This document shows, one piece after another, positions 1 through 64,000 of a stretch of 64,000 bases of DNA. The stretch is from Verrucomicrobiales bacterium (GTDB lineage Bacteria > Verrucomicrobiota > Verrucomicrobiia > Limisphaerales > UBA9464). The stretch's first letter is position 1. Every line of letters begins with the position of its first letter. The translations under genes and the position numbers were made by a program. The DNA lies in contig JAEUHD010000185.1 in the NCBI GenBank assembly GCA_016793645.1, positions 1 through 64,000 on the forward strand, in the 5' to 3' direction. The notes below the pieces were generated by a model, which saw nothing but the letters and a program-made list of their open reading frames with translations, had not been told where the DNA came from and searched no databases.

Positions 1-218
1 CTGGACTACGAGCGCGGGTTTGTAGTGCAGGCTTCAGCCTGTGGTTCGGCGACGCGGGGGCGGCGGTTTGGGCGGGGGGAGCAGCCTGAAGGCTGGACTA
101 CGAACGAGTGGGTTTGTAGTGCAGGCTTCAGCCTGTGGTTCGGCGATGTGAGGGCGGCGGTTTGGGGGGGAGCAGCCTGAAGGCTGGACTACGAACGAGT
201 GGGTTTGTAGTGCAGGCT
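1..218. repeat. REP-type hairpin tandem array
   Basis: About 2.4 copies of a 91-92 base unit starting at 1, 93 and 184 and running off the left edge. Each unit carries two oppositely oriented hairpins, GTAGTGCAGGCTTCAGCCTG and its inverse form CAGCCTGAAGGCTGGACTAC, so the unit looks like a BIME-style pair of REPs. The same hairpins recur at 12918-13165 and, with a changed stem, at 48861-48886. No gene is visible inside; the open frames crossing it are by-products of the repeat. Confidence 0.9.
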
Positions 219-223
219 GCCCT

Positions 224-1105
224 TCACCCGCGCCATCGCCCCAGCCGTTCCCGGAGGCGGAGGCTTCGTCCTGCATCCGGGACGAGGTTGGGGAAGTCCA
301 TCTCCAACTGGCCGGCATCCGGCACCACACCCCACGCGGTGACCGTGAAGGCCTCATGGGGTCGGCCTTCGGGCAGTCCCAATTCCCGGGCCTGGCGGGC
401 AAATCGAGCCCGGAGCTTCTCCTTCCACGCTTCCAGATGAGCGGTGGGCTCGATCTGGTGGCGGGCCACCCACGGCAGCCATTCGTTGATCTGGCTTTGA
501 TGGCACCAGGACTCCTCGGCGACCACGTCAAAGGCCTCCGCAATGTCCACGGCCAGGTCGATCTGGTTCGCCCCGGCCATGTAGCCGTCATAGGTGTTGA
601 GGATCACGGGCGTCTTGACGAAACGCGACGCCGTCTCGTCCGCCACGGGATACTCATCCAGGAAGGCGTGCGGCACGTTGATCATGTAGGCCACCCGGCG
701 CACGGCCTCCGCCACGGTGATGTGGTCGGGGTGGACGCCGGCCAGTGGATCCACGGGCAACGGGGGGCACAGAAGGTAATCCGGTTCGAACTCGCGGATG
801 CTCCGCCACAGGGCTGCGAGCAGATCCGTGGTCAGGGTCCGGCAGGCCTCCTCAAAGGGGCGTCCGTCGGGCTTCTTCAGGAGCTCGAACGAATACTGTC
901 CGACGCGGGCGCTGGCTTCCTGTTCCGCCAGCCGCACGCGGGCGGTTTCGGCACGGGTCCGGGCGTGATGACCGGACCGTCCGTCGGTGCACACGAGGAC
1001 CTTCCCGGTGAAGTCCGCCCCGCGTTGCCGCCGCCAGAGTTCAAACGTGCCGGCGGCGACGAACTCGAAGTCATCGAAGTGGGCATGGACATGCAGGACG
1101 CGCAT
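224..1105 (-). CDS. PIG-L (LmbE-like) family deacetylase
   Basis: A 293-residue protein of the PIG-L/LmbE zinc-dependent N-deacetylase family, which removes acetyl groups from GlcNAc-type sugars or conjugates. The metal site is recognisable: an N-terminal strand ends in AHFDDFE, a variant of the family's AHPDDE, and a second histidine motif HPDH lies near residue 125. No signal peptide is visible, so it is probably cytoplasmic. The C-terminus ends a few bases from the REP array, so the terminal residues may have been changed by repeat insertion. It lies about 90 bases downstream of the trigger factor gene on the same strand. The substrate cannot be told from sequence; the Phe in place of Pro in the first motif is a small departure from the family. 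Confidence 0.85.
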   Translation of the reverse strand: MRVLHVHAHFDDFEFVAAGTFELWRRQRGADFTGKVLVCTDGRSGHHARTRAETARVRLAEQEASARVGQYSFELLKKPDGRPFEEACRTLTTDLLAALWRSIREFEPDYLLCPPLPVDPLAGVHPDHITVAEAVRRVAYMINVPHAFLDEYPVADETASRFVKTPVILNTYDGYMAGANQIDLAVDIAEAFDVVAEESWCHQSQINEWLPWVARHQIEPTAHLEAWKEKLRARFARQARELGLPEGRPHEAFTVTAWGVVPDAGQLEMDFPNLVPDAGRSLRLRERLGRWRG

Positions 1106-1192
1106 CGCTGAAGCATGTCCCCGACCCCGGAGCCCGCCAAAGCGAAACCGTCCGGGACGTGAACTCCAACGTCCCCCGGGATGGGGTTGGCG

Positions 1193-2515
1193 TCAGGCCG
1201 CGGGTGCTGCCGCGGCCGGCACTTCCTCGACCTTGGCGTTGAGCTCAAGCCAGTCGAGCACCTTGCCGGTCAGGATGTCCTGCTGGATCTCGGGGAAGGC
1301 GTTCCGTTCCTGGAGCACCTTGACCATCTTGTCCGGGGCCATCTGGTTTTGCTGGGCCAGCAGGGTGATGCGCTGGGCGATTTCCTGACGGTCCACACCG
1401 ATCTTCTCGATCTCGGCGATCCGGTTGAGGACAAACGCCGCCTTCACGCGGTCCCGGGCGCTGTTCTGCGCACTCTGGAAGATCTCGTTCTTCTTCTCCT
1501 CGATGAGTTCCTTGGCGATGCCGCGCTGCTGGTTCTCGTTGACGATGTTGTACACCAGGTTGCGCGTCTCGGTGGCCAGCACGCTTTCGGGCAGGTCGAA
1601 CGTGAGCGGTTCCAGGAGCTGGCGGAGCAACTGGTCGCGAACCGCGCGCTTGGCGCGGAAGTTCAGTTCGTTTTGCAGGTCGCGCCGGACACCCTGGCGC
1701 AACTGCTCCAGGTCGGAGGCTCCCAGGGACTTCGCGAACTCGTCGTTCAATTCGGGAAGAATCTTCTCCCGGACACTGGTCACCTCGACCTCGTACACGC
1801 CTTCCTTGCCCACCAGCTCGGCGATCACGAATCCCTCCGGAAAGGTCACCTTCACGGTGCGCTTGTCGCCGGCCGTGGCTCCCACGAGCTGTTCGGTGAA
1901 TCCGGGAATGAAGAATCCCTCGGCAATCAGCATCCAGGTGTCCCGCTTCTCCGTCAGACCCCGCGCCGTGGGATTGAAGTCGGTCAGCGGCTTGCCCTCG
2001 CAGGTGCCGGCGTAGTGCACGACCACGACGTCACCGGTCTGCGCCGGCCGCGTCACCTCGTTGTACTTCACCTGCTGTTCGCGGAGCGTCGTGAGGGCGC
2101 GGTCCACATCGGCGTCCGACACGGCCGCCGTTTCCCGCTTGGCGCTGAGGCCCTTGTACGTGGGCAGCTCGAATTCCGGGGCGTGCTCCAAGGTGACGGT
2201 GTAGCCGAACGGCTGGCCGCGTCCGAAGGACTGCTCCTCGACGTCCAGCGTGGTCAGGATGCGCAGCTTCTGCTCCTGGGCGGCTTCCCGGTAGGACTCC
2301 TCGAACAGGCGACGCCGGGTGTCCTCCTGGATGCGGGATTCAAAATTCTTGGCGACGAGATGCCGGGGCGCCTTCCCCGGGCGGAATCCGGGAAGCTGCG
2401 CCTGGCGGGTGAATTGGCTGGTGACCTCGTCAAAGGCCTTGGTGACCTTTTCCACCGACACTTCGACGCGGAGCAGCTTCTTGCAGGGACCCAGATTTTC
2501 GACGGAAACGTTCAC
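1193..2515 (-). CDS. tig: Trigger factor
   Basis: Ribosome-associated chaperone and peptidyl-prolyl isomerase that meets nascent chains at the exit tunnel. The 440-residue length is normal. The N-terminal domain has the ribosome-binding signature GFRPGKAP near residues 44-51. The FKBP-like domain follows at about 155-245 (GDVVVVHYAGTCEGKPL), and the long helical C-terminal domain ends in an Ala/Pro-rich tail. The start is a GTG at 2515 preceded by AAAGGT at a suitable distance. In many bacteria tig is followed by clpP-clpX; here it is followed by the PIG-L gene, so that linkage is absent. Confidence 0.96.
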   Translation of the reverse strand: MNVSVENLGPCKKLLRVEVSVEKVTKAFDEVTSQFTRQAQLPGFRPGKAPRHLVAKNFESRIQEDTRRRLFEESYREAAQEQKLRILTTLDVEEQSFGRGQPFGYTVTLEHAPEFELPTYKGLSAKRETAAVSDADVDRALTTLREQQVKYNEVTRPAQTGDVVVVHYAGTCEGKPLTDFNPTARGLTEKRDTWMLIAEGFFIPGFTEQLVGATAGDKRTVKVTFPEGFVIAELVGKEGVYEVEVTSVREKILPELNDEFAKSLGASDLEQLRQGVRRDLQNELNFRAKRAVRDQLLRQLLEPLTFDLPESVLATETRNLVYNIVNENQQRGIAKELIEEKKNEIFQSAQNSARDRVKAAFVLNRIAEIEKIGVDRQEIAQRITLLAQQNQMAPDKMVKVLQERNAFPEIQQDILTGKVLDWLELNAKVEEVPAAAAPAA

Positions 2516-2636
2516 GAATTTGACCTTTCTACGACATGAATCACCCCCGGGCGGCCACGCGGCCGTCCAGCGGCAAAGAGTCCGGAAGCTAGGGACTTTC
2601 CCGCAATACGGTCAAGGTTGGCGTTTTGGGGAAACA

Positions 2637-2667
2637 GAGTCGCCCGGGGTCCGGACGGGCGGGACTC
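2637..2667 (-). terminator. Candidate intrinsic terminator after the kinase
   Basis: On the minus strand GAGTC...GACTC arms enclose GCCCG...CGGGC and are followed by TGTTT. The hairpin begins in the stop codon of the histidine kinase and would end the outer-membrane protein/YfiR/kinase operon before tig. The T-run is short and one arm has a two-base bulge, so support is moderate. Confidence 0.45.
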
Positions 2668-4981
2668 AGATGTCGTTGCCCACGTTGGCCGCCACCTGGA
2701 TGGCCCTGCGGATCTCCTCCGCCAGCTCGTGGGTGGAGTAACCACCCTTTTGAAGGACCTCGATGGCCTGCCCGTGCAGACGGGTCCGATCCTCCGGGGT
2801 CAGATCCTTGGCCGTGACGACAATCACGGGAATGTTGCGCCCTTCCGGACGGCGTCGGAGGGCTTCCAGAAAGGAAAACCCGTCCATTTCGGGCATCATG
2901 AGATCCAGGAGGATCACGTCCGGAACCCGGGCCGCGACGCGTTCGAGTCCGATCCGCCCGTTCTCGGCCTCCGTGACCGTCCACCCGTGCTTCTCGGCGG
3001 CGCGGCGCAGGACATCCCGCGTGGACGTGTCGTCCTCCACGACCAGAATCTCCGGGTCCCGCCGATTCTTGCAGTGCTTCGCCAGGACCACGGTCAGGCG
3101 GTTCCAGTCGATCGGCTTGATCAGATAGTCGGCGGCGCCGAGGGCGAATCCCAGGTTCCGGTCGTCCACCACGGTCATCATGATCACCGGGACGTCGGCC
3201 GTCGCCGGGTCGGCCTTCAGGCGCGACAACACCGCCCAGCCGTCCATGCCCGGCATCATGACATCCAGCGTGATGGCGTGGGGCTTGAGTTTCGCGGCGA
3301 GAGTGAGGCCTTCCATCCCGGAAGCCGCGGTGTGGACCGTGTATCCGGCCCGCGCCAGGGTGCGCTGGATCAGGTCCCGCGCGGCATTCTCGTCGTCAAT
3401 GACCAGGACAACGGCGCCTTTTCGTTCGACGGAGGTATCCGAAGTGCCGGCCGGTTTGGATTCCGGGGAGGACTTGGATTCGGGAGCCGGTTCCCGGACC
3501 TCGGTGGGAATCCGCACGGTGAAGGTGGAACCCTTGCCCAGTTCACTGACCACCGAGAGCTGGCCGCCCATCATTTCGCAGAAGCTCCGGCTGATGGAGA
3601 GTCCGAGTCCGGTGCCGCCGTAGCGTCGCGTTGTGGACGCCTCCGCCTGGGTGAAGGGGCGGAACAGCCGGCCGATCTGTTCCGGAGTCATGCCGATGCC
3701 CCGGTCGGTGACGCGGAGGATCAGCTCATCCGGTTCACCGGCCGGGTCGGATTGGGCCCGGGAACGTTCCACCTCGAGGCGGATCAGTCCGGCCTCGGTG
3801 AACTTGTTGGCATTGCTCAGGAGGTTGAAGAGGATCTGGCGGACCTTGGTCTGGTCCGCCCGGATGCTTCCGATATCCGCCGGACAGGCAACCTCCAGCT
3901 GGTTTCCGCTCTTGGCGGTCATGGGTCGGATCGTGGAGATCACCTCCTCGACCATTCGTCCGGCGTCGAAGGTCTCCAGGAACAGGGTCATCTTCCCGGC
4001 CTCAATCTTGGAGAGATCGAGGATGTCGTTGATCAGTCCGAGCTGGTGGCGGGCCGCGGCATGGATCTTCTGGAGGTCGGCGGCAATGCGGTTTTGTCCC
4101 TCCTCCTCCATCTCCTCGCACAGCAGTTCCGAGTAGCCGATGATGGCATTGAGGGGCGTTCGCAGCTCGTGGCTCATGTTGGCGAGGAACTGGCTCTTGG
4201 CCAGGGTGGCGGCCATCGCCTTTTGCTGGGATTCCGCGAGCTGCTGGTTGACCTCCCGGAGGAGCCGCTCGTGCTTCTCGATCTGCCCGAGCATGCCGTT
4301 GAAGGATTCGATCAGCGTCCCCACCTCGTCCGCGGACTGCTGGACCGCCCGCACCGAGTAGTCGCGCTTTTCGGAGATCACCTGCGCCACCCGGGCAAGG
4401 TCGAGGATTGGTTTGGAGATCTCGCGCTGAAGACGGGAGGCGAGCAGCAGGGCGATGGCGGCGGAAACCACCAGCATGACGGCAACGACCCCGATGTTCT
4501 GCCACGTGCGCCGGGTGAGGTCCGACAGATCGTACTTGAGGAAGATCGTGCCGACCCGCTCGTCGCCGTGCTGGATGGGCTGGGTGACGATGAGTTCACC
4601 GGGAAGAAACTGATGCCCGGGCTGCGGAGCGCGCTCCGGAACCCCGATGGGCGAAGCACCATCGGACGCGTAGTCGACGAAGCGCTGTCCGTCCGCCTTG
4701 TAGATGGCCGCCGCAACCACCTGCGGTTTGGCCTGCAACGACCCGAGGGTCTGGGCCGCGTTCTTGGCATCGTCAAACTCAATGGCCGAGGCGGCACTCT
4801 GACCCAGGCTGGTGGCCACCACGGACAGATCGGACAGGACCGTCCGCCGGTAGGACCAGTAATCGTTGAGGACGAACTGGACCGCGGCCGCCAGCAGGGC
4901 GACGGTCGTCGTCACCAGGACCAGGCTCAGCAGTTTCCGCTGAATCGACGTCGCGCGTTTCCAGATCATGGAGAACCGCAT
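2666..4981 (-). CDS. Hybrid sensor histidine kinase with two receiver domains
   Basis: An inner-membrane kinase of 771 residues. In order: a transmembrane helix (about 18-40), a periplasmic sensor domain resembling CHASE8, a second helix (about 162-185), HAMP (about 186-240), HisKA with phospho-acceptor His271 in NMSHELRTPLNAIIGY, an HATPase domain with VTDRGIGM and GGTGLGL boxes, then two receiver domains. The aspartates are Asp573 (TLDVMMPGMDG) and Asp693 (LLDLMMPEMDG). There is no HPt or DNA-binding output domain, so phosphate must pass to another protein or the receivers tune the kinase. The ATG shares its A with the stop codon of the YfiR-like gene upstream (TGATG), which indicates translational coupling. 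In known systems a periplasmic YfiR partner represses a CHASE8/HAMP membrane protein (YfiN); a similar relationship here is inferred. Confidence 0.93.
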   Translation of the reverse strand: MRFSMIWKRATSIQRKLLSLVLVTTTVALLAAAVQFVLNDYWSYRRTVLSDLSVVATSLGQSAASAIEFDDAKNAAQTLGSLQAKPQVVAAAIYKADGQRFVDYASDGASPIGVPERAPQPGHQFLPGELIVTQPIQHGDERVGTIFLKYDLSDLTRRTWQNIGVVAVMLVVSAAIALLLASRLQREISKPILDLARVAQVISEKRDYSVRAVQQSADEVGTLIESFNGMLGQIEKHERLLREVNQQLAESQQKAMAATLAKSQFLANMSHELRTPLNAIIGYSELLCEEMEEEGQNRIAADLQKIHAAARHQLGLINDILDLSKIEAGKMTLFLETFDAGRMVEEVISTIRPMTAKSGNQLEVACPADIGSIRADQTKVRQILFNLLSNANKFTEAGLIRLEVERSRAQSDPAGEPDELILRVTDRGIGMTPEQIGRLFRPFTQAEASTTRRYGGTGLGLSISRSFCEMMGGQLSVVSELGKGSTFTVRIPTEVREPAPESKSSPESKPAGTSDTSVERKGAVVLVIDDENAARDLIQRTLARAGYTVHTAASGMEGLTLAAKLKPHAITLDVMMPGMDGWAVLSRLKADPATADVPVIMMTVVDDRNLGFALGAADYLIKPIDWNRLTVVLAKHCKNRRDPEILVVEDDTSTRDVLRRAAEKHGWTVTEAENGRIGLERVAARVPDVILLDLMMPEMDGFSFLEALRRRPEGRNIPVIVVTAKDLTPEDRTRLHGQAIEVLQKGGYSTHELAEEIRRAIQVAANVGNDI

Positions 4982-5568
4982 CAACGGGAAACCAGGCGCG
5001 CCAGCTTCAGGAGCTGGGAGCTGAACTCAATCCGGGACTGGGTTGCCGCCGCCCGGTTGATCTCCATGACAATCCGGTTGGGTCCGTTGAGGAGATTCAC
5101 CATCCCGCCCTTCTGGGCGAAGCCGTCCACTTCCCCCACGGTCAGGACGGGTTTGTCCTTGAACGACTCGGCGATCTGGGCGAGCTGGCCCTTCTCGGAG
5201 GAGCCCACATACAGGACCCGGCACTTCGCGGCATCGGCCACCGAGTTGATTCGCCGGACCTGCAGTTTCCGGCCCTGGACGACCTTTCCGTCGAGAACGT
5301 CCATGGCCTCCGGGAAGGGGATGGTTCCGAGGAGCCCGATCTCGATGGTGTCGGAAGGTCCCACGGGGGAATCCGCCGGCCATTCCACGTACTTGATGAT
5401 GTTGAAGAGCACCCCGGCCTTGAGTTCGTACTCCCGGAGGGTGGCGTTCTGCGCGGACGCCGACCAAAGCCCGCACGCCATTCCGAGGCAGAGCAGCAGC
5501 CTCCGTCCGGTTCCCGGGGAACCGGTGCGCCCAGGACGGGACACAGGAATTGCGAGCTGGGGTGTCAT
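4981..5568 (-). CDS. YfiR/DUF4154-family periplasmic protein
   Basis: A 195-residue exported protein with an N-terminal hydrophobic segment ending at ASAQ. The body matches the YfiR/DUF4154 pattern: ELKAGVLFNIIKYVEWP at the start of the mature part, IGLLGTIPF, RVLYVGSSE, VLTVGEVDGFAQKGGMVNL and a C-terminal RIEFSSQLLKLARLV. YfiR proteins sense envelope or redox state and restrain a membrane partner. The neighbours are an outer-membrane protein 15 bases upstream and a CHASE-like histidine kinase directly downstream. The partnership with that kinase is inferred from this arrangement. Confidence 0.88.
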   Translation of the reverse strand: MTPQLAIPVSRPGRTGSPGTGRRLLLCLGMACGLWSASAQNATLREYELKAGVLFNIIKYVEWPADSPVGPSDTIEIGLLGTIPFPEAMDVLDGKVVQGRKLQVRRINSVADAAKCRVLYVGSSEKGQLAQIAESFKDKPVLTVGEVDGFAQKGGMVNLLNGPNRIVMEINRAAATQSRIEFSSQLLKLARLVSR

Positions 5569-5583
5569 CGGAGGAGGGATGCG

Positions 5584-6732
5584 TCAGTGAAAGGTGTAGC
5601 TCCAACCGGCGGTGATGAACCAGGCAATTCCAAGGTTCGGGCCATCGATGTTTTGGTACATGGGCAGTCCGCCTTCCACGGAGAAACGGTTCCCCTTGAG
5701 GACGCCGTGCGGGATGTAGAAGTTGAGTCCGAAGACGGCATCGAGGCGCTCGCCGGCCTGCATCTGGGCGTCAAAGGCGGGATTGAGCGCCGGGTCGAGA
5801 TCGGGATCCGCGCCGTGGATGTCGAAACACTGGCGCCAGTTGAACCTCAGGGAGGGCCCAAACCAGTTCGCAACCTTGTACTCGGCCCAGGCGTCCACGA
5901 AGTACTGGCTGCCGAGGCGGTAATCGTTTTCGTTGTAGCCCACCGGAAGCACGCCCAGCCCATGGACCCCCCAGGCCCAGTTCTCGGATTCCCCGAGGTA
6001 GGCGAGTCCGGGTTCCAGGTTCACCGTACCCGAACCCAACTGCATCCAGTACTCAAGGCGCCGGGGAACCCCGGACCGGGTGCTTGTCTGATTGATGGAC
6101 CCGGTCGGCACGGTCAGACCGGCATTCAACACCAGTCGATTGCCCCGCTCCCGGGGGTTTCCATACACGTTGATCAGGGACATCAGGTTCAGGTCGCCGA
6201 TCCCGCCGGACTTGGCGGTAAACGTCTCCCCGTCGTCCATGATGTGGTCCATGGTCATCTGCTCGAACGGCACCATGGCCATGAAATTGAGGTCGTCGAG
6301 CGGCGCGTACATCAGCTCGACCATTTCCATCTGCATGGTCATCCGGGTGTGGACCATGGGATATTCCTCCAGGACCTGGGCGGGAGACACCTTGTGGCTC
6401 CCCACGTAGTTCTGGTTCATGTCGGTGAACATGTACCGGAATCCCACCATCCATTCACCGGCGAGATGGGTATGGCTTCCGAGCACGTTGATCGGCGTGA
6501 TCTCGGACTCGAGCAGGTTCTCGAGGCTCATGTCGGTCAGGTCCTTCGGCTTGACCGGAGAGGCTTGGGCCGACTCACCCGCCCGGATGGGAAGTGACAG
6601 GATCACCCATGCGGTCGCCAGAAGGGGAAGCCCCCACCGGGCCGCGCTCCCGGAGACCGGGGAACCTTCGGACAAACCAACCGGCGTCCTTGTTCCAGCG
6701 GATCGGGTGAGGTCCTTGGGGCGTCGGTTCAT
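5584..6732 (-). CDS. Putative outer-membrane beta-barrel with TonB-receptor-like N-terminus
   Basis: A 382-residue exported protein with a hydrophobic segment near residues 33-50. After the signal comes DLTDMSLENLLESEIT, which resembles the short DLSELSLEDLLN-type element at the N-terminus of TonB-dependent receptors encoded beside YfiR/kinase pairs. The rest alternates aromatic and polar residues, contains several Met-rich stretches (MTMQMEMVELMY, FEQMTMDHIMDD) and ends in an aromatic strand, GWSYTFH, as barrels do. It resembles the MetA-pathway/transporter-type outer-membrane family more than a full TonB receptor. It is the first gene of a three-gene operon with YfiR and the kinase. The ligand is unknown; the Met and His content could suit metal sensing, but that is speculation. 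Confidence 0.7.
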   Translation of the reverse strand: MNRRPKDLTRSAGTRTPVGLSEGSPVSGSAARWGLPLLATAWVILSLPIRAGESAQASPVKPKDLTDMSLENLLESEITPINVLGSHTHLAGEWMVGFRYMFTDMNQNYVGSHKVSPAQVLEEYPMVHTRMTMQMEMVELMYAPLDDLNFMAMVPFEQMTMDHIMDDGETFTAKSGGIGDLNLMSLINVYGNPRERGNRLVLNAGLTVPTGSINQTSTRSGVPRRLEYWMQLGSGTVNLEPGLAYLGESENWAWGVHGLGVLPVGYNENDYRLGSQYFVDAWAEYKVANWFGPSLRFNWRQCFDIHGADPDLDPALNPAFDAQMQAGERLDAVFGLNFYIPHGVLKGNRFSVEGGLPMYQNIDGPNLGIAWFITAGWSYTFH

Positions 6733-6962
6733 CGCAATGAATCAGTCGGACAAGCTCCGAACAGCGGAACCCTCCTGCGCCGGCATCCGTTCCCTCGACA
6801 GGCGACAAATCGGGGATGTTGAAGGCGGGGATGTCCGACACCCGGATGAAACAATGGAAGTCCCGGCCTGTGCAAGCGCGGCGCAGGGGCAATCCGGGTT
6901 CCTTTGACTTGCCAATCGCGCCCGCGGGATTCTGCCGGCGCCGGCGCAACGGATGGTCTGGG

Positions 6963-7355
6963 GGAGGTGGAGCCGCGCTGCCGCGCGGTTCTGAATTCGG
7001 TCCGGGGCAGGGCCGTCGCGGACCCCGGAGCGTGTGGAGAGTCGTTGCGCGGATGGGAGGTGCCAGGGTGTGGGTCCCCCGCACGGAGGTGCGGAGGAGG
7101 GGTCACCCGCGGGCGCAGCCCGCGGCCACCCAGTTGGAAGGGGGTGGAGCCGCGCTGCCGCGCGGTTCTGAATTCGGTCCGGGGCAGGGCCGTCGCGGAT
7201 CCCGGGGCGTGTGGAGAGTCGTTGCGTGGATGGGAAGTGCCGGGGCGTGGATCCTCCGCACGGAGGTGCGGAGGAGGGGTCACCCGCGGGCGCAGCCCGC
7301 AGCCACCCAGCCCGCGGCCACCCAGCCCGCGGCCACCCAGCTTGCAGCCACCTAG
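6963..7355 (+). repeat. Tandem pair of large multi-hairpin repeats
   Basis: Two direct copies (about 6963-7140 and 7141-7355) of a unit near 180 bases. Each contains GCCGCGCTGCCGCGCGGTTC, a GTCCGGGGCAGGGCC-like segment, CCGCACGGAGGTGCGG and GGGCGCAGCCCGC, all capable of hairpins. The second copy ends in short reiterations of CCACCCAGCCCGCGG. Inverted copies lie at 17725-18193, 40069-40244 and 61337-61490. The 6733-6962 stretch and 7356-7479 hold no further gene that I can support. Confidence 0.88.
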
Positions 7356-7479
7356 GGACTGCTTTCGTTGACAGCCGGCGCCCATTCGGACGGCATCGGT
7401 CCATCGCAAAGGGATCCGAAGGGTGTCCGTGCGAATACCTCTTGTGCGGTTTTGGAAGGAGCGGTTGTTACTGGATAGA

Positions 7480-10400
7480 ATGACGGCCACCGACTCGCAG
7501 CTCTTGAACCGATACGCCGGGGACCGGTCGGAGGATGCCTTCTCCGAACTCGTCCGGCGTCACCTCGATCTCGTCTATTCCGCCGCCCTCCGGCAGGTGG
7601 ATGGCGACAACGCCGCCGCAGCCGATGTGGCCCAGGCGGTCTTCACCGACCTGGCCCGCAAGGCCGGGCACCTTACCTCCCACACCTCCCTCACCGGCTG
7701 GTTGTACACCAGCACCCGTTTCCTGGCCGCCAACGCCCGTCGATCCGAAGAGCGTCGTCGCCTGAGGGAACAGCAGGCCCTCGCGATGAACACCCTCTCC
7801 CCCGCCCCCGAAGGCGAACCCGACTGGGACCGGCTGCGTCCGGTGCTCGATGATTCCCTGGCCGCCCTGTCCGAACAGGACCGCGAGGCCGTTCTATGGC
7901 GCTATTTCGAACGCCGCTCACACGCGGAGATCGGAACCCGACTGGGCATCAGCGAGAATGCCGCGCGCATGCGGGTGGAACGGGCGCTGGAAAAGCTGCG
8001 GACCCACCTGACGCAGAGCGGAATCCCATCCACATCCACGGCCCTCGGACTCGTCCTCAGCCGCCAGGCCGTGCTCGCCGCGCCTGCGGGACTCTCCGAC
8101 CGGATCTCCAAAAACGCCGTCACCCAGGCCGGGGTGGTCGGACGGATCCCGGCTTCCCTGGGGCGTCGCTGGCTGGTCCCCGCGGTGCTGGGGGTGTTGA
8201 TCCTTTCCCTGGGTTCCCTCTGGATTCCGGTTTCGCGGAGTCTCTTTTCTTCCGCACCGCGGGGTCCGGTTGCGCAAGGGGACGGTCTTTCCGCACCGGG
8301 ACGAGGCGCGGGTCTTTCCACGGCCAATGGCGCTTCTTCGGCGTCCCCGGGAACTCCGGACTCTGGTAACGCCGCCGCGGCCGCGGGGGACTCCACCGAC
8401 GGGGAACCGGGAGCCCGGACGCTCACCCTGCTCGTCCTCGCGGCGGACAGCGGGAGTCCGTTGCCCAACATCGGGGTTTCGGGCCATTCCTCCGGCGGTG
8501 CCCATGGGTTTCGGAAGGAGTTCATCACGCTCCGGGATGGAACCTGCCGGATTCCGTACACCGATACCGATGCGGAACTGGAGCTGGTCACCCACGCGGA
8601 CGGTTATGCCGATACCCGGATGGTCTGGAATCCTCAGCGGGGCGAAACGATTCCCGCACGCTATACGGTTCGATTGGGGCGACCGGTCACACTGGGGGGA
8701 CGGGTGCTCGATTCCGAGGGACGTCCGGTTTCCGGCGCCCGGGTCGGATTCAATCATGAGGAGGATCCAGGGGCCGCCCAGCGTCCGGAGAGCCACGAGT
8801 TTTTCTGGATCGAAACCCGGACCGGGGAGGATGGACGATGGGAGATCCGCCGGATTGCGGAGGATATGTTGCGCCGCCTCTACGGCTCGGCGCATCACCC
8901 GGACCATGTGGACTCGCCGTTGCTGTTCGTGGGCCGGGACGCATCCGCGGAGAAGGCCCTGCGTGCGGGCACGCACGTTTTCACTCTCGGGCGTGCGGTT
9001 GGGGTTTCCGGTGTGGTCGTGGATGCCAATGATCAACCGGTGTCCGGGGCGAAGGTTGCCGTGGGCCGGGTGGGGGATTCCGCGCGCCGGGAGGGCACCT
9101 CCGATGAACAGGGGGCGTTTTCCATCCAGGGACTGGCTCCAGGGCGTACTCTGATCTCCGCCCAGGCCTCCGGATTCGCCGCGACGACCGAACCTCTGGA
9201 ACTTTCCGCGGCGACCCCCCCTGTCCGGCTGGTGCTACGGTCGGGCGCGGAATTGCGCCTGCGCGTGGTCGATCGAACGGGAACGCCGGTTGCGGGAGCC
9301 TACGCCTGGCTGAACACGTTCAGTCCAACCGGGGAGCCCAGCGCGCAGGCCGAAGTGGATCTCCGATCCGATGCCGAGGGGCGCGTCGTCTGGACGGAAG
9401 CGCCGGACACCACCCTGGAGTTCGATGTGTATGCCAAGGGCTTCATGCGGGTGAACGGCTACCCGGTGCGTCCGGACGGCAAGGAACATGTCGTCACCCT
9501 GCCTCCGGCCCTCACGATCTCGGGGAGGGTCACGGATGCCGACACGCATGAGCCGATCGGGAAGTTTCGCGTCATCACCGGCTGGCCCCCGCAGAATCCG
9601 GCGCAGGGAGGAGGCAGCCCATCCTGGAGTCCGCTGGATCGATTCTGGCTGAACTTCTCGGGAGGATCCTATCGGCACACGTTTGAGGAGCCGGTGATCG
9701 GGGGTATCGAAAATCCGGGCTATGTCTTCAAGTTCGAGGCGGAAGGCTACTCCCCGCAGATCACCCGGGTGGTCGCACCAGACGAAGGGGAGGTCCGTCT
9801 TGACGTGTCCCTCCGCCGTTCGGAAGAGCGGGAGATTACCATCAGCACGCCCGACGGACGCCCCGCTGCGCGGGCGGAAGTGGCCCTTCTCGGACCGGGA
9901 GCCCGTGCCACGCTGTCCGGAGCCACCTTCGAAATGAACAACAGTCCCGGAATGGTCCGGAAGATCACCGACGCCGAGGGACGGTTCAAACTGCCCGGGG
10001 ACGACGCGCTGACTCGCATCGTGGTCGTCCACGAATCCGGGTTTGCCGAGGTCCCGCCGGCCGTTTCCGAAACCTCCTGGCAACTGCTGCCCTGGGGGCG
10101 GATCGAGGGACGATGGATGTCTGGTGACCGTCCCGTGGTGGACGGGGAATTGCTCGTGCAGGCGGGTCCCGGACCGTCAGATGGACTTCAATTCGATTTC
10201 TCAACCTACCGACTGAAGACGGATGCCCAGGGGCGTTTCTCCCGGGATCGCGTTCCGCCGATCCGGCTGAACCTCGTGCGACTGACCCGACAGGATCGGG
10301 GCAATGGCCAGACCAGTTGGTCCCATGGCCGCGCCCAAGTCGTCGAGGTCAAGGCGGGGGAAGTCACGGAAGTCCTCATCGGAGGCCGTGGATATTCGGT

Positions 10401-10821
10401 CACGTTGACGCCGGTCTGGCCCGCTGGTTCGCAGGCGTCCTCCGGGCTGAGGGTGATGGGCGGAATCCACACCGCGATTCCGGAACCTCCCGCCGAGGCG
10501 GCCGGAAACCCGGAGGCGCTGGCGCGCTGGAGCCAATCAGCAGAGATCCGGGAACTGGCCCTCCGCGCCCGCCATTTCGAGGGGCGAATGCAGGGCGACC
10601 GAATGGTCGTGGACGAGGTCGAGCCCGGCGACTTCATGGCGACGTTGTTTGTACTGAAGGATGCGCCTTCGGGCAGCACTCCGGGGTCGCCCACGGTTCA
10701 AGGCCCGATGCCGGTCTTGATGGGACGGAAGCCGATCCACATTCCCGCCGAACCCGGATCCGGATCCCTGGAACTGGGGGGCATTTCTTTGGAGCCGGTT
10801 GCCCAGCCGGGATCGAAGTAG
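7480..10821 (+). CDS. ECF sigma factor fused to membrane helix and carboxypeptidase-regulatory tail
   Basis: A 1113-residue fusion. Residues about 10-75 form sigma region 2 (AFSELVRRHLDLVYSAALR, DVAQAVFTDLARKA) and about 130-178 sigma region 4 with its helix-turn-helix (RSHAEIGTRLGISENAARMR). A transmembrane helix follows near 229-250 (LVPAVLGVLILSLGSLW). The rest, about 850 residues, is a chain of carboxypeptidase regulatory-like/beta-sandwich repeats of the type GRVLDSEGRPVSGARVGF, VSGVVVDANDQPVSGAKV and ISGRVTDADTHEPIGKF. The topology predicts a cytoplasmic sigma domain tied to a large extracytoplasmic sensor without a separate anti-sigma factor. I chose ATG 7480 because the sigma homology starts there; GTG 7423 would add 19 unrelated residues. 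Ligand and regulon are unknown. Confidence 0.88.
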   Translation: MTATDSQLLNRYAGDRSEDAFSELVRRHLDLVYSAALRQVDGDNAAAADVAQAVFTDLARKAGHLTSHTSLTGWLYTSTRFLAANARRSEERRRLREQQALAMNTLSPAPEGEPDWDRLRPVLDDSLAALSEQDREAVLWRYFERRSHAEIGTRLGISENAARMRVERALEKLRTHLTQSGIPSTSTALGLVLSRQAVLAAPAGLSDRISKNAVTQAGVVGRIPASLGRRWLVPAVLGVLILSLGSLWIPVSRSLFSSAPRGPVAQGDGLSAPGRGAGLSTANGASSASPGTPDSGNAAAAAGDSTDGEPGARTLTLLVLAADSGSPLPNIGVSGHSSGGAHGFRKEFITLRDGTCRIPYTDTDAELELVTHADGYADTRMVWNPQRGETIPARYTVRLGRPVTLGGRVLDSEGRPVSGARVGFNHEEDPGAAQRPESHEFFWIETRTGEDGRWEIRRIAEDMLRRLYGSAHHPDHVDSPLLFVGRDASAEKALRAGTHVFTLGRAVGVSGVVVDANDQPVSGAKVAVGRVGDSARREGTSDEQGAFSIQGLAPGRTLISAQASGFAATTEPLELSAATPPVRLVLRSGAELRLRVVDRTGTPVAGAYAWLNTFSPTGEPSAQAEVDLRSDAEGRVVWTEAPDTTLEFDVYAKGFMRVNGYPVRPDGKEHVVTLPPALTISGRVTDADTHEPIGKFRVITGWPPQNPAQGGGSPSWSPLDRFWLNFSGGSYRHTFEEPVIGGIENPGYVFKFEAEGYSPQITRVVAPDEGEVRLDVSLRRSEEREITISTPDGRPAARAEVALLGPGARATLSGATFEMNNSPGMVRKITDAEGRFKLPGDDALTRIVVVHESGFAEVPPAVSETSWQLLPWGRIEGRWMSGDRPVVDGELLVQAGPGPSDGLQFDFSTYRLKTDAQGRFSRDRVPPIRLNLVRLTRQDRGNGQTSWSHGRAQVVEVKAGEVTEVLIGGRGYSVTLTPVWPAGSQASSGLRVMGGIHTAIPEPPAEAAGNPEALARWSQSAEIRELALRARHFEGRMQGDRMVVDEVEPGDFMATLFVLKDAPSGSTPGSPTVQGPMPVLMGRKPIHIPAEPGSGSLELGGISLEPVAQPGSK

Positions 10822-10888
10822 GGGGCGGTGTCCCCGCCGAATCGGGGAAAGCTGGAGTCGGGGAGGCGGTTGAATCCACGATCCGGGC

Positions 10889-12211
10889 ATGCCGATTCGC
10901 ATCAGCCGGATGACGGTCGAGGACATCCGCTTCCCCACGTCCCGGGAACGGGATGGCTCCGATGCCATGAACCCGGATCCGGATTACTCGTCGGCGTATG
11001 TGGTCCTGCACACCGACGGCGGGTTGTCCGGACACGGATCCACCTTCACCATCGGCCGCGGCAATGACGTCGTGTGCGCCGCAATCCGGGCCCACGAACA
11101 TCTGGTGGTGGGACGGACCCTGGATGAATTCATCGAAAACCCCGGCGCGTTCTGGCGGCATCTGACGGCCGATTCCCAGTTGCGCTGGATCGGACCCGAC
11201 AAGGGGGCCATCCACCTCGGACTGGCCGCCATCGTCAACGCGCTCTGGGACCTGTACGCCAAAGTTGCGGGCAAGCCGCTGTGGCGACTGCTATCCGACT
11301 TCACCCCGGAGGAATTTGTCCGCTGTGTCGATTTCCGGTACCTGACAGACGCGATTACCCCGGAGTCCGCCCGCGAACTCCTCGAACGCAATGCTCCGGG
11401 CAAGGCGGAACGGATCGACCGCCTTCTCAAGGAGGGCCATCCAGCCTACACCACCAGTGCGGGATGGTTGGGGTATCCGGACGACAAGATCCGCCGCCTG
11501 TGCCGTGAGGCGATCGCCGAGGGATGGACCCACATCAAGGTCAAGGTCGGACGCGACCTCGCCGACGACCTGCGGCGCCTGGCCATCATTCGGGAGGAAA
11601 TTGGCTGGGATCGACACCTCATGGTGGATGCCAATCAGGTCTGGGACGTACCCCAGGCCATCGGTTGGGTTCGGGAACTTGCCCGCTTCAAGCCGCTGTG
11701 GATTGAGGAGCCCACCTCCCCGGACGACGTCCTCGGCCACGCCGCCATTGCCCGGGCCGTTGAACCCCTCGGCATTGGGGTGGCCACCGGGGAACACGGC
11801 ATGAACCGGGTGCTCTTTAAGCAACTCCTTCAGGCCCGGGCGATCTCGTATTGCCAAATCGACTCCTGTCGGGTGGGCGGCGTGAACGAGAATCTGGCGA
11901 TCCTGTTGCTGGCCGCCCACTTCGGTGTCCCCGTTTGCCCACACGCCGGGGGTGTGGGGCTGTGCGAGTTCGTCCAGCATCTCGCCATGGCGGATTTCGT
12001 AGCTGTCGGCGGGTCCTGGGAGGGGCGGGTGTGCGAGTTTGTGGATCACTTGCACGAGCATTTCGTCGATCCCTGCCGTGTTTCTTCGGGACGGTACCGG
12101 GCGCCGGAGCTTCCGGGGTTCAGCACCGAGATCCGGTCCGAAAGCCGAGCGGAGTTCGCCTACTCGGATGGCCCCGCCTGGAAATCGGGGTCGCCGGGAG
12201 GATCCCGGTGA
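10889..12211 (+). CDS. L-fuconate dehydratase (enolase superfamily)
   Basis: A 440-residue mandelate-racemase-subgroup enzyme, matching the length and motifs of L-fuconate dehydratase, which converts L-fuconate to 2-keto-3-deoxy-L-fuconate in non-phosphorylated fucose catabolism. Visible motifs are [12 protein letters not shown] near the N-terminus, the KxK pair in HIKVKVG, metal ligands in [17 protein letters not shown] and [10 protein letters not shown], then [13 protein letters not shown] and the catalytic-base region [11 protein letters not shown]. It starts 68 bases after the sigma factor fusion on the same strand and no other fucose gene is adjacent. Its presence fits degradation of fucose-containing polysaccharides. 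A close relative acting on another sugar acid is possible. Confidence 0.92.
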
Positions 12212-12452
12212 AGCCGTCGTTGGGACTTTTGGAGTGCCGGTCGAGGATCCCGCCTTCGTCCTTGCGGCTCCGTAACTTCCCCAAATTCTTGGCTTGCAGC
12301 GTGGCGCCAACCCGTCAGTTTCCCGCCGTCTGATGGAATGCTGCAAGTATCCAGGCGTGGTGAATCTTCAGTTGAACGTGGTTCAGTGACGATTTGAAAC
12401 CCGATAGTCGGGAACAGCCGGACAAAGTTCAGTCGCCATACAGCACGTTCAA

Positions 12453-12842
12453 ATGAATACCAAACTGTACGTTGGAAACCTGTCGTTCAACACGACGGAG
12501 AACGACCTGCAGGACGCCTTTGCCGCCCACGGCCCGGTGTCCGAGGTCAACCTGATGGTCGATCGCGCGACCGGCCGCTCCCGCGGCTTCGCGTTCGTCA
12601 CCATGGGCACCCCCGAAGCCGCCCAGGCGGCGATCGGCGCCATGCACGGCACCCGGCTGGATGGCCGCGAACTGACCGTCAATGAGGCTCGTCCGAAGGA
12701 AGAGCGTCCCCGCGGCAGCTTCGGCGGCGGCGGCGGCGGATACGGTGGCGGCGGCGGCGGCGGCCGTGGCGGATGGGGCGGCGGCGGCGGCGACCGCGGT
12801 CCCCGGCGCGGCGGCGGCGGCGGCGGTGGCGGACGCTACTAA
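12453..12842 (+). CDS. Glycine-rich RRM RNA-binding protein
   Basis: A 129-residue protein with one RNA recognition motif at residues about 4-80. RNP2 is LYVGNLSF and RNP1 is RGFAFVTM. A tail of about 45 residues follows, almost all Gly with Arg, Tyr and Trp (RGG-like). Small bacterial RRM proteins of this type bind single-stranded RNA and are often cold- or stress-induced; regulation cannot be read here. The 240 bases upstream contain no other gene. The tail is encoded by GGC-rich repeats, which could make its length variable. An intrinsic terminator follows at 12868. Confidence 0.95.
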   Translation: MNTKLYVGNLSFNTTENDLQDAFAAHGPVSEVNLMVDRATGRSRGFAFVTMGTPEAAQAAIGAMHGTRLDGRELTVNEARPKEERPRGSFGGGGGGYGGGGGGGRGGWGGGGGDRGPRRGGGGGGGGRY

Positions 12843-12867
12843 GCGAAGCCACGATTTACGTCTTCAA

Positions 12868-12897
12868 GGCGGCCCGGGTGACCGGGTCGCCTTTTTG
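12868..12897 (+). terminator. Intrinsic terminator after the RRM gene
   Basis: The arms AGGCGGCCCGG and CCGGGTCGCCT, with one mismatch, enclose a short loop and are followed by TTTT. It lies 26 bases past the stop codon. Confidence 0.85.
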
Positions 12898-12917
12898 ATT
12901 TCCTGGGGGGGGAAAGA

Positions 12918-13165
12918 CAGCCTGAAGGCTGCACTACAAACGGGGGGACAGCCTAAAGGCTGCACTACAAGCGTCAGAACAGCCTGAAGGCTGCACTACG
13001 AGCGTCGGGACAGCTTGGAGGCTGCGCTACGAACGGTTCGTTCGTAGTCCAGCCTTCAGGCTGCTTCCCCACCCCCTGCGTCATTCCGCACCCAACCCGA
13101 CAGGCTGAAGCCTGCACTACCAACACTCCACCCGTTCGTAGTCCAGCCTTCAGCCTGAATCGGAT
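12918..13165. repeat. REP hairpin array, 31-base tandem plus inverted copies
   Basis: Four direct copies begin at 12918, 12949, 12980 and 13011, exactly 31 bases apart. Each has a CAGCCTGAAGGCTG-type palindrome followed by CACTAC or CGCTAC. Inverted copies headed by GTAGTCC follow at about 13043 and 13140. A variant at about 13099, CAGGCTGAAGCCTGCACTAC, has both stem arms exchanged. The array fills the gap between the RRM gene and the PH-like gene. Spacers are neither unique nor protospacer-sized, so this is not CRISPR. Confidence 0.9.
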
Positions 13166-13210
13166 TCGTCCGGGATTGTCTTCGAGCACCCTCCGGACGA
13201 AGATGCGCCG

Positions 13211-13765
13211 ATGGCTCCAGATTCGTCCGCCTCCGGCCCGGCGATGCCGCAGCCTCGAAGCGAATTCCGCGCCCCGGCCAGTCGCATGCTGGTGATTGTC
13301 ACGGCGCTGGCATCCGCCATCCTTATCGGAATCCCCATCCTCGGATGGGCCTCCCTCCCCGCGTCCGTCCCGGGATTTTCCCGCCTCCTCCTGACCGCGG
13401 TTCCGCTCCTGATCCTTCTCGGCGCGCTGCCCTTCGCGGTTCGCGGATACCGTGTCCAGAAGGGTACGCTCCGAGTTCTCCGTCCCGGCTGGGTCACACA
13501 CCTGGGACTGGACCGGTTGCTGTCGGCCGAGGCGGACCCCGCCGCGATGTCGGGTTCGTTGAGGATTGCAGGCAATGGCGGGTTGTTTTCCTTCACCGGA
13601 TGGTTCTGGAGCCGGCGGTTGGGACGCTACCGCGCCTTCGTCACGGACCCGGCGCGGTCCGTGGTGCTGAAATTTTCGGATCGCACCGTCGTGGTTTCTC
13701 CGGATGTACCGGAGGAATTTGTCGCCGCACTTCGGGCGGGGACCCCACGCACCGGACGCGAATGA
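13211..13765 (+). CDS. PH-like membrane protein
   Basis: A 184-residue protein with two hydrophobic helices (about 27-48 and 57-77) and a cytoplasmic C-terminal domain. The pattern LRIAGNGGLFSFTGWFW, YRAFVTDPARSVVLKF and VVVSPDVPEEFVAAL fits the small bacterial PH-domain membrane proteins (bPH2/YdbT-like). Function is unknown. It lies 54 bases upstream of the sigma factor gene on the same strand and may be cotranscribed with it. Similar small proteins are often found in the envelope, but no partner can be assigned. Confidence 0.65.
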   Translation: MAPDSSASGPAMPQPRSEFRAPASRMLVIVTALASAILIGIPILGWASLPASVPGFSRLLLTAVPLLILLGALPFAVRGYRVQKGTLRVLRPGWVTHLGLDRLLSAEADPAAMSGSLRIAGNGGLFSFTGWFWSRRLGRYRAFVTDPARSVVLKFSDRTVVVSPDVPEEFVAALRAGTPRTGRE

Positions 13766-13819
13766 ATTTTCCGGGGAGCTGTCCGGTTGCCTCTGCGTGC
13801 GGCAGTAGGTGGGGTGAAC

Positions 13820-15445
13820 ATGGATCCTGATTTGTCGGCAGACCGCGAGTTGGTGGGGTGTTACGCCCGGGAGGGCTCCGAGGCGGCGTTCCGCGCACTG
13901 GTGTCCCGGCACGTGAATCTCGTGTTCGGCGCGGCGCTGCGGCAGACGGGGGATCCGGGAATCGCCGAGGAGATTACCCAGAATGTGTTCGTCGCGCTGG
14001 CGCAAAAGGCCCCCCGGCTCGCCGGTCACGAAACGCTCGCGGGCTGGCTGCATCGCACCGCCATTTTGGAGGCCAAGTCCCGGTTGCGCTCCGAACTTCG
14101 CCGGCAGCGTCGTGAGGATACCGCCGCTGCACTCGCCCAGATCCAGTCGGCCGGCACGAGCCCCGCCGAAGACCTGTCCCCCGTCCTCGACGAAGGACTC
14201 CTCCAACTCCGGGAGCCCGACCGCCTCGCCTTGATCCTCCGGTATCTCGAGGAGCGCAGCCTTCGCGACGTGGGTCGCGCCTTGGGCATCGAGGAGGATG
14301 CCGCCCGTAAGCGCGTTGATCGCGCCCTGATCCGGTTGGCGGGGTTCTTCCGCTCCCAGGGATTCGCCGTTCCCGCGGGCGCGGGCGCCGCAGTGCTGGC
14401 CCAGTCGTCGACGGTGGCGGCACCGGTGGGACTGGCGGCCGCGGCGTCCCAGGCGGGTCTTGCCGCGGGCACTGCCGGGACCGGCCTTGCCTCCCTTCTC
14501 ACCGTCTCTCTCATGAAACTCTCCTCGCTCCAAACGGCCGGCCTCTGCGCCCTGGTCGTGGCGGCACCGCTCGCGTGGCAATGGAATCAACACCGCGAAC
14601 TGCGCGTTCGGGAGTCGCTGGCGTTCGCTGCGGCGTCTGCGTCTGCCCAGGAGCGCGAGGATCTCTCGGGGCGGATCGGACGCCTCCGGTCGGAACTCGA
14701 CGACGCCCGTGCCCAGTCCGCCGAATCCCGGACGGGACCCGGGGCGCGTCCCTCGGTTGCGCGAAGCGCAGCCGCCGACGTCTATCGTTGGGACGACCAG
14801 TCGCCGGTCGTCCGCGTTCCCAAGGATCTTCTCAAGCGAATCTCCATCCCGGCGGTCACGAGCCGGCGCGGCGAATTGACCGAGCAGATTCGGGTCGCCC
14901 TTCAGATGAACGACACGGAGGCGGCCACCGTGCAGGCATCCATGGACCGGATGCTCGAAGGTGTGCGTGCTGCCGAGGCCGCCGGGATGAAGCCGGTGGC
15001 TCCGAGCTCTGCGGACCTGGACGGAAGAGCGCCGGAGGATGTCCGGGTTTTTGAGGTGTCGGGAGACGCGGAGGTTATTTCGAAGCTTAGAAAAGACATG
15101 CTCGCCGAAGTTCGCCAAGCGCTGGGTACTGATCGGTCTGAGATCTTCCAGCAGGCGCTGGGTTCCTGGATTCCCATGGAGAACGAGGGTGAGGGCGGAG
15201 TGAACAGCGGTTGGGCATTCCTTCAGGGCGATCACCGGATCCAGGTTTACAACACGTCCGGAGAAGCCGATGGCCGGATCATCTGGCTGCGCTGGGGTGC
15301 GACCACATCCACGGGCTCCCGATTCACGTCCACGATCGGAATCGATGAAATCCCGGGTTACCTCCAGCCGCACCTCCAGGACTGGATCGCCGGCGCCCAG
15401 GCCGCGGCCGCGGCATCCCGGGCCGCCGCCATTCGCAATCCCTGA
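13820..15445 (+). CDS. ECF sigma factor with membrane helix and extracytoplasmic tail
   Basis: A 541-residue protein. Sigma region 2 lies near residues 10-85 (AFRALVSRHVNLVFGAALRQ, EITQNVFVALAQKA) and region 4 near 130-180 (LRDVGRALGIEEDAARKRV). A transmembrane helix follows near 235-254 (LCALVVAAPLAWQW), then a coiled-coil-like stretch (SGRIGRLRSELDDARAQS) and a domain from about 320 to 525. The tail pattern (VVRVPKDLLKRISIP) recurs in the next gene, which lacks the sigma part. I preferred ATG 13820 with an upstream GTGGGG; an in-frame TTG at 13787 would add 11 residues. The design again implies a membrane-tethered sigma factor. Signal and regulon are unknown. Confidence 0.87.
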   Translation: MDPDLSADRELVGCYAREGSEAAFRALVSRHVNLVFGAALRQTGDPGIAEEITQNVFVALAQKAPRLAGHETLAGWLHRTAILEAKSRLRSELRRQRREDTAAALAQIQSAGTSPAEDLSPVLDEGLLQLREPDRLALILRYLEERSLRDVGRALGIEEDAARKRVDRALIRLAGFFRSQGFAVPAGAGAAVLAQSSTVAAPVGLAAAASQAGLAAGTAGTGLASLLTVSLMKLSSLQTAGLCALVVAAPLAWQWNQHRELRVRESLAFAAASASAQEREDLSGRIGRLRSELDDARAQSAESRTGPGARPSVARSAAADVYRWDDQSPVVRVPKDLLKRISIPAVTSRRGELTEQIRVALQMNDTEAATVQASMDRMLEGVRAAEAAGMKPVAPSSADLDGRAPEDVRVFEVSGDAEVISKLRKDMLAEVRQALGTDRSEIFQQALGSWIPMENEGEGGVNSGWAFLQGDHRIQVYNTSGEADGRIIWLRWGATTSTGSRFTSTIGIDEIPGYLQPHLQDWIAGAQAAAAASRAAAIRNP

Positions 15446-15451
15446 ACCGCC

Positions 15452-16351
15452 GTGAACCCGCTTCGGAATCGCCTGCTCCTGATCGGTCTCCTGCTCGCCT
15501 TGGGCGGAGCCCTGTGGTGGACGATCCGGAGCCGGCTGCAGGCACGTCGCGCCGCGGTCCTCCAGCAGGAGGCGCTTGCGGCGCATCTCCAGGATCTCGC
15601 GGCTTCGGACCGGGCAAAGTTTGGAACGCTTCGCTCCGAGCTCGACGAACTGCGTCGCACGGCAGCGGCCACGTCGGGGCGCAGTACGGACCCGGTCCGG
15701 GACGAGCGGGAGCCCGATCCAGAGGCCCGCTGGGCCGCGCCACCCGAACATCTGCCGGATTGGAACCCCGCATCGCCCTACGTCTGGATCCCGAAGTCGG
15801 TACTTCCCTCGTTTCCCATCGAACCGTTCACCGACGGGGGAGCCCTGGCCTCCGGCCTGGAGTCGGTCCTCGCCGTGGATCCGGATCGGGAGAAAGCGCT
15901 GACGGTCGCATTGTCCCGGCTCCTGGCCGCGGCGCGCGAACGGGAGTCGGAGGGCGTGATGCTGTCCACCGAGCACCTCCCCGGGATTGCGGACAGACCT
16001 GGGGACAAATTGACCGTGGTGGTTCCAGGGCAGACGGACGACGGAGCCCGGTTGCGCACCGAGGCGGAGCAAGCCCTTCGTCAAAGTCTCGGAGAGGCGC
16101 GCACGGACCTGCTCATTCACTGGGGGAAACGCTGGCTGGAGGAGCAATTTGGGAATCCAGCGGCCGAGCCGAAGGTGTATTCGGTTCTTCGCCACCCCAA
16201 TGATACCTACGCGCTCTCCATCAAGACCAGCGCGAGCTGGATGTCGGTGGATGGCAGCCAGACGTTCATCGACTACGTCCCGTTCCACCTCCGCGCGTGG
16301 TTCACGCCCCTCCAGCCGTCGTCCGCGCCGGCGGCGAAGTCCGGACCCTGA
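15452..16351 (+). CDS. Membrane-anchored paralogue of the preceding sigma factor tail
   Basis: A 299-residue protein starting at GTG 15452, six bases after the sigma gene ends. An N-terminal helix (LLLIGLLLALGGALWWTI) is followed by a coiled-coil-like region (FGTLRSELDELRRTA) and a domain with YVWIPKSVLPSFPIEPF, matching RWDDQSPVVRVPKDLLKRIS in the preceding gene in position and style. The order of parts is that of the sigma protein without sigma regions 2 and 4. It probably arose by duplication and could pair with the sigma tail in the periplasm or compete for its signal; this is inference. No enzyme motif is visible. Confidence 0.75.
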   Translation: MNPLRNRLLLIGLLLALGGALWWTIRSRLQARRAAVLQQEALAAHLQDLAASDRAKFGTLRSELDELRRTAAATSGRSTDPVRDEREPDPEARWAAPPEHLPDWNPASPYVWIPKSVLPSFPIEPFTDGGALASGLESVLAVDPDREKALTVALSRLLAAARERESEGVMLSTEHLPGIADRPGDKLTVVVPGQTDDGARLRTEAEQALRQSLGEARTDLLIHWGKRWLEEQFGNPAAEPKVYSVLRHPNDTYALSIKTSASWMSVDGSQTFIDYVPFHLRAWFTPLQPSSAPAAKSGP

Positions 16352-16369
16352 TCCGGGAACGGGCGGGCC

Positions 16370-17623
16370 TCAGTTCCGCCCGGCGCGCCAGGGAATCCCA
16401 AACCGCTCGCAGTAACCCTGGTATCGCCGCTGTTCCTCACCTTCGTTCAATCCGAACTCCTCGAGCGAGTATTCGTGTCGGCCGAAGCGTCCGCGGGGGA
16501 ATTCCTTCAGGAAGGTTCGCAGCCGGGATACAAATTCCGCGGTGAACGGCAATCCGAAGTGCTCGTACAGGCGGCGCACCGTGCCGACGGGATCGGCGGC
16601 GAGCTGGGTGTAGTGAACATGGAACACGCGGCCGGCGGGCACGACGCCCTGGTCGAGCGCCGCCAATCCCCGTGCAAGCCCGTCGGCCCAAACCCGCGTC
16701 ACTTCGGGTCCAGTGGCCTTCGGATTCACCGAGTCGCTGAAGACGCGGCGCAATTCGGTGTAGAGGCTCGAGAGGGACGGAATCACGTCCGCGGGCGAGC
16801 GATGGGTCCAGATGAGTCCGACGTCCGGATACGTCTCCGCCAGCGCGGGCAGGGCGAAGAGATGGTTGGGCGCCTTGAGGACCCAGCGTTCGCCCGAACA
16901 GCGCCATTGCAGGTGCTGCAGCAACTGGCGGTGCATTCGGTACGGTCCGCGGAGATCCTGTCGGTCCAGCCACGCCTGGTACGCCGGGATGCGGTACATC
17001 GTGTCGAACTGGTAGCTCGCGAACGTGTGGCTCATCAGCATCACGCACTCCTCGGCGAGGCGGGCGCCGACGGGGTGGATGCGTTGGAATCCGGGCGCCA
17101 TGCGGAGAAACCATCCGACCTGGCGTTCGGCAAACTCGATGCGGCGGTCGCTGTGGTAGGTCGCCCGTTCCGGCGGCGGCGAGGGCAGCATCGATTCCCA
17201 GGTGAGCGGGACGCGGTTGGAAGGATCCTGCGACAGCAGGCGGTGAAGCAGGGTCGTGCCGGATCGGGGAAGTCCGACGACGGCGAGCGGACGCCGGATC
17301 ACTTCCCGCGCGATCTCCGGATTCCGCTGGCGGTCGGCCTGGATCCGAAGCCGGTTGCGCAGGATGCGGGCGGCGTCGCTTCGGGCGGCGAGCCGTCCGA
17401 CGAGATTCAGATCGGCCTCCTGCTCGCAGGAGCCGAGCAGGGCGCGGAGCGCGGGTTGGAAATCGCCCTCCCCGAAATCCGAAAGGCCCGTGCGGCGGCA
17501 CGCGGCCTCCATCAGTTCATCGGGATTGAGGGTGATGAAGCGGTTGACGGCGGGTCCGACGACCCGTCCGCCGAGGTTGAACAAGGTGGCCAGTCGCGGC
17601 CGGGTCAGATCGGTCAGCGACAT
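16370..17623 (-). CDS. Sulfotransferase family protein
   Basis: A 417-residue PAPS-dependent-type sulfotransferase. The 5'-phosphosulfate-binding loop is LAVVGLPRSGTTLLHRLL near residue 125 and the 3'-phosphate site is in LIWTHRSPADVIPSLSSLY. Further family elements are VLKAPNHLFALPAL and LPFTAEFVSRLR. Such enzymes sulfate carbohydrates, lipids or small molecules; the acceptor is unknown. ATG 17623 starts the homology. The frame stays open to 17941 only because it crosses the upstream repeats, so the longer version is rejected. It converges on the sigma-tail paralogue with an 18-base gap. Confidence 0.9.
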   Translation of the reverse strand: MSLTDLTRPRLATLFNLGGRVVGPAVNRFITLNPDELMEAACRRTGLSDFGEGDFQPALRALLGSCEQEADLNLVGRLAARSDAARILRNRLRIQADRQRNPEIAREVIRRPLAVVGLPRSGTTLLHRLLSQDPSNRVPLTWESMLPSPPPERATYHSDRRIEFAERQVGWFLRMAPGFQRIHPVGARLAEECVMLMSHTFASYQFDTMYRIPAYQAWLDRQDLRGPYRMHRQLLQHLQWRCSGERWVLKAPNHLFALPALAETYPDVGLIWTHRSPADVIPSLSSLYTELRRVFSDSVNPKATGPEVTRVWADGLARGLAALDQGVVPAGRVFHVHYTQLAADPVGTVRRLYEHFGLPFTAEFVSRLRTFLKEFPRGRFGRHEYSLEEFGLNEGEEQRRYQGYCERFGIPWRAGRN

Positions 17624-17724
17624 GGTTTCGTAAGATCGGAATGCAACAGCATCGGAACGGCTACAGTGGGCGGGCGGAACCGCGGACCCGTCAACGGATT
17701 TCCCAGCCTGGGTTTCCAACGGAG

Positions 17725-18193
17725 ACGCCCTGCGCCCGCGGCGGCCCAGCCGCGGACGGACTCCAGAACCGCGCGGCAGCGCGGCTCCACCACTGGGGTG
17801 GCTTGGGAAGGGTGGCTGCGGGCTGCACCCGCGGGTGACCTCTCCGACGCACCGCAGTGCGGAGGACCTGCGCCCGTGGAGTCCTCCGTCGCGAAATTCG
17901 CCCCTGGGCGCCAGGGTACGCCCTGGGGACCGCGGCGGCATTGCCGCGGACGGATTCCAGAACCGCGCGGCAGCGCGGCTCCACCTCTGGGGTGGCTTGG
18001 GAAGGGTGGCTTGGGAAAGGTGGATGCGGGCTGCGCCCGCGGGTGACCTCTCCGACGCACCGCAGTGCGGAGGACCCGCGCCCGTGGAGTCTTCCGTCGC
18101 GAAATTCGCCCCTGCGCCCCGGGGTACGCCCTGCGTCCGCGGCGGCCCTGCCGCGGACGGATTCCAGAACCGCGCGGCAGCGCGGCTCCACCA
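17725..18193 (-). repeat. Cluster of large multi-hairpin repeats
   Basis: One partial copy (17725-17793) and two full copies (17811-17985, 18020-18193), inverted relative to those at 6963-7355. In order each full copy has GGGCTGCGCCCGCGGG, CGCACCGCAGTGCGG, a CGTGGAGTC..GTCGCGAAATTCGCC segment, GTACGCCCTGG, GTCCGCGGCGGCCCTGCCGC and AACCGCGCGGCAGCGCGGC. Short copies of GGTGGCTTGGGAAGGGTGG separate them. The motif GAACCTGTCACCCTGTCC follows at 18238. No gene is visible between 17624 and 18380. Confidence 0.88.
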
Positions 18194-18237
18194 CCGGTCA
18201 AAATGGGGCCCGCAACATGCGAGCCCTCCCGGACATT

Positions 18238-18255
18238 GAACCTGTCACCCTGTCC
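18238..18255 (+). repeat. GAACCTGTCACCCTATCC-type motif, copy 1
   Basis: One of six near-identical copies in the window, all in this orientation. This copy lies 45 bases after a large multi-hairpin repeat and reads CTGTCC at its end. Function unknown. Confidence 0.7.
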
Positions 18256-18380
18256 GTCCTCGACACTTCGATTTCGAGGCCGAAGGACCGGAGACCCTGA
18301 TCCCGGAACCGGTGGACCACTCGGGAGAAGTGTCGTTTGGGTCTCAATCCCTGACGCTGGACTGACGCAGACCGACGCGA

Positions 18381-18845
18381 TCAGAACTCCCGCGCAAATC
18401 CCACGACCTCCCGGAAGCCACGCGCCGCGAGCGGCTGGACCACTCCGTTCAGGTTGGATTTGGTGTTTGCGAAGAAGGTCGTGAACTCATCGTGGTCCGC
18501 GTAGAGGACGAAGGGCTTCGGACTCGGAACCAACGCGAAGTCCACCCAGTCCCCCAGCGCGGCCTCCAGCAACTCCCCGAGCTCCCTCGGACCCACCGCG
18601 GTGATGGAACGGTCCCGGGCCACCTCCCCGGCGAGTCCATTCCGTTGCAGCAGATCAATCAGGTGCCGGGGTTCAAACACCACCGAATCAATCACCAGGA
18701 TCCCCTCACGGACGTCCCCGAGGGAGGAAAGGATCGTCGACGAAAAGTCGCCAAGTTTTCGGAGCGGCGTGGAAAACGTGGCCTGAAACCGCCACGGCGT
18801 CCGTCGAAAGCGCTTAATGGAGCCTGTCACGTCCGCCACGATCAC
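18381..18845 (-). CDS. Conserved-looking protein of unknown function
   Basis: About 154 residues from a GTG at 18845, preceded by CAGGAT. The frame stays open to a TTG at 18878, which would add 11 residues. The protein has two regular parts: [20 protein letters not shown] with [20 protein letters not shown], and a C-terminal segment [20 protein letters not shown]. No signal peptide or membrane helix is visible. I do not recognise the family. Codon use looks like that of neighbouring genes, which supports a real gene. It stands alone between the repeat cluster and the divergently oriented pseudopilin gene. Confidence 0.6.
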
Positions 18846-19016
18846 GGGCCGATCCTGAGGCCATCGGGTCGCATCCAATCAACGGATAAATCAGGGAACC
18901 GGAATCCCGGTTCGAACCCGGAGCCTGTCCCCTTTTCTTCCCGTCCATCGGATGCGAGATCGGCCTGCCAACCAATCCTTGATCTCTCACTGTATGTAGA
19001 TTACCAAACAGAAATC

Positions 19017-19901
19017 ATGAAAGTCGCGTGTGCCGCGCCGTCATGGTTGGAGGCCCGGGTCGCGGGGGAATCGGGCGGTGATCCCGCGTGTGCCGGGAGT
19101 CCGGCGCCGGCGATTGAATTCGGCACTGAATCCGACGTGCCTCCCGGCCGATGCGGTTTCACCCTGATCGAACTTCTCGTCGCGATCGCGATCATTGCCA
19201 TATTGGCGAGCTTGCTGCTGCCCGCCCTGTCGCGTGCGAGGGGCATGGCCCATTCCGCCAAGTGCCTAGGCAATCTGCGTCAGATCCATCTGGCGAATCG
19301 TCTCTACCTGGGTGACACGGGGGAGTATCCGCTGTTTTTTGATCAGCGTACCGTGGACGTCCCCGCCCGGTTCTGGTCGGAACGTCTGCAGCCGTTTGCG
19401 ACGCAGTCCTGGATGGACCCGCTTTACCGGTGTCCCGGGTATCCGACGTCGAACCTCGTGTACCAGCTGATTCGCGGATCTTGGCGTCTTTCCAAGGGGA
19501 GTTACGACATGAACGTCGATGGGTCCGGGTTTGGCGACAAGAGTCTTGGCGTCGGAAGAATCTGGACCAGTTACGGTACTTCCCCACCCAAGCCGGTTCG
19601 GGAATCCGACGTCGTGGCTGCCGCCGATCTGATCCTGTATGGTGATGCGTCAATCCCGGAGGGGCAGGTGTACAGCCGGTCCCATCTGAATTTTCGTGAG
19701 TATCAGGTCAACACCACGGGAGCGAACCGGGAGAAGCAACAGGCCTCCGAAGGACGGCGTCACCGCGGTCTGTTCAACATCGTCTTTTGCGACGGTCATG
19801 CGGAATCGCTGAGGACCAACCGGCTGTTCTCGACCAACGAATGGGTGACGCGCCGTTGGAATCTCGATCATGAGCCGCATCCGGATGCCTGGAAATTCTG
19901 A
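19017..19901 (+). CDS. Type II secretion-like pseudopilin, H-X9-DG family
   Basis: A 294-residue protein with the prepilin peptidase motif [19 protein letters not shown], cleavable after Gly47, and the N-terminal helix of pseudopilins. Near the C-terminus [13 protein letters not shown] is the H-X9-DG motif of a family expanded in Planctomycetes and Verrucomicrobia. These proteins are exported and probably built into pseudopili; their cargo is usually unknown. The ATG at 19017 gives an unusually long 47-residue leader. An in-frame GTG at 19137 would give a normal 7-residue leader, so the true start is uncertain. No gsp/pil machinery is nearby. Confidence 0.9.
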
Positions 19902-19958
19902 GCTGTGATGGAACTTGAATCGGTCCCGGGAATGGGGGTGGGAATTCTCCTCCGGATC

Positions 19959-21398
19959 TCACAGCAGCGAATCCGCGAGTCGCGCGATGTTCTGGGCGGC
20001 GCGGGCGATGAACGGACGGCGCGCCCACTCGGTGGCGTCCAGTTCGTCGCTGTTCTCAAAATGCCGCTGGTTGATGGCGTCCAGGCGCGCCGCCACCGCG
20101 GCGTCATGAATCAGCAGGCTCGCCTCGGCGTTGAGTGCAAAGGACCGGATGTCGATGTTGCTGGAGCCGATGATCGCGATCTCGTCGTCGATCAGGACGC
20201 TTTTGGCGTGCAGAAACCTCGGACGATAGAGGAAGACCCGAACCCCGGCGTCCAGCAGTTCGTCATAGAACGAGCGCTGGGCGAAGATCGTGAACATCTG
20301 GTTGGAGTGCAGGGAGAGCACGAGCCGTACATCCACGCCCCGCTGAACGGCGGTCCGGATCGCCGACAGGAAGGGTTCGTCCGGAACGAAATAGGGCGTG
20401 GTCACGTGGACCCGGCTGCGCGCCTGGTGGATCAGCGAGACGAGCAGCGTGGCGAACGTCTGCTGGCGGTATCCGGGGGAACTGGGCACGAGCTGGACGT
20501 AGGCGTCGCCCGTCCGCTGCATCGAGTCCAGGGACGGTGCGAGGGAGACGTCCTCTCCCAGTTCCTGCCAGCGGTCCGAAACAAAGGCCGCCTCAAGCGC
20601 GGTGACAATCGGGCCGGTGACCCGGGCCACCAATTCCTCGTTCGGATGGCCGGGGACAAAATGGGGCGCGACGATGTTCTGGGAACCGACGTAGCCCACG
20701 CATCCGTCAATGACGGCGATCTTGCGATGGTTGCGGATGTCGGCGCGGGCCCCCCGGTGGTGAAAGAAGCGCACCGGGAGGAGTTCGGTGACTTCAATTC
20801 CGAGGCGCCGGAGACGGGGCGCCAGGGAACGCAGGGCCGCCTTGGAACCCACGCCATCCAGCAGCAATCGGCAGGAGACTCCGCGGGCGGCCGCCTTCTC
20901 CAGCGAGCGGGTCACCCCGGCGGCGACGTCGTCGTCCCCGTAGATGTAGTACAACAGGTGAACGCGTTCCCGCGCCTCATCGATGTCGGTGGCGAGGCGA
21001 AGGAGGGAGTCCTCATATCCGTCCAGCAGCTCGACCCCGTTTCCCGCGAGCATGGGGAACGCCGTCAGATTCTCCGCCAGCCGCGCAGCGTCCGCCACTT
21101 CCCGGGGGAGTTCGCGAACGGAGGTCCGCACCGCGGGCGGCAAGGCGCTCGCGGCGTCCCGCACGCGGCGGGACAACTCCTCCAGTTGCTCGCGTCGGCG
21201 CTTGGGCAGGTGGAGACGACCGAGGATGAGGTAAAGGACGAGCCCGCCCCACGGGAAAAGAAAGATCAGCAGCAGCCAGGTGCGCGCGGCGGCGGGCGTG
21301 CGCCGCTGGGGAACGTACACCAGCATGATGACGCGGATCACCCACTCCGTGCCCGCGTAGACGAGTCCCCAGTTGATGGCCGAGAGGTGGGGGAACAT
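19959..21398 (-). CDS. cls: Cardiolipin synthase (phospholipase D superfamily)
   Basis: A 479-residue membrane enzyme that makes cardiolipin from phosphatidylglycerol. Two N-terminal hydrophobic helices (WVIRVIMLVYV, WLLLIFLFPWGGLVLYLIL) are followed by two PLD active sites: NHRKIAVIDGCVGYVGSQN and LHAKSVLIDDEIAIIGSSN. Length and topology fit ClsA-type enzymes. It is the last gene of a four-gene minus-strand run and begins 19 bases after msrB. The operon ties a membrane lipid enzyme to exported proteins, though no functional link is shown. Confidence 0.95.
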   Translation of the reverse strand: MFPHLSAINWGLVYAGTEWVIRVIMLVYVPQRRTPAAARTWLLLIFLFPWGGLVLYLILGRLHLPKRRREQLEELSRRVRDAASALPPAVRTSVRELPREVADAARLAENLTAFPMLAGNGVELLDGYEDSLLRLATDIDEARERVHLLYYIYGDDDVAAGVTRSLEKAAARGVSCRLLLDGVGSKAALRSLAPRLRRLGIEVTELLPVRFFHHRGARADIRNHRKIAVIDGCVGYVGSQNIVAPHFVPGHPNEELVARVTGPIVTALEAAFVSDRWQELGEDVSLAPSLDSMQRTGDAYVQLVPSSPGYRQQTFATLLVSLIHQARSRVHVTTPYFVPDEPFLSAIRTAVQRGVDVRLVLSLHSNQMFTIFAQRSFYDELLDAGVRVFLYRPRFLHAKSVLIDDEIAIIGSSNIDIRSFALNAEASLLIHDAAVAARLDAINQRHFENSDELDATEWARRPFIARAAQNIARLADSLL

Positions 21399-21417
21399 CC
21401 GGAGGGGGTGGCCCGCC

Positions 21418-21978
21418 TCAGCGGGAGGACTCCTGGGGCGCAGGAGCCGGCTTCAGCGATTTCAGCGGCACAAAGGTGAGCGCGGCGGAGTTCATGCAGT
21501 AGCGGAGTCCGGTCGGCTTCGGACCATCGTCGAACACATGACCCAGGTGGCCTTCGCACCGGGCGCAATGCACCTCCGTGCGCTTCATGAAGAACTTGGT
21601 GTCGTCGGAGGTGCCGATGTTGGCGGGGGCCACCGGCGCCCAGAAGCTCGGCCAGCCGGTTCCCGACTCAAACTTCGTCTCCGAGGTGAAGAGGTCGAGT
21701 CCGCATCCGGCACACCGGTAAACTCCAACCTCATGATTGTTCCAGAGGGCTCCGGTGAAGGCGCGCTCGGTGCCGTGTTGACGCAGGACCTTGAACTGCT
21801 CGGGGGTCAGTTCCTTTTTCCAGACGTCGTCGGCCTTCACCACCCGGTTGGTGCCGGTCCAGGGAATCACCGGGATGGCATGGGTGGTCCGCCCGTCGGG
21901 TTCCGCAGCGTGTGCGCCGGGGAATGACAGGGTGGACGCGAGGGCGAGCGCGAGAAAGGCGGTCTTCAGCGTTTGCAT
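21418..21978 (-). CDS. msrB: Exported methionine-R-sulfoxide reductase B
   Basis: A 186-residue protein with an N-terminal signal ([21 protein letters not shown]), so it should act in the periplasm, unlike most MsrB. The MsrB core is complete: zinc ligands in CAGC and CARC, the substrate region [11 protein letters not shown], and the catalytic cysteine in RYCMNSAAL. It reduces Met-R-sulfoxide in oxidised proteins. The gene starts 9 bases after the DUF1552 gene and precedes cls, so it is probably cotranscribed with the DUF1592/DUF1552 pair. Repair of oxidised envelope proteins is the likely role; the electron donor is not encoded here. Confidence 0.95.
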
Positions 21979-21987
21979 GGTGCGGGG

Positions 21988-23307
21988 TCAGGTCATTTCC
22001 AGTCCGCGCATCGTGCCGGTGGACGACGCAAAGCGGTCGGTCTCCACCCCCATGCGCTGGAGCATGGAGACGAAGAGATTCGGCAGCGGATAATTGCGTT
22101 CGGTATCGAACGCGAGGTGCTGCCCGTGCCGGAATCCGCCGCCGGCGAGCAGGGTTGGAAGGTTGGTCGTCACATGGGTGTTGGCGTTCCCCAGGTTCGA
22201 GCCGTAGAGCACCAGGGTCCGGTCCAGCAGCGTGGCGTCGCCATCCCGGACGCCTTTCAAGCCACGGAACAGGTCCGCCAGCAGCTTCATGTGCCATTCA
22301 TCGATGGCCTTGAGCTGGGAGATCTTCGCCTCGGAGCGGCCGTGGTGGGACAGGTTGTGGTAGCCGTCGGTGATCTGGACGCCCTCAACGTCGATGGCGG
22401 GGGAATTGACTCCGTCGAGCAGCAGGGCGATGGCGCGGGTGGAATCAGTCTCGAAGGCGAGCCGGGCGAGATCGTACATCAGGCGCACCTTCTCCATGTA
22501 GGCCTTGGGACTGGCCGGATCGAGGGGCACGGGCGCACGGACCTGCGGCTTGGGGCGATCCTCCCATTCGCGCGACATCTGGAGTCGCTGTTCCAGTTCG
22601 CGGACGCTGGTGAAGTACTGGTCCATCCGGGCGCCATCCTGGGAACCCAGCGTGCTGCGGAGATCCCGGGCCTGTCCGGCGACGGCGTCGAGGATGCTGC
22701 GTCCGGTCTCCAGCCGCCGGATCTGCGCGGCGGTTTCCTCGGGGGAACCCTGGAGGAACAGTTTTCGGAAAACCTCCGAGGCCTTTTCGTCGCAGGGAAT
22801 CAGGACTCCGGAACCGGTCCACGACAGGCTGCGCTGCCCCTGCTGAACGTTGACGCCGAGGTTCAGCGAGGGAAAGCGGGTGAGGTGTCCGATGCGCTCC
22901 GCGAGATACTGGTCGAGCGAGATGGTGTTGCGGAAGCCGCCGCTGCCCGGGTGCGGCGCGGCGGTGAGGAAGCAGTTGTCCGCCGGATGCCCGCCGTCCA
23001 CGTCCGGATGGGAGACGCCACTGAACACAGTGAAGTCGTTCCGGTACTCCTGCAGGAGCCGGAGGTAGGGGGACGGTTCGTAGTCCCGTCCGGCCTGGCG
23101 CGGAAAGAACTCCTCGGGCAGCAGGCCGAGATTGTTGCAGATGGCGAAAACACGCCTCGGGGGAGTGGCGGGGGCCGTGGCGGCGGTGTCCGCTGCGAAT
23201 GCGGGCGTCATCGATTCCAACCACGGCAGCGCGAGGGCGATGCCGGTTCCGCGGAGGAACCGGCGCCGGGAGAGGGCGCAGCGGGTGGTGATCCGGGGGG
23301 CGTTCAT
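21988..23307 (-). CDS. DUF1552 protein with Tat-type signal
   Basis: A 439-residue exported protein. The N-terminus has [20 protein letters not shown], a twin-arginine signal. DUF1552 features follow: [54 protein letters not shown] and [14 protein letters not shown]. In Planctomycetes and Verrucomicrobia these proteins are almost always paired with a DUF1592 cytochrome-like protein, as here (upstream, 37 bases away). The biochemical role of the pair is not established; the fold resembles sulfatase/phosphatase-type DUF1501 relatives. Confidence 0.92.
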
Positions 23308-23344
23308 GGCGGGTGCGGACGAGGCGCGTTGGGATCGGTGTCGA

Positions 23345-25936
23345 TTATTTCTGGCGGAACAGACGGCTTTGCACCAGCTCCAGGATCAGGCTCCGCACAC
23401 CGTAGTCCGTCGGGCGGGTGCGGTCGAGGATCGCCTCGATCTCTGCACGATCGCTGAACCGCACGGGTGCGCCCGTGGCGTAGACGGTGAATTGGCGCAG
23501 GAGATTGCGGGCAATGGGCCGCTGGTCCGCGAGCAGGAGGGTCTTGAGTTCGGCAATATCCCGGAAACCGCGGCCATCCGGAAGCTCCCCTGCGCAGTCC
23601 ACGGGCAGGCCGTAGTGAAATTCGAACTTCTGTCCTCCCTTGCCGATCCCCGGCTCCGGCGTTCCCCCGCCCTGGGCGCGATACCGGTCCCGCCAGCCGC
23701 CCATGACATCAAAGCTCTCCAGGGCGAAACCGGGGGGATCGAGCCGCGCGTGGCACGCGGCGCAGGAGGCCTGGTTGCGATGCTTCTCCAGTTGCTGGCG
23801 GATGGTCACCGCGCCGCGGATGTCGGGATCCACCGCGGGAACATTGGGTGGTGGCGGCGGCACCGGCTGGCCAAGAATTCGGTCGAGGATCCACGCGCCA
23901 CGGAGGACCGGGGACGTGGTGGTGCCGTTGGCGGTGACCTTCAGCACGCTGGCCTGCGTCATCAGCCCGCCCCGCGGACTGGCCGGGGGCAGGGAGACCC
24001 TGCGGATGCCGACGCCCTCGAACGGGGGCAGATTGTAGTGCTGCGCGAGGCGTTCGTTCACCATCACGAAGTCGGAGGCCACCAGGCACCGGGACGGCAG
24101 ATTGTCGTGGATCAATTCGCTGAAGAAGGAGCGCGTCTCCTCCAGGGCGGATTCCGTCAGGAGATCGTCCAGATAGTAGTCGGAGTAGAGCGTGGCGTCG
24201 GGAGCGGTGCCGTCGATGCGACGGAGGTCCAGCCAGTAGTCCAGGAAGGCCTCCACAAACCGTCGGGACCGAGGGTCGCGCAGGAGGCGTTCGGCCTCCT
24301 CGCGAAGCCCGGCGTCGGTCCGAAGACGTCCCGAAGCTGCGGCCTCCCGAAGCGCGGCGTCCGGGGTCGAATTCCACAGGAAGAGCGAAAGGCGCGTGGC
24401 AAGGGCGAGATCCGACAGGGTTCCGGGCGTTTCCTCAATGCTGACAAAGCCGGGAGAACACAGGACGGCGGTGTACCCGGCGATCATGGCGTCCTGGAAA
24501 CTGGAGCCGGACGCCAATGCCCTCTCAATGACCGGAAGGAATCGCGGGACCTCGTCGGAGATGTCCGGACGACGGTATGCCGCCGCGAGGAAGTTCTTGA
24601 GAAGCCGCGGAGCGTCGACCCCGGGCTGGGAGGAAACCACCTCGAGGCCGGAACCGCGGGCCGAGGGTCCGAGTGGAAGGTCGCCAAAGAGCAGGCGGTG
24701 TCCGGGCGGCGGCCACGACTCGTGGAGGGGACCGGACACCTCCAGCCATCGGAACACCGCGCCGGGTTGTCCGTTGGTCTCCGCCAGCGGATTGTGGAAC
24801 CGCCCCGCCCCGGGCCGGGATCGGAACAGGCGCGCGGGGTCGACCCGCACGGTCTCCCCGGCGAGCAGCCACGCCTCGAGTTCGTGGACCTCGAAGTCGG
24901 GCGTCAGGTCGAAGGCCCCGAGCCGCCGCAACTGATGCGGGGGCATTTCGGAATAGACCGTGACCGGCTCGGACCGGTGGCCGCGCTCGACGTGGTCGAG
25001 GTCCGGGATGTACCAGCGGTTGGTGGGTCCCGGTCCCACCCACACCGTATTCCCGGCAAAGCGGAGGCGGTAGCGTCCGGACGCCGGTGCCCGGAAGCGG
25101 TTGAACTTCGGTTCCAGGGGTTCGTAGCTTCCCGCGGCGACGCCCATGCCCTCTAGTTCGCGGACCGCCGGATGGGTGCTGCCCACCGTGATCGGCAGTT
25201 CGCCGGAGCGCACCCCGGGCTGTCCCTCAGATCCGAGGACGGGAAACGTGGCGCGTTCCGGCGCCATGTTGAACACCGAGAACTTCATCGGCCCCGTATA
25301 GGACTCCTGTTCGCGGGCGTGGAACCTTCGGGGAGCGGGAGACGGTGGGTTGGTCTGTCCGGCCACCACCTGGCGCAGCGCGCTTTCCGCGGCGGCGAGA
25401 TAGCGCGCGACCTGGACATGGGACACGTCGAGCGCGGTCCCCACCTTGTTGAAGCGGTGGGCGACGCCGTCCTCCGGCAGCGAGTCCCGAATCTGAAGCC
25501 ACGGCGCCTGCAGGAGGTCCCGGACGGCGTTCTCATACTCGTAGCGATTCAACCGGCGGCGCGTACTCCGGCCCTCGCGCGCGATGAGAGCGAGGTCGGC
25601 CTCGTGAAGGGCGGAAGCGAGGGTGCGGTTGAAGGCATCGAGGTCCGCCGAGGGCGGCCGCTCCTTTTTTGCGGGTGGCATTTCGCCCGCGGACACCCGG
25701 TCCAGCACGGTCACCCAGCGGGCAACGTTGGTGGGGGACTGGGGGTTGAAGGTGAGGGAAGTGAGGTCGAGACCCCCCTTGCGGATGTCGGCGTCATGGC
25801 ATTCGGCGCAGTGGGCGCTGACAAACGACGCGATCAGGGACGGCGCACCCGGGGTGCTGTCGGCAGAGGCGTTTCCGGGTGCCGGCACCAGGAGTGCCAG
25901 CACCCAGGGCATGAAACGTCGTCCCCGGGGAATCAT
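23345..25936 (-). CDS. DUF1592-type multidomain cytochrome-like protein (first pair)
   Basis: A secreted protein of about 863 residues. After the signal comes a haem c motif CAECH with the GEMPP element of the PSCyt1 domain, then DUF1587 ([18 protein letters not shown]). An extra middle region of about 200 residues follows, then DUF1592 ([37 protein letters not shown]), DUF1588 ([35 protein letters not shown]) with a second CAACH motif, and a C-terminal DUF1585 region ([15 protein letters not shown]). ATG 25936 is preferred; a GTG at 25954 is also possible. It heads the DUF1592-DUF1552-msrB-cls operon. Function is unproven; a periplasmic or surface redox enzyme is likely. Confidence 0.92.
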
Positions 25937-26089
25937 CCGGAGGAAGGGAGCCACGGCTTCCAGGGGACTTCAATTCCCGCCTGCGGGATGCCGGGCCTGT
26001 GCAGGGGAGAATTCGGGGGATTGCGGCGGGCGGGCATCGCTTGCCCGCATCCGAAGAACCTGTTAGTGACCCTTCGCTTTCCGTGGAGA

Positions 26090-26165
26090 GGGCGAGTGGC
26101 GCAGTGGTTAGCGCAGCAGTCTTACACACTGTGGGTCGGGGGTTCGAATCCCTCCTCGCCCACCA
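26090..26165 (+). tRNA. tRNA-Val (anticodon TAC)
   Basis: The acceptor arms GGGCGAG and CTCGCCC pair fully, the D-stem is GCGC/GCGC, and the anticodon stem GCAGT/ACTGT encloses CTTACAC, so the anticodon is TAC. The T-arm contains GGTTCGAATC. The CCA end is encoded (26163-26165). It sits in the 500-base gap upstream of the giant surface protein gene; the rest of that gap shows no other gene. Confidence 0.96.
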
Positions 26166-26464
26166 TTCTCCAGGGAACGGGCGGCGATGGACGAACGGGG
26201 CCCCTCCGCCGCCGAAGGACGGTGTTGCGAAGGAGACTCTTTGCCGGTGAGGGAAATCTCCACCGGGTCGTCAGGGGGCGAGTCCATGGGGGGGACCCTG
26301 TTCACCGTGGTGAGGGTCGCCCGAGGACGCCAAGGGAATGGTGGGGCGTGATCGTCCATCCCGGGCACGGTCATCCAAACGGGGAAGCGTCCTGTTCCGG
26401 CTCGACGCGCCCGACGGTTCGGTGTCTCTTCTCCGGCAACCTCAGACCATCAATCCCTGTCCCT

Positions 26465-29400
26465 GTGAAATCGCTCACCCGTGTCCTAATCCTGATGGCG
26501 TTGGTGCCCTTCCTTTCCGTGGGCCAGGCCGCCGAGGTGTTTATTCCCGCCGCCAGTCGTTCGGACTTCATCCACGATGGCAGGCGGGAGATGGTTTACA
26601 TCGCCAATGGCTCGCAGTTGGTTCGCTATGACCTGGCGGCAAAGGCGCTGCTCCCTGCGCTCGCGCTTGGCGGAAACCTGAGGGGAATGGATCTCTCGCC
26701 CGACGGGGACACCCTTGCCATTGCCGATGCAAGTTCGTCGGGTGCGGACGTGTGGATTCACCTGGTGGATCTGGTCGCCGGCACGTCCCGGAAGGTCTCG
26801 TTTCCCAAAAACTTCGGGGAGGGGGGGCTCCACATGGTGGCCTTTGGTTCGGACGGAGCCATCCTCACCTCGGGATTCTACGCCGGGTCGGGTTGGACCC
26901 CCTGTCGCCGCTACGATCCCGCGACCGGGGAGACCCTGAACGTCGGCTCGCTGAGTGATGGGGCGATGCTGTGCGCGAGCGGGGATCGAAGCGTGATCGG
27001 AATTGCCGAGGGCAACATCTCCAGCGGACCGGTCAACCGGTACGACGTCGGGACGCGGGCCATCACGAAGACCTCGGGCACCGGATGGTTCAACTATGAG
27101 GTGGGGGTCAACCGGGATGGGACCCAGTACGCGGTGCCGACCTATGGAGGCTGCTTCATCTATGACGAGACGTTGACCCTGATTCGGACCGTGGGCACCT
27201 ACGCCGGCCCGCAGCCGGTGGGGGTCGCCTACCACCCGTCGGCGCAGGCGGTGTTCTTCGCCTGGGCGGGAACCAGCACCGTAAAGATTTTCAGCACCCC
27301 GAATTTCCAGGAGATAGGGTCGATTGAGTGCGGCTCCGTGTTCCAACACCCCGGAAATGCCGCGTTTGTGAATGGACGCCTCCGCCTCTCGCGCGATGGC
27401 AGTCTGCTCCTGGTCTCGGTGGACGGGGGCGTCCGGGTGATCCGGCACGGCATCGACATCCCGGAGTATTTTCGGGTCGAGGTGGTCGGCTCCCCTGCGT
27501 TGATCGGGGACCCGAAGCCCTCCGGTTACGGGACGAACTGGGTGGTGGGCGGCACCCGGTTGGAGATGTCGGTCGCGCCGACCGCCGAGTTTCGCGGCAC
27601 CCGCTATGAATCCACCGGATACACGGGGACCGGCAGCGCGCCCGCCTCGGGCATCTCGCCGCTCACCCTTGCGGTGACCGGGGCGACCCGGGTGTCCTGG
27701 AACTGGCGTCCGGTCGCGCAACAGATCGAGGTGTCCGCCGGGGCCGGCGGCTCCGTGACCGATGCCTCGGGTTGGTATCCCCACGCGGCGGTGTTGTCGG
27801 TGCAGGCAACCCCCGGGGATGGGCGGCGCTTCCTGCGGTGGGTGGGCGACGTTCCCCCGGGGCAGAACGCCGAGAATCCGTTGAGGATCGCGGCGGATCA
27901 GCCGCGTCGGATCCGGGCGCTCTTCGTGCCGGAGTCCGGATCGGATTCGTACCTTCCCGGGGACTGGACCACGTTTGGGAACGGTCCCGGCCATCGCGGC
28001 TATTTTCCCGGCGTGGTGGGCTCCACCCGGTTTCAACGCCGATGGTCCACCGCCCCCGGAATGGCCTCCCACCAGGTCGTCGTGGCGGAGGGCCGGGTGT
28101 ATGCGGTGCGGTCGGATGCCTTTGGGACCTCGAAGGTGACGGCGTTGTCCGAAGCGAGCGGGATCCAGGTTTGGCGCCGGGATCTGGGGGCCGCGTTCTC
28201 CCTGAACCCTCCCACCTACGCCGAGGGCAACCTCTACATTCAACGGGGGAACGCGGGGGATACGCAGCTGTGGTCGTTGAATGCCGGCACCGGCCAGACC
28301 AACTGGGCGGCACCCCACAGTGCGCAGTGGGAGTCCTACATGGCACCGACCTACTTTGACGGACGCATCTACGTGAACGGGGGCATGTTTGGGGGCCTCT
28401 ATGGCTTCAGTCATCGGGGCCAGCAACTGTTCTTCGAGGGGCTGGCCCAGGTGGATCACTGGACCCCGGCGGTGGCGGACGGCCGTCTGTTCACCTTCAC
28501 CGGAGGTCAGTTCAAGGAACACCATGCCACCACCGGAGCGGTCCTGTGGTCGCTCGGGCTGGGGTCGGGCACGTCAACGCCCGTGGTGGATGACGGCGTG
28601 GCCCTCGTCAACACGGGGTCGGGTCTGGCTGCAGTGGACCTGGCCCGGCGCCAGACGATGTGGGAGGTGCCCGGGTGGACGGGAGGATTTCCCGCGATGG
28701 CGCACGGCATCGTGTACGCGGTCTCCAACAACGTGGTCCAGGCGCTGGATTTGCTGAACGGCAGCGCCTCGACCCGGTTTGAAGCCCCGGAATCACAGTC
28801 CGTTTGGCCCCGACAGCCGATCGTCACCGACGACGTCCTGTTGATCGGAGGCGACGCGGCCACGGTGGTCGTGGACCGTTTCGATGGAACGCTCCGGCAG
28901 TCGATTCCGGTCGGGGGACTCCTGAGCCTCGCCCACGATGTCCTGTACGTGGTGGGAGCGGACGGCGCGGTGCATGCGTACTCGGTGGCGGATGACGTCC
29001 GGCTGGTGGTGGACGGGACTCCCGGTCCGCTGGGCAGTCCCTCGCCCCTGGCTTACGGCACCAACACATTTGCCTCCGGCACGCCCCTCGTTTGTTCGGT
29101 CCCGCCCGTCGTGGAATCGGAGGGAACGCGATATGCGTCCCTGGGCTGGACGGGCACGGGGAGTGTCCCCGCGGAAGGGAGTGCCACCGAGGTGAGCGTG
29201 ACGCTGGCGACGGATTCCACGCTCACCTGGCGCTGGCAGGCGCGGGAGCATTTCCTGAAGACGGTGGCCAGCGGACGGGGTTCGTTGGATGCGGGTTCGG
29301 CCTGGTGGCCGGTGGGATCGACGGTGGAAATTCGTGCCACGCCCCAGCCCGGGTACCGGCTCCTCCGTTGGCAGGGGGACGTTCCCGAGGGGACCACCGG

Positions 29401-32400
29401 ACTCACGGCAACGGTCCCCATGGACCGGGCGCGGAGGATCGTCGCCGTCTTCGGGCCGGAGGCGGGGCTCGCCGGGGCGGGCGACTGGCCCATGTTCGGG
29501 GGCGGACCGGCGCACACCGGATACTTCCCGGGGCTTCTGGGTGGGGAGCCGCTGCAGCTTCGGTGGAATGTGCCCGTGGTGAATGAAAACCGTGTGAACC
29601 CGCTCGCCGTCGCCCAGGGACGGGTCTTCGCCACCCCGTACAGCTACTTCAACGAGACGTTCGTGTCCGCACTGGGCGCATTCTCCGGCCGGCAGGTCTG
29701 GAAGGTGTCCATGCCGTCGGCGTTTTCGGTCAACCCCCCTGCCTACGCCGATGGCGCGGTTTTCGTCCAAAGGGGCAACCATGGTTCGGATTCCCAGCTT
29801 TGGAAGCTGGACGCCCGCACCGGTGCGACCCTGTGGCAGTCGCCATTCTCGGCCCAATGGGAGCGCTACCTGGCACCCACCATCGCCGAGGGCGGGGTCT
29901 ACGTGAATGGCGGCTATTACGGCGGACTATACGGGTTTGACCAGCTCACCGGGACGCAACGCTTCTTCTTCGGCGGACTTTCCCAGACGGACCAGTGGAC
30001 TCCGGCGTACTACGACCACCGGCTCTTCTCGTTTGTCGCGGGTCTCCTGACGGAGCACGACAAGTCCTCCGGGGCGAGCCTCTGGAACCTCTCGTTGCGC
30101 GACGGGGGCGGCTTTCGAACGCTCGCGGCGGACGAGGAAAGGGCCTTTCTTTGCACCGATGCCGCGCTGTTGTGCGTGAACCTCGGAACCAAGAAGATCG
30201 AGTGGCGGGTGGACGGTCCGTTCTCCGGCACGCCCGCGGTGGCCAATGGCGTCGTATACGCCATCCAGCAGACCAACGTGGTCGCGTACACCACGGGTGG
30301 GGAGATGCTGGGGACGTATGTCACCCCGCAGCCGTTGTCGCAGCAACCGATCGTGACGGACGACGTGCTGATGGTCTCCGGCGAGTCGGCGGTGCACGTG
30401 TTTGACCTGTGGGAATTCCGCCTCCGCGAGACCCTGCCGGTGGGCGGCGCGATCAGCTTCTCCGATGGACAGCTCTTCGTCGCGGGCGTGAACGGCCGGG
30501 TGTATGCCTATGGCCCGGGGGCGGGAGCCATCCTGAGGGTCGCCAGCAACGGGGTGGAGGCGGGTGATCCCGCGCCGCTGACCTACGGTGACAACGTGGT
30601 CACCCTCGGTGAGGAGATGGAGGTGAGGGTCGAATCGCCGTGGTCCCCATCGCCGGGGACGCGCCATCTGGCGACGCGCTATGAACTGACGGGCGCGGTC
30701 ACCGGCAGCGGTTCGGACACCAACCGTGTCAGGGTTCCGGTTCGCGGGGATACCACCCTGACCTGGACGTGGATGCGCCAGTACTACCTGAAGACCGGCC
30801 CTGCGGTGGGCGGACATACGGACGTGCCCGAAGGATGGTACGAGGCCGATCTGCCGGTGGTTCTCACCGCCCAACCGGATGAGTACTTCTCCTTTGACGG
30901 TTGGACCGGTGAGGGGGTTGCCGAGGGCAATCGGATTACCGTGCCCCTGTCGGGGCCCCGGGAGGTCCTGCCCCGATTCAAGCCGGACCTGGTCGCGGAG
31001 AACGTGCCCAAGTGGTGGCTGGCCCGTCACCGTCTCCCGGTTTCGGATACGGGTGCCCTGGCGGACACCGATGGGGATGGCCTGACCAACGCCCGGGAAT
31101 TCGTCGCGGGCACGGATCCCAATGATCCCGACACGGACCGGGATGGCTACGGGGACGCCCTGGAGGTGGCCCGTGGCAGCAATCCCGTGGATCCCGCCAT
31201 GGTTCCGTTGGTTCGCCTGACCGTGAGTTCGGATCCGCCCGCCACAGGCAGCCCGTCCCCGTATCCGTTTGGGACGACATTTGTCCCGTTGGGAATCCCC
31301 CTGAAGCTCGTGATCGAGGAGACGCTCGATCTGGGTCCGTACGAACGCCTGGAGTGCGCGGGTTGGTCCGGCACCGGGAGTGCGCCCGCGACGGGCGGGG
31401 GGAACGTGGCGGAGTTTCAGATCCAGGAGGACACCCGGGTGACCTGGCGCTGGCGGAGGGCATTCTTTGTGGATGTGGTCCAGGTGCCGGCGCCGCCCGA
31501 TTCCGGCGGAACCGTGGTCCCGACCCAGGGCTGGTTTGCCGCCGGGTCCATCGCGCGCTTCGAGGCGTCTCCCGCCCCCTACTACACGTTCCAAAACTGG
31601 ACCTCCACAAGCGGTGCGGAACTGAGCGGGAGCAATGTGGTGCACCTGCTGGTCCAAAATCCGGTCACGATCCGCGCCAACTTTGTCCCGAGCCGGGTCA
31701 CCAACGACGTGACGCAGGCCTGGCTCGCCCGCTTCGGAATCCCGACGACGGACGAGGGCGCCCTGGCGGACACGGATCAGGACGGGCTCGAGAACTGGCG
31801 TGAATTTCGTCTGGGCACCGTGCCCACCAACCCGGACTCGGATTCGGACGGCTACGCGGACGGCCTTGAGGTGGGTCACGGTTCCGACCCACTCCAGGCC
31901 GCCTCGATCCCGAGGGTGACCCTCGAGATCACGGGTGCTCCGCTCCGGGTGGGCACTCCCGTGCCGATGCCCTATGGATCCCGGCTCCTTCCGCTGGGAA
32001 CGCGGGTTACCAATGCGGTCCCGCAGATCGTGGAGGGCGCCTGGGGCACGCGGTATCGTTCCACCGGGTGGAGCGGCCTGGGGGATGTGCCCGGAGCGGG
32101 CGCCGGGAACGTCGTCGATTTCGTTTTGGCCCACGATTCCACCGTGACCTGGCGCTGGGCCGTGGAGCATGCCGTGGTTCAGAGCCTCGGGGTCCTGCCG
32201 GGCATCACGGCGACCGTGGGCCCGGTTGCCGTCCCCCTGTCCACGGCGCGCATTCCCGCAGGAGCGCGCTATGGCTCCGGAGTCGCCCTGGACGGAGAGG
32301 TGGCGGTGGTCACGGCCCCGAACTGGATTCGCGGGGCCCCGGTTGACGGTCACGCACGGGAGGGGATTGCCCAGTTCTTCCGTCTCGACGGCGCGGTCTG

Positions 32401-33985
32401 GGTGCCGGAGGACACCGTCGCGCCGGACGATGCGACCACCTTTCAGTTCGCGGGTGGGGTTTCTCTTGCCGAGGGCGTGGCGGCATTCCTGGCGGAGGGC
32501 GACTCGGGAGCCGAGGTCCAGGTCTATGCCCGGGGTGCAAATGGCGGACGCACCCGTTGGATGCCGAGCGGCCGAATTGCGGTGCCGAACTACTCCTACG
32601 AGTCGCCGCTGGCGATGGCCATGACCGCTCAAACCCTGTTCCTCGGACTTCCCGTCAGCAGTTCCGTTGACGGTCCCGTTGGCGGTTCGATCCGTGTCCT
32701 TCGGCGGGTGGGAAACACCTTCGTGGACGAGGGTCAAATCCGGGCCGCGGCGGGATCGGGGGGCTATTTCGGCGCGACCCTGGGCGCGCGGGAGAATCTC
32801 CTCATTGCGAGTGCGCCGCTGCGGATTCGCGCGGGCTCCACCCTCGGCGGCGTCACGATCTGGCGGCGGCAGGCCGGAGCCTGGAGGCAGGAGGCGGATC
32901 TCAACCCGGCCATTGCCGGTGAATCCGCCGAGTTTGGGCAGGCGCTGGATGTGGAAGGGGACCTTGCGGTGGTCGGGGCGCCGGGAGACATGTCGGGCGA
33001 TGTTCCAAGCGGAGCCGTCTACGTTTATCGACGCACCGAGGGCTCCTGGGAATTGGAGGCACGGCTCACGCCCCCGGAAGGTCAACCCTTCAGCCGTTTC
33101 GGGGAGAGCGTGGCCCTCCGGGGCGACCGGCTCCTGGTGGGAGCTCCCTTCGGCAGGGGAAGCGAGTCCTACTCCGGCGTGGCCCACCTGTTTACCCGGG
33201 TGGGTGGCACCTGGGTGCCCGGGAATGTCCTCACCGCCGGAACCGCAGGCCGGTGGTCCGGTCTCGGTCGCGCGGTGGCGCTCTCCGGGACGCGCGCGCT
33301 CGTCGCGGCGCCCGCAGCGTCCGGAGCCGGCCCGTCGGCCGGCGCTGTGTTCGCGTTCGAGACGGGTGAAGGTGTGCCATCCGAGGACGGTTCCCCATGG
33401 CTATGGTTTACCGAAGGCACCCTGGGGAGCAGTCGAGTGGCGCCCGAGACCATCACCCGAAACAACGTGTTGCTGCGGTTCGGGGGCTGGTTCCTGGACG
33501 GGATCCGCGTGTCCGATCCGGAAGGCGGCTCGGTAAACCCGATCACGGACATCGTCATGAACCGTCCGCGGCTGGCGCAGGCCGTTTATCTGCCTGCGGA
33601 CGCCGACACGGATGCGGACCGGCTTCCGGACTACTGGGAATTCCAACATTTCGGTCCGGCCGGCGCCCTTCCGGGGGCGGATCCGGACAAGGACGGCTGG
33701 TCGAACGCGGTCGAGTTCGACGCCGGAACCGATCCCATGCGCAATCAGGGCGCGGAACCGCCCGCACCGTTGGCGGAGGTCGTGCGCGAAGCCGGCGCGG
33801 TTGCGGTCAAGCTCCGTTGGGTGGGGGCTCCGGGACGCTCCTACCGGGTCCTCCACGCGACCCATGTGACCGGACCCTTTGTGGAGGTCACGCACGGAGT
33901 GGAGGGATCGGGCCAGCCGTGGACCACGTACACGCATCCCGTCGAGGCCTCCACCACGGGCTTCTTCCGGATCGAGACGGAGTGA
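26465..33985 (+). CDS. Giant exported multi-propeller surface protein
   Basis: A 2506-residue protein from GTG 26465 ([22 protein letters not shown] is the signal; only part is quoted here as [15 protein letters not shown]). Order: an N-terminal WD40/YVTN-like propeller (about 25-330); two blocks each joining InlB-B-repeat-like domains ([23 protein letters not shown]) to a PQQ-type propeller ([28 protein letters not shown]); a third B-repeat block; two calcium-binding thrombospondin-3-like segments ([26 protein letters not shown]); an FG-GAP-type propeller ([16 protein letters not shown]); another calcium segment; and a terminal domain ending GFFRIETE. The two PQQ blocks are clear internal duplications. 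A role in adhesion or polymer binding is likely. The frame is open back to 25172 through the tRNA, but that part is not coding. Confidence 0.88.
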
Positions 33986-34206
33986 ATCGCGGAAACCAGG
34001 GGGAGACGGGTGATCGTCGTTCCCTTCGATGGGGTGGCACGGGATGTCCGATGACGGCAGGAGCCTGTCGGTCTCCTCCGTTGAACCTGGGCATCCTCGT
34101 GGAGCATCCTGCCCGGGATTCCCCATTCTGAACCGCGACGCCTGACGCCCGGACTCCTCCGGACCCCGACGCCGAACCCGTCACTGAATTCTCCCGCCCG
34201 GAACGA

Positions 34207-37200
34207 CTACCGTGTCCTCCCCGAAACGGAAGTGCGCCACCGGCCGGGAGGAGTCCCGGAGAATCGATCCGTCCACTGGCCCAGCGCCTCCAAGGACCCG
34301 CGGACCGGCGTGCAATCCCAGCGATGGAGAACTCCATCGCTTCCGACGGCGAGGAACTCGGAGGTCGCCTTCAGAAACGAGATGGACACCGGGCCGCCCG
34401 GGAGCGTGAAGGATTCCATCAACGGACTGCCGGTGGACGCATCCCAGAGCCGCACCGCTCCGCTATGGGTACGGGTCGCGAGAAGGGTGCCGTCCGCCGA
34501 GAACAGCACCTGTCTGACCTTGTTCTCATGCAACAGGGGGGGCGTCACCGGCTCTCCGGAAGGCACCTTCCAGATGCGGGCGGTGCCGTCCTCGCTGCCG
34601 CTCGCCACCCTGCGGCCATCAGGACTGAAGGCGCAACTGACCGTGCCATCCTGGTGACTCAGGGGAGCACCCACCGGCTTTCCGGTGGCCACCGACCACA
34701 GTTGGGCGGGTCGGGAGGCGAAGCTTGGGTCGTATTCGGCGGTGACGAACCACCGTCCGTCGGGACTGTAGTGGGCCTCATCCACCATGTGCCTTCCCGG
34801 CACGAAGGTTCTGGTCCCCAATCCCGTGGCCGAATCCCGGAGGCGGATCGCACTGTCATGGGAGGTGGTGAGAATCTGCCGGCCATCAGGACTGAACTCC
34901 GCGCGTTGAATCCGTTCGTTGTCCTCAACCATTTGGGCCAGCCGGGTCAGGGTGGGGGTGCTCCACACATGGAGATGACTCCACGCGCTGAAGCCGATGG
35001 AGGACGTGGTGACCAGGCGGGCGCCCTCCGCATCAAAACCCAGGAAGGTGACCTCCCCCTTCACCGTCTGGGGCTGGGCCGTCTCCCGTCCGGACGCGGC
35101 TTCCCACAGATGGACGGCCCCATCCTCCGTCGCGGTCGCAATGAATTTCCCGGTGGGATCAAAGCATCCCATCCGGACGCCATGGGTGTGCTGCAGTCGG
35201 GTGGAGTGGGTGGAGGCATCGGGAAGCAGTCCTTCAATGAAGACCGCGCCTCCGCCCGTGACCCTTGCCAGCTGGCTTCCCTCGCGATTGAAGAAGGACC
35301 ACTGGACCGCCCCCCCCTGGCGTGGGGGGGAGACCTTCCGAGAGTGTTCCAGCGTCCAGAGGCGGATGCCGCCGTCATTCGCCGCCGTGACCAGTTCCCT
35401 TCCGGAAGGTGAGAAACAGGCGTCGAGGACATAGCATCCGTGTCGGAGCAGGGGCTGACTCAGTCTTCCCGTCCCCGCGTCCCAGACCTGGGCCGTGCCA
35501 TCGAAACTTCCGGTCACGATCCGTTTTCCGGAAGCGTCCCAACGCGCGAGCGTTACCCCGTTGGGGTGGCCGATTCCCCAGGTCAGCAGCCGGCCGGTGG
35601 TCCCGTCCCAGACGCGCACGGAGTTGTCAAAGGACAACGTGGCGAAGCGTTCCTCGACCGGGCTGAAGGCAGCCTGCGTGATCCGCTGGGAGGTTTCGTG
35701 TCCGAACGGAACCCCGAGGGTGGACCCGGTCCCGGCATCCCACAGGATTCCGCGCGCGTCGAGCCCGACCGAGGCCACCGTCGCTCCGGAGATCGAAAAC
35801 CCCGCCGCCGTCACCCCGCCGACATGACGATGGGAGCCCTCCAACTGGAGACCCTCCTCGGAGAGGCGAAACACCTCGACCAGACCGTTCGCGAGACCGC
35901 AGAAGATCCGTTGGCCGTCCGGACTGAACCCGGTGAGGTCCACCAAATCCTCCGTATGGTGGGGAGGGAACAGGAGACTTCCGGTTTCGGAGTCACGCAA
36001 TTCCACCTGGTTCCCGACGCCGCTGAGGATCCGCGATCCGTCGGGACTGAACGAGGCGGCAGGGCTCAGGGGCAGCTTGTAATAGTGAAGCCGGATCGGC
36101 CAGGCGGCGAACTTCTCTGTCCCGCTCCCGACGTCCCAGCAGCGGGCCCGACGGTCCCGGCACAGGGTCAGGACAAGCCGGTCGTCTGGGCTGAAGAGCG
36201 CCTGAATCACCGGTTCCGGATGCTTCAGGATCCGTTCCGGCCCGACCCCCTCGATGGTTCCGATGCGTGCGGTGCCATCGTCGCTGGCGGACAGGACGAT
36301 CCGGCCGTCCCGGCTGAAGGTTGCCGAATTGGCCGGCCCCGCGTGCGCCCAGAGGGGGGACAATTGGGGAAGATCCTCGAGGGTCAGCCCCAGGCGGATC
36401 CGGTGCATGGCGGCGCGCGCCGGATCCGCCGAGTCCAGCCGGATGGAATCGATCTGGTAGGGCAGGGATGCGGCGGGGTCCTTCTGCGAAATCAACCGGT
36501 TCGCGGTGTCCACGTTCAGGGCCACCAGGGACCGGCGCTGTTGCTCGCCGATGGCGCGCAGGTTCCGACTCACCAGCCACGAACCCACCGTGATCACCAG
36601 CAGGGAGACGGCGAGCAGGGCGGCCAGTCCGGCCAGGACCGGCCGGCGCCGGACCCATTTCACGGTCCGCTCCAGCGTTCCCACCGGACGGGCCTCGATG
36701 GGTTGCCCGGCCAGCCAGCGCCCGAGTTCTCCGGCCAGGGCCGCGCACGATGCGTAGCGGTCCTGGGGTCTCCTGGAGATGGCCTTCAGGCAGATGGTTT
36801 CGAGGTCCCGATCCACCTTCTGGAAAAATGCCGAAGGACGGCGGACCTCGGTGTCGGCCACACGCCGGAGAATCTCCAGCGGGGTGGCGCCTTCAAACGG
36901 GGGCCTGCCGGTCAGGAGTTCGTAGAACATGGCGCCCAGTCCGTAAACGTCGCTCAGGACCGTGGCTTCCGAGGAACCGCCGCGGGCGACTTCCGGCGCC
37001 GAGTAGGCGGGTGTGCCCAGCGACGTCTGGGTTCGGGTGAGCCGGCCCTCCGAATCCGCCAGCCGCGCCAGGCCAAAGTCGGTGAGGAACGGTTCGCCGG
37101 CGGCATCGAGCAGCACGTTCTCCGGCTTCAGGTCGCGGTGGAGGACGCCGTGCTGATGGGCGTGGTGGGTGGCCTCGGCCACCTTCCGGATGATCCCGGC

Positions 37201-37731
37201 CGCCGCCCGGTGGCCTTTTGCGGTCCCGGGAGCCCGGTCATGGGCCGGATCCCCGGGGGCGGCGGCGGCACCCGGGACGTGACGGCGGATCCAGTCGGCC
37301 AGGGAGCCGCCTTCGATCAGACGCATCGCGATGTACCAGTTGCCGCCGTCCTCTCCGAACGCGTACACCGGCACGATGTTCGGGTGGACCAGTCCGGCCG
37401 CCGCCCGCGCCTCGGTCCGGAAGCGTTCCAGGAAGTCCCCGGTGGCCCATTCCGCGCCCCGCAGAAGCTTCAGGGCGACCACGCGCCCGGTGCCCCGCTC
37501 CCGGGCCCGGAAGACAATCCCCATGCCGCCCCGGGCGATCTCATCCAGAATCTCATAGGGCCCGATCCTCCGGGGCTCATTCAGATGGGACGGCGTTGGG
37601 TCGGACGGCGATTCGGGTACCGTCTGGAGCGCCCGCAGCATCAGGCAGCGCGGACACAAGCCGGCCGCCACCTCCTGACGAAGGATCCGACCGCACGCGC
37701 TACAACAGCTTCCCGTCATCAAAGGGTTCAT
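34207..37731 (-). CDS. Membrane Ser/Thr protein kinase with WD40 propellers
   Basis: An 1174-residue protein. A zinc-ribbon-like N-terminus (CSACG..CPRC) precedes a Hanks-type kinase domain (about 53-320) with glycine loop IARGGMGIVFRA, VALKLL, catalytic loop VLHRDLKPENVLLD, LTDFGLARL and GTPAYSAPE. A transmembrane helix lies near 360-383 (LAALLAVSLLVITVGSWLV). About 750 residues of WD40 repeats follow (FSPDGRRVASGSEDGTARIW and many relatives), placed outside the membrane by this topology. The gene follows an ECF sigma gene by 87 bases on the same strand. Such pairs are frequent in Planctomycetes and Verrucomicrobia, where the kinase is thought to control the sigma factor; that is inference for this pair. 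Confidence 0.95.
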   Translation of the reverse strand: MNPLMTGSCCSACGRILRQEVAAGLCPRCLMLRALQTVPESPSDPTPSHLNEPRRIGPYEILDEIARGGMGIVFRARERGTGRVVALKLLRGAEWATGDFLERFRTEARAAAGLVHPNIVPVYAFGEDGGNWYIAMRLIEGGSLADWIRRHVPGAAAAPGDPAHDRAPGTAKGHRAAAGIIRKVAEATHHAHQHGVLHRDLKPENVLLDAAGEPFLTDFGLARLADSEGRLTRTQTSLGTPAYSAPEVARGGSSEATVLSDVYGLGAMFYELLTGRPPFEGATPLEILRRVADTEVRRPSAFFQKVDRDLETICLKAISRRPQDRYASCAALAGELGRWLAGQPIEARPVGTLERTVKWVRRRPVLAGLAALLAVSLLVITVGSWLVSRNLRAIGEQQRRSLVALNVDTANRLISQKDPAASLPYQIDSIRLDSADPARAAMHRIRLGLTLEDLPQLSPLWAHAGPANSATFSRDGRIVLSASDDGTARIGTIEGVGPERILKHPEPVIQALFSPDDRLVLTLCRDRRARCWDVGSGTEKFAAWPIRLHYYKLPLSPAASFSPDGSRILSGVGNQVELRDSETGSLLFPPHHTEDLVDLTGFSPDGQRIFCGLANGLVEVFRLSEEGLQLEGSHRHVGGVTAAGFSISGATVASVGLDARGILWDAGTGSTLGVPFGHETSQRITQAAFSPVEERFATLSFDNSVRVWDGTTGRLLTWGIGHPNGVTLARWDASGKRIVTGSFDGTAQVWDAGTGRLSQPLLRHGCYVLDACFSPSGRELVTAANDGGIRLWTLEHSRKVSPPRQGGAVQWSFFNREGSQLARVTGGGAVFIEGLLPDASTHSTRLQHTHGVRMGCFDPTGKFIATATEDGAVHLWEAASGRETAQPQTVKGEVTFLGFDAEGARLVTTSSIGFSAWSHLHVWSTPTLTRLAQMVEDNERIQRAEFSPDGRQILTTSHDSAIRLRDSATGLGTRTFVPGRHMVDEAHYSPDGRWFVTAEYDPSFASRPAQLWSVATGKPVGAPLSHQDGTVSCAFSPDGRRVASGSEDGTARIWKVPSGEPVTPPLLHENKVRQVLFSADGTLLATRTHSGAVRLWDASTGSPLMESFTLPGGPVSISFLKATSEFLAVGSDGVLHRWDCTPVRGSLEALGQWTDRFSGTPPGRWRTSVSGRTR

Positions 37732-37818
37732 GCCCGTCCCGCCCCAACGCCGACAACTCGTGCTTCTCTGTGAAGGAATCCTTCAGGTGAGTTACGGATC
37801 GAATCGCAGCAACCGGAG

Positions 37819-38571
37819 TCAGTTTCCGAGCACCGAGACCAGATGGCGGATTTCCGCATCCACGTCCCCCGGGGACTCGACCGTCTCCGAAATCTCCTCG
37901 CGAACCAGTTCGCCGTAGCGCTGACGGATGCGATAGATGCCGGATTTGACGGCGGATTCACTGATGCCCAGACGATTCGCCACCTCAAGATAGGTCCGCT
38001 CGCCGCGGTCGTCGGTCAGGAAGGATTTCAGTTCCTCAAAGCGCCCCTCGCGTCCGCCGCCATCAAATTCCTCGCGGAGGCGGCTCAGGACCCGGTTGAG
38101 CAGGGTCTCGGCCCAGCGACGCTCAAATTCATCCTCAGGGGTCCGCTGGCTGGCCGGCTCCGGCACCCAGCCCAAATCCGCTTCCGTGGCATCGAGGGAC
38201 AGCAACGTCCGGCCTCCGCCGCGCTTCAACGCGTCCGCCCGCTCCCGTTCGTTCGACAGAAAGCGGGTGACGGCCGTGAGCAGAAAGGTTCTGAAGCGGC
38301 CCCTCGAGGCGTCGGCACTTCGCAGCCATTCCTTTTCCAACAACCGCTCAAAAAAACCCTGGGCGAGATCCCGGGCATCCTCGGTCGAATAGCCCCGTCG
38401 AAGGATGAAGGCGTACACGGCCGGCCAGTAATCCTTGCACAGCCGTTCCAACGCCTGATGCGCCTCGGTTTCCGAGGTGCCCGTGGCACGCAGGACGAGG
38501 GACCAATGAGTGGTACGAAACTGCCCGGCCGGTGCGGGCTCGATCGGGACTGGAACGCTGTCACCACTCAT
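37819..38571 (-). CDS. ECF sigma factor linked to the Ser/Thr kinase
   Basis: A 250-residue ECF sigma factor from ATG 38571. It begins with the TTHWSLVLRA element typical of kinase-linked sigma factors of this phylum. Region 2 is WPAVYAFILRRGYSTEDARD with FFERLLEK, and region 4 is LEVANRLGISESAVKSGIYR. Unlike the two tailed sigma factors in this window it has no membrane helix. There is no anti-sigma gene nearby; the next gene downstream is the WD40 kinase. The frame continues upstream to 38988 only as antisense of the Kelch gene. The 232 bases up to the divergent Kelch gene must carry both promoters, which I cannot place. Confidence 0.93.
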   Translation of the reverse strand: MSGDSVPVPIEPAPAGQFRTTHWSLVLRATGTSETEAHQALERLCKDYWPAVYAFILRRGYSTEDARDLAQGFFERLLEKEWLRSADASRGRFRTFLLTAVTRFLSNERERADALKRGGGRTLLSLDATEADLGWVPEPASQRTPEDEFERRWAETLLNRVLSRLREEFDGGGREGRFEELKSFLTDDRGERTYLEVANRLGISESAVKSGIYRIRQRYGELVREEISETVESPGDVDAEIRHLVSVLGN

Positions 38572-38803
38572 TCTGCGCGCTGGACCATGACAGGAGTCCA
38601 CGGGGGTTCCATTCCAAACCCACTCGGGTTGGGACACCAATTCTCGTCCAACGGATTCGGAACCCGGGCGGATCGAATTTAAGGACGGCGGGGGAATCCT
38701 CCGACGTCGCGAAACTTTGTCCCGCCGTTTCGTAACAGGTTCCGTGGACACGCATCGTCTCCATCCAGAATCGAACCCAAGACAAGCATCACACCTTCTC
38801 CTC

Positions 38804-39925
38804 ATGAACACCTTCACCTCCTCCCATCCGATCCCTTCCGGCCGCTCGAGATTGCACCCTCTGCTGGCGCTGGCCGCCGTCCTGCTGACCGCTTGGGCCC
38901 CGGCCCTGGCCGACGGCTGGACCGCGCACAAGGCCAAGGGCGCAGTGCCCTCGGCCCGCTCCGCTCCGGCGGTCGGCGCGCTTGGCAAACACGTCTACCT
39001 GTTCAGCGGCGTGTTCGACAGCATCACCGCCGACCCCCACGTCTGCTACAACGACCTGTACCGGTTTGACACCAAGTCGGACCAGTGGAAGCGCCTGACG
39101 CCGTCCGGTCCCCAGCCCCCGCCCCGGGCGTATGCGGCGTCGGCCAGCCACCCCGGAAGCGACCGCATCTTCGTGTTTGGCGGCGCGTTCTACTCCAGTC
39201 CCTACTATGCCGACTTCACCGTGTATGACGATCTGTGGGCCTACGATGCCAAGCGCAATACCTGGTCCCAGATCAACGCCCAGAATGCGGGTCCGAGCGC
39301 ACGGTCGCGTCCCGCGGCGTGGATGGTGGGCAACAATCTCTACATCTTCGGCGGCATCAACGCCTACTTCGGCACAATGAACGATCTGTGGGTGTATCAT
39401 CTCGCCTCGAACACCTGGTCCGAACTGATTCCGGACGGTGCCGCCGGCTCCCCGCCGTCACGCCATGAAGCGATGTCGGGGACCCGGGTGCAGAACGGCA
39501 AATTGCTGATCTATGGCGGCGAGACGGTGGACGAGAGCTTCAGTTTCGTGACCTTGAACGACACCTGGGCCTACAGCCTGGCCGACAACACCTGGGAAAA
39601 CCTGACCCCGGCGGCGGCGTTCAACATTGATCCTCCCCGCAATCTCGCCGGCGCGGGAGTCCTGTGCGGCAGTCTGTATGTCCAGGGGGGCGACATGCCG
39701 GGCGGCGACAGTGGCGGCTCGGGCTTTGCCCAGAACGTGAGCAACGACCTCTGGAGGTTCGAGTGCGGAAAGTGGATTGAAATCACCTGTCCGGGCCACG
39801 AGGGCCCGTACCTCAAGCGGCATCGCGGCGTGGAGGTCGGCAACGAACTCTTCCTGTTCTCCGGCTACGACTTTGTCGATGGCGCCGAGGTCTGGAACCA
39901 GACCGTCTACTCCTTCAAACCCTGA
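38804..39925 (+). CDS. Exported Kelch-repeat protein
   Basis: A 373-residue protein from ATG 38804 with a signal peptide (LLALAAVLLTAWAPALA) and a single Kelch beta-propeller. The repeats show the GG-Y/W pattern: HVYLFSGVFD, RIFVFGGAFY, NLYIFGGINAYFG, KLLIYGGE, SLYVQGGDMPGGD and ELFLFSGYDF, with NDLW.Y elements between them. Extracellular Kelch propellers bind carbohydrates or proteins; some carry copper-radical active sites, but no such set of residues is evident. It is divergent from the sigma/kinase pair. An in-frame start at 38717 is less likely because the signal peptide begins at 38804. Confidence 0.92.
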   Translation: MNTFTSSHPIPSGRSRLHPLLALAAVLLTAWAPALADGWTAHKAKGAVPSARSAPAVGALGKHVYLFSGVFDSITADPHVCYNDLYRFDTKSDQWKRLTPSGPQPPPRAYAASASHPGSDRIFVFGGAFYSSPYYADFTVYDDLWAYDAKRNTWSQINAQNAGPSARSRPAAWMVGNNLYIFGGINAYFGTMNDLWVYHLASNTWSELIPDGAAGSPPSRHEAMSGTRVQNGKLLIYGGETVDESFSFVTLNDTWAYSLADNTWENLTPAAAFNIDPPRNLAGAGVLCGSLYVQGGDMPGGDSGGSGFAQNVSNDLWRFECGKWIEITCPGHEGPYLKRHRGVEVGNELFLFSGYDFVDGAEVWNQTVYSFKP

Positions 39926-39968
39926 GCGGTCGTTGATCGTCGCAGGGATCCTTTCCCAGAACCATCCA

Positions 39969-40010
39969 GGGCCGGGGGACGCACACGCCGTCTCCCGGCC
40001 CTTTTGCTTT
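39969..40010 (+). terminator. Intrinsic terminator after the Kelch gene
   Basis: The arms GGGCCGGGGGAC (39969-39980) and GTCTCCCGGCCC (39990-40001), with one G-T pair, are followed by TTTTGCTTT. A strong stem and T-tract 44 bases past the stop codon. Confidence 0.92.
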
Positions 40011-40029
40011 CCCGGCAGCCGGAAACACT

Positions 40030-40047
40030 GAACCTGTCACCCTATCC
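40030..40047 (+). repeat. GAACCTGTCACCCTATCC motif, copy 2
   Basis: Exact copy of the motif, 22 bases upstream of the large repeat at 40069. Copy 3 lies on the other side of that repeat. Confidence 0.75.
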
Positions 40048-40068
40048 GATGAGTATGTCTTGATAAGG

Positions 40069-40244
40069 GTGGCTGCGGGCTGCGCCCGCGGGTGACTTCT
40101 CCGACGCACCACAGTGCTGAGGAACTGCGCCCATGGAGTCCTGCGTTGCCAGCCTCGCCCCTGGGCTCCGGGGTACGCCCTGGGGTCCGCGGCGGCCCTG
40201 CCGCGGACGGATTCGAGAGCCGCGCGGCAGCGCGGCTCCACCAC
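40069..40244 (-). repeat. Large multi-hairpin repeat, single copy
   Basis: One complete unit in the orientation of the 17725-18193 cluster, with the same series of hairpins: GGGCTGCGCCCGCGGG, CGCACCACAGTGCTG, GTACGCCCTGG, GTCCGCGGCGGCCCTGCCGC, AGCCGCGCGGCAGCGCGGC. It is flanked on both sides by copies of the GAACCTGTCACC motif. Confidence 0.88.
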
Positions 40245-40255
40245 TGGGAAACAAT

Positions 40256-40272
40256 GAACCTGTCACCTTGTC
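40256..40272 (+). repeat. GAACCTGTCACCTTGTC motif, copy 3
   Basis: A slightly diverged copy, 12 bases after the large repeat. Homology to the end of the giant surface protein gene begins 16 bases further on, so the motif sits at the break point of that fragment. Confidence 0.7.
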
Positions 40273-40287
40273 TTTGAGGAGATTGCA

Positions 40288-40380
40288 CACGGAGTCCAAG
40301 TGGTGGGTCAGCCGTGGACCACGTTCACACATCCCGTGGATGTCTCCGCCGCGGGCTTTTTCCGGATCGAGACCGAGTAG
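40288..40380 (+). pseudogene. Fragment matching the 3' end of the giant surface protein gene
   Basis: Thirty codons and a stop read [30 protein letters not shown]. The end of the giant protein reads [30 protein letters not shown]. The DNA stays similar past the stop codon: CCTTCGATGG.GT and GTCCGA.(C/T)ACGGCAG occur in both places (34022-34064 and 40420-40457). No start codon, signal or upstream homology is present. It is therefore a truncated relic of a related gene or of a segmental duplication, cut where the CTGTCACC motif and large repeat lie. Confidence 0.8.
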
Positions 40381-40447
40381 GGCGCTGCACCCATCGGAGG
40401 AGGGGGGAATCCCCGATTCCTTCGATGGAGTTTCGCGCAAGGTCCGA

Positions 40448-41203
40448 CTACGGCAGAAGCACGTACGTATCCTCGTTCTTTAACAATCCACTCAGGTGCT
40501 TCCGGTACACATGGCTCTGGTCGTGGAGAATTTCGCCCGTGAGCTCCGTTTTCATGAACTGGAACGCCAGGCGCTCGGATTCCTCCCACCCCCGGGTCGC
40601 GGGTGCCTGACGCGGGTTCCCCTGCTCGTAAAGGTCGTGATCAAACTGCTCCCTGGGGTGAACGTTCCCATCGTGAATGTGCAAGGTGGGAAAGAAGAGC
40701 CGCCTCGGATCCCGCCGGGGAAAGAGGAATGCCATGGGGTGCACCTCCTGTTGACCCGGTTGGAACTGAAACACCGCGAAGCTCATCTCATCGTATCCCG
40801 GGAGACTGCGCCAAACGGCCGGGTCCAGGCGGAATCGCTCGTCCAGGCGATTGAAGTCCGCGAGCTTCGGGACAAAGGAGGCCTCGAAGGAACCCACTTG
40901 AAACACCTCCAATTTGCGGGCGGTCGGAGGCGCCCCCGCATACCTGCGATCATCCACACCCACGCCCGGCGTGGGAAATCCATCGCCAAGGTCGGAGAAG
41001 AACTTCGGGTACGCCGACAGGTCCAGGAATTTGAACTCCTCCGGACGGGCTCCCGACTTGAAGGGCAGCGGGAGGATCATGGCCACAGGCTCGCTGGCCG
41101 CGAAGGTCATTTGGTAAACCAGGACCTGGCGTTCGCGGTCGATGGGACGGGCGAAAATACGCGTTCGGGCCACGTGCGAAACGGAGCGGCTGAAGCAACA
41201 CAT
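40448..41203 (-). CDS. Conserved protein of unknown function (MCCFSR N-terminus)
   Basis: A 251-residue protein starting MCCFSRSVSHVARTRIFARP. It continues with LVYQMTFAASEPVAMILPLP, FLDLSAYPKFFSDL, and, near the middle, FVPKLADFNRLDERFRLDPAVW. I recall similar proteins in diverse bacteria without a known function; this is memory, not a search. The paired Cys near the start and a conserved-looking His-rich segment (PTLHIHDGNVHPREQFDHDLY) could suit metal binding, but no enzyme class is evident. There is no signal peptide. Its stop codon falls inside the segment shared with the region after the giant gene. It stands alone between repeats. Confidence 0.78.
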   Translation of the reverse strand: MCCFSRSVSHVARTRIFARPIDRERQVLVYQMTFAASEPVAMILPLPFKSGARPEEFKFLDLSAYPKFFSDLGDGFPTPGVGVDDRRYAGAPPTARKLEVFQVGSFEASFVPKLADFNRLDERFRLDPAVWRSLPGYDEMSFAVFQFQPGQQEVHPMAFLFPRRDPRRLFFPTLHIHDGNVHPREQFDHDLYEQGNPRQAPATRGWEESERLAFQFMKTELTGEILHDQSHVYRKHLSGLLKNEDTYVLLP

Positions 41204-41295
41204 AACCGGCCTTTCGCCGTCGAAGCTAGCCCGTCCTCCCGTCCGACGGACAGTCCAAATCGGATCACCCGATTGGATCGCAGGATCTCGATGTT

Positions 41296-41313
41296 GAACC
41301 TGTCACCCTATCC
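41296..41313 (+). repeat. GAACCTGTCACCCTATCC motif, copy 4
   Basis: Exact copy, followed by a second CCTATCC. No large repeat is adjacent, so the motif can occur without it. Confidence 0.7.
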
Positions 41314-41324
41314 CCTATCCGAGG

Positions 41325-41520
41325 CGGCCGGCCGGAATGACCGCCAGGGTGTGGAGTGCGGCCGCGGAGCTGCCGCTTTGGAATCGCGCTCCGCCCGCGG
41401 CCAAAGCGTATCCTCCCTCAACGGCCGGCCCGGCGGGACGGAAAGCGGTAGAGGGCTACCGCAGTCCATGACGCTTCGCGAGTCGTTGGACAAGGATTGG
41501 GTCCGGTGAAGCGGGAAGGG
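41325..41520. repeat. Hairpin-rich intergenic segment
   Basis: Between the unknown protein and ilvC this stretch contains GCGGCCGCGGAGCTGCCGC and GCGGTAGAGGGCTACCGC (41445-41462), each able to fold into a hairpin. It resembles the style of the other palindromic repeats but occurs once in this window, so assignment to a repeat family is tentative. No open frame here looks coding. Confidence 0.4.
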
Positions 41521-41571
41521 TTTGCAACGAGAAGGATGTCTCCAGGGAGGAGAGCAGACTGCCCCCCCTAA

Positions 41572-41603
41572 AACGAAAAGGCCGCCGGAAGAATCCGGCG
41601 GCC
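41572..41603 (-). terminator. Intrinsic terminator after ilvC
   Basis: Perfect arms GGCCGCCGGA (41580-41589) and TCCGGCGGCC (41594-41603) with a four-base loop. On the minus strand the stem is followed by CTTTTCGTTTT, 40 bases beyond the ilvC stop codon. Confidence 0.92.
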
Positions 41604-41643
41604 GTTGATCCGGGAGTCGGGGACTCCCACACAATGGAAAACC

Positions 41644-42666
41644 TCAGTACGCCGCCTGCGCGCCCTTGAGGTTCTTCTTCTGCATCCAGGGCATGAGCGA
41701 GCGGAGCTTCGCACCGGTCTTCTCGATGCCGTGCTTCTCACCCGCGGCGAGCAGCGCGTTGTAGCGCTTGTAGCCGCCCTGGTACTCCTTGACCCAGTCC
41801 TTGGCGAACTTGCCGGTCTGGATGTCCTTCAAGGCCGCCTTCATCCGCTTCTTCACGGACTTGTCGATGATCTTGGGTCCGACGGTCACATCGCCCCACT
41901 TGGCGGTCTCGGAGATCGAGAACCGCATGCCGGCGATGCCGGACTCATTCATGAGGTCCACGATCAGCTTCAGTTCGTGGAGGCACTCAAAGTAGGCCAT
42001 CTCGGGGGAGTAGCCGGCTTCCACCAGCACTTCGAATCCAGCCTGCACCAGCGCGGACGCGCCGCCGCAGAGGACGGTCTGTTCGCCGAACAGGTCGGTC
42101 TCGGTCTCCTCCTTGAAGGTGGTCTCGATCACGCCCGCGCGGGTGCCGCCGACGCCCTTGGCCCACGCGAGGGCCGTCTTCTTGGCCTTCTTGGACGGGT
42201 TCTGGTACACCGCGATCAGGGCGGGCACGCCCTTGCCCTCGACGAACTGGCGCCGGACGATGTGGCCCGGTCCCTTGGGGGCGACGAGGATGACATCGAC
42301 GTCCTTGGGCGGGACGAGGGTCTTGAAGTGGACGGAGAAGCCGTGGCTGAAGAGCAGCGTCTTGCCCTTGGAGAGGTTGGGCGCGATGTCCTTGGCGTAG
42401 GCGGCCGCCTGCTTGGTGTCGGGCAGGGCGACGAAGATCACGTCGGCGCGGCGGACGGCCTCGGCGGTCGGGACGACTTCAAATCCCTTCTCGCGGGCGA
42501 CCGCGATGGACTTGGAGCCTTCGTAGAGTCCGATGATGACGTTGGCGCCGCTCTCCTTGAGGTTCAGCGCGTGGGCATGGCCCTGGGAGCCGAAGCCGAG
42601 AACGGCGAGGGTTTTGCCTTTGAACACGCCGAGATCGGCGTCCTTGTCGGTGTAGACTTTAGACAT
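41644..42666 (-). CDS. ilvC: Ketol-acid reductoisomerase
   Basis: A 340-residue class I enzyme that isomerises and reduces acetolactate or acetohydroxybutyrate with NAD(P)H in valine, leucine and isoleucine synthesis. The Rossmann loop is [17 protein letters not shown]. Downstream motifs are [24 protein letters not shown], here split as [10 protein letters not shown] and [11 protein letters not shown], and the metal-binding helices around [19 protein letters not shown] and ETAKWGDV. It is the last gene of the ilvH-MNT-HEPN remnant-ilvC run and ends at a strong terminator. ilvB is not in the window. Confidence 0.97.
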
Positions 42667-42720
42667 GTTTAGAATTCCGGAGAGTGTAAAAATGCGGTTC
42701 AGGTTGCAAGCAACCGAAAA

Positions 42721-42873
42721 TCATGCCGGAGGATTCGGAGGCGTCCCTGCATTTGCAGCAAAATGTCCCTCCAGCGCTCGGATCAGGGCGGGAATGTCAT
42801 CCTGAGCGGTCTTCCAGACTCGCACGGGATCGCCGTCGCCATAGTCGTAGGGATAGGCATCATCCCGCGTCAT
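42721..42873 (-). pseudogene. HEPN (DUF86/HepT-like) gene with core deleted
   Basis: A 50-residue frame overlapping the end of the MNT gene by 14 bases, as HEPN genes normally do. It starts MTRDDAY, typical of HEPN proteins of MNT/HEPN pairs, then passes directly to PYDYGDGDPVRVWKTAQ and DDIPALIRALEGHF, which resembles their C-terminal helix. The central 60-70 residues of a normal protein, including the R-X4-6-H nuclease motif, are missing. The junction lies near codon 7-9. If translated, the product would be a tiny peptide without an active site. The remnant reading is inferred from family pattern. Confidence 0.65.
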
Positions 42874-43174
42874 ACAACGTCTCCGTCTTCTCCAGGATCG
42901 ACGCTTTGCGGTAGGGGTTCCGGCTCCGTTCCACTGCGTCCCGATCCAGAAGGTCCACCGGCCTTCCAAAAAGATCCTGGAAACCTTCGGTCAGGGCGGC
43001 CCATTCCAGAAGTTCCACCTCACGATCCCTTTCAGGACGCAACGTTGCCAGCAGGTCCACGTCGCTGTTCGGGCGGAAATTGTCACGGAGGACCGAGCCG
43101 AAGGCCTCCACCTTGGCGATGCCGTGCTGCTGGCAAAAGCGTTCCAGGGCCGCGCCGCTGTAACTGACGTTCAT
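42860..43174 (-). CDS. MNT-type minimal nucleotidyltransferase
   Basis: A 104-residue protein of the pol-beta nucleotidyltransferase fold with the GSxxR and D-x-D motif in AFGSVLRDNFRPNSDVDLL. In MNT/HEPN modules the MNT protein neutralises a HEPN ribonuclease, in known cases by AMPylating it. Here the HEPN partner is reduced to a stub, so the MNT is an orphan. It starts 20 bases after ilvH stops and lies between ilvH and ilvC, so it should be cotranscribed with them. The active-site residues appear intact. Confidence 0.9.
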   Translation of the reverse strand: MNVSYSGAALERFCQQHGIAKVEAFGSVLRDNFRPNSDVDLLATLRPERDREVELLEWAALTEGFQDLFGRPVDLLDRDAVERSRNPYRKASILEKTETLYDAG

Positions 43175-43194
43175 GGAATCACCGGGAATGCTCT

Positions 43195-43668
43195 TCAGGA
43201 ACGGGGCAGGGCGACCTGGCCGGTGCGGGTGAGGTCCAGGATTCCAAAACCCTTCATCAGGGTGATGAACTTCTCGATCTTCCCTTCGCCGCCGGTGATT
43301 TCGATGGTGAGGCTCTCGGGCTGGACGTCCACGACCTTGGCGCGAAACAGCTCGGCCATCTGGGCCACTTCCGCCCGATTGTCGCGTCCGGTCCCCACCT
43401 TGAGGAGCACCAGTTCGCGGTCAATGAAATCGCCCTGCCGGTAGTCGATCACCTTCACGACGTCGATCAGCTTGTCGAGCTGCTTGACGATCTGCTCCAC
43501 GGTGGCGTCGTCCCCGCGGGTGACGATGGACATCCGGGACAGGCTGGGATCGTGGGTGGGGGCGACGTTGAGGGAGTCGATGTTGTAGCCGCGCCCGGAG
43601 AACAGCCCTGCGACGCGCGTCAGCACGCCGAACTTGTTCTCCACGAGGACCGAGATGGTGTGTCGCAT
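43195..43668 (-). CDS. ilvH: Acetolactate synthase small (regulatory) subunit
   Basis: A 157-residue protein from ATG 43668. The N-terminal ACT domain reads HTISVLVENKFGVLTRVAGL, with the usual FSGRGYNIDSLNVAPT; the second half has VELFR-like AELFRAKVVDVQPESLTIE and the GDFIDRELVLLKV segment. The subunit activates the catalytic subunit IlvB and carries valine feedback inhibition. ilvB is not adjacent, so the catalytic subunit must be encoded elsewhere. The upstream leader carries a branched-chain-rich peptide and a terminator. An in-frame extension to 43818 runs back through that terminator and is not used. Confidence 0.96.
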   Translation of the reverse strand: MRHTISVLVENKFGVLTRVAGLFSGRGYNIDSLNVAPTHDPSLSRMSIVTRGDDATVEQIVKQLDKLIDVVKVIDYRQGDFIDRELVLLKVGTGRDNRAEVAQMAELFRAKVVDVQPESLTIEITGGEGKIEKFITLMKGFGILDLTRTGQVALPRS

Positions 43669-43762
43669 GTGCTTCGAGTTCCGTGAATCGTACCGTTGTT
43701 TTGTTCGTGATGTCCCCCGGCTTCCGGGGACCGGTTCACGGTTCACGTGACCCCTCCCGGAA

Positions 43763-43789
43763 ATCGAAAACCCGCGGTTGAACCGCGGG
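43763..43789 (-). terminator. Candidate attenuator terminator of the ilv leader
   Basis: On the minus strand CCCGCGG-TTCAA-CCGCGGG is followed by TTTTCGATTT. It lies 37 bases past the leader peptide stop and about 95 bases before the ilvH start, where a transcription attenuator would sit. Just upstream, GCGACC (43821-43826 region) can pair with GGTCGC that abuts the terminator stem, a possible competing structure. Confidence 0.7.
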
Positions 43790-43825
43790 CGACCCGGGAG
43801 CCGGCAGAACAGGCCCAAGGTCGCG

Positions 43826-43879
43826 TCAGTCCCGTACGATCGGGACGACGCGGCCGAGTACCTTGCCTGCCGGAATCAT
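43826..43879 (-). CDS. ilv leader peptide (17 residues)
   Basis: A short frame reading MIPAGKVLGRVVPIVRD and a TGA stop. Seven of 17 residues are Val, Ile or Leu, with V-V and P-I-V close to the end. It lies about 160 bases upstream of ilvH on the same strand and directly before an intrinsic terminator. This is the arrangement of ribosome-mediated attenuation of branched-chain amino acid operons: stalling at Val/Ile/Leu codons when charged tRNA is scarce would favour an antiterminator. The ribosome binding site is weak. Translation is not proven from sequence. Confidence 0.75.
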   Translation of the reverse strand: MIPAGKVLGRVVPIVRD

Positions 43880-43967
43880 CAGGCCGGGACGCTACCGAAC
43901 GCCCGGAAACAGGGTCAACGGGTTTCTGAGTGTTGCGGGACGGGCCCGCTCAGGCTGAGATCTCCCC

Positions 43968-44774
43968 ATGAGATCCACCGTCGGGGCCCTGCTGCTCACC
44001 CTCGCCGTCCAGGCCGGAGCCCTCGCGGGATCGCCCACGCCGCTGCCCCGGGCGCACGCCCACAACGACTACGAGCACCCGCGCCCCCTCCTCGACGCCC
44101 TGGATCAGGGGTTCGCCAGCGTGGAAGCGGATGTGCATCTGGTGGACGGTAGGTTGCTGGTCGCCCACGACCGATCGAAGGTCCAGCCGGAGCGCACGCT
44201 GGAGGCGCTGTACCTGGATCCCCTCGCCGAGCGCGTCCGAACCAACGGAGGCTTCGTGTATGACCGCGCGACCGAGTTCACCCTCCTGGTGGACATCAAG
44301 GCGGATGCCGCGGGCTCGTACGCCGTCCTGAAGCAGCTGCTGGCGCGGCATCCGGCGCTGTACACCCGGTTTACCGACACCAATCGAACCCAGGGACCGA
44401 TCACCGTGATTTTATCCGGCGACCGCCCCCGGGAGATCGTGAAGTCCGAACCCTCCCGTCTCTGCGCCATCGACGGGACGCTCGCCGACCTGGACGCCCA
44501 ACCCTCGCCGTTTCTCGTCCCGCTGATCAGTGAATCCTGGCGACCCACCTTTGTCTGGTTCCGGGACGAGCAGATTCCCGAGGCGGATCGTCTCAAGTTG
44601 CGAAACCTTGTCACGCGCGCCCACCAGCAGGGCCGGCGCATCCGATTCTGGGGGGTGCAGGACCAGCCCTTTGTGTGGCGGGAATTGCGGGATGCCGGGG
44701 TGGACCTCATCAACACCGACCGGCTTGCCGATCTGAAGCAGTTCCTGACCGCCCCCACCAATCGCCACCGCTGA
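43968..44774 (+). CDS. Exported PI-PLC/GDPD-like phosphodiesterase
   Basis: A 268-residue protein with a signal peptide (VGALLLTLAVQAGALAG). The mature part starts with the active-site strand RAHAHNDYEHPRPLLDALDQ, followed by SVEADVHLVDGRLLVAHDR; the DxH elements and the HND pair match the uncharacterised PI-PLC/GDPD subgroup related to AIM6. The C-terminal strand DLINTDRLADL fits the TIM barrel. It probably cleaves a phosphodiester or lipid-linked substrate outside the cytoplasm. The second DUF1592 gene starts 47 bases downstream on the same strand. Confidence 0.85.
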   Translation: MRSTVGALLLTLAVQAGALAGSPTPLPRAHAHNDYEHPRPLLDALDQGFASVEADVHLVDGRLLVAHDRSKVQPERTLEALYLDPLAERVRTNGGFVYDRATEFTLLVDIKADAAGSYAVLKQLLARHPALYTRFTDTNRTQGPITVILSGDRPREIVKSEPSRLCAIDGTLADLDAQPSPFLVPLISESWRPTFVWFRDEQIPEADRLKLRNLVTRAHQQGRRIRFWGVQDQPFVWRELRDAGVDLINTDRLADLKQFLTAPTNRHR

Positions 44775-44821
44775 CCCTGTCGGGCCGGGACGTTGAATCC
44801 GGATCCCGGCGCGGGCGTCCC

Positions 44822-46777
44822 ATGCGCAGCGTGTTTCGCTTCCGCAGACCCGGGGCCATTGCCGGCCTGATCCTGTCCGCCGCGTGCCTTCCAGGCCGTG
44901 CGGAGATCGATTCGTTTTCCCACACGGTCCAGCCGTTGGTTGAGAAGCACTGCGTCGAATGCCATCGGGGCGCGAAGGCCAAGGGCGGCGTCAATCTGAC
45001 CGGATTTACCAATACGGCCTCCCTGTATCGCGATCCCCGCCTGTGGGAGAATGTGGTGCGGCAGGTGGAGGAGCGGACCATGCCTCCCAAGGACGAGGAG
45101 CAACCGTCCGAGGCCGAGCGGCTGCATCTGCGCGACACCCTCACAGCCCTGCTGGACAATCCGGATCCGCAACTCCTGCCCCGCGACCCCGGCGCGCGTG
45201 TCCTCCATCGACTGAACCGAACCGAGTACAACAACACCGTGCGCGACCTGCTGGGGGTAACGACCCGGCCGGCGGACCGCTTCCCCGCGGACGGCGGGGG
45301 CGGGGGCGGGTTCGACAACAACGCGGACACGCTGTTCGTCCCGCCCATCCTGATGGAGAAATACCTCGCCGCGGCGGAGGACATTCTCGTAGCGGCGCCG
45401 CCGGACCGGCTTTGGATCTCCCAACCCGCGTGGTTTCGAAGCGACCGCGAGACGGCGGCGCGCAATCTGGCGTGGTTCGCGCGGCGGGCGTTCCGGCGTC
45501 CCGTGGACCCCGGGGAGGTGGATCGCCTGCTCGGGATCTACCAGTCCGCCCGCCGGGAGGGCACTGGGTTCCACGACGCGGTCCTGACCGCCTACAAGGC
45601 CGTCCTGGTGTCGCCTCATTTCCTGTTTCGGATCGAACGGGAGCGTCCCGGGGGGAAGCCGTGGCGCCTGGACGGATTCGAACTGGCCTCGCGGCTGAGC
45701 TATTTTCTTTGGTCGGCCCCACCCGATGAGGCGCTGTTGGCGGCGGCGGAGAACGGCAGCCTGTCCGAGCCAGCCGTCTATGAAGCGCAGGTCCGGAGGA
45801 TGCTTCGGGATCCGCGCATCCAAGCCCTGGCCGAAAGCTTCACCAGCCAGTGGTTGGGAACCAAAACCCTCCAAACCACCGCGCAGCCGGACCGGAATCG
45901 CTTTCCCATCTTCACCGACTCGCTGCGCGACGCCATGGCGGCGGAGCCCGTGGAGTTCTTCGCGTCACTGGTCCGCGACAACGGAAGCGTCCTGTCGCTC
46001 CTCGATGCGGACTACACCTTTGCCAATGCCGAGCTCGCCCGCCTTTACGGAATCACCAACCTCACGGCGACGAATCTCGTCCGGGTGACCCTTCCGGACC
46101 GCAACCGCGGGGGCATCGTCGGCATGGCGGCGGTCCTGACCCAGACCAGTTATCCGTTGCGGACGAGTCCGGTGCTGCGCGGCAAATGGATCCTGGAGGA
46201 GGTCCTGGGAACCCCTCCTCCGCCTCCGCCGCCCCTGGTGGCGACCCTGCCGCCGGATGACCGGGTGACCGAGGGCCAGACCTTCCGCCAGCGGTTGGAG
46301 GCGCATCGGAAGAATCCCAATTGTGCGGCCTGCCACTCGCGGCTCGATCCGCTCGGGTTCGCCCTGGAGAATTTCGATCCGGTGGGACGCTGGCGGACCG
46401 AGGTGGATGGGCGTCCGGTGGATGCCGCCGGAACGCTGAGCAATGGGGACTCCGTCGCGGGTCCGGCCCAACTTAAGGAGGCGCTGCTCGTGCGGAAGCA
46501 ACTCTTTGTCCGGCACCTGACCGAGAAACTCCTCTCCTACGCCCTGGGACGCGGTTTGGAGTATTACGACATCCCGTCCGTCAAATCCATCGTCCGTCAG
46601 GTCGAAGCGGATTCCTACCGCATGGACTCGCTGATTCTGGAGATCGTGCGGAGTTATCCGTTCCTGTGGCGTCGCGGCGAATCCACTCCGACAACGGCCA
46701 GCACCGGGGAGAATTCCTCCGGCCCCACACTCAGCGCCTTGCCGGTCCGCGTCTCCGGCGGCATCGTTTCCCAGTAA
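44822..46777 (+). CDS. DUF1592-type multidomain cytochrome-like protein (second pair)
   Basis: A 651-residue exported protein from ATG 44822. A signal is followed by a haem motif CVECH with the MPPKDEEQP element, DUF1587 (LHRLNRTEYNNTVRDLLG), DUF1592 (ELASRLSYFLWSAPPDEALL), DUF1588 (YTFANAELARLYGI, TQTSYPLRTSPVLRGKWILE), a second CAACH motif and a C-terminal DUF1585 region (LFVRHLTEKLLSYALGRGLE). It is about 210 residues shorter than the copy at 23345-25936, mostly because the middle insert is missing. The DUF1552 partner starts four bases after its stop codon, so the two are translationally linked. Confidence 0.94.
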   Translation: MRSVFRFRRPGAIAGLILSAACLPGRAEIDSFSHTVQPLVEKHCVECHRGAKAKGGVNLTGFTNTASLYRDPRLWENVVRQVEERTMPPKDEEQPSEAERLHLRDTLTALLDNPDPQLLPRDPGARVLHRLNRTEYNNTVRDLLGVTTRPADRFPADGGGGGGFDNNADTLFVPPILMEKYLAAAEDILVAAPPDRLWISQPAWFRSDRETAARNLAWFARRAFRRPVDPGEVDRLLGIYQSARREGTGFHDAVLTAYKAVLVSPHFLFRIERERPGGKPWRLDGFELASRLSYFLWSAPPDEALLAAAENGSLSEPAVYEAQVRRMLRDPRIQALAESFTSQWLGTKTLQTTAQPDRNRFPIFTDSLRDAMAAEPVEFFASLVRDNGSVLSLLDADYTFANAELARLYGITNLTATNLVRVTLPDRNRGGIVGMAAVLTQTSYPLRTSPVLRGKWILEEVLGTPPPPPPPLVATLPPDDRVTEGQTFRQRLEAHRKNPNCAACHSRLDPLGFALENFDPVGRWRTEVDGRPVDAAGTLSNGDSVAGPAQLKEALLVRKQLFVRHLTEKLLSYALGRGLEYYDIPSVKSIVRQVEADSYRMDSLILEIVRSYPFLWRRGESTPTTASTGENSSGPTLSALPVRVSGGIVSQ

Positions 46778-46781
46778 GACC

Positions 46782-48203
46782 ATGAACTCGCACCGTATTT
46801 CCCGAAGGACCCTGCTCAAGGGAGCGGGCGTCTCCCTGGCGCTTCCCTGGCTGGACGCCATGAGCGTCGGTCGGGCCCTGGGGGCCGGGGAGGCGTCAAC
46901 TCCGCCGATCCGGTTTGCGGGCCTTTACATGGCCAATGGCGCCCTGATGGAGGCGTGGACGCCCAAGGGCATCGGACGCGACTTCGCCCTCAGCCCGACG
47001 CTGGAGCCGCTGGGATCCTTCCGCGACGAGGTGTTGGTGCTGTCCAATCTGTGGCACCGGGCGGCGAACACCGGGGACGGGCATTACGTGAAGACCGGAG
47101 CCTGGCTCACGGGAACCACGATTACCCGTACCACGGGGAGCAATTTGTGCGCGGGCAATCTGTCGGCGGACCAGATGATGGCGCGCGCCGTGGGCAACTT
47201 CACCCCGCTGCCCTCGTTGGAACTCGGGATCGAGCCGGTGTCCACGGGAGTGGACGTCAACGTAGGCTTCACCCGCCTGTATGGGGCGCACATTTCCTGG
47301 GCGACCCCGACGGCGCCGCTGGCCAAGGAGATCAATCCCCAGCTCGCGTTCGACCGCCTGTTCCGCTCCCAGGCGGCCCGCGCGTCGGGGCGATTGGGAC
47401 AGGACCAAAGCGTCCTCGACCTCGTGGCGGATGATGCGCGGCGGCTCCAGGGTCAGCTGGGCTCGGCGGACCGCCAGAAGCTGGGCGAGTACCTGGACAG
47501 CGTCCGGGCCGTGGAACGGCGGATCGCCTTCGACCGGCGCCGGAAGCAGGCGGAGAACTTTGAGGATCCCCAGGTTCGGGCGGAGATCAGTCGTCTTGGC
47601 CGGGCGGTGGACCTGTATTCCGATCCCGCCCGGGTGAGTGAGCGGCACGACAACCATTCCGAGCAGGTCCGCCTGATGCTGGACATCCTGGCGCTGGCCT
47701 TTTGGACCGACTCCACGCGAGTCGGAACCTTCATGTTCGGAAATTCCGTCAGCGGACGGAACTTCTCCTTCCTGGAACCCGGGCTGGGTTCGCACCACGA
47801 GAACAGCCATCACGAACGGAAGGACGAGAAGAAGGCGCGCTACCAGAAGATCAACCGCTGGCATGTCGCCCAATTCGCCTACTTCCTCGAACGGCTAAAG
47901 GGTTATCGCGAAGGATCCGGGACCGTCCTCGACAACTCGATGATCCTCTTCGGTGCGGGCATGAGCGACGGCAACCAGCACAGCCCGCACAATCTGCCCC
48001 TGGTCCTGGCCGGACGCGGCGGCGGAACACTCTCGCCCGGACGGCACATCCGGTATGAGAAGGACCATCCCATGGCCAATCTCCATGTCTCGTTGATGAA
48101 GCGCATGGGTGCGGCGCCGGCGGCATGGGCGGACAGCACGGGGGAACTCGCCGGATTGTCGGATCCCACGTTTGGCGGGGTCGAAGCCCCCCCGGCCGCC
48201 TGA
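46782..48203 (+). CDS. DUF1552 protein with Tat-type signal (second pair)
   Basis: A 473-residue exported protein. The twin-arginine signal is SRRTLLKGAGVSLALPWLDA. DUF1552 landmarks follow: RFAGLYMANGALMEAW, VLVLSNLWHRAANTGDGH, LSADQMMARAVG, FWTDSTRVGTFMFGNS and SMILFGAGMSDGNQHS. It is a distant paralogue of the protein at 21988-23307, and both are the immediate downstream partner of a DUF1592 gene. The two pairs are too diverged to be a recent duplication. Biochemical function is unknown. Confidence 0.94.
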   Translation: MNSHRISRRTLLKGAGVSLALPWLDAMSVGRALGAGEASTPPIRFAGLYMANGALMEAWTPKGIGRDFALSPTLEPLGSFRDEVLVLSNLWHRAANTGDGHYVKTGAWLTGTTITRTTGSNLCAGNLSADQMMARAVGNFTPLPSLELGIEPVSTGVDVNVGFTRLYGAHISWATPTAPLAKEINPQLAFDRLFRSQAARASGRLGQDQSVLDLVADDARRLQGQLGSADRQKLGEYLDSVRAVERRIAFDRRRKQAENFEDPQVRAEISRLGRAVDLYSDPARVSERHDNHSEQVRLMLDILALAFWTDSTRVGTFMFGNSVSGRNFSFLEPGLGSHHENSHHERKDEKKARYQKINRWHVAQFAYFLERLKGYREGSGTVLDNSMILFGAGMSDGNQHSPHNLPLVLAGRGGGTLSPGRHIRYEKDHPMANLHVSLMKRMGAAPAAWADSTGELAGLSDPTFGGVEAPPAA

Positions 48204-48266
48204 GTGCCGGTCTGGAGCGCAGCGGCATTGTCTCCGAGGCCCCCTTCCTGATAGGGAAGGTCCGTG

Positions 48267-48797
48267 ATGCGTTCCCTTTCCCTGCCGTTCGGAGTGTGGG
48301 TGGCTGGCGCCCTGGCATTCGGGGCTTCGGTGGCGGCCGCAGCCGAAACCTCCGGGGATGCGACACCCCGGATCTCCCTGGAGGAAGCCGCCCCCATTCC
48401 CCATCACCACGTCGGGATCTTCGCCGGCGGAGCGACCCGCTTTACGTCGGAGGAGGAGGGCGAAACCGAGACCGGGGTGGCATTGGGGATGGAATACGAA
48501 TACCGGTTCGCCCGCCACTGGGGTACCGGACTTCTTGCCGAGGGAATCCTGTCCGCCCATCCCCGCGACGCCATTCTGGTGGTGCCGTTGAACTGGCATC
48601 CGTGGGAATGGCTGAAGCTTTCGGCCGCTCCGGGTGTGGAGTTTGTCACCGACGGACCCGAGCAGTTCGTGATGCGGCTGGGGGCGGCGTACGAGTTCGA
48701 GTTGGGCGCCTTCAACATCGCCCCCGAGGTGTCGGTGGATCTTTCGCGCAATGCGCAGACGCTGGTGTATGGACTGAGCGTGGGGCGGCGCTTCTGA
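48267..48797 (+). CDS. Small exported putative outer-membrane barrel
   Basis: A 176-residue protein with a signal peptide ending ASVAAAAE. GGGAAGG lies six bases before ATG 48267; an in-frame GTG one codon earlier is also possible. The mature part starts with a His/Pro stretch (IPHHHVGIFAGGATRF) and consists of alternating strands (GVALGMEYEYRFARHWGTGLL, FVMRLGAAYEFELGAFNIAPE) ending in GLSVGRRF, an aromatic C-terminus typical of OmpA-like eight-stranded barrels. No ligand can be assigned. Confidence 0.75.
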   Translation: MRSLSLPFGVWVAGALAFGASVAAAAETSGDATPRISLEEAAPIPHHHVGIFAGGATRFTSEEEGETETGVALGMEYEYRFARHWGTGLLAEGILSAHPRDAILVVPLNWHPWEWLKLSAAPGVEFVTDGPEQFVMRLGAAYEFELGAFNIAPEVSVDLSRNAQTLVYGLSVGRRF

Positions 48798-48860
48798 ACT
48801 GAAGGAGGCGCATCCAAACTCGGCCTCGAAGCTCTGCGGCTGGTTTCGGCCGACGCCCGG

Positions 48861-48886
48861 CCCGTCTGAAGACGGGACTACGAGCG
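48861..48886 (-). repeat. Single REP hairpin with altered stem
   Basis: On the minus strand it reads GTAGTCCCGTCTTCAGACGG. It shares the GTAGTC head and the CTTCAG core with the arrays at 1-218 and 12918-13165, but the stem is CCGTCT/AGACGG instead of CAGCCT/AGGCTG. Both arms have changed together, which supports a selected hairpin. Confidence 0.75.
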
Positions 48887-49032
48887 GGGGGCGGCCCAAC
48901 GGAGGTTTTCCGTCATTCCAGGCTTGCCGGATGGCCCCGGGTGCTGGCCTATGAATGCATTCCCGCGCCGGACCGTCTGCCGGTGTCGTTGACTTTGCCT
49001 GTTCCACCGTCTTCCGAGCCCACCGTCACTGC

Positions 49033-50388
49033 ATGAATTCCCGACTCCTGGCCGCAGCCCTTCTCATGTCCGGCCTCCTAACCGCCAGCGCCGCTCCCAA
49101 AAAGCTCATCCTGGTCACCGCGACCAAGGGCTTCCGGCATTCCTCCATCCCCACCGCGGAGAATGTCCTGACCACGCTGGGGCAGACCAGCGGGGCCTAT
49201 ACGATTGTGGATGTCGTCCGGGGCGGACCCGACGGCACCAACGACCAGGACGTCCGGGAGAAGATGACGATGGAGAAGCTCAACGCCGTGGACGGCGTGA
49301 TCTTCGCCAACACCACGGGGGACCTGGCCATTCCCGACCGCGACGGATTCCTCAAGTGGATCGAGGCCGGACACGCCTTCATCGGCATGCATTCCTGCTC
49401 GGACACCTTCCACGGATATCCGGCGTTCATTGCAATGTTAGGGGGCGAGTTCCTGACCCATGACGCGCAGGTCGGCATCTCCGCCATCAACCAGGACCCG
49501 TCGCACCCGGCCACCCGCTCGCTCGGCCCCACCTACGATGTCTTTGACGAGATCTACCAGTTCAAGAGCTTCGACCGCTCCAAGGTTCACGGCCTGCTCG
49601 GTCTGGATGCGCATCCCAACTTCAAGTTCCCCGGCGACTACGCGGTCGCCTGGTGCAAGCAGGTGGGCAAGGGTCGCGTGTTCTACACCTCCCTGGGACA
49701 CCGGGAGGATGTCTGGACCAGTGCCAAGTTCCAACAGCACGTCCTGGGGGGTATCGAATGGTCTCTCGGTGAGGCACCGGGAAGCGCGGTTCCACAGGAT
49801 CCCGCCGCCACGCTGACCCGGCAGGAGAAGTCCGAGGGATTCAAATCCCTCTTCGATGGGAAGACGTTCACCGGATGGAAGGTCCGGCGTCCCGACGGAC
49901 CGAAGAGCTGGCTGGTGGAGAACGGCATGCTCATCAACCGCCTGGAACACACCAGGGACAAGGTCACCGGACACGGCATCGATTTGCTGACCGACGAGAA
50001 GTTCCGGGACTTCGTGCTGAAGTACGATTACCTCATCCCGCCCGGGTCCAACTCCGGGGTGTACCTCCGCGGACGTCATGAGATCCAGATTTTCGACGAC
50101 TACGGCAAGAAGCCGGAACTCGGCGGGAACGGCGCGATTTACAACGTGTCTCCCGCGGCGTTGATGGCGTCCCGCAAGCCGGGCGAATGGCAGTCGGTGG
50201 AGGCCCGGATCGTCGGGGACAAGATCACCGTGATTCTGAACGGCGTGACCATTCAGGACAACGTCACCTGCAACAAGGGGACGGGCAGCCATCTGGACGA
50301 CAACGTGGACCAGCCCGGTCCGATCCTGCTCCAGGGCGACCACGGTGAGGTCGCCTTCCGCAACATCCGCATCAAGGCCCTGAAGTAA
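49033..50388 (+). CDS. Exported ThuA-DUF1080 fusion protein
   Basis: A 451-residue protein from ATG 49033 with a signal peptide (LLAAALLMSGLLTASA). Residues about 23-265 are a ThuA/trehalose-utilisation-type glutamine-amidotransferase-like domain (VTATKGFRHSSIPTAENVL, FIGMHSCSDTFHGYPAF, FYTSLGHREDVW). Residues about 285-450 are a DUF1080/3-keto-disaccharide hydrolase domain, a concanavalin-like sandwich (FKSLFDGKTFTGWKV, SGVYLRGRHEIQIFDDYG). DUF1080 proteins have been shown to act on 3-keto-glycosides. The next gene is a Tat-exported Gfo/Idh/MocA oxidoreductase, a family that can oxidise sugars to 3-keto forms, so the two may act in one periplasmic pathway; that is inference. Confidence 0.93.
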   Translation: MNSRLLAAALLMSGLLTASAAPKKLILVTATKGFRHSSIPTAENVLTTLGQTSGAYTIVDVVRGGPDGTNDQDVREKMTMEKLNAVDGVIFANTTGDLAIPDRDGFLKWIEAGHAFIGMHSCSDTFHGYPAFIAMLGGEFLTHDAQVGISAINQDPSHPATRSLGPTYDVFDEIYQFKSFDRSKVHGLLGLDAHPNFKFPGDYAVAWCKQVGKGRVFYTSLGHREDVWTSAKFQQHVLGGIEWSLGEAPGSAVPQDPAATLTRQEKSEGFKSLFDGKTFTGWKVRRPDGPKSWLVENGMLINRLEHTRDKVTGHGIDLLTDEKFRDFVLKYDYLIPPGSNSGVYLRGRHEIQIFDDYGKKPELGGNGAIYNVSPAALMASRKPGEWQSVEARIVGDKITVILNGVTIQDNVTCNKGTGSHLDDNVDQPGPILLQGDHGEVAFRNIRIKALK

Positions 50389-50415
50389 TCTCCATTTCCG
50401 TCCGCATTCACCGCC

Positions 50416-51735
50416 ATGCACCCCGTTGATTCCGCCGGCGAAGTTCCCCGTCGCGATTTTGTGAAATCCGGTTCCCTCGCCGCATTGATGGCGGCGCTGG
50501 GGGGCGTCCCGATCACGGCTGCCGAACCGGAGAAGCCCGCGGACGGAACGCTGCCGGTCCCGAAGGCCGACCCGAACTACAAGGAGAAGCCCGTGGGTCC
50601 GCCGGTGAAGTTCGGGGTCATCGGACTCGGGACGCAGGGACGTGAAATACTCACCCAACTGGCGCGACTTCCGAACGCGCCCGTGGTCGCCATTTGCGAC
50701 ACCTACAAGGCGTCGCTCAAGCGGGCCGGGGAGGCGGCACCCAACGCGCAGAAGTACGAGGACTCCGCGGCGCTGCTGGCGGATCCATCGGTCCAGGCGG
50801 TGGTCATTGCCACGCCGACCTACCTGCACAAGGACGTCACGCTGGCCGCGCTCAAGGCGGGCAAGCATGTCTATGTCGAGGCGCCCATGGCCCATTCCAT
50901 TGAGGACGGCCGTGAGATGGCGAAGGCCGCCCGCGCCCTGCCCGCGAAGCAGATCTTCCAGGTCGGGCTCCTGTTCCGCGAGAACCCGCAGCATCACCAT
51001 GTGCTGAAATTCTTCCGCACCGGTGCCTGCGGCAAAACCGCCGAGGCCTCGGCCCAGGTCAACAAGAAGCAGTCCTGGCGCCGCGCCTCGCCCAATCCGG
51101 AGCGCGAGAAGGCCCTCAATTGGCGGCTCGAGAACGCCACCTCCCTCGGCCTGGTCGGGGAGCTGGGAATCAATCCCGTGGACTGCGCGAGCTGGTATCA
51201 GGACCGGCTTCCCCTCGCCGTGACCGGATTTGGCAGCACCGTCCTGTGGGAGGACGGCCGGCAGACTCCGGATACCGTCCAGGCGGTGTTCGACTATCCC
51301 GGCGGCGTGCGCCTCCTCTTTTCCGCCACGCTGGCGAGCTCCTTCGGCGGCGAACAGCAGATCTTCAACGGCAGCGACGCCACCATCCTGATCCGCGAGA
51401 ACAAGGGTTGGATGTTCAAGGAGGCCGACGCGCCGCTGCTGGGCTGGGAGGTGTATGCGCGCAAGGATGACATCCTGAGCGAACTGGGAATCGCGCTGGT
51501 GGCCAACGCCACCAAGATCCTCGCCCAGGGCAAGAAGCCCGCCGAGGCCGCAAGCGACACCGATTCGCCGTTGAAATACTCCCTGGAGAAATTCGTGGAG
51601 CACGTCAACGAGGGCACGCCGCCCGCCGCGGACTGGAAGGTCGGCTTCGAGTCGCTCGTCACGGTGGTGAAGGCCAATGAAGCGGTTTTGAAGAACACCC
51701 GCGTGGCCTACGATCCGTCGATGTTCGTCGTTTGA
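50416..51735 (+). CDS. Tat-exported Gfo/Idh/MocA oxidoreductase
   Basis: A 439-residue protein with the Tat signal PRRDFVKSGSLAALMAALGG. The Rossmann domain starts FGVIGLGTQGREILTQLARL, with VVAICDTYKASLK and VVIATPTYLHKDVTLAALKA. The family EAPMAHSIEDGREMAKAAR element replaces the usual EKP, so the typical catalytic lysine position is altered to VEAPMA. The C-terminal domain has ATSLGLVGELGINPVDCASW. It follows the ThuA-DUF1080 gene by 27 bases. Exported members with tightly bound cofactor act on sugars or glycosides. The altered EKP motif makes its catalytic type uncertain. Confidence 0.9.
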   Translation: MHPVDSAGEVPRRDFVKSGSLAALMAALGGVPITAAEPEKPADGTLPVPKADPNYKEKPVGPPVKFGVIGLGTQGREILTQLARLPNAPVVAICDTYKASLKRAGEAAPNAQKYEDSAALLADPSVQAVVIATPTYLHKDVTLAALKAGKHVYVEAPMAHSIEDGREMAKAARALPAKQIFQVGLLFRENPQHHHVLKFFRTGACGKTAEASAQVNKKQSWRRASPNPEREKALNWRLENATSLGLVGELGINPVDCASWYQDRLPLAVTGFGSTVLWEDGRQTPDTVQAVFDYPGGVRLLFSATLASSFGGEQQIFNGSDATILIRENKGWMFKEADAPLLGWEVYARKDDILSELGIALVANATKILAQGKKPAEAASDTDSPLKYSLEKFVEHVNEGTPPAADWKVGFESLVTVVKANEAVLKNTRVAYDPSMFVV

Positions 51736-51776
51736 ACCGTGGTGCCCGCCGGACCTTTACGGCCGGGACTTCTCCC

Positions 51777-52319
51777 GTGAATCCCGCCCTCCCGGACGCG
51801 GCCTATGCGGCCCGCATTGCCTCCCTCCTGCACCACCTCGGAATTCCCGCGGACTACGCGGCCGTCCGGGGCATGACCCTCCAGCCGGAAGCCACGGAAC
51901 TTTTGCCGGCCAGGGTCCTGGCCGACGGGCGGGAACTCCAACTCACGCCCGCAGCCGCCTCCGCCTGGCGGGACATGGTGGCCGCGGCGGCCGCGGACGG
52001 CGTGACCCTGTTGCTGATCTCGGGATTTCGCAGTGTCGATCACCAGGCCGGGATCCTGGAACGGAAGCGCGCCTCCGGACAATCGATGGAGGAGATCCTG
52101 CGGGTCAATGCCGCTCCGGGATTCAGCGAGCATCACACGGGACGCGCGGTGGACATTGGGACGCCCGGCTCGAAGCCGCTGGAGGAAACGTTTGAGACCA
52201 CGGCGGCGTTCCAATGGCTGGCGCGGGAGGCGGGACGTTTCGGGTTCCGGATGAGTTATCCGCGTCATCATCCGAGCGGGATCATCTACGAGCCCTGGCA
52301 CTGGCTGCACCAGGATTGA
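51777..52319 (+). CDS. M15-family D-Ala-D-Ala carboxypeptidase-like peptidase
   Basis: About 180 residues from GTG 51777; an in-frame TTG at 51732 overlaps the end of the preceding gene by four bases. The VanY/M15B pattern is clear: LLISGFRSVDHQAGIL, then SEHHTGRAVDIG with zinc ligands His and Asp, and EPWHWLH with the third ligand. Such enzymes trim peptidoglycan stem peptides. No signal peptide is visible from either start, which is unusual for a cell wall enzyme, so it may act on cytoplasmic muropeptides or have a misjudged start. Confidence 0.88.
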   Translation: MNPALPDAAYAARIASLLHHLGIPADYAAVRGMTLQPEATELLPARVLADGRELQLTPAAASAWRDMVAAAAADGVTLLLISGFRSVDHQAGILERKRASGQSMEEILRVNAAPGFSEHHTGRAVDIGTPGSKPLEETFETTAAFQWLAREAGRFGFRMSYPRHHPSGIIYEPWHWLHQD

Positions 52320-52444
52320 GAGTCTGACGGAGAGCCCGGAGCAACGCCGGGCGTGGCGAGGGCAATCCGCCGGCAACAAGGGGCCGGTGAGGATTGGCAA
52401 TCCGTCGGGAGCAGCGCGGTCGTATTCCGCGGAGGCTGACGCCC

Positions 52445-53716
52445 ATGACAACGAGCCTCCGTCGCGCAATCGGTGCGACCGTGTTTTGCCTGGCAACCCT
52501 CCTCGGAGTCTCCCCGGCCAGCGCCGGGGAACTCCTCCAGGTCGTGTTCGACGAACCGTCGGATGATCGCTGGATGTATGCCTTCAACTCAATGCCGGGT
52601 ACGCGTCCGGCAGCGCCGGTGTTCACGACCTTCACCGAGTCCGAGGATTCCGACTCCCGGGTCGCTCAGTTTCTCATGGGCTGGGAGACCGCATCGCGCA
52701 TTCCGTCCGGACTGCCCCCCCAACGCTACTGGATCAAGTCCGCCCGGCTGACGCTCACCACGCTCCGGGATCGCAGCTTCATCTACGATCCCACGGCCGA
52801 TCCGTGGGAAACGGCGCTGCCCTCCGGGGATCCACGGGCGATTCCCGACTCCGATGCGGGACGTCCGCTCGAACTCTACGGCGCCGGATTCCGGGGAGGC
52901 TTCACGGCCGGGACGTTCCGGGAGGATTCCCCCTTTGGTTCCACCACCCCGGGAGGTCGAAACGCCTTTGCCGCGGGATTTAATGCCGCCCGCGAACCGG
53001 TGGATGTGAGCAACAACATCGGCAAAAGCCGCGAGCCGTTCCTGCCCTTTCCGTCCCGCCCCTTCGCGGTGGGCGTCATCACCCACGTGGCGGCGGGAGA
53101 CGCGGTGCCGGCGGGAACTCCGGTCACCTTCCCCGTGGACCTCGGCGACCCGGGTACCCGTGGCTACATTCAGGAAGCGCTCCGGTCCGGCCGCCTGTGG
53201 TTCGTCGCCAGTTGGCTCGGGCGTTCCGCCGGACAGACCGGAGGGTTCACCTACCCGGACTTTGCCACCCGGGACAACCTGCTCGACCCCGGCCCGAAAC
53301 TCGAACTGGAGGTTGTCGTGATTGGGGACGCGGATACGGATGCCGACGGTCTTCCGGACGACTGGGAACGCGCCTGCCTTGAGGGATTGGGGGCCTCCGG
53401 GGAGGACGATTCCGACGGCGACGGGATCTCCAACGCCTCCGAATGGGCGCTGGGGTCGGATCCGAACGACGACGCCAGCCGCGTTGCCGTGCGGGGACTG
53501 CACCGGGACGCGGGAAATCGGGTGACGCTCGACCTCGTGGATTCCGGATCGGGCGCCCTGGTGGTGGAATCCTCGGCGGATCTTCAGCGATGGGCCCCGG
53601 TTGCCGGCCGGCTGGACTTTGCGGCGCCGACTTCCGGTTTGTGGCACTCGGACGAACCGGTGGACGCCGGCGCGGCGTTCTTCCGCTGTCGCCGCGCGGA
53701 TTCGGGTGTCCGATAG
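52445..53716 (+). CDS. Exported protein with calcium-binding segment, function unknown
   Basis: A 423-residue protein from ATG 52445 with a signal peptide (GATVFCLATLLGVSPASA). Residues about 25-290 form a beta-rich domain (YWIKSARLTLTTLRDRSF, RGYIQEALRSGRLWFVAS) I do not recognise, resembling carbohydrate-binding or DNRLRE-type surface domains. A thrombospondin-3-like calcium segment follows (DADTDADGLPDDWERA, SDGDGISNASEWALGSDPND), then a short terminal domain (LVVESSADLQRWAPVAG) like the end of the giant protein. A secreted structural or binding protein is likely. Confidence 0.8.
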   Translation: MTTSLRRAIGATVFCLATLLGVSPASAGELLQVVFDEPSDDRWMYAFNSMPGTRPAAPVFTTFTESEDSDSRVAQFLMGWETASRIPSGLPPQRYWIKSARLTLTTLRDRSFIYDPTADPWETALPSGDPRAIPDSDAGRPLELYGAGFRGGFTAGTFREDSPFGSTTPGGRNAFAAGFNAAREPVDVSNNIGKSREPFLPFPSRPFAVGVITHVAAGDAVPAGTPVTFPVDLGDPGTRGYIQEALRSGRLWFVASWLGRSAGQTGGFTYPDFATRDNLLDPGPKLELEVVVIGDADTDADGLPDDWERACLEGLGASGEDDSDGDGISNASEWALGSDPNDDASRVAVRGLHRDAGNRVTLDLVDSGSGALVVESSADLQRWAPVAGRLDFAAPTSGLWHSDEPVDAGAAFFRCRRADSGVR

Positions 53717-53835
53717 GGAGGGCAGGCGGCCGGGTGAAGGCGGGGTTGTCACGAAGGGTCCGCGTGCTACTCCTGAAGCGTGCTCCGGAACCTGCCGCAG
53801 CGGTTCGTTCCGGTGCCGCTCACTGACTCAGTCCC

Positions 53836-54336
53836 ATGAAGAAATCCACTGCCTCCACCACCGCCGCCGTCGCCGCCACCGCCACCCGGGATCGGCAATC
53901 GTCGGCGCTGACCGCCGCCCTCAATCAGGTGCTGGCCGACACCTATTCCCTCATGGCGTTGACGCATCTCGCCCATTGGAATGTCGAGGGCCGGAGCTTC
54001 TTCCAATTGCATGAGGCCTTTGGCACCCAATACACCGCGTTGTTTGAAGCAGCGGATGAAATCGCGGAGCGGATCCGTGCTCTCGGGGACTACGCCGCCG
54101 GCGGGCTGCAAACCCTGGGCGCGATGTCGGGGCTGAAGGAGTTCCGCGCTCCGTTGTCCGAGACCGACACCGTGGCGGCGCTGATTGCCGCCCATGAAAA
54201 GGTCATCAACGACACGGCGCACGCCCGGACGCTTTCCGAACAGGCCGGGGACCTGGAGACACAGGACCTGATGATTGGACGGATCCAATGGCACCAGAAG
54301 ACCGTCTGGATGCTGCGCAGCTTCCTCAAGGGGTAG
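53836..54336 (+). CDS. Dps-type ferritin-like DNA-protection protein
   Basis: A 166-residue Dps protein. The ferroxidase region is LTHLAHWNVEGRSFFQLHEAF with FEAADEIAERIRALGD, giving the His, His, Asp and Glu ligands shared between subunits. The N-terminal tail (KKSTASTTAAVAATATRDR) is disordered and slightly basic and could contact DNA. Dps dodecamers oxidise and store iron with hydrogen peroxide and shield DNA during stress. No peroxide regulator is adjacent. Confidence 0.94.
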   Translation: MKKSTASTTAAVAATATRDRQSSALTAALNQVLADTYSLMALTHLAHWNVEGRSFFQLHEAFGTQYTALFEAADEIAERIRALGDYAAGGLQTLGAMSGLKEFRAPLSETDTVAALIAAHEKVINDTAHARTLSEQAGDLETQDLMIGRIQWHQKTVWMLRSFLKG

Positions 54337-54370
54337 TCCCGCGTTCCCGGACTTGAACCCGCGGACGCCA

Positions 54371-57300
54371 ATGCGAGGTTTGCGGGCCGCCATGCATTTC
54401 GAGTCCTTCCTTCGCCGCGTCCGATTCTGTCTGGGTGCGGTCCTGTTCGCCGGTGCGGTTCATTCGGCGGAACTGGAGTTGCCCCGGGTGGCGCCCGGGG
54501 GCTGGATCCACTTCTCCTCGCCCGGGGCTGCGGGACAGGTGCATCGGCTGGAGTCCTCGGAGGATTTGGTGGAGTGGCGGGAGATGGCGGTTCTGCACGA
54601 TGGTCCGTGGGAGTTTGCGGACGTCACGGCGCCCGGACGTTCCTCGCGATTTGTCCGCGTCACGTCGCGGGCGCGCTCCAGTCAGGACGACGGAAAGAAC
54701 GCCGTCGTCCTGCCGTCGGATCCCTTTGCCGAGCCGGCGGTCACCTCTGAATTCCTGCGGCCGGCGAGCCTGGGCTGGATCAAGTTCGCCATCCTGCGCG
54801 AGGACGAGTCGCGGGTCTGGTTTCAGGACAGCCGGAAGTATCCGTTCCATTTCGAATTTGCCCGACTCCGCCTGCCGCCCTTCGCCGGGATCACCCGCTC
54901 CGAGTTCGACCGGCAAACGCTGTTTCGTGCCGGGGCGAAGGCGGTTCTGGGGGCGATCCTGATTCCCCCGAATCCGGCGTCCGGTGACTACGGGATCCAG
55001 TTCGTCGGACAGGACGTCTGGACCCGGGAGGAGATTGCGCGGTGGTTCGAACGGGTCCGCGCCGGCGTGCTCGCACCGCCGGGGACCCGGCCGGTCTACG
55101 TTCCCACGTTCGAGCAGGAGCCCCTGGCCCTCGCCGAGCGCGACTGGCTCGCGGCCAGGGGCATTGATGTCGCGTCCGCCTCCCGCTGGCTGTCCGTGGA
55201 CGCGGTGTTTTCGGAGGGCTGGGCCGTGGGACGGCTGGTGTTTGTACCCGGAGCGGGCATCGCGGCGGCCTACGCCTCCGGGGAACTGAAGCCGGAGGAC
55301 ATCCTGCTGACCGACACGGTTCCGGCGGAGGTTCCCTTCGTGTCCGGCATCCTTGCGCTGAATCCCGCCACGCCGAATTCCCACGTCGCGATTCTGGCCC
55401 GGGGCTGGGAGATTCCCTTTGTCTGGTTTGCCGACCCCGGGGAACGGCAGCGTCTCGTCGCACTGGCCGGGCGGGACGTCGCCCTGAGGACGGGTCCCTA
55501 CTTCGCGGCCCCGCATGTGACGGATCTGTCGGGTCAGCTCACTCCGGCGCTGCGCACACAGTTGGCGAATCTCCGGCGTCCCGCCCCGCTCCGGTATCCA
55601 CCCAAGGAGTCCCTGGGGACTTGGACCACCAACGTCGCGAATCTCACCCCGGCTGCGACGCGATATGTCGGGGGCAAGGCGGCCAACTACGGACTGCTCC
55701 GCAGGACGATTCCCGATCATTGCGGTCCGGCCCTGGCGCTGACATTTGACGTTTGGGACGCGTTCCTGGACCAGCCGCTGCCGGGAGGAATCCCCCTGCG
55801 CACGTTCATCGCCGGGGAACTCGAGGGACTCTCCTATCCTCCGGACATGTCTGCGGTCCGGACCCGGCTGGCGAACATCCGCAGTGTCATCACCCGCACC
55901 GCCACCTTTTCACCGGCGCAGAAATCGCTCCTGCTGTCCGCGCTCACCCAGGGACCCTTCGAGCCCGGTCGGAAGCTCCGATTCCGCAGCTCCACCAACG
56001 TGGAGGATGCCGAGGACTACACCGGCGCGGGCCTGTACGACAGTTACAGCGGGTGTCTCCAGGATGATCTGGACGACGACACGTCCGGTCCGTCCGCCTG
56101 CGATCCGGAGGAGTCCGGAGAGCGGGGTGTCTTCCGCGCCATCCAGCGGGTGTACGCCAGCTTCTACAACGAGAACGCCTTTCTGGAGCGGCTGCGACGC
56201 GGCGTGAGCGAGGACGAAGTGGGTATGGCCGTGCTGGTGCACCATTCGTATCCGGACGCGGACGAACTGGCCAACGGCGTCATCGTGCTCCATGCGAACC
56301 GAAGCTTCGGAAGCCTGGGGTTCTGGGGGGAGATGGTCTCCCAGCTCGGTGCGGTCTCGGTGAGCAATCCGGACTCCGCCGCCCGTCCGGAGCGGGTGAG
56401 CTTCTCGTCCTCGGGAGGTTCCCGGTATGTGGATCGGGTCGAGTCCTCCAGCCTCGTCCCGCTGGGAGGCACGGTCATGACCTGGCAGGCGGATTATCTG
56501 GAGTTGGTCCGACTGCTGGAGTCGGTCACCCAGGGTTACGGCAAGCTCTTTCCCGGGAAGACGGAGTTCTCCCTGGATCTCGAGTTCAAGCGGATCCGTC
56601 CGGGTCGCCTGGAGATCAAGCAGGTGCGTCCGCTACCCGGCGCGGCGACGGGAACGCAGATTCCCTTCCTGTTCTCCGAGCCGACGGAGTGGTGTGTGGA
56701 GGAGGGCGAGTTCGGAACCCCGCTCGCCAAGCATCGCCTGAAGTGCCGGCTGTCCATGGGCGCCGACCCGAGACGGCTCGACGCGGAAGGACTCGCCACC
56801 TCGTTCTATCGCGATGCGATCCTGACCTTCCGGCAGGACACGATCTGGATGACCTTGAGCAACGGCCCCGCAGTGTGGACGGAGTTCACCCATGCGGTGG
56901 AGGGCAATGACGTTCTCGATCGCTGGGTCCACGGCAGCGGCGCCGACCGTCGGCAGTTTGAGTTGCGGACCACGGTGGAGCGCACGGTCCCCCGAAGTGC
57001 GCCGGCGTGGTTCACTCCCTCGGATTTTCGAAGGACTCTCCAGGTCCGGTATGCCACCCCGCAGCCCGAACTGGGATGGGAGGGTCCGGCGCCAACCCGT
57101 GAGGACGTCGTCGTGCTGAGGGATTGCCCCGGACGCGGCCCGGGCGATCTGCCCCAGGAGCGCATCCTGCGTCATCCGCGGCAAAAGGGCGTGGGGGTGA
57201 CGACGCGGTTTGCGTGGCCCACGCCCCCGGCCGGACCCAGCGCAGGCTACACCGCGCCCAACGTGGGGTTTGAGGAAACCACTCTGGTGGGATTCACGAC

Positions 57301-57526
57301 GGAGCCGGTCGTGCTTCGGGCTGCGGCAGCGCAAACCTACTCACCCGGGCACCACAACTTCACCGAGACCTTTGTCTTTGAACCGCGCCTCGATCCGGCG
57401 GTGCCCACCACCCGAATCGCGGAACTGGAGGCGGCGGGAATCCGAATGGTCATCGTCAGCACCGGATTTGACGCCGCCGAGTGGTGGGTGATGGACACAG
57501 CGGGCGCGCTGAAGCGATGGCCATAG
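54371..57526 (+). CDS. Exported PPDK-like ATP-grasp protein with phosphohistidine-like domain
   Basis: A 1051-residue protein; ATG 54371 is used and ATG 54392 is an alternative, both leaving a signal peptide (FCLGAVLFAGAVHSA). An N-terminal region of about 250 residues is unassigned. Near residue 338, ATPNSHVAILARGWEIPF matches the swivelling phosphohistidine domain of PEP-utilising enzymes (SH-x-A-x-x-A-R). The PPDK_N/ATP-grasp domain follows (about 433-760): VGGKAANYGLL, FRSSTNVEDAEDYTGAGLYD, and LEIKQVRPLPG. The order is mobile domain before ATP-grasp, the reverse of PEP synthase, and the PEP/pyruvate barrel is not visible. Export of an ATP-grasp enzyme is odd, since ATP is scarce outside the cytoplasm. 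Confidence 0.82.
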   Translation: MRGLRAAMHFESFLRRVRFCLGAVLFAGAVHSAELELPRVAPGGWIHFSSPGAAGQVHRLESSEDLVEWREMAVLHDGPWEFADVTAPGRSSRFVRVTSRARSSQDDGKNAVVLPSDPFAEPAVTSEFLRPASLGWIKFAILREDESRVWFQDSRKYPFHFEFARLRLPPFAGITRSEFDRQTLFRAGAKAVLGAILIPPNPASGDYGIQFVGQDVWTREEIARWFERVRAGVLAPPGTRPVYVPTFEQEPLALAERDWLAARGIDVASASRWLSVDAVFSEGWAVGRLVFVPGAGIAAAYASGELKPEDILLTDTVPAEVPFVSGILALNPATPNSHVAILARGWEIPFVWFADPGERQRLVALAGRDVALRTGPYFAAPHVTDLSGQLTPALRTQLANLRRPAPLRYPPKESLGTWTTNVANLTPAATRYVGGKAANYGLLRRTIPDHCGPALALTFDVWDAFLDQPLPGGIPLRTFIAGELEGLSYPPDMSAVRTRLANIRSVITRTATFSPAQKSLLLSALTQGPFEPGRKLRFRSSTNVEDAEDYTGAGLYDSYSGCLQDDLDDDTSGPSACDPEESGERGVFRAIQRVYASFYNENAFLERLRRGVSEDEVGMAVLVHHSYPDADELANGVIVLHANRSFGSLGFWGEMVSQLGAVSVSNPDSAARPERVSFSSSGGSRYVDRVESSSLVPLGGTVMTWQADYLELVRLLESVTQGYGKLFPGKTEFSLDLEFKRIRPGRLEIKQVRPLPGAATGTQIPFLFSEPTEWCVEEGEFGTPLAKHRLKCRLSMGADPRRLDAEGLATSFYRDAILTFRQDTIWMTLSNGPAVWTEFTHAVEGNDVLDRWVHGSGADRRQFELRTTVERTVPRSAPAWFTPSDFRRTLQVRYATPQPELGWEGPAPTREDVVVLRDCPGRGPGDLPQERILRHPRQKGVGVTTRFAWPTPPAGPSAGYTAPNVGFEETTLVGFTTEPVVLRAAAAQTYSPGHHNFTETFVFEPRLDPAVPTTRIAELEAAGIRMVIVSTGFDAAEWWVMDTAGALKRWP

Positions 57527-57535
57527 CTGCGATTC

Positions 57536-57892
57536 TCAGGACACCCGGTTCCCGCTTCGGGCCTGGGCCCCTCCCAGGAGCGCGCTGGCGAGGTGAAGGA
57601 ATCCCGGCGCGGCAAACAGGAGGAAGTAGGGGCTGAGTGGCTTTCCCAGGGCCACGCTGACCATGAAGAACAACGCGAGACTCCCCATCGTGATCAACGC
57701 CCCGGACAGCTCCCGCCACCACGCGATTCCAAATCCCACCACCACCCCCACGGGAAAGAGCAAAAAGGCCACCGCCTCCCCCGCCGTGAACCGCAGGTGC
57801 TCGCGTCCGCCAAACGCAAAGGCAAAGAGCAGCAGGGCACTCGCAAGTCCCCAGATTCGGGCCATCCAACGCAGGACAAGTTCCGGTTTCAT
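57536..57892 (-). CDS. Small integral membrane protein
   Basis: A 118-residue protein with four predicted hydrophobic helices: IWGLASALLLFAFAF, VAFLLFPVGVVVGFGIAWW, ALITMGSLALFFMVSVAL and YFLLFAAPGFLHLASALL. It resembles small DUF-type membrane proteins of unknown function. It lies convergent to the PPDK-like gene (nine-base gap) and divergent from the glycosidase gene. Confidence 0.75.
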   Translation of the reverse strand: MKPELVLRWMARIWGLASALLLFAFAFGGREHLRFTAGEAVAFLLFPVGVVVGFGIAWWRELSGALITMGSLALFFMVSVALGKPLSPYFLLFAAPGFLHLASALLGGAQARSGNRVS

Positions 57893-58031
57893 TCAGGTGG
57901 GCCAAGCCTAGAAGACTGCTTCGCGCACGCAACCGGTCGTGCATCCTCCCGGCGCGGGCATCCCGGGCGCGATCCAACGAATTGATTCGCCTTGGTTGCC
58001 GTCGGTCACGACGGTCATGCCGGGTCTTGCC

Positions 58032-60266
58032 ATGAGCACTGGAATTGGATGCTGCCGTCCGCGGAAACCTCGGTGGGGACGCCTGGCGTCCTCGTTGCCC
58101 GCAAGGGCGCTTCTCGGGCTGTGGATCACCGTGGGAGTCGGGTGCCCGACCTGGGCGGCCGATGCCGCGGACTGGTTCGCCTTTGAACCGCCACCCGATC
58201 GATTTACGGAGAGCGCACTCGATCTGCGGCGGCTCAACGAGGCGTATGCCGGCGAACACGGGGTCATCGGGGTCCGCGGGGACGGGTTTGTTCACTCGGC
58301 GAACCAGGAACCGGTCCGCTTTTGGGCGGTCAACGGTCCGCCGGCCGAGTTGAGCGGCCCGGCCCTCGCGACCTGTGCGCGCCGCCTCGCCAAGTACGGG
58401 GTCAACCTGGTGCGGATGCATGGGGCGGTGTTCCAAAAGTCGGGCGGGTGGGATCCGAAGCGCGTTGCGCACGCCCAGGAAGCCGTGGCGTCGCTCAAGG
58501 CGGAGGGAATCTACTCGCACCTCTCGATCTATTTTCCGCTCTGGATGACGCCGGCCGCGGATCATCCATGGCTCAAGGGATACGACGGCAAAACCCACCC
58601 GTTTGCCGCGCTGATGTTCAATCCGGAGTTCCAGGAGCATTACCGCGGTTGGTGGAAGGCGCTGCTGCTCACTCCGGACGCCGCCGGGCACCGTCTCGTG
58701 GATGAACCGGCGCTCTTCGGGGTGGAGATCCAGAACGAGGACTCCTTCTTCTTCTGGACCTTCAATCCCGACCAGATTCCCGCCGCGCAACTGGAAATCC
58801 TCGAGGCGCAGTTCGGCGCGTGGTTGATCCGGAAGCATGGTTCGCTTGCTGCAGCGCAGGCGGCGTGGGGAGGCACGACGGAAAAACGCGACGCCTTCGC
58901 CGCCGGTCGCGCGGGGTTCCGTCCACTCTGGAATCTCTTCAGTGAGAAAACCGCCCGGGACCGGGACACCGCGCAGTTTCTTCTCGAGACCCAGCGGAAC
59001 TTCTACGCCGGGATGGCGGCGTTTCTGCGCAGCCTCGGATTCAAGGGACTCATCACGGCGTCGAACTGGGCCACGGCCAGTCCGGAGATCCTGGGTCCGC
59101 TGGAGCGCTGGAGCTACACCCCCGGCGACTTCATGGATCGCCACGGCTACTTCAGCGTGTCCCACCAGGGGGAGAATTCGGAATGGTCCCTGCGCAACGG
59201 CCATACGTATGCCGATCGCAGCGCGCTGCGGTTTGATCCGGTCGCGCCCGGGCAGGCGCGGCAGTTCGTGCATCCGGCCATGGACATCACCTACGCGGGC
59301 AAGCCGCAGATGATTTCGGAGACGACGTGGAATCGTCCGAACCGCTATCGCAGCGAGGCGCCGATCTACTTCGCCGCCTATGGGGCTCTGCAGGGTTCGG
59401 ATGCCCTGGTCCATTTCGCCCTCGACGGTGACCGGTGGTCGGTGAAGCCGAATTTCTTCATGCAGCCGTGGACGCTCATGGCCCCCTCCCAGATGGCGCA
59501 GTTCCCGGCCACCGCGCTCCTGTTTCGTCGCGGCCTGGTTAGGCCGGGGGAGGTGCTGGCGAAGGTGGATCTCAACACCAACGACCTGTTGAGCCTGAAG
59601 GGCACGCCACTGCCCCAGGACGCCAGCTTCGATGAACTGCGACTCAAGGATGTGCCTGCGGGCACGGAGGTGAAACCCGGTCAGCGCATCGATCCGTTGA
59701 TTCATTACGCCGGTCGCGTCGAGGTGAACTTCACCCCCACGCCAGGCAAGGTCACGTTGGGCGATCTGAAGCCGTTCATCGACCGCGCGGCGAAGATCGT
59801 CCGCAGTTCGACCCGGGAACTGACGCTCGACTACGACCGGGGACTGCTGACCGTCAATGCCCCCGCCGCGCAGGGAGCGAGCGGCAACTTCAAGGCAGCC
59901 GGAGAGATCCCGCTCGCGGAGCTGAGTCTCCGGTCGGAGTTGGACAACGGACACTTCCTTGTGGTGTCCCTCGACGACCAACCCATCGGCACCTCGAAGC
60001 GGATGCTGCTTCAGGTCATGTCCGAGGAACGTCCGACCGGCTTTGCCACGGAGGATGCCGGGAAAGGGTTGAAGAAGATCACCGACATTGGCCACGACCC
60101 CTGGCAGGTGAAGAGCCTTCAGGGCACCGTGACATTCAAAACCGCGGACCGTCTCCGTATCCAACCGCTGGACTTCAACGGGTATCCGAAGGGTGAAGCT
60201 CTTCTGGGAACGACCCTCACCCTGTCGCCCGAGACCCTCTACTACCTGGTCACCCGGGCTCCATAA
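58032..60266 (+). CDS. Exported clan-A glycoside hydrolase-like protein
   Basis: About 744 residues from ATG 58032; in-frame starts at 58017 and 57939 are possible. A basic stretch then a hydrophobic signal (ALLGLWITVGVGCPTWA) indicates export. The (beta/alpha)8 part shows GVNLVRMHGAVFQ, LFGVEIQNEDSFFFW with the likely acid/base Glu236, and QMISETTWNRPNRY with the likely nucleophile Glu430. The C-terminal third is beta-rich. The closest layout is GH5/GH42-type enzymes; the substrate is unknown. With L-fuconate dehydratase and the ThuA-DUF1080 protein it fits polysaccharide use. Confidence 0.85.
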   Translation: MSTGIGCCRPRKPRWGRLASSLPARALLGLWITVGVGCPTWAADAADWFAFEPPPDRFTESALDLRRLNEAYAGEHGVIGVRGDGFVHSANQEPVRFWAVNGPPAELSGPALATCARRLAKYGVNLVRMHGAVFQKSGGWDPKRVAHAQEAVASLKAEGIYSHLSIYFPLWMTPAADHPWLKGYDGKTHPFAALMFNPEFQEHYRGWWKALLLTPDAAGHRLVDEPALFGVEIQNEDSFFFWTFNPDQIPAAQLEILEAQFGAWLIRKHGSLAAAQAAWGGTTEKRDAFAAGRAGFRPLWNLFSEKTARDRDTAQFLLETQRNFYAGMAAFLRSLGFKGLITASNWATASPEILGPLERWSYTPGDFMDRHGYFSVSHQGENSEWSLRNGHTYADRSALRFDPVAPGQARQFVHPAMDITYAGKPQMISETTWNRPNRYRSEAPIYFAAYGALQGSDALVHFALDGDRWSVKPNFFMQPWTLMAPSQMAQFPATALLFRRGLVRPGEVLAKVDLNTNDLLSLKGTPLPQDASFDELRLKDVPAGTEVKPGQRIDPLIHYAGRVEVNFTPTPGKVTLGDLKPFIDRAAKIVRSSTRELTLDYDRGLLTVNAPAAQGASGNFKAAGEIPLAELSLRSELDNGHFLVVSLDDQPIGTSKRMLLQVMSEERPTGFATEDAGKGLKKITDIGHDPWQVKSLQGTVTFKTADRLRIQPLDFNGYPKGEALLGTTLTLSPETLYYLVTRAP

Positions 60267-60339
60267 CCCGCACCCTGTCCGTCACGTCATGAAGGGGGAG
60301 ATGTCCGGACAATTCCCCGCGCGGCGGCTACGGGGGTAG

Positions 60340-60372
60340 CCGCGGAGGGAACGACGCGCTGACCTTCCCCAA
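60340..60372 (+). repeat. Direct repeat flanking the VapBC region, left copy
   Basis: CCGCGGAGGGAACGACGCGC followed by TGACCTTCCCCA. The right copy is at 61522-61552 and lacks one C. A hairpin GCGGCTAC/GTAGCCGC lies just upstream (60322-60342). The rest of the 60267-60429 gap shows no gene. Confidence 0.75.
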
Positions 60373-60429
60373 GTTACCGAACCCGTCCCCTGAGGCAGTC
60401 GGACAATCAAAGCGCGGCGGACAGCCAGG

Positions 60430-60831
60430 TTATGGGGTGTAGATCTCGAGATCCGGCGCCGTGTGCGCGAAATGGGAGGGGTTGCGGGTCACGATGCGAC
60501 GGGCTCCCTTGCGCCGTGCGAAGGTGGCGTGGAGTGAATCGTAGATGCCTCCGCCCATCACGCCGCGCCGTCGGGCTTCACGGATCGCCGTCTCATAGTC
60601 GGTCCATGACAATGGCTCCACGGACAGGTTTGACTTCAGGGCAAGCGTCAGTTCAGTCGCTGCCTCCACCGGAATCTTGTAGAAACCCGTAAGCGTGGAG
60701 AAAGTCTCCGCCAGCGCGTGCGCGTCCGTGAATGGAGCTTCGGATTCCTCCAACGCCTCCAGGCAGGCTGTATGCTCGGGGTGACGCTCGAGAACAACTC
60801 CGACCAGAATCCCCGTGTCCAGGAAGGTCAT
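60430..60831 (-). CDS. vapC: PIN-domain toxin, VapC family
   Basis: A 133-residue PIN-domain protein. The acidic metal-binding residues are in MTFLDTGIL (Asp5), ALAETFSTL (Glu43 region), GGGIYDSLHA and IVTRNPSHF. VapC toxins are Mg-dependent ribonucleases, typically acting on initiator tRNA or rRNA. The gene overlaps the antitoxin gene by four bases (ATGA), the usual VapBC layout with antitoxin first. The domain looks complete. Confidence 0.92.
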   Translation of the reverse strand: MTFLDTGILVGVVLERHPEHTACLEALEESEAPFTDAHALAETFSTLTGFYKIPVEAATELTLALKSNLSVEPLSWTDYETAIREARRRGVMGGGIYDSLHATFARRKGARRIVTRNPSHFAHTAPDLEIYTP

Positions 60832-61103
60832 CGCTCGTAATGCCGCGCGACTTCGACCGCGTCGGCGAGTGCGGTGGACGGAACCGCTCCCGTCCAGAGC
60901 TTCAATTTACCCCGCTTTGCCACCTTCCCTCGCGCCGTAGGTTCAACCTCCAGGACGATGCGTCCGGGTGTCGCTGAGGCTTTTAGCCTCTGTCCGCGTG
61001 GCATCCCTGCCGCCCGCCGCAGTTCGAGGGGAAGGACGATTCGATTGGAGCCATCGAGTTGTACGGTGGTGGTCACGCCAAAACCATGGCGTGGTGATGG
61101 CAT
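60828..61103 (-). CDS. vapB: AbrB/SpoVT-type antitoxin of the VapBC pair
   Basis: A 91-residue protein with the AbrB/SpoVT swapped-hairpin pattern TTVQLDGSNRIVLPLELRRA, then a linker and a C-terminal segment (VPSTALADAVEVARHYER) likely to bind the toxin. ATG 61103 is used; a GTG at 61079 would begin at the AbrB core. It should bind its own promoter in complex with VapC. Region 61104-61170 would hold that promoter. Confidence 0.88.
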   Translation of the reverse strand: MPSPRHGFGVTTTVQLDGSNRIVLPLELRRAAGMPRGQRLKASATPGRIVLEVEPTARGKVAKRGKLKLWTGAVPSTALADAVEVARHYER

Positions 61104-61178
61104 AGTGACAAGTGCCTCCTGAATCTGGAGGTCAACCAGGACCGTGAAAGCCCATGGGCCGCTCCGCTCCCAGTTATC

Positions 61179-61196
61179 GAACCTGTCACCCTATCT
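61179..61196 (+). repeat. GAACCTGTCACCCTATCT motif, copy 5
   Basis: One mismatch to the consensus. It lies 75 bases upstream of the vapB start, in the gap before the partial large repeat. Confidence 0.7.
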
Positions 61197-61322
61197 TGAG
61201 GTACGCCGTGAGCGGTTTCTCTCTGAGGAGGCGCTTCGGGAAGTGTTGCGACGATACCCAGTAGCGTTCGTCGTTGCGGATATCGGCGCGCCGCTCAGGC
61301 GCATCGAGGTTTGGAGGTTATC

Positions 61323-61340
61323 GAACCTGTCACCCGATCC
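61323..61340 (+). repeat. GAACCTGTCACCCGATCC motif, copy 6
   Basis: One mismatch to the consensus. It touches the start of the large repeat at 61337, as copies 2 and 3 touch or bracket the repeat at 40069-40244. Confidence 0.7.
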
Positions 61341-61490
61341 GCGGCGGCCTTGCCGCGGATCGGGATCAGAACCGCGCGGCAGCGCAGTTCCACCTGCAGG
61401 GACTCCTCCGGGGTGGCTGCGGGCTGTCGCCCGCGGGTGACTTCTCCGACGCACCCCCGTGCGGAGGACCTGACCGTGGGGAGGCTCCCC
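61337..61490 (-). repeat. Rearranged large multi-hairpin repeat
   Basis: Segments of the family in a different order: GTCCGCGGCGG-like TCCGCGGCGGCCTTGCCGC and AACCGCGCGGCAGCGCAG first (61337-61394), then GGGCTGTCGCCCGCGGG and CGCACCCCCGTGCGG (61424-61490). This is either a fragment of a tandem pair or a rearranged copy. No gene is seen in 61104-61670. Confidence 0.8.
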
Positions 61491-61521
61491 AATGCGACGT
61501 TCCCCTTGCACCTCGTGGGAT

Positions 61522-61552
61522 CCGCGGAGGGAACGACGCGCTGACTTCCCCA
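61522..61552 (+). repeat. Direct repeat flanking the VapBC region, right copy
   Basis: CCGCGGAGGGAACGACGCGC followed by TGACTTCCCCA, matching 60340-60372. The two copies bracket vapC, vapB, two CTGTCACC motifs and the rearranged repeat, about 1.2 kb. Confidence 0.75.
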
Positions 61553-61670
61553 GGCGTGTGGCGTGGACTCCGCCCCAGCCCGCACCGAAGGCACGGATCG
61601 GAATTCGGGACGTTGACCCAGATTCGGTCCTGGCTGAAAACTTGAACCTGGACACCGAAAACTCGGGAAT

Positions 61671-64000
61671 TCACTCCGCCCTCATCGCCTCCATCGGCGA
61701 GATCCGGGCGGCGCGCCGCACTGGCACCAGCGAGGCCAGCAGGATGGCGATGGCCACGGTCGTCACCGTTACCACAAGGGTCGGGACGTGAAACGACGGA
61801 ACGCCGAAGAGGATGCCTTCCATCGTCCGTCCGGCGGCCCAGGCACCGAGGCCGCCGAAAACGCATCCGATCGCGAGGAGCCTTGTGCCGAGGGACAGGA
61901 ACTGCCGGCGGATGTGATCCGATGTCGCGCCGAGGGCCATGCGGACGCCGACCTCCCGACGACGCTGCGACACCGCGTAGGCCAGCACGCCATACGCCCC
62001 GAGGCCCGCCAGCAACAACGCCACTCCGGCGAAGAACAGCGCGAGCATGGCGGGCGACCGCCGGGTGATGAGGCTTTCGTCGATGCGCGTCTGCATCGGC
62101 TTGAAGTCGGTGAGCGGCAGTCCCGGATCGAGTTCATGCACGATTCGTTGCAGCGTCGATGCGGCCAGGGCATCGGGCGTTGAAGTGCGGACGACCAGTT
62201 GGAAATTATCAGGCTCGTTCGAGGCCAGATACACGGCTCCCCGCTTCGCTGTTTCCGTCAGTTGCTGCTGCTTCACGCATCCGACGATGCCGACGATGGT
62301 GTAGGCGCGCTCCGGATCGAAGACGGACGGGTCGGTGGAGAAGCGCCGGCCGATGGCGTCGCCCTTCGGCCAATACAGGCGCGCCAGGGCCTCGTCGATC
62401 ACCGCCACCCTGGGCCCGCCGCCATTGCAGTCCGCATCCTCGATGAAACGTCCCTGCAACAAGGGGATCCCCAAGGCACTCGCGTAGTCGCTCGTGACGG
62501 AGGACAAGTGGTGAACGTGAAAGTCGGCTTCCGCAGGAACAAAGCCCTCCGGGAGAATGCCGCTGGGGGTCGAGCCCCGTTTCGTGAACGGAAGCGCGGT
62601 GGAAAGCGCTGCGTGCGTCACGCCCGGAGTGGCCCGGACCCGATCCAGCAAGGAGCGGACGAATCCGCCGATGCGCGACTGCGCCTCGTAATTCTGCCAG
62701 GGCAACACCAGATGGCCGCTCACGATATTCCCGGAATTGAAACCGGGCGACTGATCGAGGGTCCGTCTCAAGCTCACCGCAAGAAGGCCTGCCCCGTAAA
62801 GCAGCACGCAGGCGAACGCGATCTGCGTGACGATCAGGGTGTGTCGCATCCGCTGCATCGCGGGACCGGCCGTTGCTCCGCGGGGTTCACTGCCCAGCGA
62901 CAGCCGGGCGGAGCCGTGCAGGTGCGACCCAGCGATGGGCAGGCCAAGGCCGAATCCCACTGCAAGCGAAACCGAGACCGCCACCAGTGCGGCGCGAAGA
63001 TCGAACGCGACCTCCGTTCCGAAAGGCAGCGCATCAATCCCCAGTGACGACGCCAGGCGAAGCCCCGCGGCGGCGAGCAGGACGCCGCCGCCGCCGCCCG
63101 CCAATGCGAGCAGGGTGGTCTCGGTCAGGATCTCCCGCGTCAGCCTTCCTCGACCCGCGCCCAGCGCCTGGCGGACCGCCATCTCCTTCGCGCGACCGCT
63201 GGCGCGGATCAGCAACAGGCCCGCCACGTTCACCACGCCCAGCAACAGGAGGCACAACGCCCCGACCTGCAACAGCAGCACGACCGGCTTCACTGCGCTC
63301 ACATGGGCCGCCCGCAGGGGTTCAACCCACGGATGGTATCGGGCGGCCTTCAACATCGCGCTCGACGGGTCTTGCTCAAGCCGGCGGTGGTTGATGATTT
63401 CCAACTGTGCCTGTGCCCCGGCCAGCGACCGTCCCGTGCGCAACCGCGCCACCATCTGCCCGTCGTAATGCCGCGCGGCCATCGTGTAGCGGGTCTGGGG
63501 AGAGCGGCCATCCGCCGTATAGGTGCCCGGCGCGTAGCTGCTCACCGGGTCGCGCATCTCGCGGAAATGGGCGGCGGGCCGGTAAACCTGGGCTTTGGTG
63601 GACAGGAAACGAAATCCGGCGGGCAAAACGCCAACGACACGGATCGGCAGGCCGTCCATCAGGAACATCTCTCCGAGGACATTGGACTCCCCGGAAAAGT
63701 GATCGCGCCAGAATGAATCCGTGATGATCGCGACATTGGAGGAGCGGAAGTTCAATTCCTCGTCCGTGAAAGCCCTTCCCTGCGCCAGGGGGACTCCCAG
63801 CGTGTGAAAGAATTCCGGCGTGACCTCCGCGCCCTGCACCCGCCGCGCCGCATCCCGTTCGCCCACGATGTAGGTTTCCTCCCGGAACAGGGACAGCGAC
63901 CCCACGGACTCTACATTCCCCCGCCGCTCGAAGTAGTCCGCAACGGTGGCGAGGCCCCGCTCCACGCCGGAAGCCGGATCGCCATTGTGGATCATCACCA
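61671..64000 (-). CDS. MacB/FtsX-type permease (duplicated-permease family), 5' end missing
   Basis: At least 776 residues, truncated by the right window edge. A MacB_PCD periplasmic domain (VQGAEVTPEFFHTLGVPL, VGVLPAGFRFLSTKAQVY) is followed by FtsX helices (VLLLQVGALCLLLLGVVNVA), the QRMRHTLIVTQIAFACVLL linker typical of the Acidobacterial duplicated orphan permease family, a second MacB_PCD half and a second FtsX domain ending at a stop at 61671. Such permeases usually need an ATPase subunit, which is not in the window. The protein probably extrudes lipoproteins, peptides or drugs. Confidence 0.9.
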   Translation of the reverse strand, partial: VMIHNGDPASGVERGLATVADYFERRGNVESVGSLSLFREETYIVGERDAARRVQGAEVTPEFFHTLGVPLAQGRAFTDEELNFRSSNVAIITDSFWRDHFSGESNVLGEMFLMDGLPIRVVGVLPAGFRFLSTKAQVYRPAAHFREMRDPVSSYAPGTYTADGRSPQTRYTMAARHYDGQMVARLRTGRSLAGAQAQLEIINHRRLEQDPSSAMLKAARYHPWVEPLRAAHVSAVKPVVLLLQVGALCLLLLGVVNVAGLLLIRASGRAKEMAVRQALGAGRGRLTREILTETTLLALAGGGGGVLLAAAGLRLASSLGIDALPFGTEVAFDLRAALVAVSVSLAVGFGLGLPIAGSHLHGSARLSLGSEPRGATAGPAMQRMRHTLIVTQIAFACVLLYGAGLLAVSLRRTLDQSPGFNSGNIVSGHLVLPWQNYEAQSRIGGFVRSLLDRVRATPGVTHAALSTALPFTKRGSTPSGILPEGFVPAEADFHVHHLSSVTSDYASALGIPLLQGRFIEDADCNGGGPRVAVIDEALARLYWPKGDAIGRRFSTDPSVFDPERAYTIVGIVGCVKQQQLTETAKRGAVYLASNEPDNFQLVVRTSTPDALAASTLQRIVHELDPGLPLTDFKPMQTRIDESLITRRSPAMLALFFAGVALLLAGLGAYGVLAYAVSQRRREVGVRMALGATSDHIRRQFLSLGTRLLAIGCVFGGLGAWAAGRTMEGILFGVPSFHVPTLVVTVTTVAIAILLASLVPVRRAARISPMEAMRAE

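Follow-up and report, generated by a model that had tools for sequence, protein, structure and literature searches.

What role could a gene play that repeats the tail of a sigma factor, lacks the sigma part and lies directly behind the sigma gene? Such a gene is found in a stretch of 64,000 nucleotides from a Verrucomicrobiales bacterium (the window, contig C56 of a draft genome of 5.87 Mb). The tailed ECF sigma factor, P1, is encoded at 13820-15445 on the + strand (ATG start, 541 residues), and its sigma-less tail copy, P2, at 15452-16351 on the same strand (GTG start, 299 residues), beginning, as the first-pass annotation had stated, six bases past the P1 stop at 15445. On the evidence assembled below, it is probable that the two genes form an autoregulated ECF operon encoding a membrane receptor split into two halves, the P1 tail being one of them and P2 the other.

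The sigma part of P1 occupies residues 1-185 (13820..14374) and matches Sigma70_r2 (9.1e-10) and Sigma70_r4_2 (4.7e-6) above the Pfam cut-offs, as well as TIGR02937; having regions 2 and 4 only, P1 is an ECF sigma factor. It is followed by an Ala/Gly-rich linker (14375..14518), within a segment modelled at low confidence (residues 185-252), a putative membrane helix (14519..14575, approximately residues 234-252; hydropathy peak, mean KD 1.64 in the window protein) overlapping a model helix at 236-304, a coiled coil within this model helix (14576..14731; heptad mean Z 2.49 over 42 proteins) and a C-terminal domain recognised by its similarity to P2 (14783..15442; the tail-type copy). P2 consists of a putative membrane helix (15470..15526, residues 7-25; KD 1.83), a coiled coil (15527..15679; heptad mean Z 2.37 over 42 proteins) modelled with the preceding segment as one unbroken helix, 3-76, and a C-terminal domain (15743..16321; the P2-type copy) for which model pLDDT is mostly >80. 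In the AlphaFold2 models, helices and strands succeed one another similarly in both domains, the mean pLDDT being 81 for P2 and only 66 for P1, a poor model. A Pfam search of both proteins gave no family above cut-off for the P1 tail or for P2; DUF4381 (0.053) and GspM (0.012) were considered for P2 and rejected, since both lie below the Pfam/NCBIfam cut-off and cover the helix and coil only. For the fold of the P2 model there was no PDB match at E <0.001 with Foldseek and none with Z >=5 with VIA-align, which does not imply a new fold, and a profile search of PDB sequences with the domain returned chiefly coiled-coil matches. The named relatives of P1 are metagenome-assembled Verrucomicrobia.

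The likeness of the two proteins had earlier been judged by eye, as a shared order of helix, coiled coil and domain without sigma regions in the gene at 15452. It is confirmed by BLASTP between tail and P2 (E 2e-9, 23 % identity) and by the Pfam sigma matches, which are present in P1 and absent from P2. Local alignment scores exceed those of shuffled sequences by 16 s.d. for the whole tail and by 9.3 s.d. for the domain alone, and because of the latter value the likeness amounts to more than a common helix and coiled coil. The profile-profile comparison proposed as a check, with lack of similarity as the refuting outcome, bore the likeness out: it aligned 43 tails with 43 P2 proteins over 270 columns with a probability of 99.9 % and E 2e-33, pairing VPKDLLKRISIP with IPKSVLPSFPIEPF. 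Each kind also has its own invariant residues, W324 and R332 across 44 P1 proteins and G214 and R217 across 44 P2 proteins.

Of 320 genomes from the same order of Verrucomicrobia, 56 matched a P2 profile; in the regions fetched and annotated, 50 of the 67 matching ORFs sit directly behind a tailed sigma gene on the same strand. The other 17 comprise six matches by helix and coil only (L150, L151, L160, L161, L167 and L168), five ORFs cut by contig ends (L030, L155, L157 and, in L130, both ORFs of a second pair from which the contig end has removed the sigma), five at broken loci (L137, twice, L139, L159 and L162) and one one-chain fusion (L125). The reverse search with the tail profile yielded 120 matches in 49 of 313 genomes of the order, adjacent to each other on 53 contigs and single on 11; these 11 include six contig ends (one checked), one contig where P2 was found by annotation, three broken or short frames and one BlaR1-type chain. 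Among the 313 genomes there was no intact tailed sigma of the P1 kind, away from a contig end, that lacked P2: the pairing is obligate. In most relatives the genes overlap, with the sigma stop and P2 start sharing an ATGA-type sequence in 31 of 49 pairs (the start-picking rule prefers ATGA where present); in the window pair, with its gap of 6 bp, there is no such overlap. In an all-against-all comparison of the pair loci, the pair itself was the only feature generally conserved. In one subclade, genes that we take to be pyrB-like adjoin it on the opposite strand.

A phylogeny of the pair, likewise suggested in the first-pass annotation, placed the 43 tails and 43 P2 proteins on two sides of a single branch (SH-aLRT 99), after near copies and broken genes had been left out (L025, L146, L148, L113, L116 and L115; for the domain-only test and the outgroup tree, L147, L120 and L118 as well). 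With the domain columns only, a quick free search gave two changes between the kinds, and constraining the tails to one clade raised lnL by 9.55 (p-AU 0.70); the addition of sigma-less outgroups gives no clear order of the deep branches. One old duplication fits these trees best, and a single origin of tail and P2 is favoured, not proven. Distances among tails and among P2 proteins are correlated (r 0.91; 0.80 with the sigma distance removed), the maximum in 2000 permutations being 0.18; linkage alone could produce such parallel trees. P2 is under purifying selection in the relatives, omega being 0.17-0.50 in six of seven close pairs and 0.64 in one nearly identical pair. As a separate observation from close pairs, dS is far lower in the sigma part than in the tail of the same gene (0.15 vs 1.06 for L152/L153 and 0.18 vs 0.60 for L029/L144), as if sigma parts had been exchanged or homogenised.

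Upstream of the sigma gene, at 13780..13805 on the + strand, lies an ECF-promoter-like element, TGTCCGG-N13-CGGCAG, recognised by a de novo dyad search, a regular expression and conservation within the subclade. In the de novo spaced-word search of 41 upstream regions, TGTC-N17-GGCA and TGTC-N16-CGGC occurred in 22 regions each, against 3-5 in shuffled sequences, and the remaining 19 carry variants, seen by eye, such as TTTTCGGTTT-N-GCGGCAG. A loose regular expression recovered 37 of the 41 pair loci (shuffles, mean 0.2; coding stretches, 1/42; other tailed sigmas, 3/46), however, it was drawn from the same sequences and the de novo count is therefore the fair one. The strict pattern is present at the sigma gene in 18/18 subclade genomes, and a conserved promoter of ECF-like geometry is thereby predicted for the P1-P2 operon. 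Its 34 hits in these 18 genomes comprise the 18 sigma operons, one second sigma copy and 15 sites elsewhere; the reversed pattern gave 11, so that no further target beyond the sigma loci rises above the control and none is claimed. A shorter pattern has three exact hits in the own genome: at the P1 operon, before a tailed sigma in contig C365 and inside a gene. The sigma in C365 (L041) is HEAT-tailed, and the element precedes it at an equal distance, a hint that the two sigma factors may belong to one circuit or form a cascade. In another genome (L287, G154:C190), the focal sigma is present a second time, at a contig end and behind an identical promoter.

The domain also occurs outside the operon. 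In 387 genomes drawn from the phylum, the P2 profile matched 98, many by helix and coil only; matches of this limited kind, frequent across the phylum at large, were set aside when P2 proteins were counted. Around solo domain genes from other orders no sigma match was found at any of 20 loci, within stretches of 3.7-8 kb, hence the domain is not tied to sigma factors in general. At two of these loci (L207 and L218) two such genes stand in tandem. Solo genes outside the order at L208, L209, L211 and L215 adjoin STAS-like genes, judged by eye, with three in a row in one locus.

More telling are two proteins in which both kinds of domain are joined in one chain. A BlaR1-type protein (G061; Peptidase_M56, E 7.4e-31), whose gene adjoins one that looks BlaI-like by eye, carries two domain copies in its C-terminal part, and a protein of 514 residues with a signal-peptide-like start, by eye (G109; the fusion at L125), carries two as well. 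Scored with the domain profiles, the first copy of G061 gives 47.4 bits with the tail and 28.6 with P2, and the second 38.0 and 49.1; in G109 the corresponding values are 70.4 and 56.8, and 59.7 and 81.7. In a tree computed with these fusions (four outgroup rows and the L138 and L158 pairs left out), both first copies join (96) and are nearest to the tails, while both second copies are nearest to P2, on long branches. Solo proteins outside the order, tandem genes included, lean towards P2 (10 of 13 scored higher with its profile), and a P2-like score alone is therefore weak; what is telling is the tail-like score of both first copies. Tail-type and P2-type copies (A and B) thus look like two specialised halves, and when they are joined in one protein A precedes B, just as in the operon. 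Their fusion permits a Rosetta-stone argument for contact between A and B, and for contact outside the cytoplasm, where BlaR1 holds its sensor; the fusions are the best evidence that the halves would touch and for their probable extracytoplasmic place.

The suggestion in the first-pass annotation that P2 may heterodimerise with the sigma tail consequently has indirect but strong support, from obligate pairing, translational coupling, one likely ancient duplication with parallel trees, and the one-chain fusions. Of the two roles then offered, decoy or sensor, the latter is favoured because the domain is found C-terminal to an M56 module in the BlaR1-type chain and to a signal-peptide-like start in the other fusion. 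The former fits poorly, as P2 is almost devoid of a cytoplasmic part: its membrane helix begins on average at residue 3-4 and, provided that it spans the membrane, P2 could hardly bind sigma or RNA polymerase but could bind the tail. No anti-sigma family matched P2, and it has no recognisable cytoplasmic sigma-binding part. The helix of P1 is only moderately hydrophobic (mean KD 1.60; 53 % of 43 proteins >1.6), and Lys/Arg residues are commoner on its C-terminal side (1.77 vs 0.86 per 15 residues), a charge distribution that by the positive-inside rule would point to a C-terminus inside, against the proposed topology. Other tails in the own genome bear AhpC-TSA and CarboxypepD_reg domains, whose usual site is outside the cytoplasm, and this was counted in favour of an extracytoplasmic tail.

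With these points in mind, the following course of events can be proposed. Each protein would contribute a single membrane helix, a coiled coil and one sensor half, A in P1 and B in P2, and P1 alone would bear in addition the sigma factor, on the cytoplasmic side. Produced together, they would pair at the membrane through their coiled coils and sensor halves, and within this complex sigma would be held inactive or inaccessible. A signal outside the cytoplasm, read by the paired halves, would alter the complex and free the sigma factor, most likely by proteolysis close to the membrane helix; an RseP-type M50 protease is encoded in the genome. The free sigma factor would then act on its own operon through the predicted TGTC-N16-CGGC promoter, whereby both halves would be renewed and the switch reset.

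The same two genes can be read differently. P2 might be a brake without any sensing role, a tail-only copy which is induced with sigma, swaps into P1-P1 dimers and blocks sigma release or shuts the response by negative feedback. The predicted placement of both proteins on one autoregulated transcript, the coiled coils in both and the lack of a sigma part in P2 would all suit such a brake; nevertheless we regard it as unlikely, since P2-type copies form an old lineage of their own with their own conserved residues and their fusion behind tail-type copies suggests a fixed A-B unit rather than a competitor for A-A pairing. It is less probable still that the sigma factor regulates P2 like any other target, P2 being a separate envelope protein that shares the domain and is kept adjacent because sigma switches it on. 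The sole known target of ECF41 sigma factors is indeed a neighbouring gene, in the part of the source consulted (PMC3426412), and the domain does stand alone in other orders, at the 20/20 loci free of sigma matches; however, a target has no need to resemble the tail, and the overlapping genes, strict linkage and A-B fusions speak against this reading. A selfish or accidental tandem duplication without joint function, for which the tandem sigma-less copies at L207 and L218 and the few copies in another tail family could be cited, is very improbable for a P2 that is old, never lost in the intact loci seen and held by purifying selection. Against the split receptor itself it may be said that most other tailed sigma factors have no sigma-less copy, and such tails can therefore work alone.

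The nearest known kinds are fused sigma/anti-sigma proteins and the membrane-tailed groups ECF48, ECF52 and ECF53, going by the sections covered of PMC8999054, PMC5826349 and PMC8103513. As in these groups and in IutY (ECF243), for which proteolytic release has been shown (PMC8999054), sigma, membrane helix (putative in P1) and extracytoplasmic part would follow each other in one chain. The zinc-finger anti-sigma domain of ECF48, ECF52 and ECF53 is, however, absent from P1, which besides sigma has no Pfam match at E up to 1, its tail domain is unrelated to any Pfam family, and the second gene copying the tail without sigma sets it apart from all four as described in the portion of PMC8999054 consulted. 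ECF41 sigma factors are controlled by a C-terminal extension, as is proposed for P1, and resemble it in a promoter with TGTC in the -35 region, but that promoter is TGTCACA-n16-CGTC, in contrast to TGTCCGG-n13-CGGC here, and neither a membrane helix nor a tail copy is mentioned in the part of the description covered (PMC3426412). The SnoaL-like domain that forms the C-terminal tail of ECF41 is matched by neither P1 nor P2, with hits considered up to E 1 (Pfam). With BlaR1/MecR1 (M56), the likeness is that in one BlaR1-type chain the M56 module is followed by both copies of the domain; there the halves lie in one chain beside a BlaI-like repressor (by eye), whereas here they are on two chains and wired to sigma, and P1 and P2 lack an M56 match (Pfam), so that the sensor domain alone is common to both. 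In the literature searched, as far as the consulted parts of the sources extend and with the main ECF classification lying outside it, we met no sigma factor accompanied by a second protein that repeats its tail without the sigma part, and we do not claim that none is in print.

The arrangement has parallels, nonetheless, in the large family of tailed ECF sigma factors of the own genome, which share the plan of sigma, linker, helix and coil and differ in their tail domains (AhpC-TSA, CarboxypepD_reg and HEAT among them). One of these lies within the window itself (7423-10821; L044:1424-4822), 1132 residues long with a carboxypeptidase-regulatory-like domain in its tail; the window further contains three 82 nt direct repeats spaced by ~200 at 17736-18218, with a pair of 130-nt repeats. 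Unlike P1, these factors have other tail domains, and only two others are followed directly by a sigma-less helix/coil gene. Such a gene was found at 5 of 46 further loci for tailed sigma factors, 13 of them in the own genome and 33 spread over eight others; one locus is cut by a contig end, and one gene appears twice in the set. At L233 (Z 51.5) and L226 (Z 16.1) it matches the tail of its own sigma beyond doubt, and in neither tail domain was a match to the focal domain seen. L042, the second case in the own genome, is likely to be another tailed sigma with a copy of its tail (pairwise Z only 1.5; profile E 1.5e-9 with five sequences), and at L008 pairwise comparison did not demonstrate a domain match between the downstream helix/coil gene and the tail. 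The layout of tailed sigma and sigma-less tail copy thus recurs, by sequence comparison, with tail domains unrelated to the focal one. In the L233 family, four adjacent pairs were seen by eye among the 76 genomes with a match; as the copy is occasional there, the focal family is the one in which the partner became fixed. Related layouts were also noticed. At L251 (G054:C59) an untailed sigma gene overlaps a free-tail gene by four bases, as though the fused protein had been divided in two. The loci L175, L181, L184 and L187 hold a three-gene version of the plan: behind an ECF sigma without tail come two genes for helix, coil and domain, of which, by eye, the first has a pilin-like CVNNLKQIG motif and the second an NTF2-like end.

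These observations invite a wider view, which we advance tentatively and with somewhat more doubt than belief: the A-B unit may be a portable envelope sensor of Verrucomicrobia, undivided in a BlaR1-type receptor and in a secreted protein, and divided over two genes in the sigma operon, with half A joined to a membrane-held sigma factor and half B as an obligate partner, and the layout of tailed sigma and sigma-less tail copy may have been invented several times in the order with unrelated sensor domains. Long-tailed sigma factors are among the least understood ECF regulators; mechanisms have been described for 11 of at least 26 extension-bearing ECF groups, with the other 15 remaining for study, according to the section of PMC8999054 covered. 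Since a partner for one such tail can be named from sequence alone, together with its naturally fused forms and a predicted promoter, two genes and one reporter would suffice to put the control of an entire tailed-sigma family to the test.

Follow-up and report, generated by a model that had tools for sequence, protein, structure and literature searches.

The locus upstream of ilvN raises the question of whether a short open reading frame (ORF) and the hairpin that follows it form a ribosome-mediated transcription attenuator. Such an attenuator had been proposed from the letters alone (here called the sequence-only reading) within the window, by which we mean the whole 64,000-nucleotide stretch of DNA that was analyzed. 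The proposed 17-codon ORF is present on the minus strand and was read directly as MIPAGKVLGRVVPIVRD followed by a stop codon, with Val, Ile, or Leu at 7 of 17 codons, and the identification of the next gene as ilvH (ilvN) was borne out by its ALS_ss_C and ACT_AHAS_ss domains. The GC hairpin and the T-run were also found as described, whereas the distance from the stop codon to the hairpin, given as 37 nt, was counted as 36 nt. Conservation of the ORF, the spacing, the terminator, and the leader hairpin supports the proposed reading, and we assign a probability of about 0.9 to an attenuator that would control ilvN-ilvC by sensing charged tRNA-Val (possibly also Leu and Ile). The sequence-only reading had not noted the probable near-leaderless start, the GTA bias, or the separate ilvB and leuA leaders described below. 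The features on which this assignment rests are collected in Table 1.

Table 1. Positions of the putative attenuator, its promoter, its operon, and related features (window coordinates unless a locus is named)
Feature	Position	Strand	Evidence or remark
-35 element TTGACC	43913..43918	minus	Conservation in relatives; below the consensus cutoff of the promoter scan
-10 element TAGCGT	43889..43894	minus	Conservation in relatives; implied transcript start about 43880-43884
Leader ORF MIPAGKVLGRVVPIVRD (then stop), 17 codons	43826..43879	minus	Val-rich class of 13- to 20-aa leaders; codon bias
Anti-antiterminator hairpin (1:2), CGCGUC-GUCCCG/CGGGAC-U-GACGCG, within the leader ORF end	43822..43852	minus	Fold; covariation
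Antiterminator 5' strand (segment 2), GGACUG + GCGACC, spanning the leader stop codon	43819..43832	minus	Stalled folds; conserved pairing
Segment 3, GGUCGC-CCG-CGGUUC, antiterminator 3' strand including the terminator 5' arm	43780..43794	minus	GGTCGCCCGC nearly invariant
Intrinsic terminator stem-loop (3:4), CCCGCGG(TTCAA)CCGCGGG	43771..43789	minus	Sequence; conservation
U-tract UUUUCGAUUU	43761..43770	minus	Conserved UUUU(U/C)GAUUU(U) in relatives
ilvN/ilvH, acetolactate synthase small subunit, first gene downstream	43195..43668	minus	Pfam PF10369, PF22629 (ALS_ss_C, ACT_AHAS_ss)
Nucleotidyltransferase-domain ORF (MNT-like), between ilvN and ilvC	42860..43174	minus	Pfam NTP_transf_2
ilvC, ketol-acid reductoisomerase, second gene of the operon	41644..42666	minus	Pfam KARI_N/KARI_C
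Glycerophosphodiesterase gene, divergent neighbor	43968-44774	plus	
ilvB valine leader MNRTSPVVVLVAGGEAAAGTCRA (then stop) + terminator	L134:1253-1370 (G000:C98)		

The comparative evidence was drawn from 117 distinct ilvN upstream regions gathered from the genomes of relatives and from public contigs. In 55 of the 117, an intact leader ORF of 13 to 20 codons, usually Val rich near its end (for example, MFPVVQLVSVVAVLRD, MIPVDFLVGLVAPPVRD, MNLLISAVQVASVVVVD, MKLLASVLNVVRVVVVG, and MKFMALARSLVRVVVVVD), precedes a module of the form GGTCGCCCGC(R)GTTCC...GGGACGCGGGTTTTTGATTTT or a variant of it, with the near-invariant core GGTCGCCCGC...GCGGGTTTTT; about half of the sampled regions are without the module. 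The leader stop lies 31 to 39 nt from the terminator module (mean, 34.7; standard deviation, 1.9; one degenerate case included), and the length of this spacer is held while its sequence is not conserved. Because leaders were selected on their V/I/L content, that one statistic runs too high; no selection was applied to codon choice, promoter position, or covariation, and the spacing could vary freely between 21 and 48 nt. The expectation that relatives would keep both the peptide and the terminator was thus confirmed, with ORF, spacing, terminator, and leader hairpin all conserved. A covariance model searched against 245 genomes of the order matched 81 of them, each a single time and mostly with E values below 1e-7, and ilvN lies downstream at each of the best 30 of these loci (30/30). 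In a 289-genome sample of the phylum, besides the window's own match, five weak matches (E > 5e-4) were found, these five lying outside the order, and in the DNA fetched around them no ilvN was seen nearby. The element is not convincingly present elsewhere in the phylum.

One locus from the same genus (L002) is instructive. Its leader frame, MIPTGKAGRFRPKG, is degenerate and without Val codons, and only 3 bp of antiterminator complementarity are left; the terminator hairpin is still present. The joint loss of Val codons and antiterminator fits the attenuation model; the lack of a functional-looking leader also means that at least one relative can do without the attenuator. Separately, three loci without a leader (L012, L041, and L042) carry TTGACC...TTAnnTT and a short hairpin that reaches almost to the ilvN start, within the last ~70 nt; this hairpin is possibly another form of control.

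The operon downstream is also widely shared, ilvN and ilvC being adjacent and codirectional in 95 of the loci examined. The gap between them is 532 nt in the window, compared with mostly 20 to 200 nt in relatives; the window's gap is widened by the nucleotidyltransferase-domain ORF.

The choice of synonymous codons in the leader was examined as well. The leader ORF reads ATG ATT CCG GCA GGC AAG GTA CTC GGC CGC GTC GTC CCG ATC GTA CGG GAC TGA. Among the Val codons of the ilvN leaders, GTA accounts for 103 of 259 (40%) and GTG for 27 of 259, whereas in ilvN itself at the same loci GTA accounts for 16 of 1,035 (2%) and GTG for 457 of 1,035 (Fisher's test for GTA excess, p about 1e-62); in the remaining genes of the window, the GTA share is 2%. 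In a published model of attenuation, sensitivity depends on the particular choice among synonymous regulatory codons (PMC1183508), and GUA is among the control codons of leaders in Corynebacterium (PMC11857589) and Mycobacterium tuberculosis (PMC13236596).

The consensus promoter scan called no promoter in this region of the window, and conservation was used in its place. In the listed relatives, TTGAC, TTGCC, or TTGCT sits 35 to 40 nt upstream of the leader start codon, and TAnnnT sits 12 to 17 nt upstream of it in nearly all relatives; the two elements are 18 nt apart in the window and about 16 to 18 nt apart in relatives. At nearly every locus, 7 to 12 nt separate the end of the conserved promoter from the leader start codon. 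From this position, transcription would begin about 0 to 5 nt before the leader AUG, with no space for a Shine-Dalgarno sequence, and the leader ORF is therefore probably near-leaderless.

Over 42 sequences, CCCGC:GCGGG of the terminator is nearly invariant and the stem is 92% paired; in the window, the stem is directly followed by TTTTCGATTT, and the 299-nt intergenic region has a folding z score of -3.25. The pattern TCGCCCGC-N6..36-GCGGGTTTT matches the 5.87-Mb genome once, at the ilvN leader locus, and matches of this type in relatives lie mostly before ilvN, a few lying elsewhere. The latter include five terminator-like copies in one genome (G053:C11:32862-33883, G053:C24, and G053:C34), of the form TCGCCCGCC...GGCGGGTTTT, which are apparently unrelated to ilvN. 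The exact terminator form of the relatives, with its GTTCC/GGAC upper stem, has no match in the window's own genome because the upper stem differs in this genus. In the window (43750-43799) and at L003, L004, L006, L009, and L011, the terminator lies within a further helix, CTCCCGG/CCGGGAG, which shows a paired change to CTTCCGG/CCGGAAG at L003 and L004.

Two further helices were considered, the hairpin inside the leader (1:2) and the antiterminator (2:3). The inner four pairs of 1:2 covary over the 42 sequences, with 28 cells changed on both sides (0 of 500 shuffles); an outer extension of 1:2 over all families was set aside, as covariation gives it no support. The sequence-only reading had named GCGACC (43824-43819) and GGTCGC (43794-43789) as a possible competitor pairing. 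This pairing exists, its complementarity is conserved, and it reaches the terminator arm in the stalled-state fold. Full-alignment RNAalifold yielded only the inner leader hairpin and the base of the terminator, so the test of the antiterminator required its structure to be specified explicitly. Its GCGRCCTG:CAGGTCGC part is 84.6% paired, compared with 33 to 44% for slid partners, and only 35 of 2,000 permutations of partners did as well as its own. The helix is mostly invariant and its covariation is weak, not exceeding the shuffle control. Two loci left out of the alignment (L033 and L035) carry GCGATCTG:CAGATCGC as the antiterminator pair.

The leader was then folded in its alternative states, as the sequence-only reading had advised, with a ribosome footprint of the A-site plus 12 nt, and the expected alternative structures were obtained. 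For stalls at V7 to V15, 2:3 folds while the 3' arm of the terminator has yet to be made; with the ribosome at the stop codon, the 2:3 segment is covered and the full terminator forms; and with no ribosome, both 1:2 and the terminator form. The overlap between 2:3 and 3:4 amounts to 1 to 2 bp at the stem base and a weak 6-bp outer helix, and in minimum-energy folds six of the seven lower terminator pairs coexist with 2:3. The two helices must therefore exclude each other kinetically or at the base of the stem, and the proposed competition between antiterminator and terminator is the least certain step of the attenuator model. A similar partial overlap in the Corynebacterium glutamicum ilvBNC attenuator is said to allow fast, low-energy switching (PMC11857589).

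The locus holds several of the parts by which ilv and leu attenuators are recognized: a leader ORF with many codons for the amino acids that the pathway makes, belonging to a conserved class with GTA bias; an intrinsic terminator, evident in sequence and structure, between that ORF and the structural gene; a leader-internal hairpin, supported by covariation, that would exclude the antiterminator; and a promoter upstream, assigned by sequence only, with a biosynthetic operon downstream. The putative antiterminator has conserved complementarity and a fitting geometry, together with weak covariation and a small overlap with the terminator. The analysis shows the parts, how far they are conserved, the codon bias, and the geometry; from these we infer a course of events running from transcript start through translation and termination to the response to starvation. 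RNA polymerase would start at about 43880 to 43884, practically on the leader AUG, and the 17 codons would be translated by a ribosome. When Val-tRNA is ample, the ribosome would reach the UGA and cover GCGACC, the terminator would form, and transcription would stop before ilvN. A ribosome stalled on a GUA or GUC codon would block 1:2, so that segment 2 could pair with segment 3 (GGUCGC...CGGUUC), weakening the terminator and allowing readthrough into ilvN and ilvC. With no translation, 1:2 would form and the terminator would stand.

Comparable leaders precede other genes of the pathway in the same genome. The ilvB gene is unlinked to ilvN, and its upstream region holds TTGACC..., an ATG, the leader MNRTSPVVVLVAGGEAAAGTCRA with its stop, and then ACCCACGGCTGGTGACGGCCGTGGGTTTTTTTT. 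The same kind of leader and terminator (...VVVLVxGGxAAxGTCRA) was found at 26 of 30 ilvB loci, where the stop-to-terminator distance is 20 to 22 nt and GTA makes up 60% of the Val codons. A leuA-like gene (G000:C362; L232/L236) is preceded by the leader MIRTENLRLTISALLLGGAGIGVG, a stop codon, and the terminator CCCCATCGCCGC...GGCGGTGGGGTTTTTT; several relatives have Leu-rich counterparts before leuA (for example, MTRSLNLRLTALALLLSCATVGV and MNRNPGLLLLSSALLLSCAAAGF), and others have none. Strong terminators with long U-tracts close the leaders of both ilvB and leuA, and no comparable leader was seen at ilvD. The match between codon and pathway, Val at ilvB and ilvN-ilvC and Leu at leuA, provides independent support for a role in amino acid sensing. 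Together with the layout kept in relatives, these leaders make it probable that a shortage of valine or leucine turns on ilvN-ilvC, ilvB, and leuA.

Other explanations of the same parts were weighed against the attenuator. It is unlikely, in our estimation, that the leader and terminator are real and that control is exerted mainly on ilvN translation or RNA stability, for example through a helix in the 5' untranslated region between terminator and start codon or through reinitiation. L003, L004, L006, and L021 do seem to share a further imperfect hairpin between the terminator and ilvN, and at L100, L119, and L128 the U-tract ends a few nucleotides from the ilvN start, with no clear Shine-Dalgarno sequence. 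However, the near-invariant GC stem and U-tract, at a fixed distance from the leader stop, meet the needs of an intrinsic terminator, and the terminators of the ilvB and leuA leaders point the same way. That ilvN is instead translated from an upstream start, making the region coding rather than leader, is barely credible: relatives begin at MRHT or MxRHT with no conserved extension, even though the frame is open from 43818 and contains an in-frame GTG preceded by GGGAGG.

In favor of a chance frame, single sequences of this GC content yield Val-rich ORFs, and the minus strand of the window carries seven stops of leader-like ORFs. When both strands of the window were scanned by rule for a V/I/L-rich ORF of 12 to 22 codons followed by a terminator-like site, the 64 kb gave one joint match, which is this locus. 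A chance frame would not be expected to keep its peptide class, reading frame, stop position, and spacing across genera, and the GTA enrichment and the joint loss of Val codons and antiterminator at L002 likewise speak against it. As for the hairpin being an ordinary terminator or an element that binds a protein or ligand, the neighboring glycerophosphodiesterase gene is divergent and no credible minus-strand gene lies upstream, so that no upstream gene needs a terminator. Curated Rfam models run over the window gave a single tRNA as the only match, with no T-box or riboswitch at the gathering score, and with no Rfam match in the leader region a T-box or riboswitch identity was dropped. We regard the combination of a chance frame with such a hairpin as very improbable, more so than control of translation or stability and less so than an upstream ilvN start.

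The attenuator reading, then, is of a textbook mechanism, and what is noteworthy is its extent across the order, the near-leaderless start, and the separate sensors proposed for ilvB and ilvN-ilvC. With it, classical ribosome-mediated attenuation would reach an order of Verrucomicrobiota that is represented here chiefly by metagenome-assembled genomes, and the reading predicts how valine and leucine are sensed in this group. It also offers some 80 natural versions of a single attenuator for the study of codon choice, spacing, and weak terminator/antiterminator overlap. Separate valine sensors on both acetolactate synthase subunits are an arrangement that we have not seen described. We give even odds to a broader picture, in which the order has a separate, lineage-specific attenuator at each of at least three unlinked BCAA loci (ilvB, ilvN-ilvC, and leuA), the leader of ilvN begins at or next to the 5' end of its transcript, ilvB and ilvN have independent valine sensors, and the ilvN module, with its unusually invariant terminator sequence, has an origin separate from that of the attenuators in proteobacteria and actinobacteria. 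The portion of the literature consulted on attenuation or leader peptides in Verrucomicrobia, Verrucomicrobiota, or Pedosphaera held nothing relevant; priority is uncertain in view of a 2010 comparative survey of attenuators cited in PMC10272879. By layout and proposed function, this is classical ribosome-mediated BCAA attenuation, for which we found no earlier report from this order in the literature consulted.

The enterobacterial ilvBN, ilvGMEDA, and leuABCD leaders combine runs of cognate Val or Leu codons, a stop codon shortly before the terminator, and competing hairpins. The window attenuator resembles them in its cognate codons, in the nearness of the leader stop to the terminator, and in its predicted competing hairpins; they differ from it in having an upstream ribosome-binding site and longer peptides. 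To our knowledge, Escherichia coli ilvIH is not attenuated in this way. The enterobacterial ilvBN (ivbL), ilvGMEDA, and leuABCD operons are listed as attenuators (PMC1183508). The Rfam ilvB-OMG motif (RF02919) and the Corynebacterium ilvB-II motif are RNA motifs that lie before ilvB and contain BCAA-rich upstream ORFs (uORFs) (PMC10272879), comparable with the BCAA-rich ORF of the ilvN leader; membership in ilvB-OMG was rejected, as the window's match, on the opposite strand, reached 11.5 bits where the gathering score is 95.9. M. tuberculosis ilvB1NC likewise has a BCAA-rich uORF, a GUA regulatory codon, a terminator, and an antiterminator (PMC13236596), and it differs in belonging to another phylum and in having ilvB1, ilvN, and ilvC in one operon. 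The C. glutamicum ilvBNC leader, MTIIRLVVVTARRLP, has 15 codons with consecutive Val codons, GUA among its control codons, and a +1 position one nucleotide from the leader start codon (PMC11857589). The proposed ilvN attenuator is like it in the Val-codon leader, the start near the 5' end, the three-hairpin switch, and the partial overlap of terminator and antiterminator (PMC11857589), and unlike it in peptide, hairpin sequences, and phylum, and in preceding ilvN-ilvC while ilvB lies elsewhere with a leader of its own. Leader translation and regulation, which were shown for C. glutamicum ilvBNC, are what we infer for the attenuator described here.
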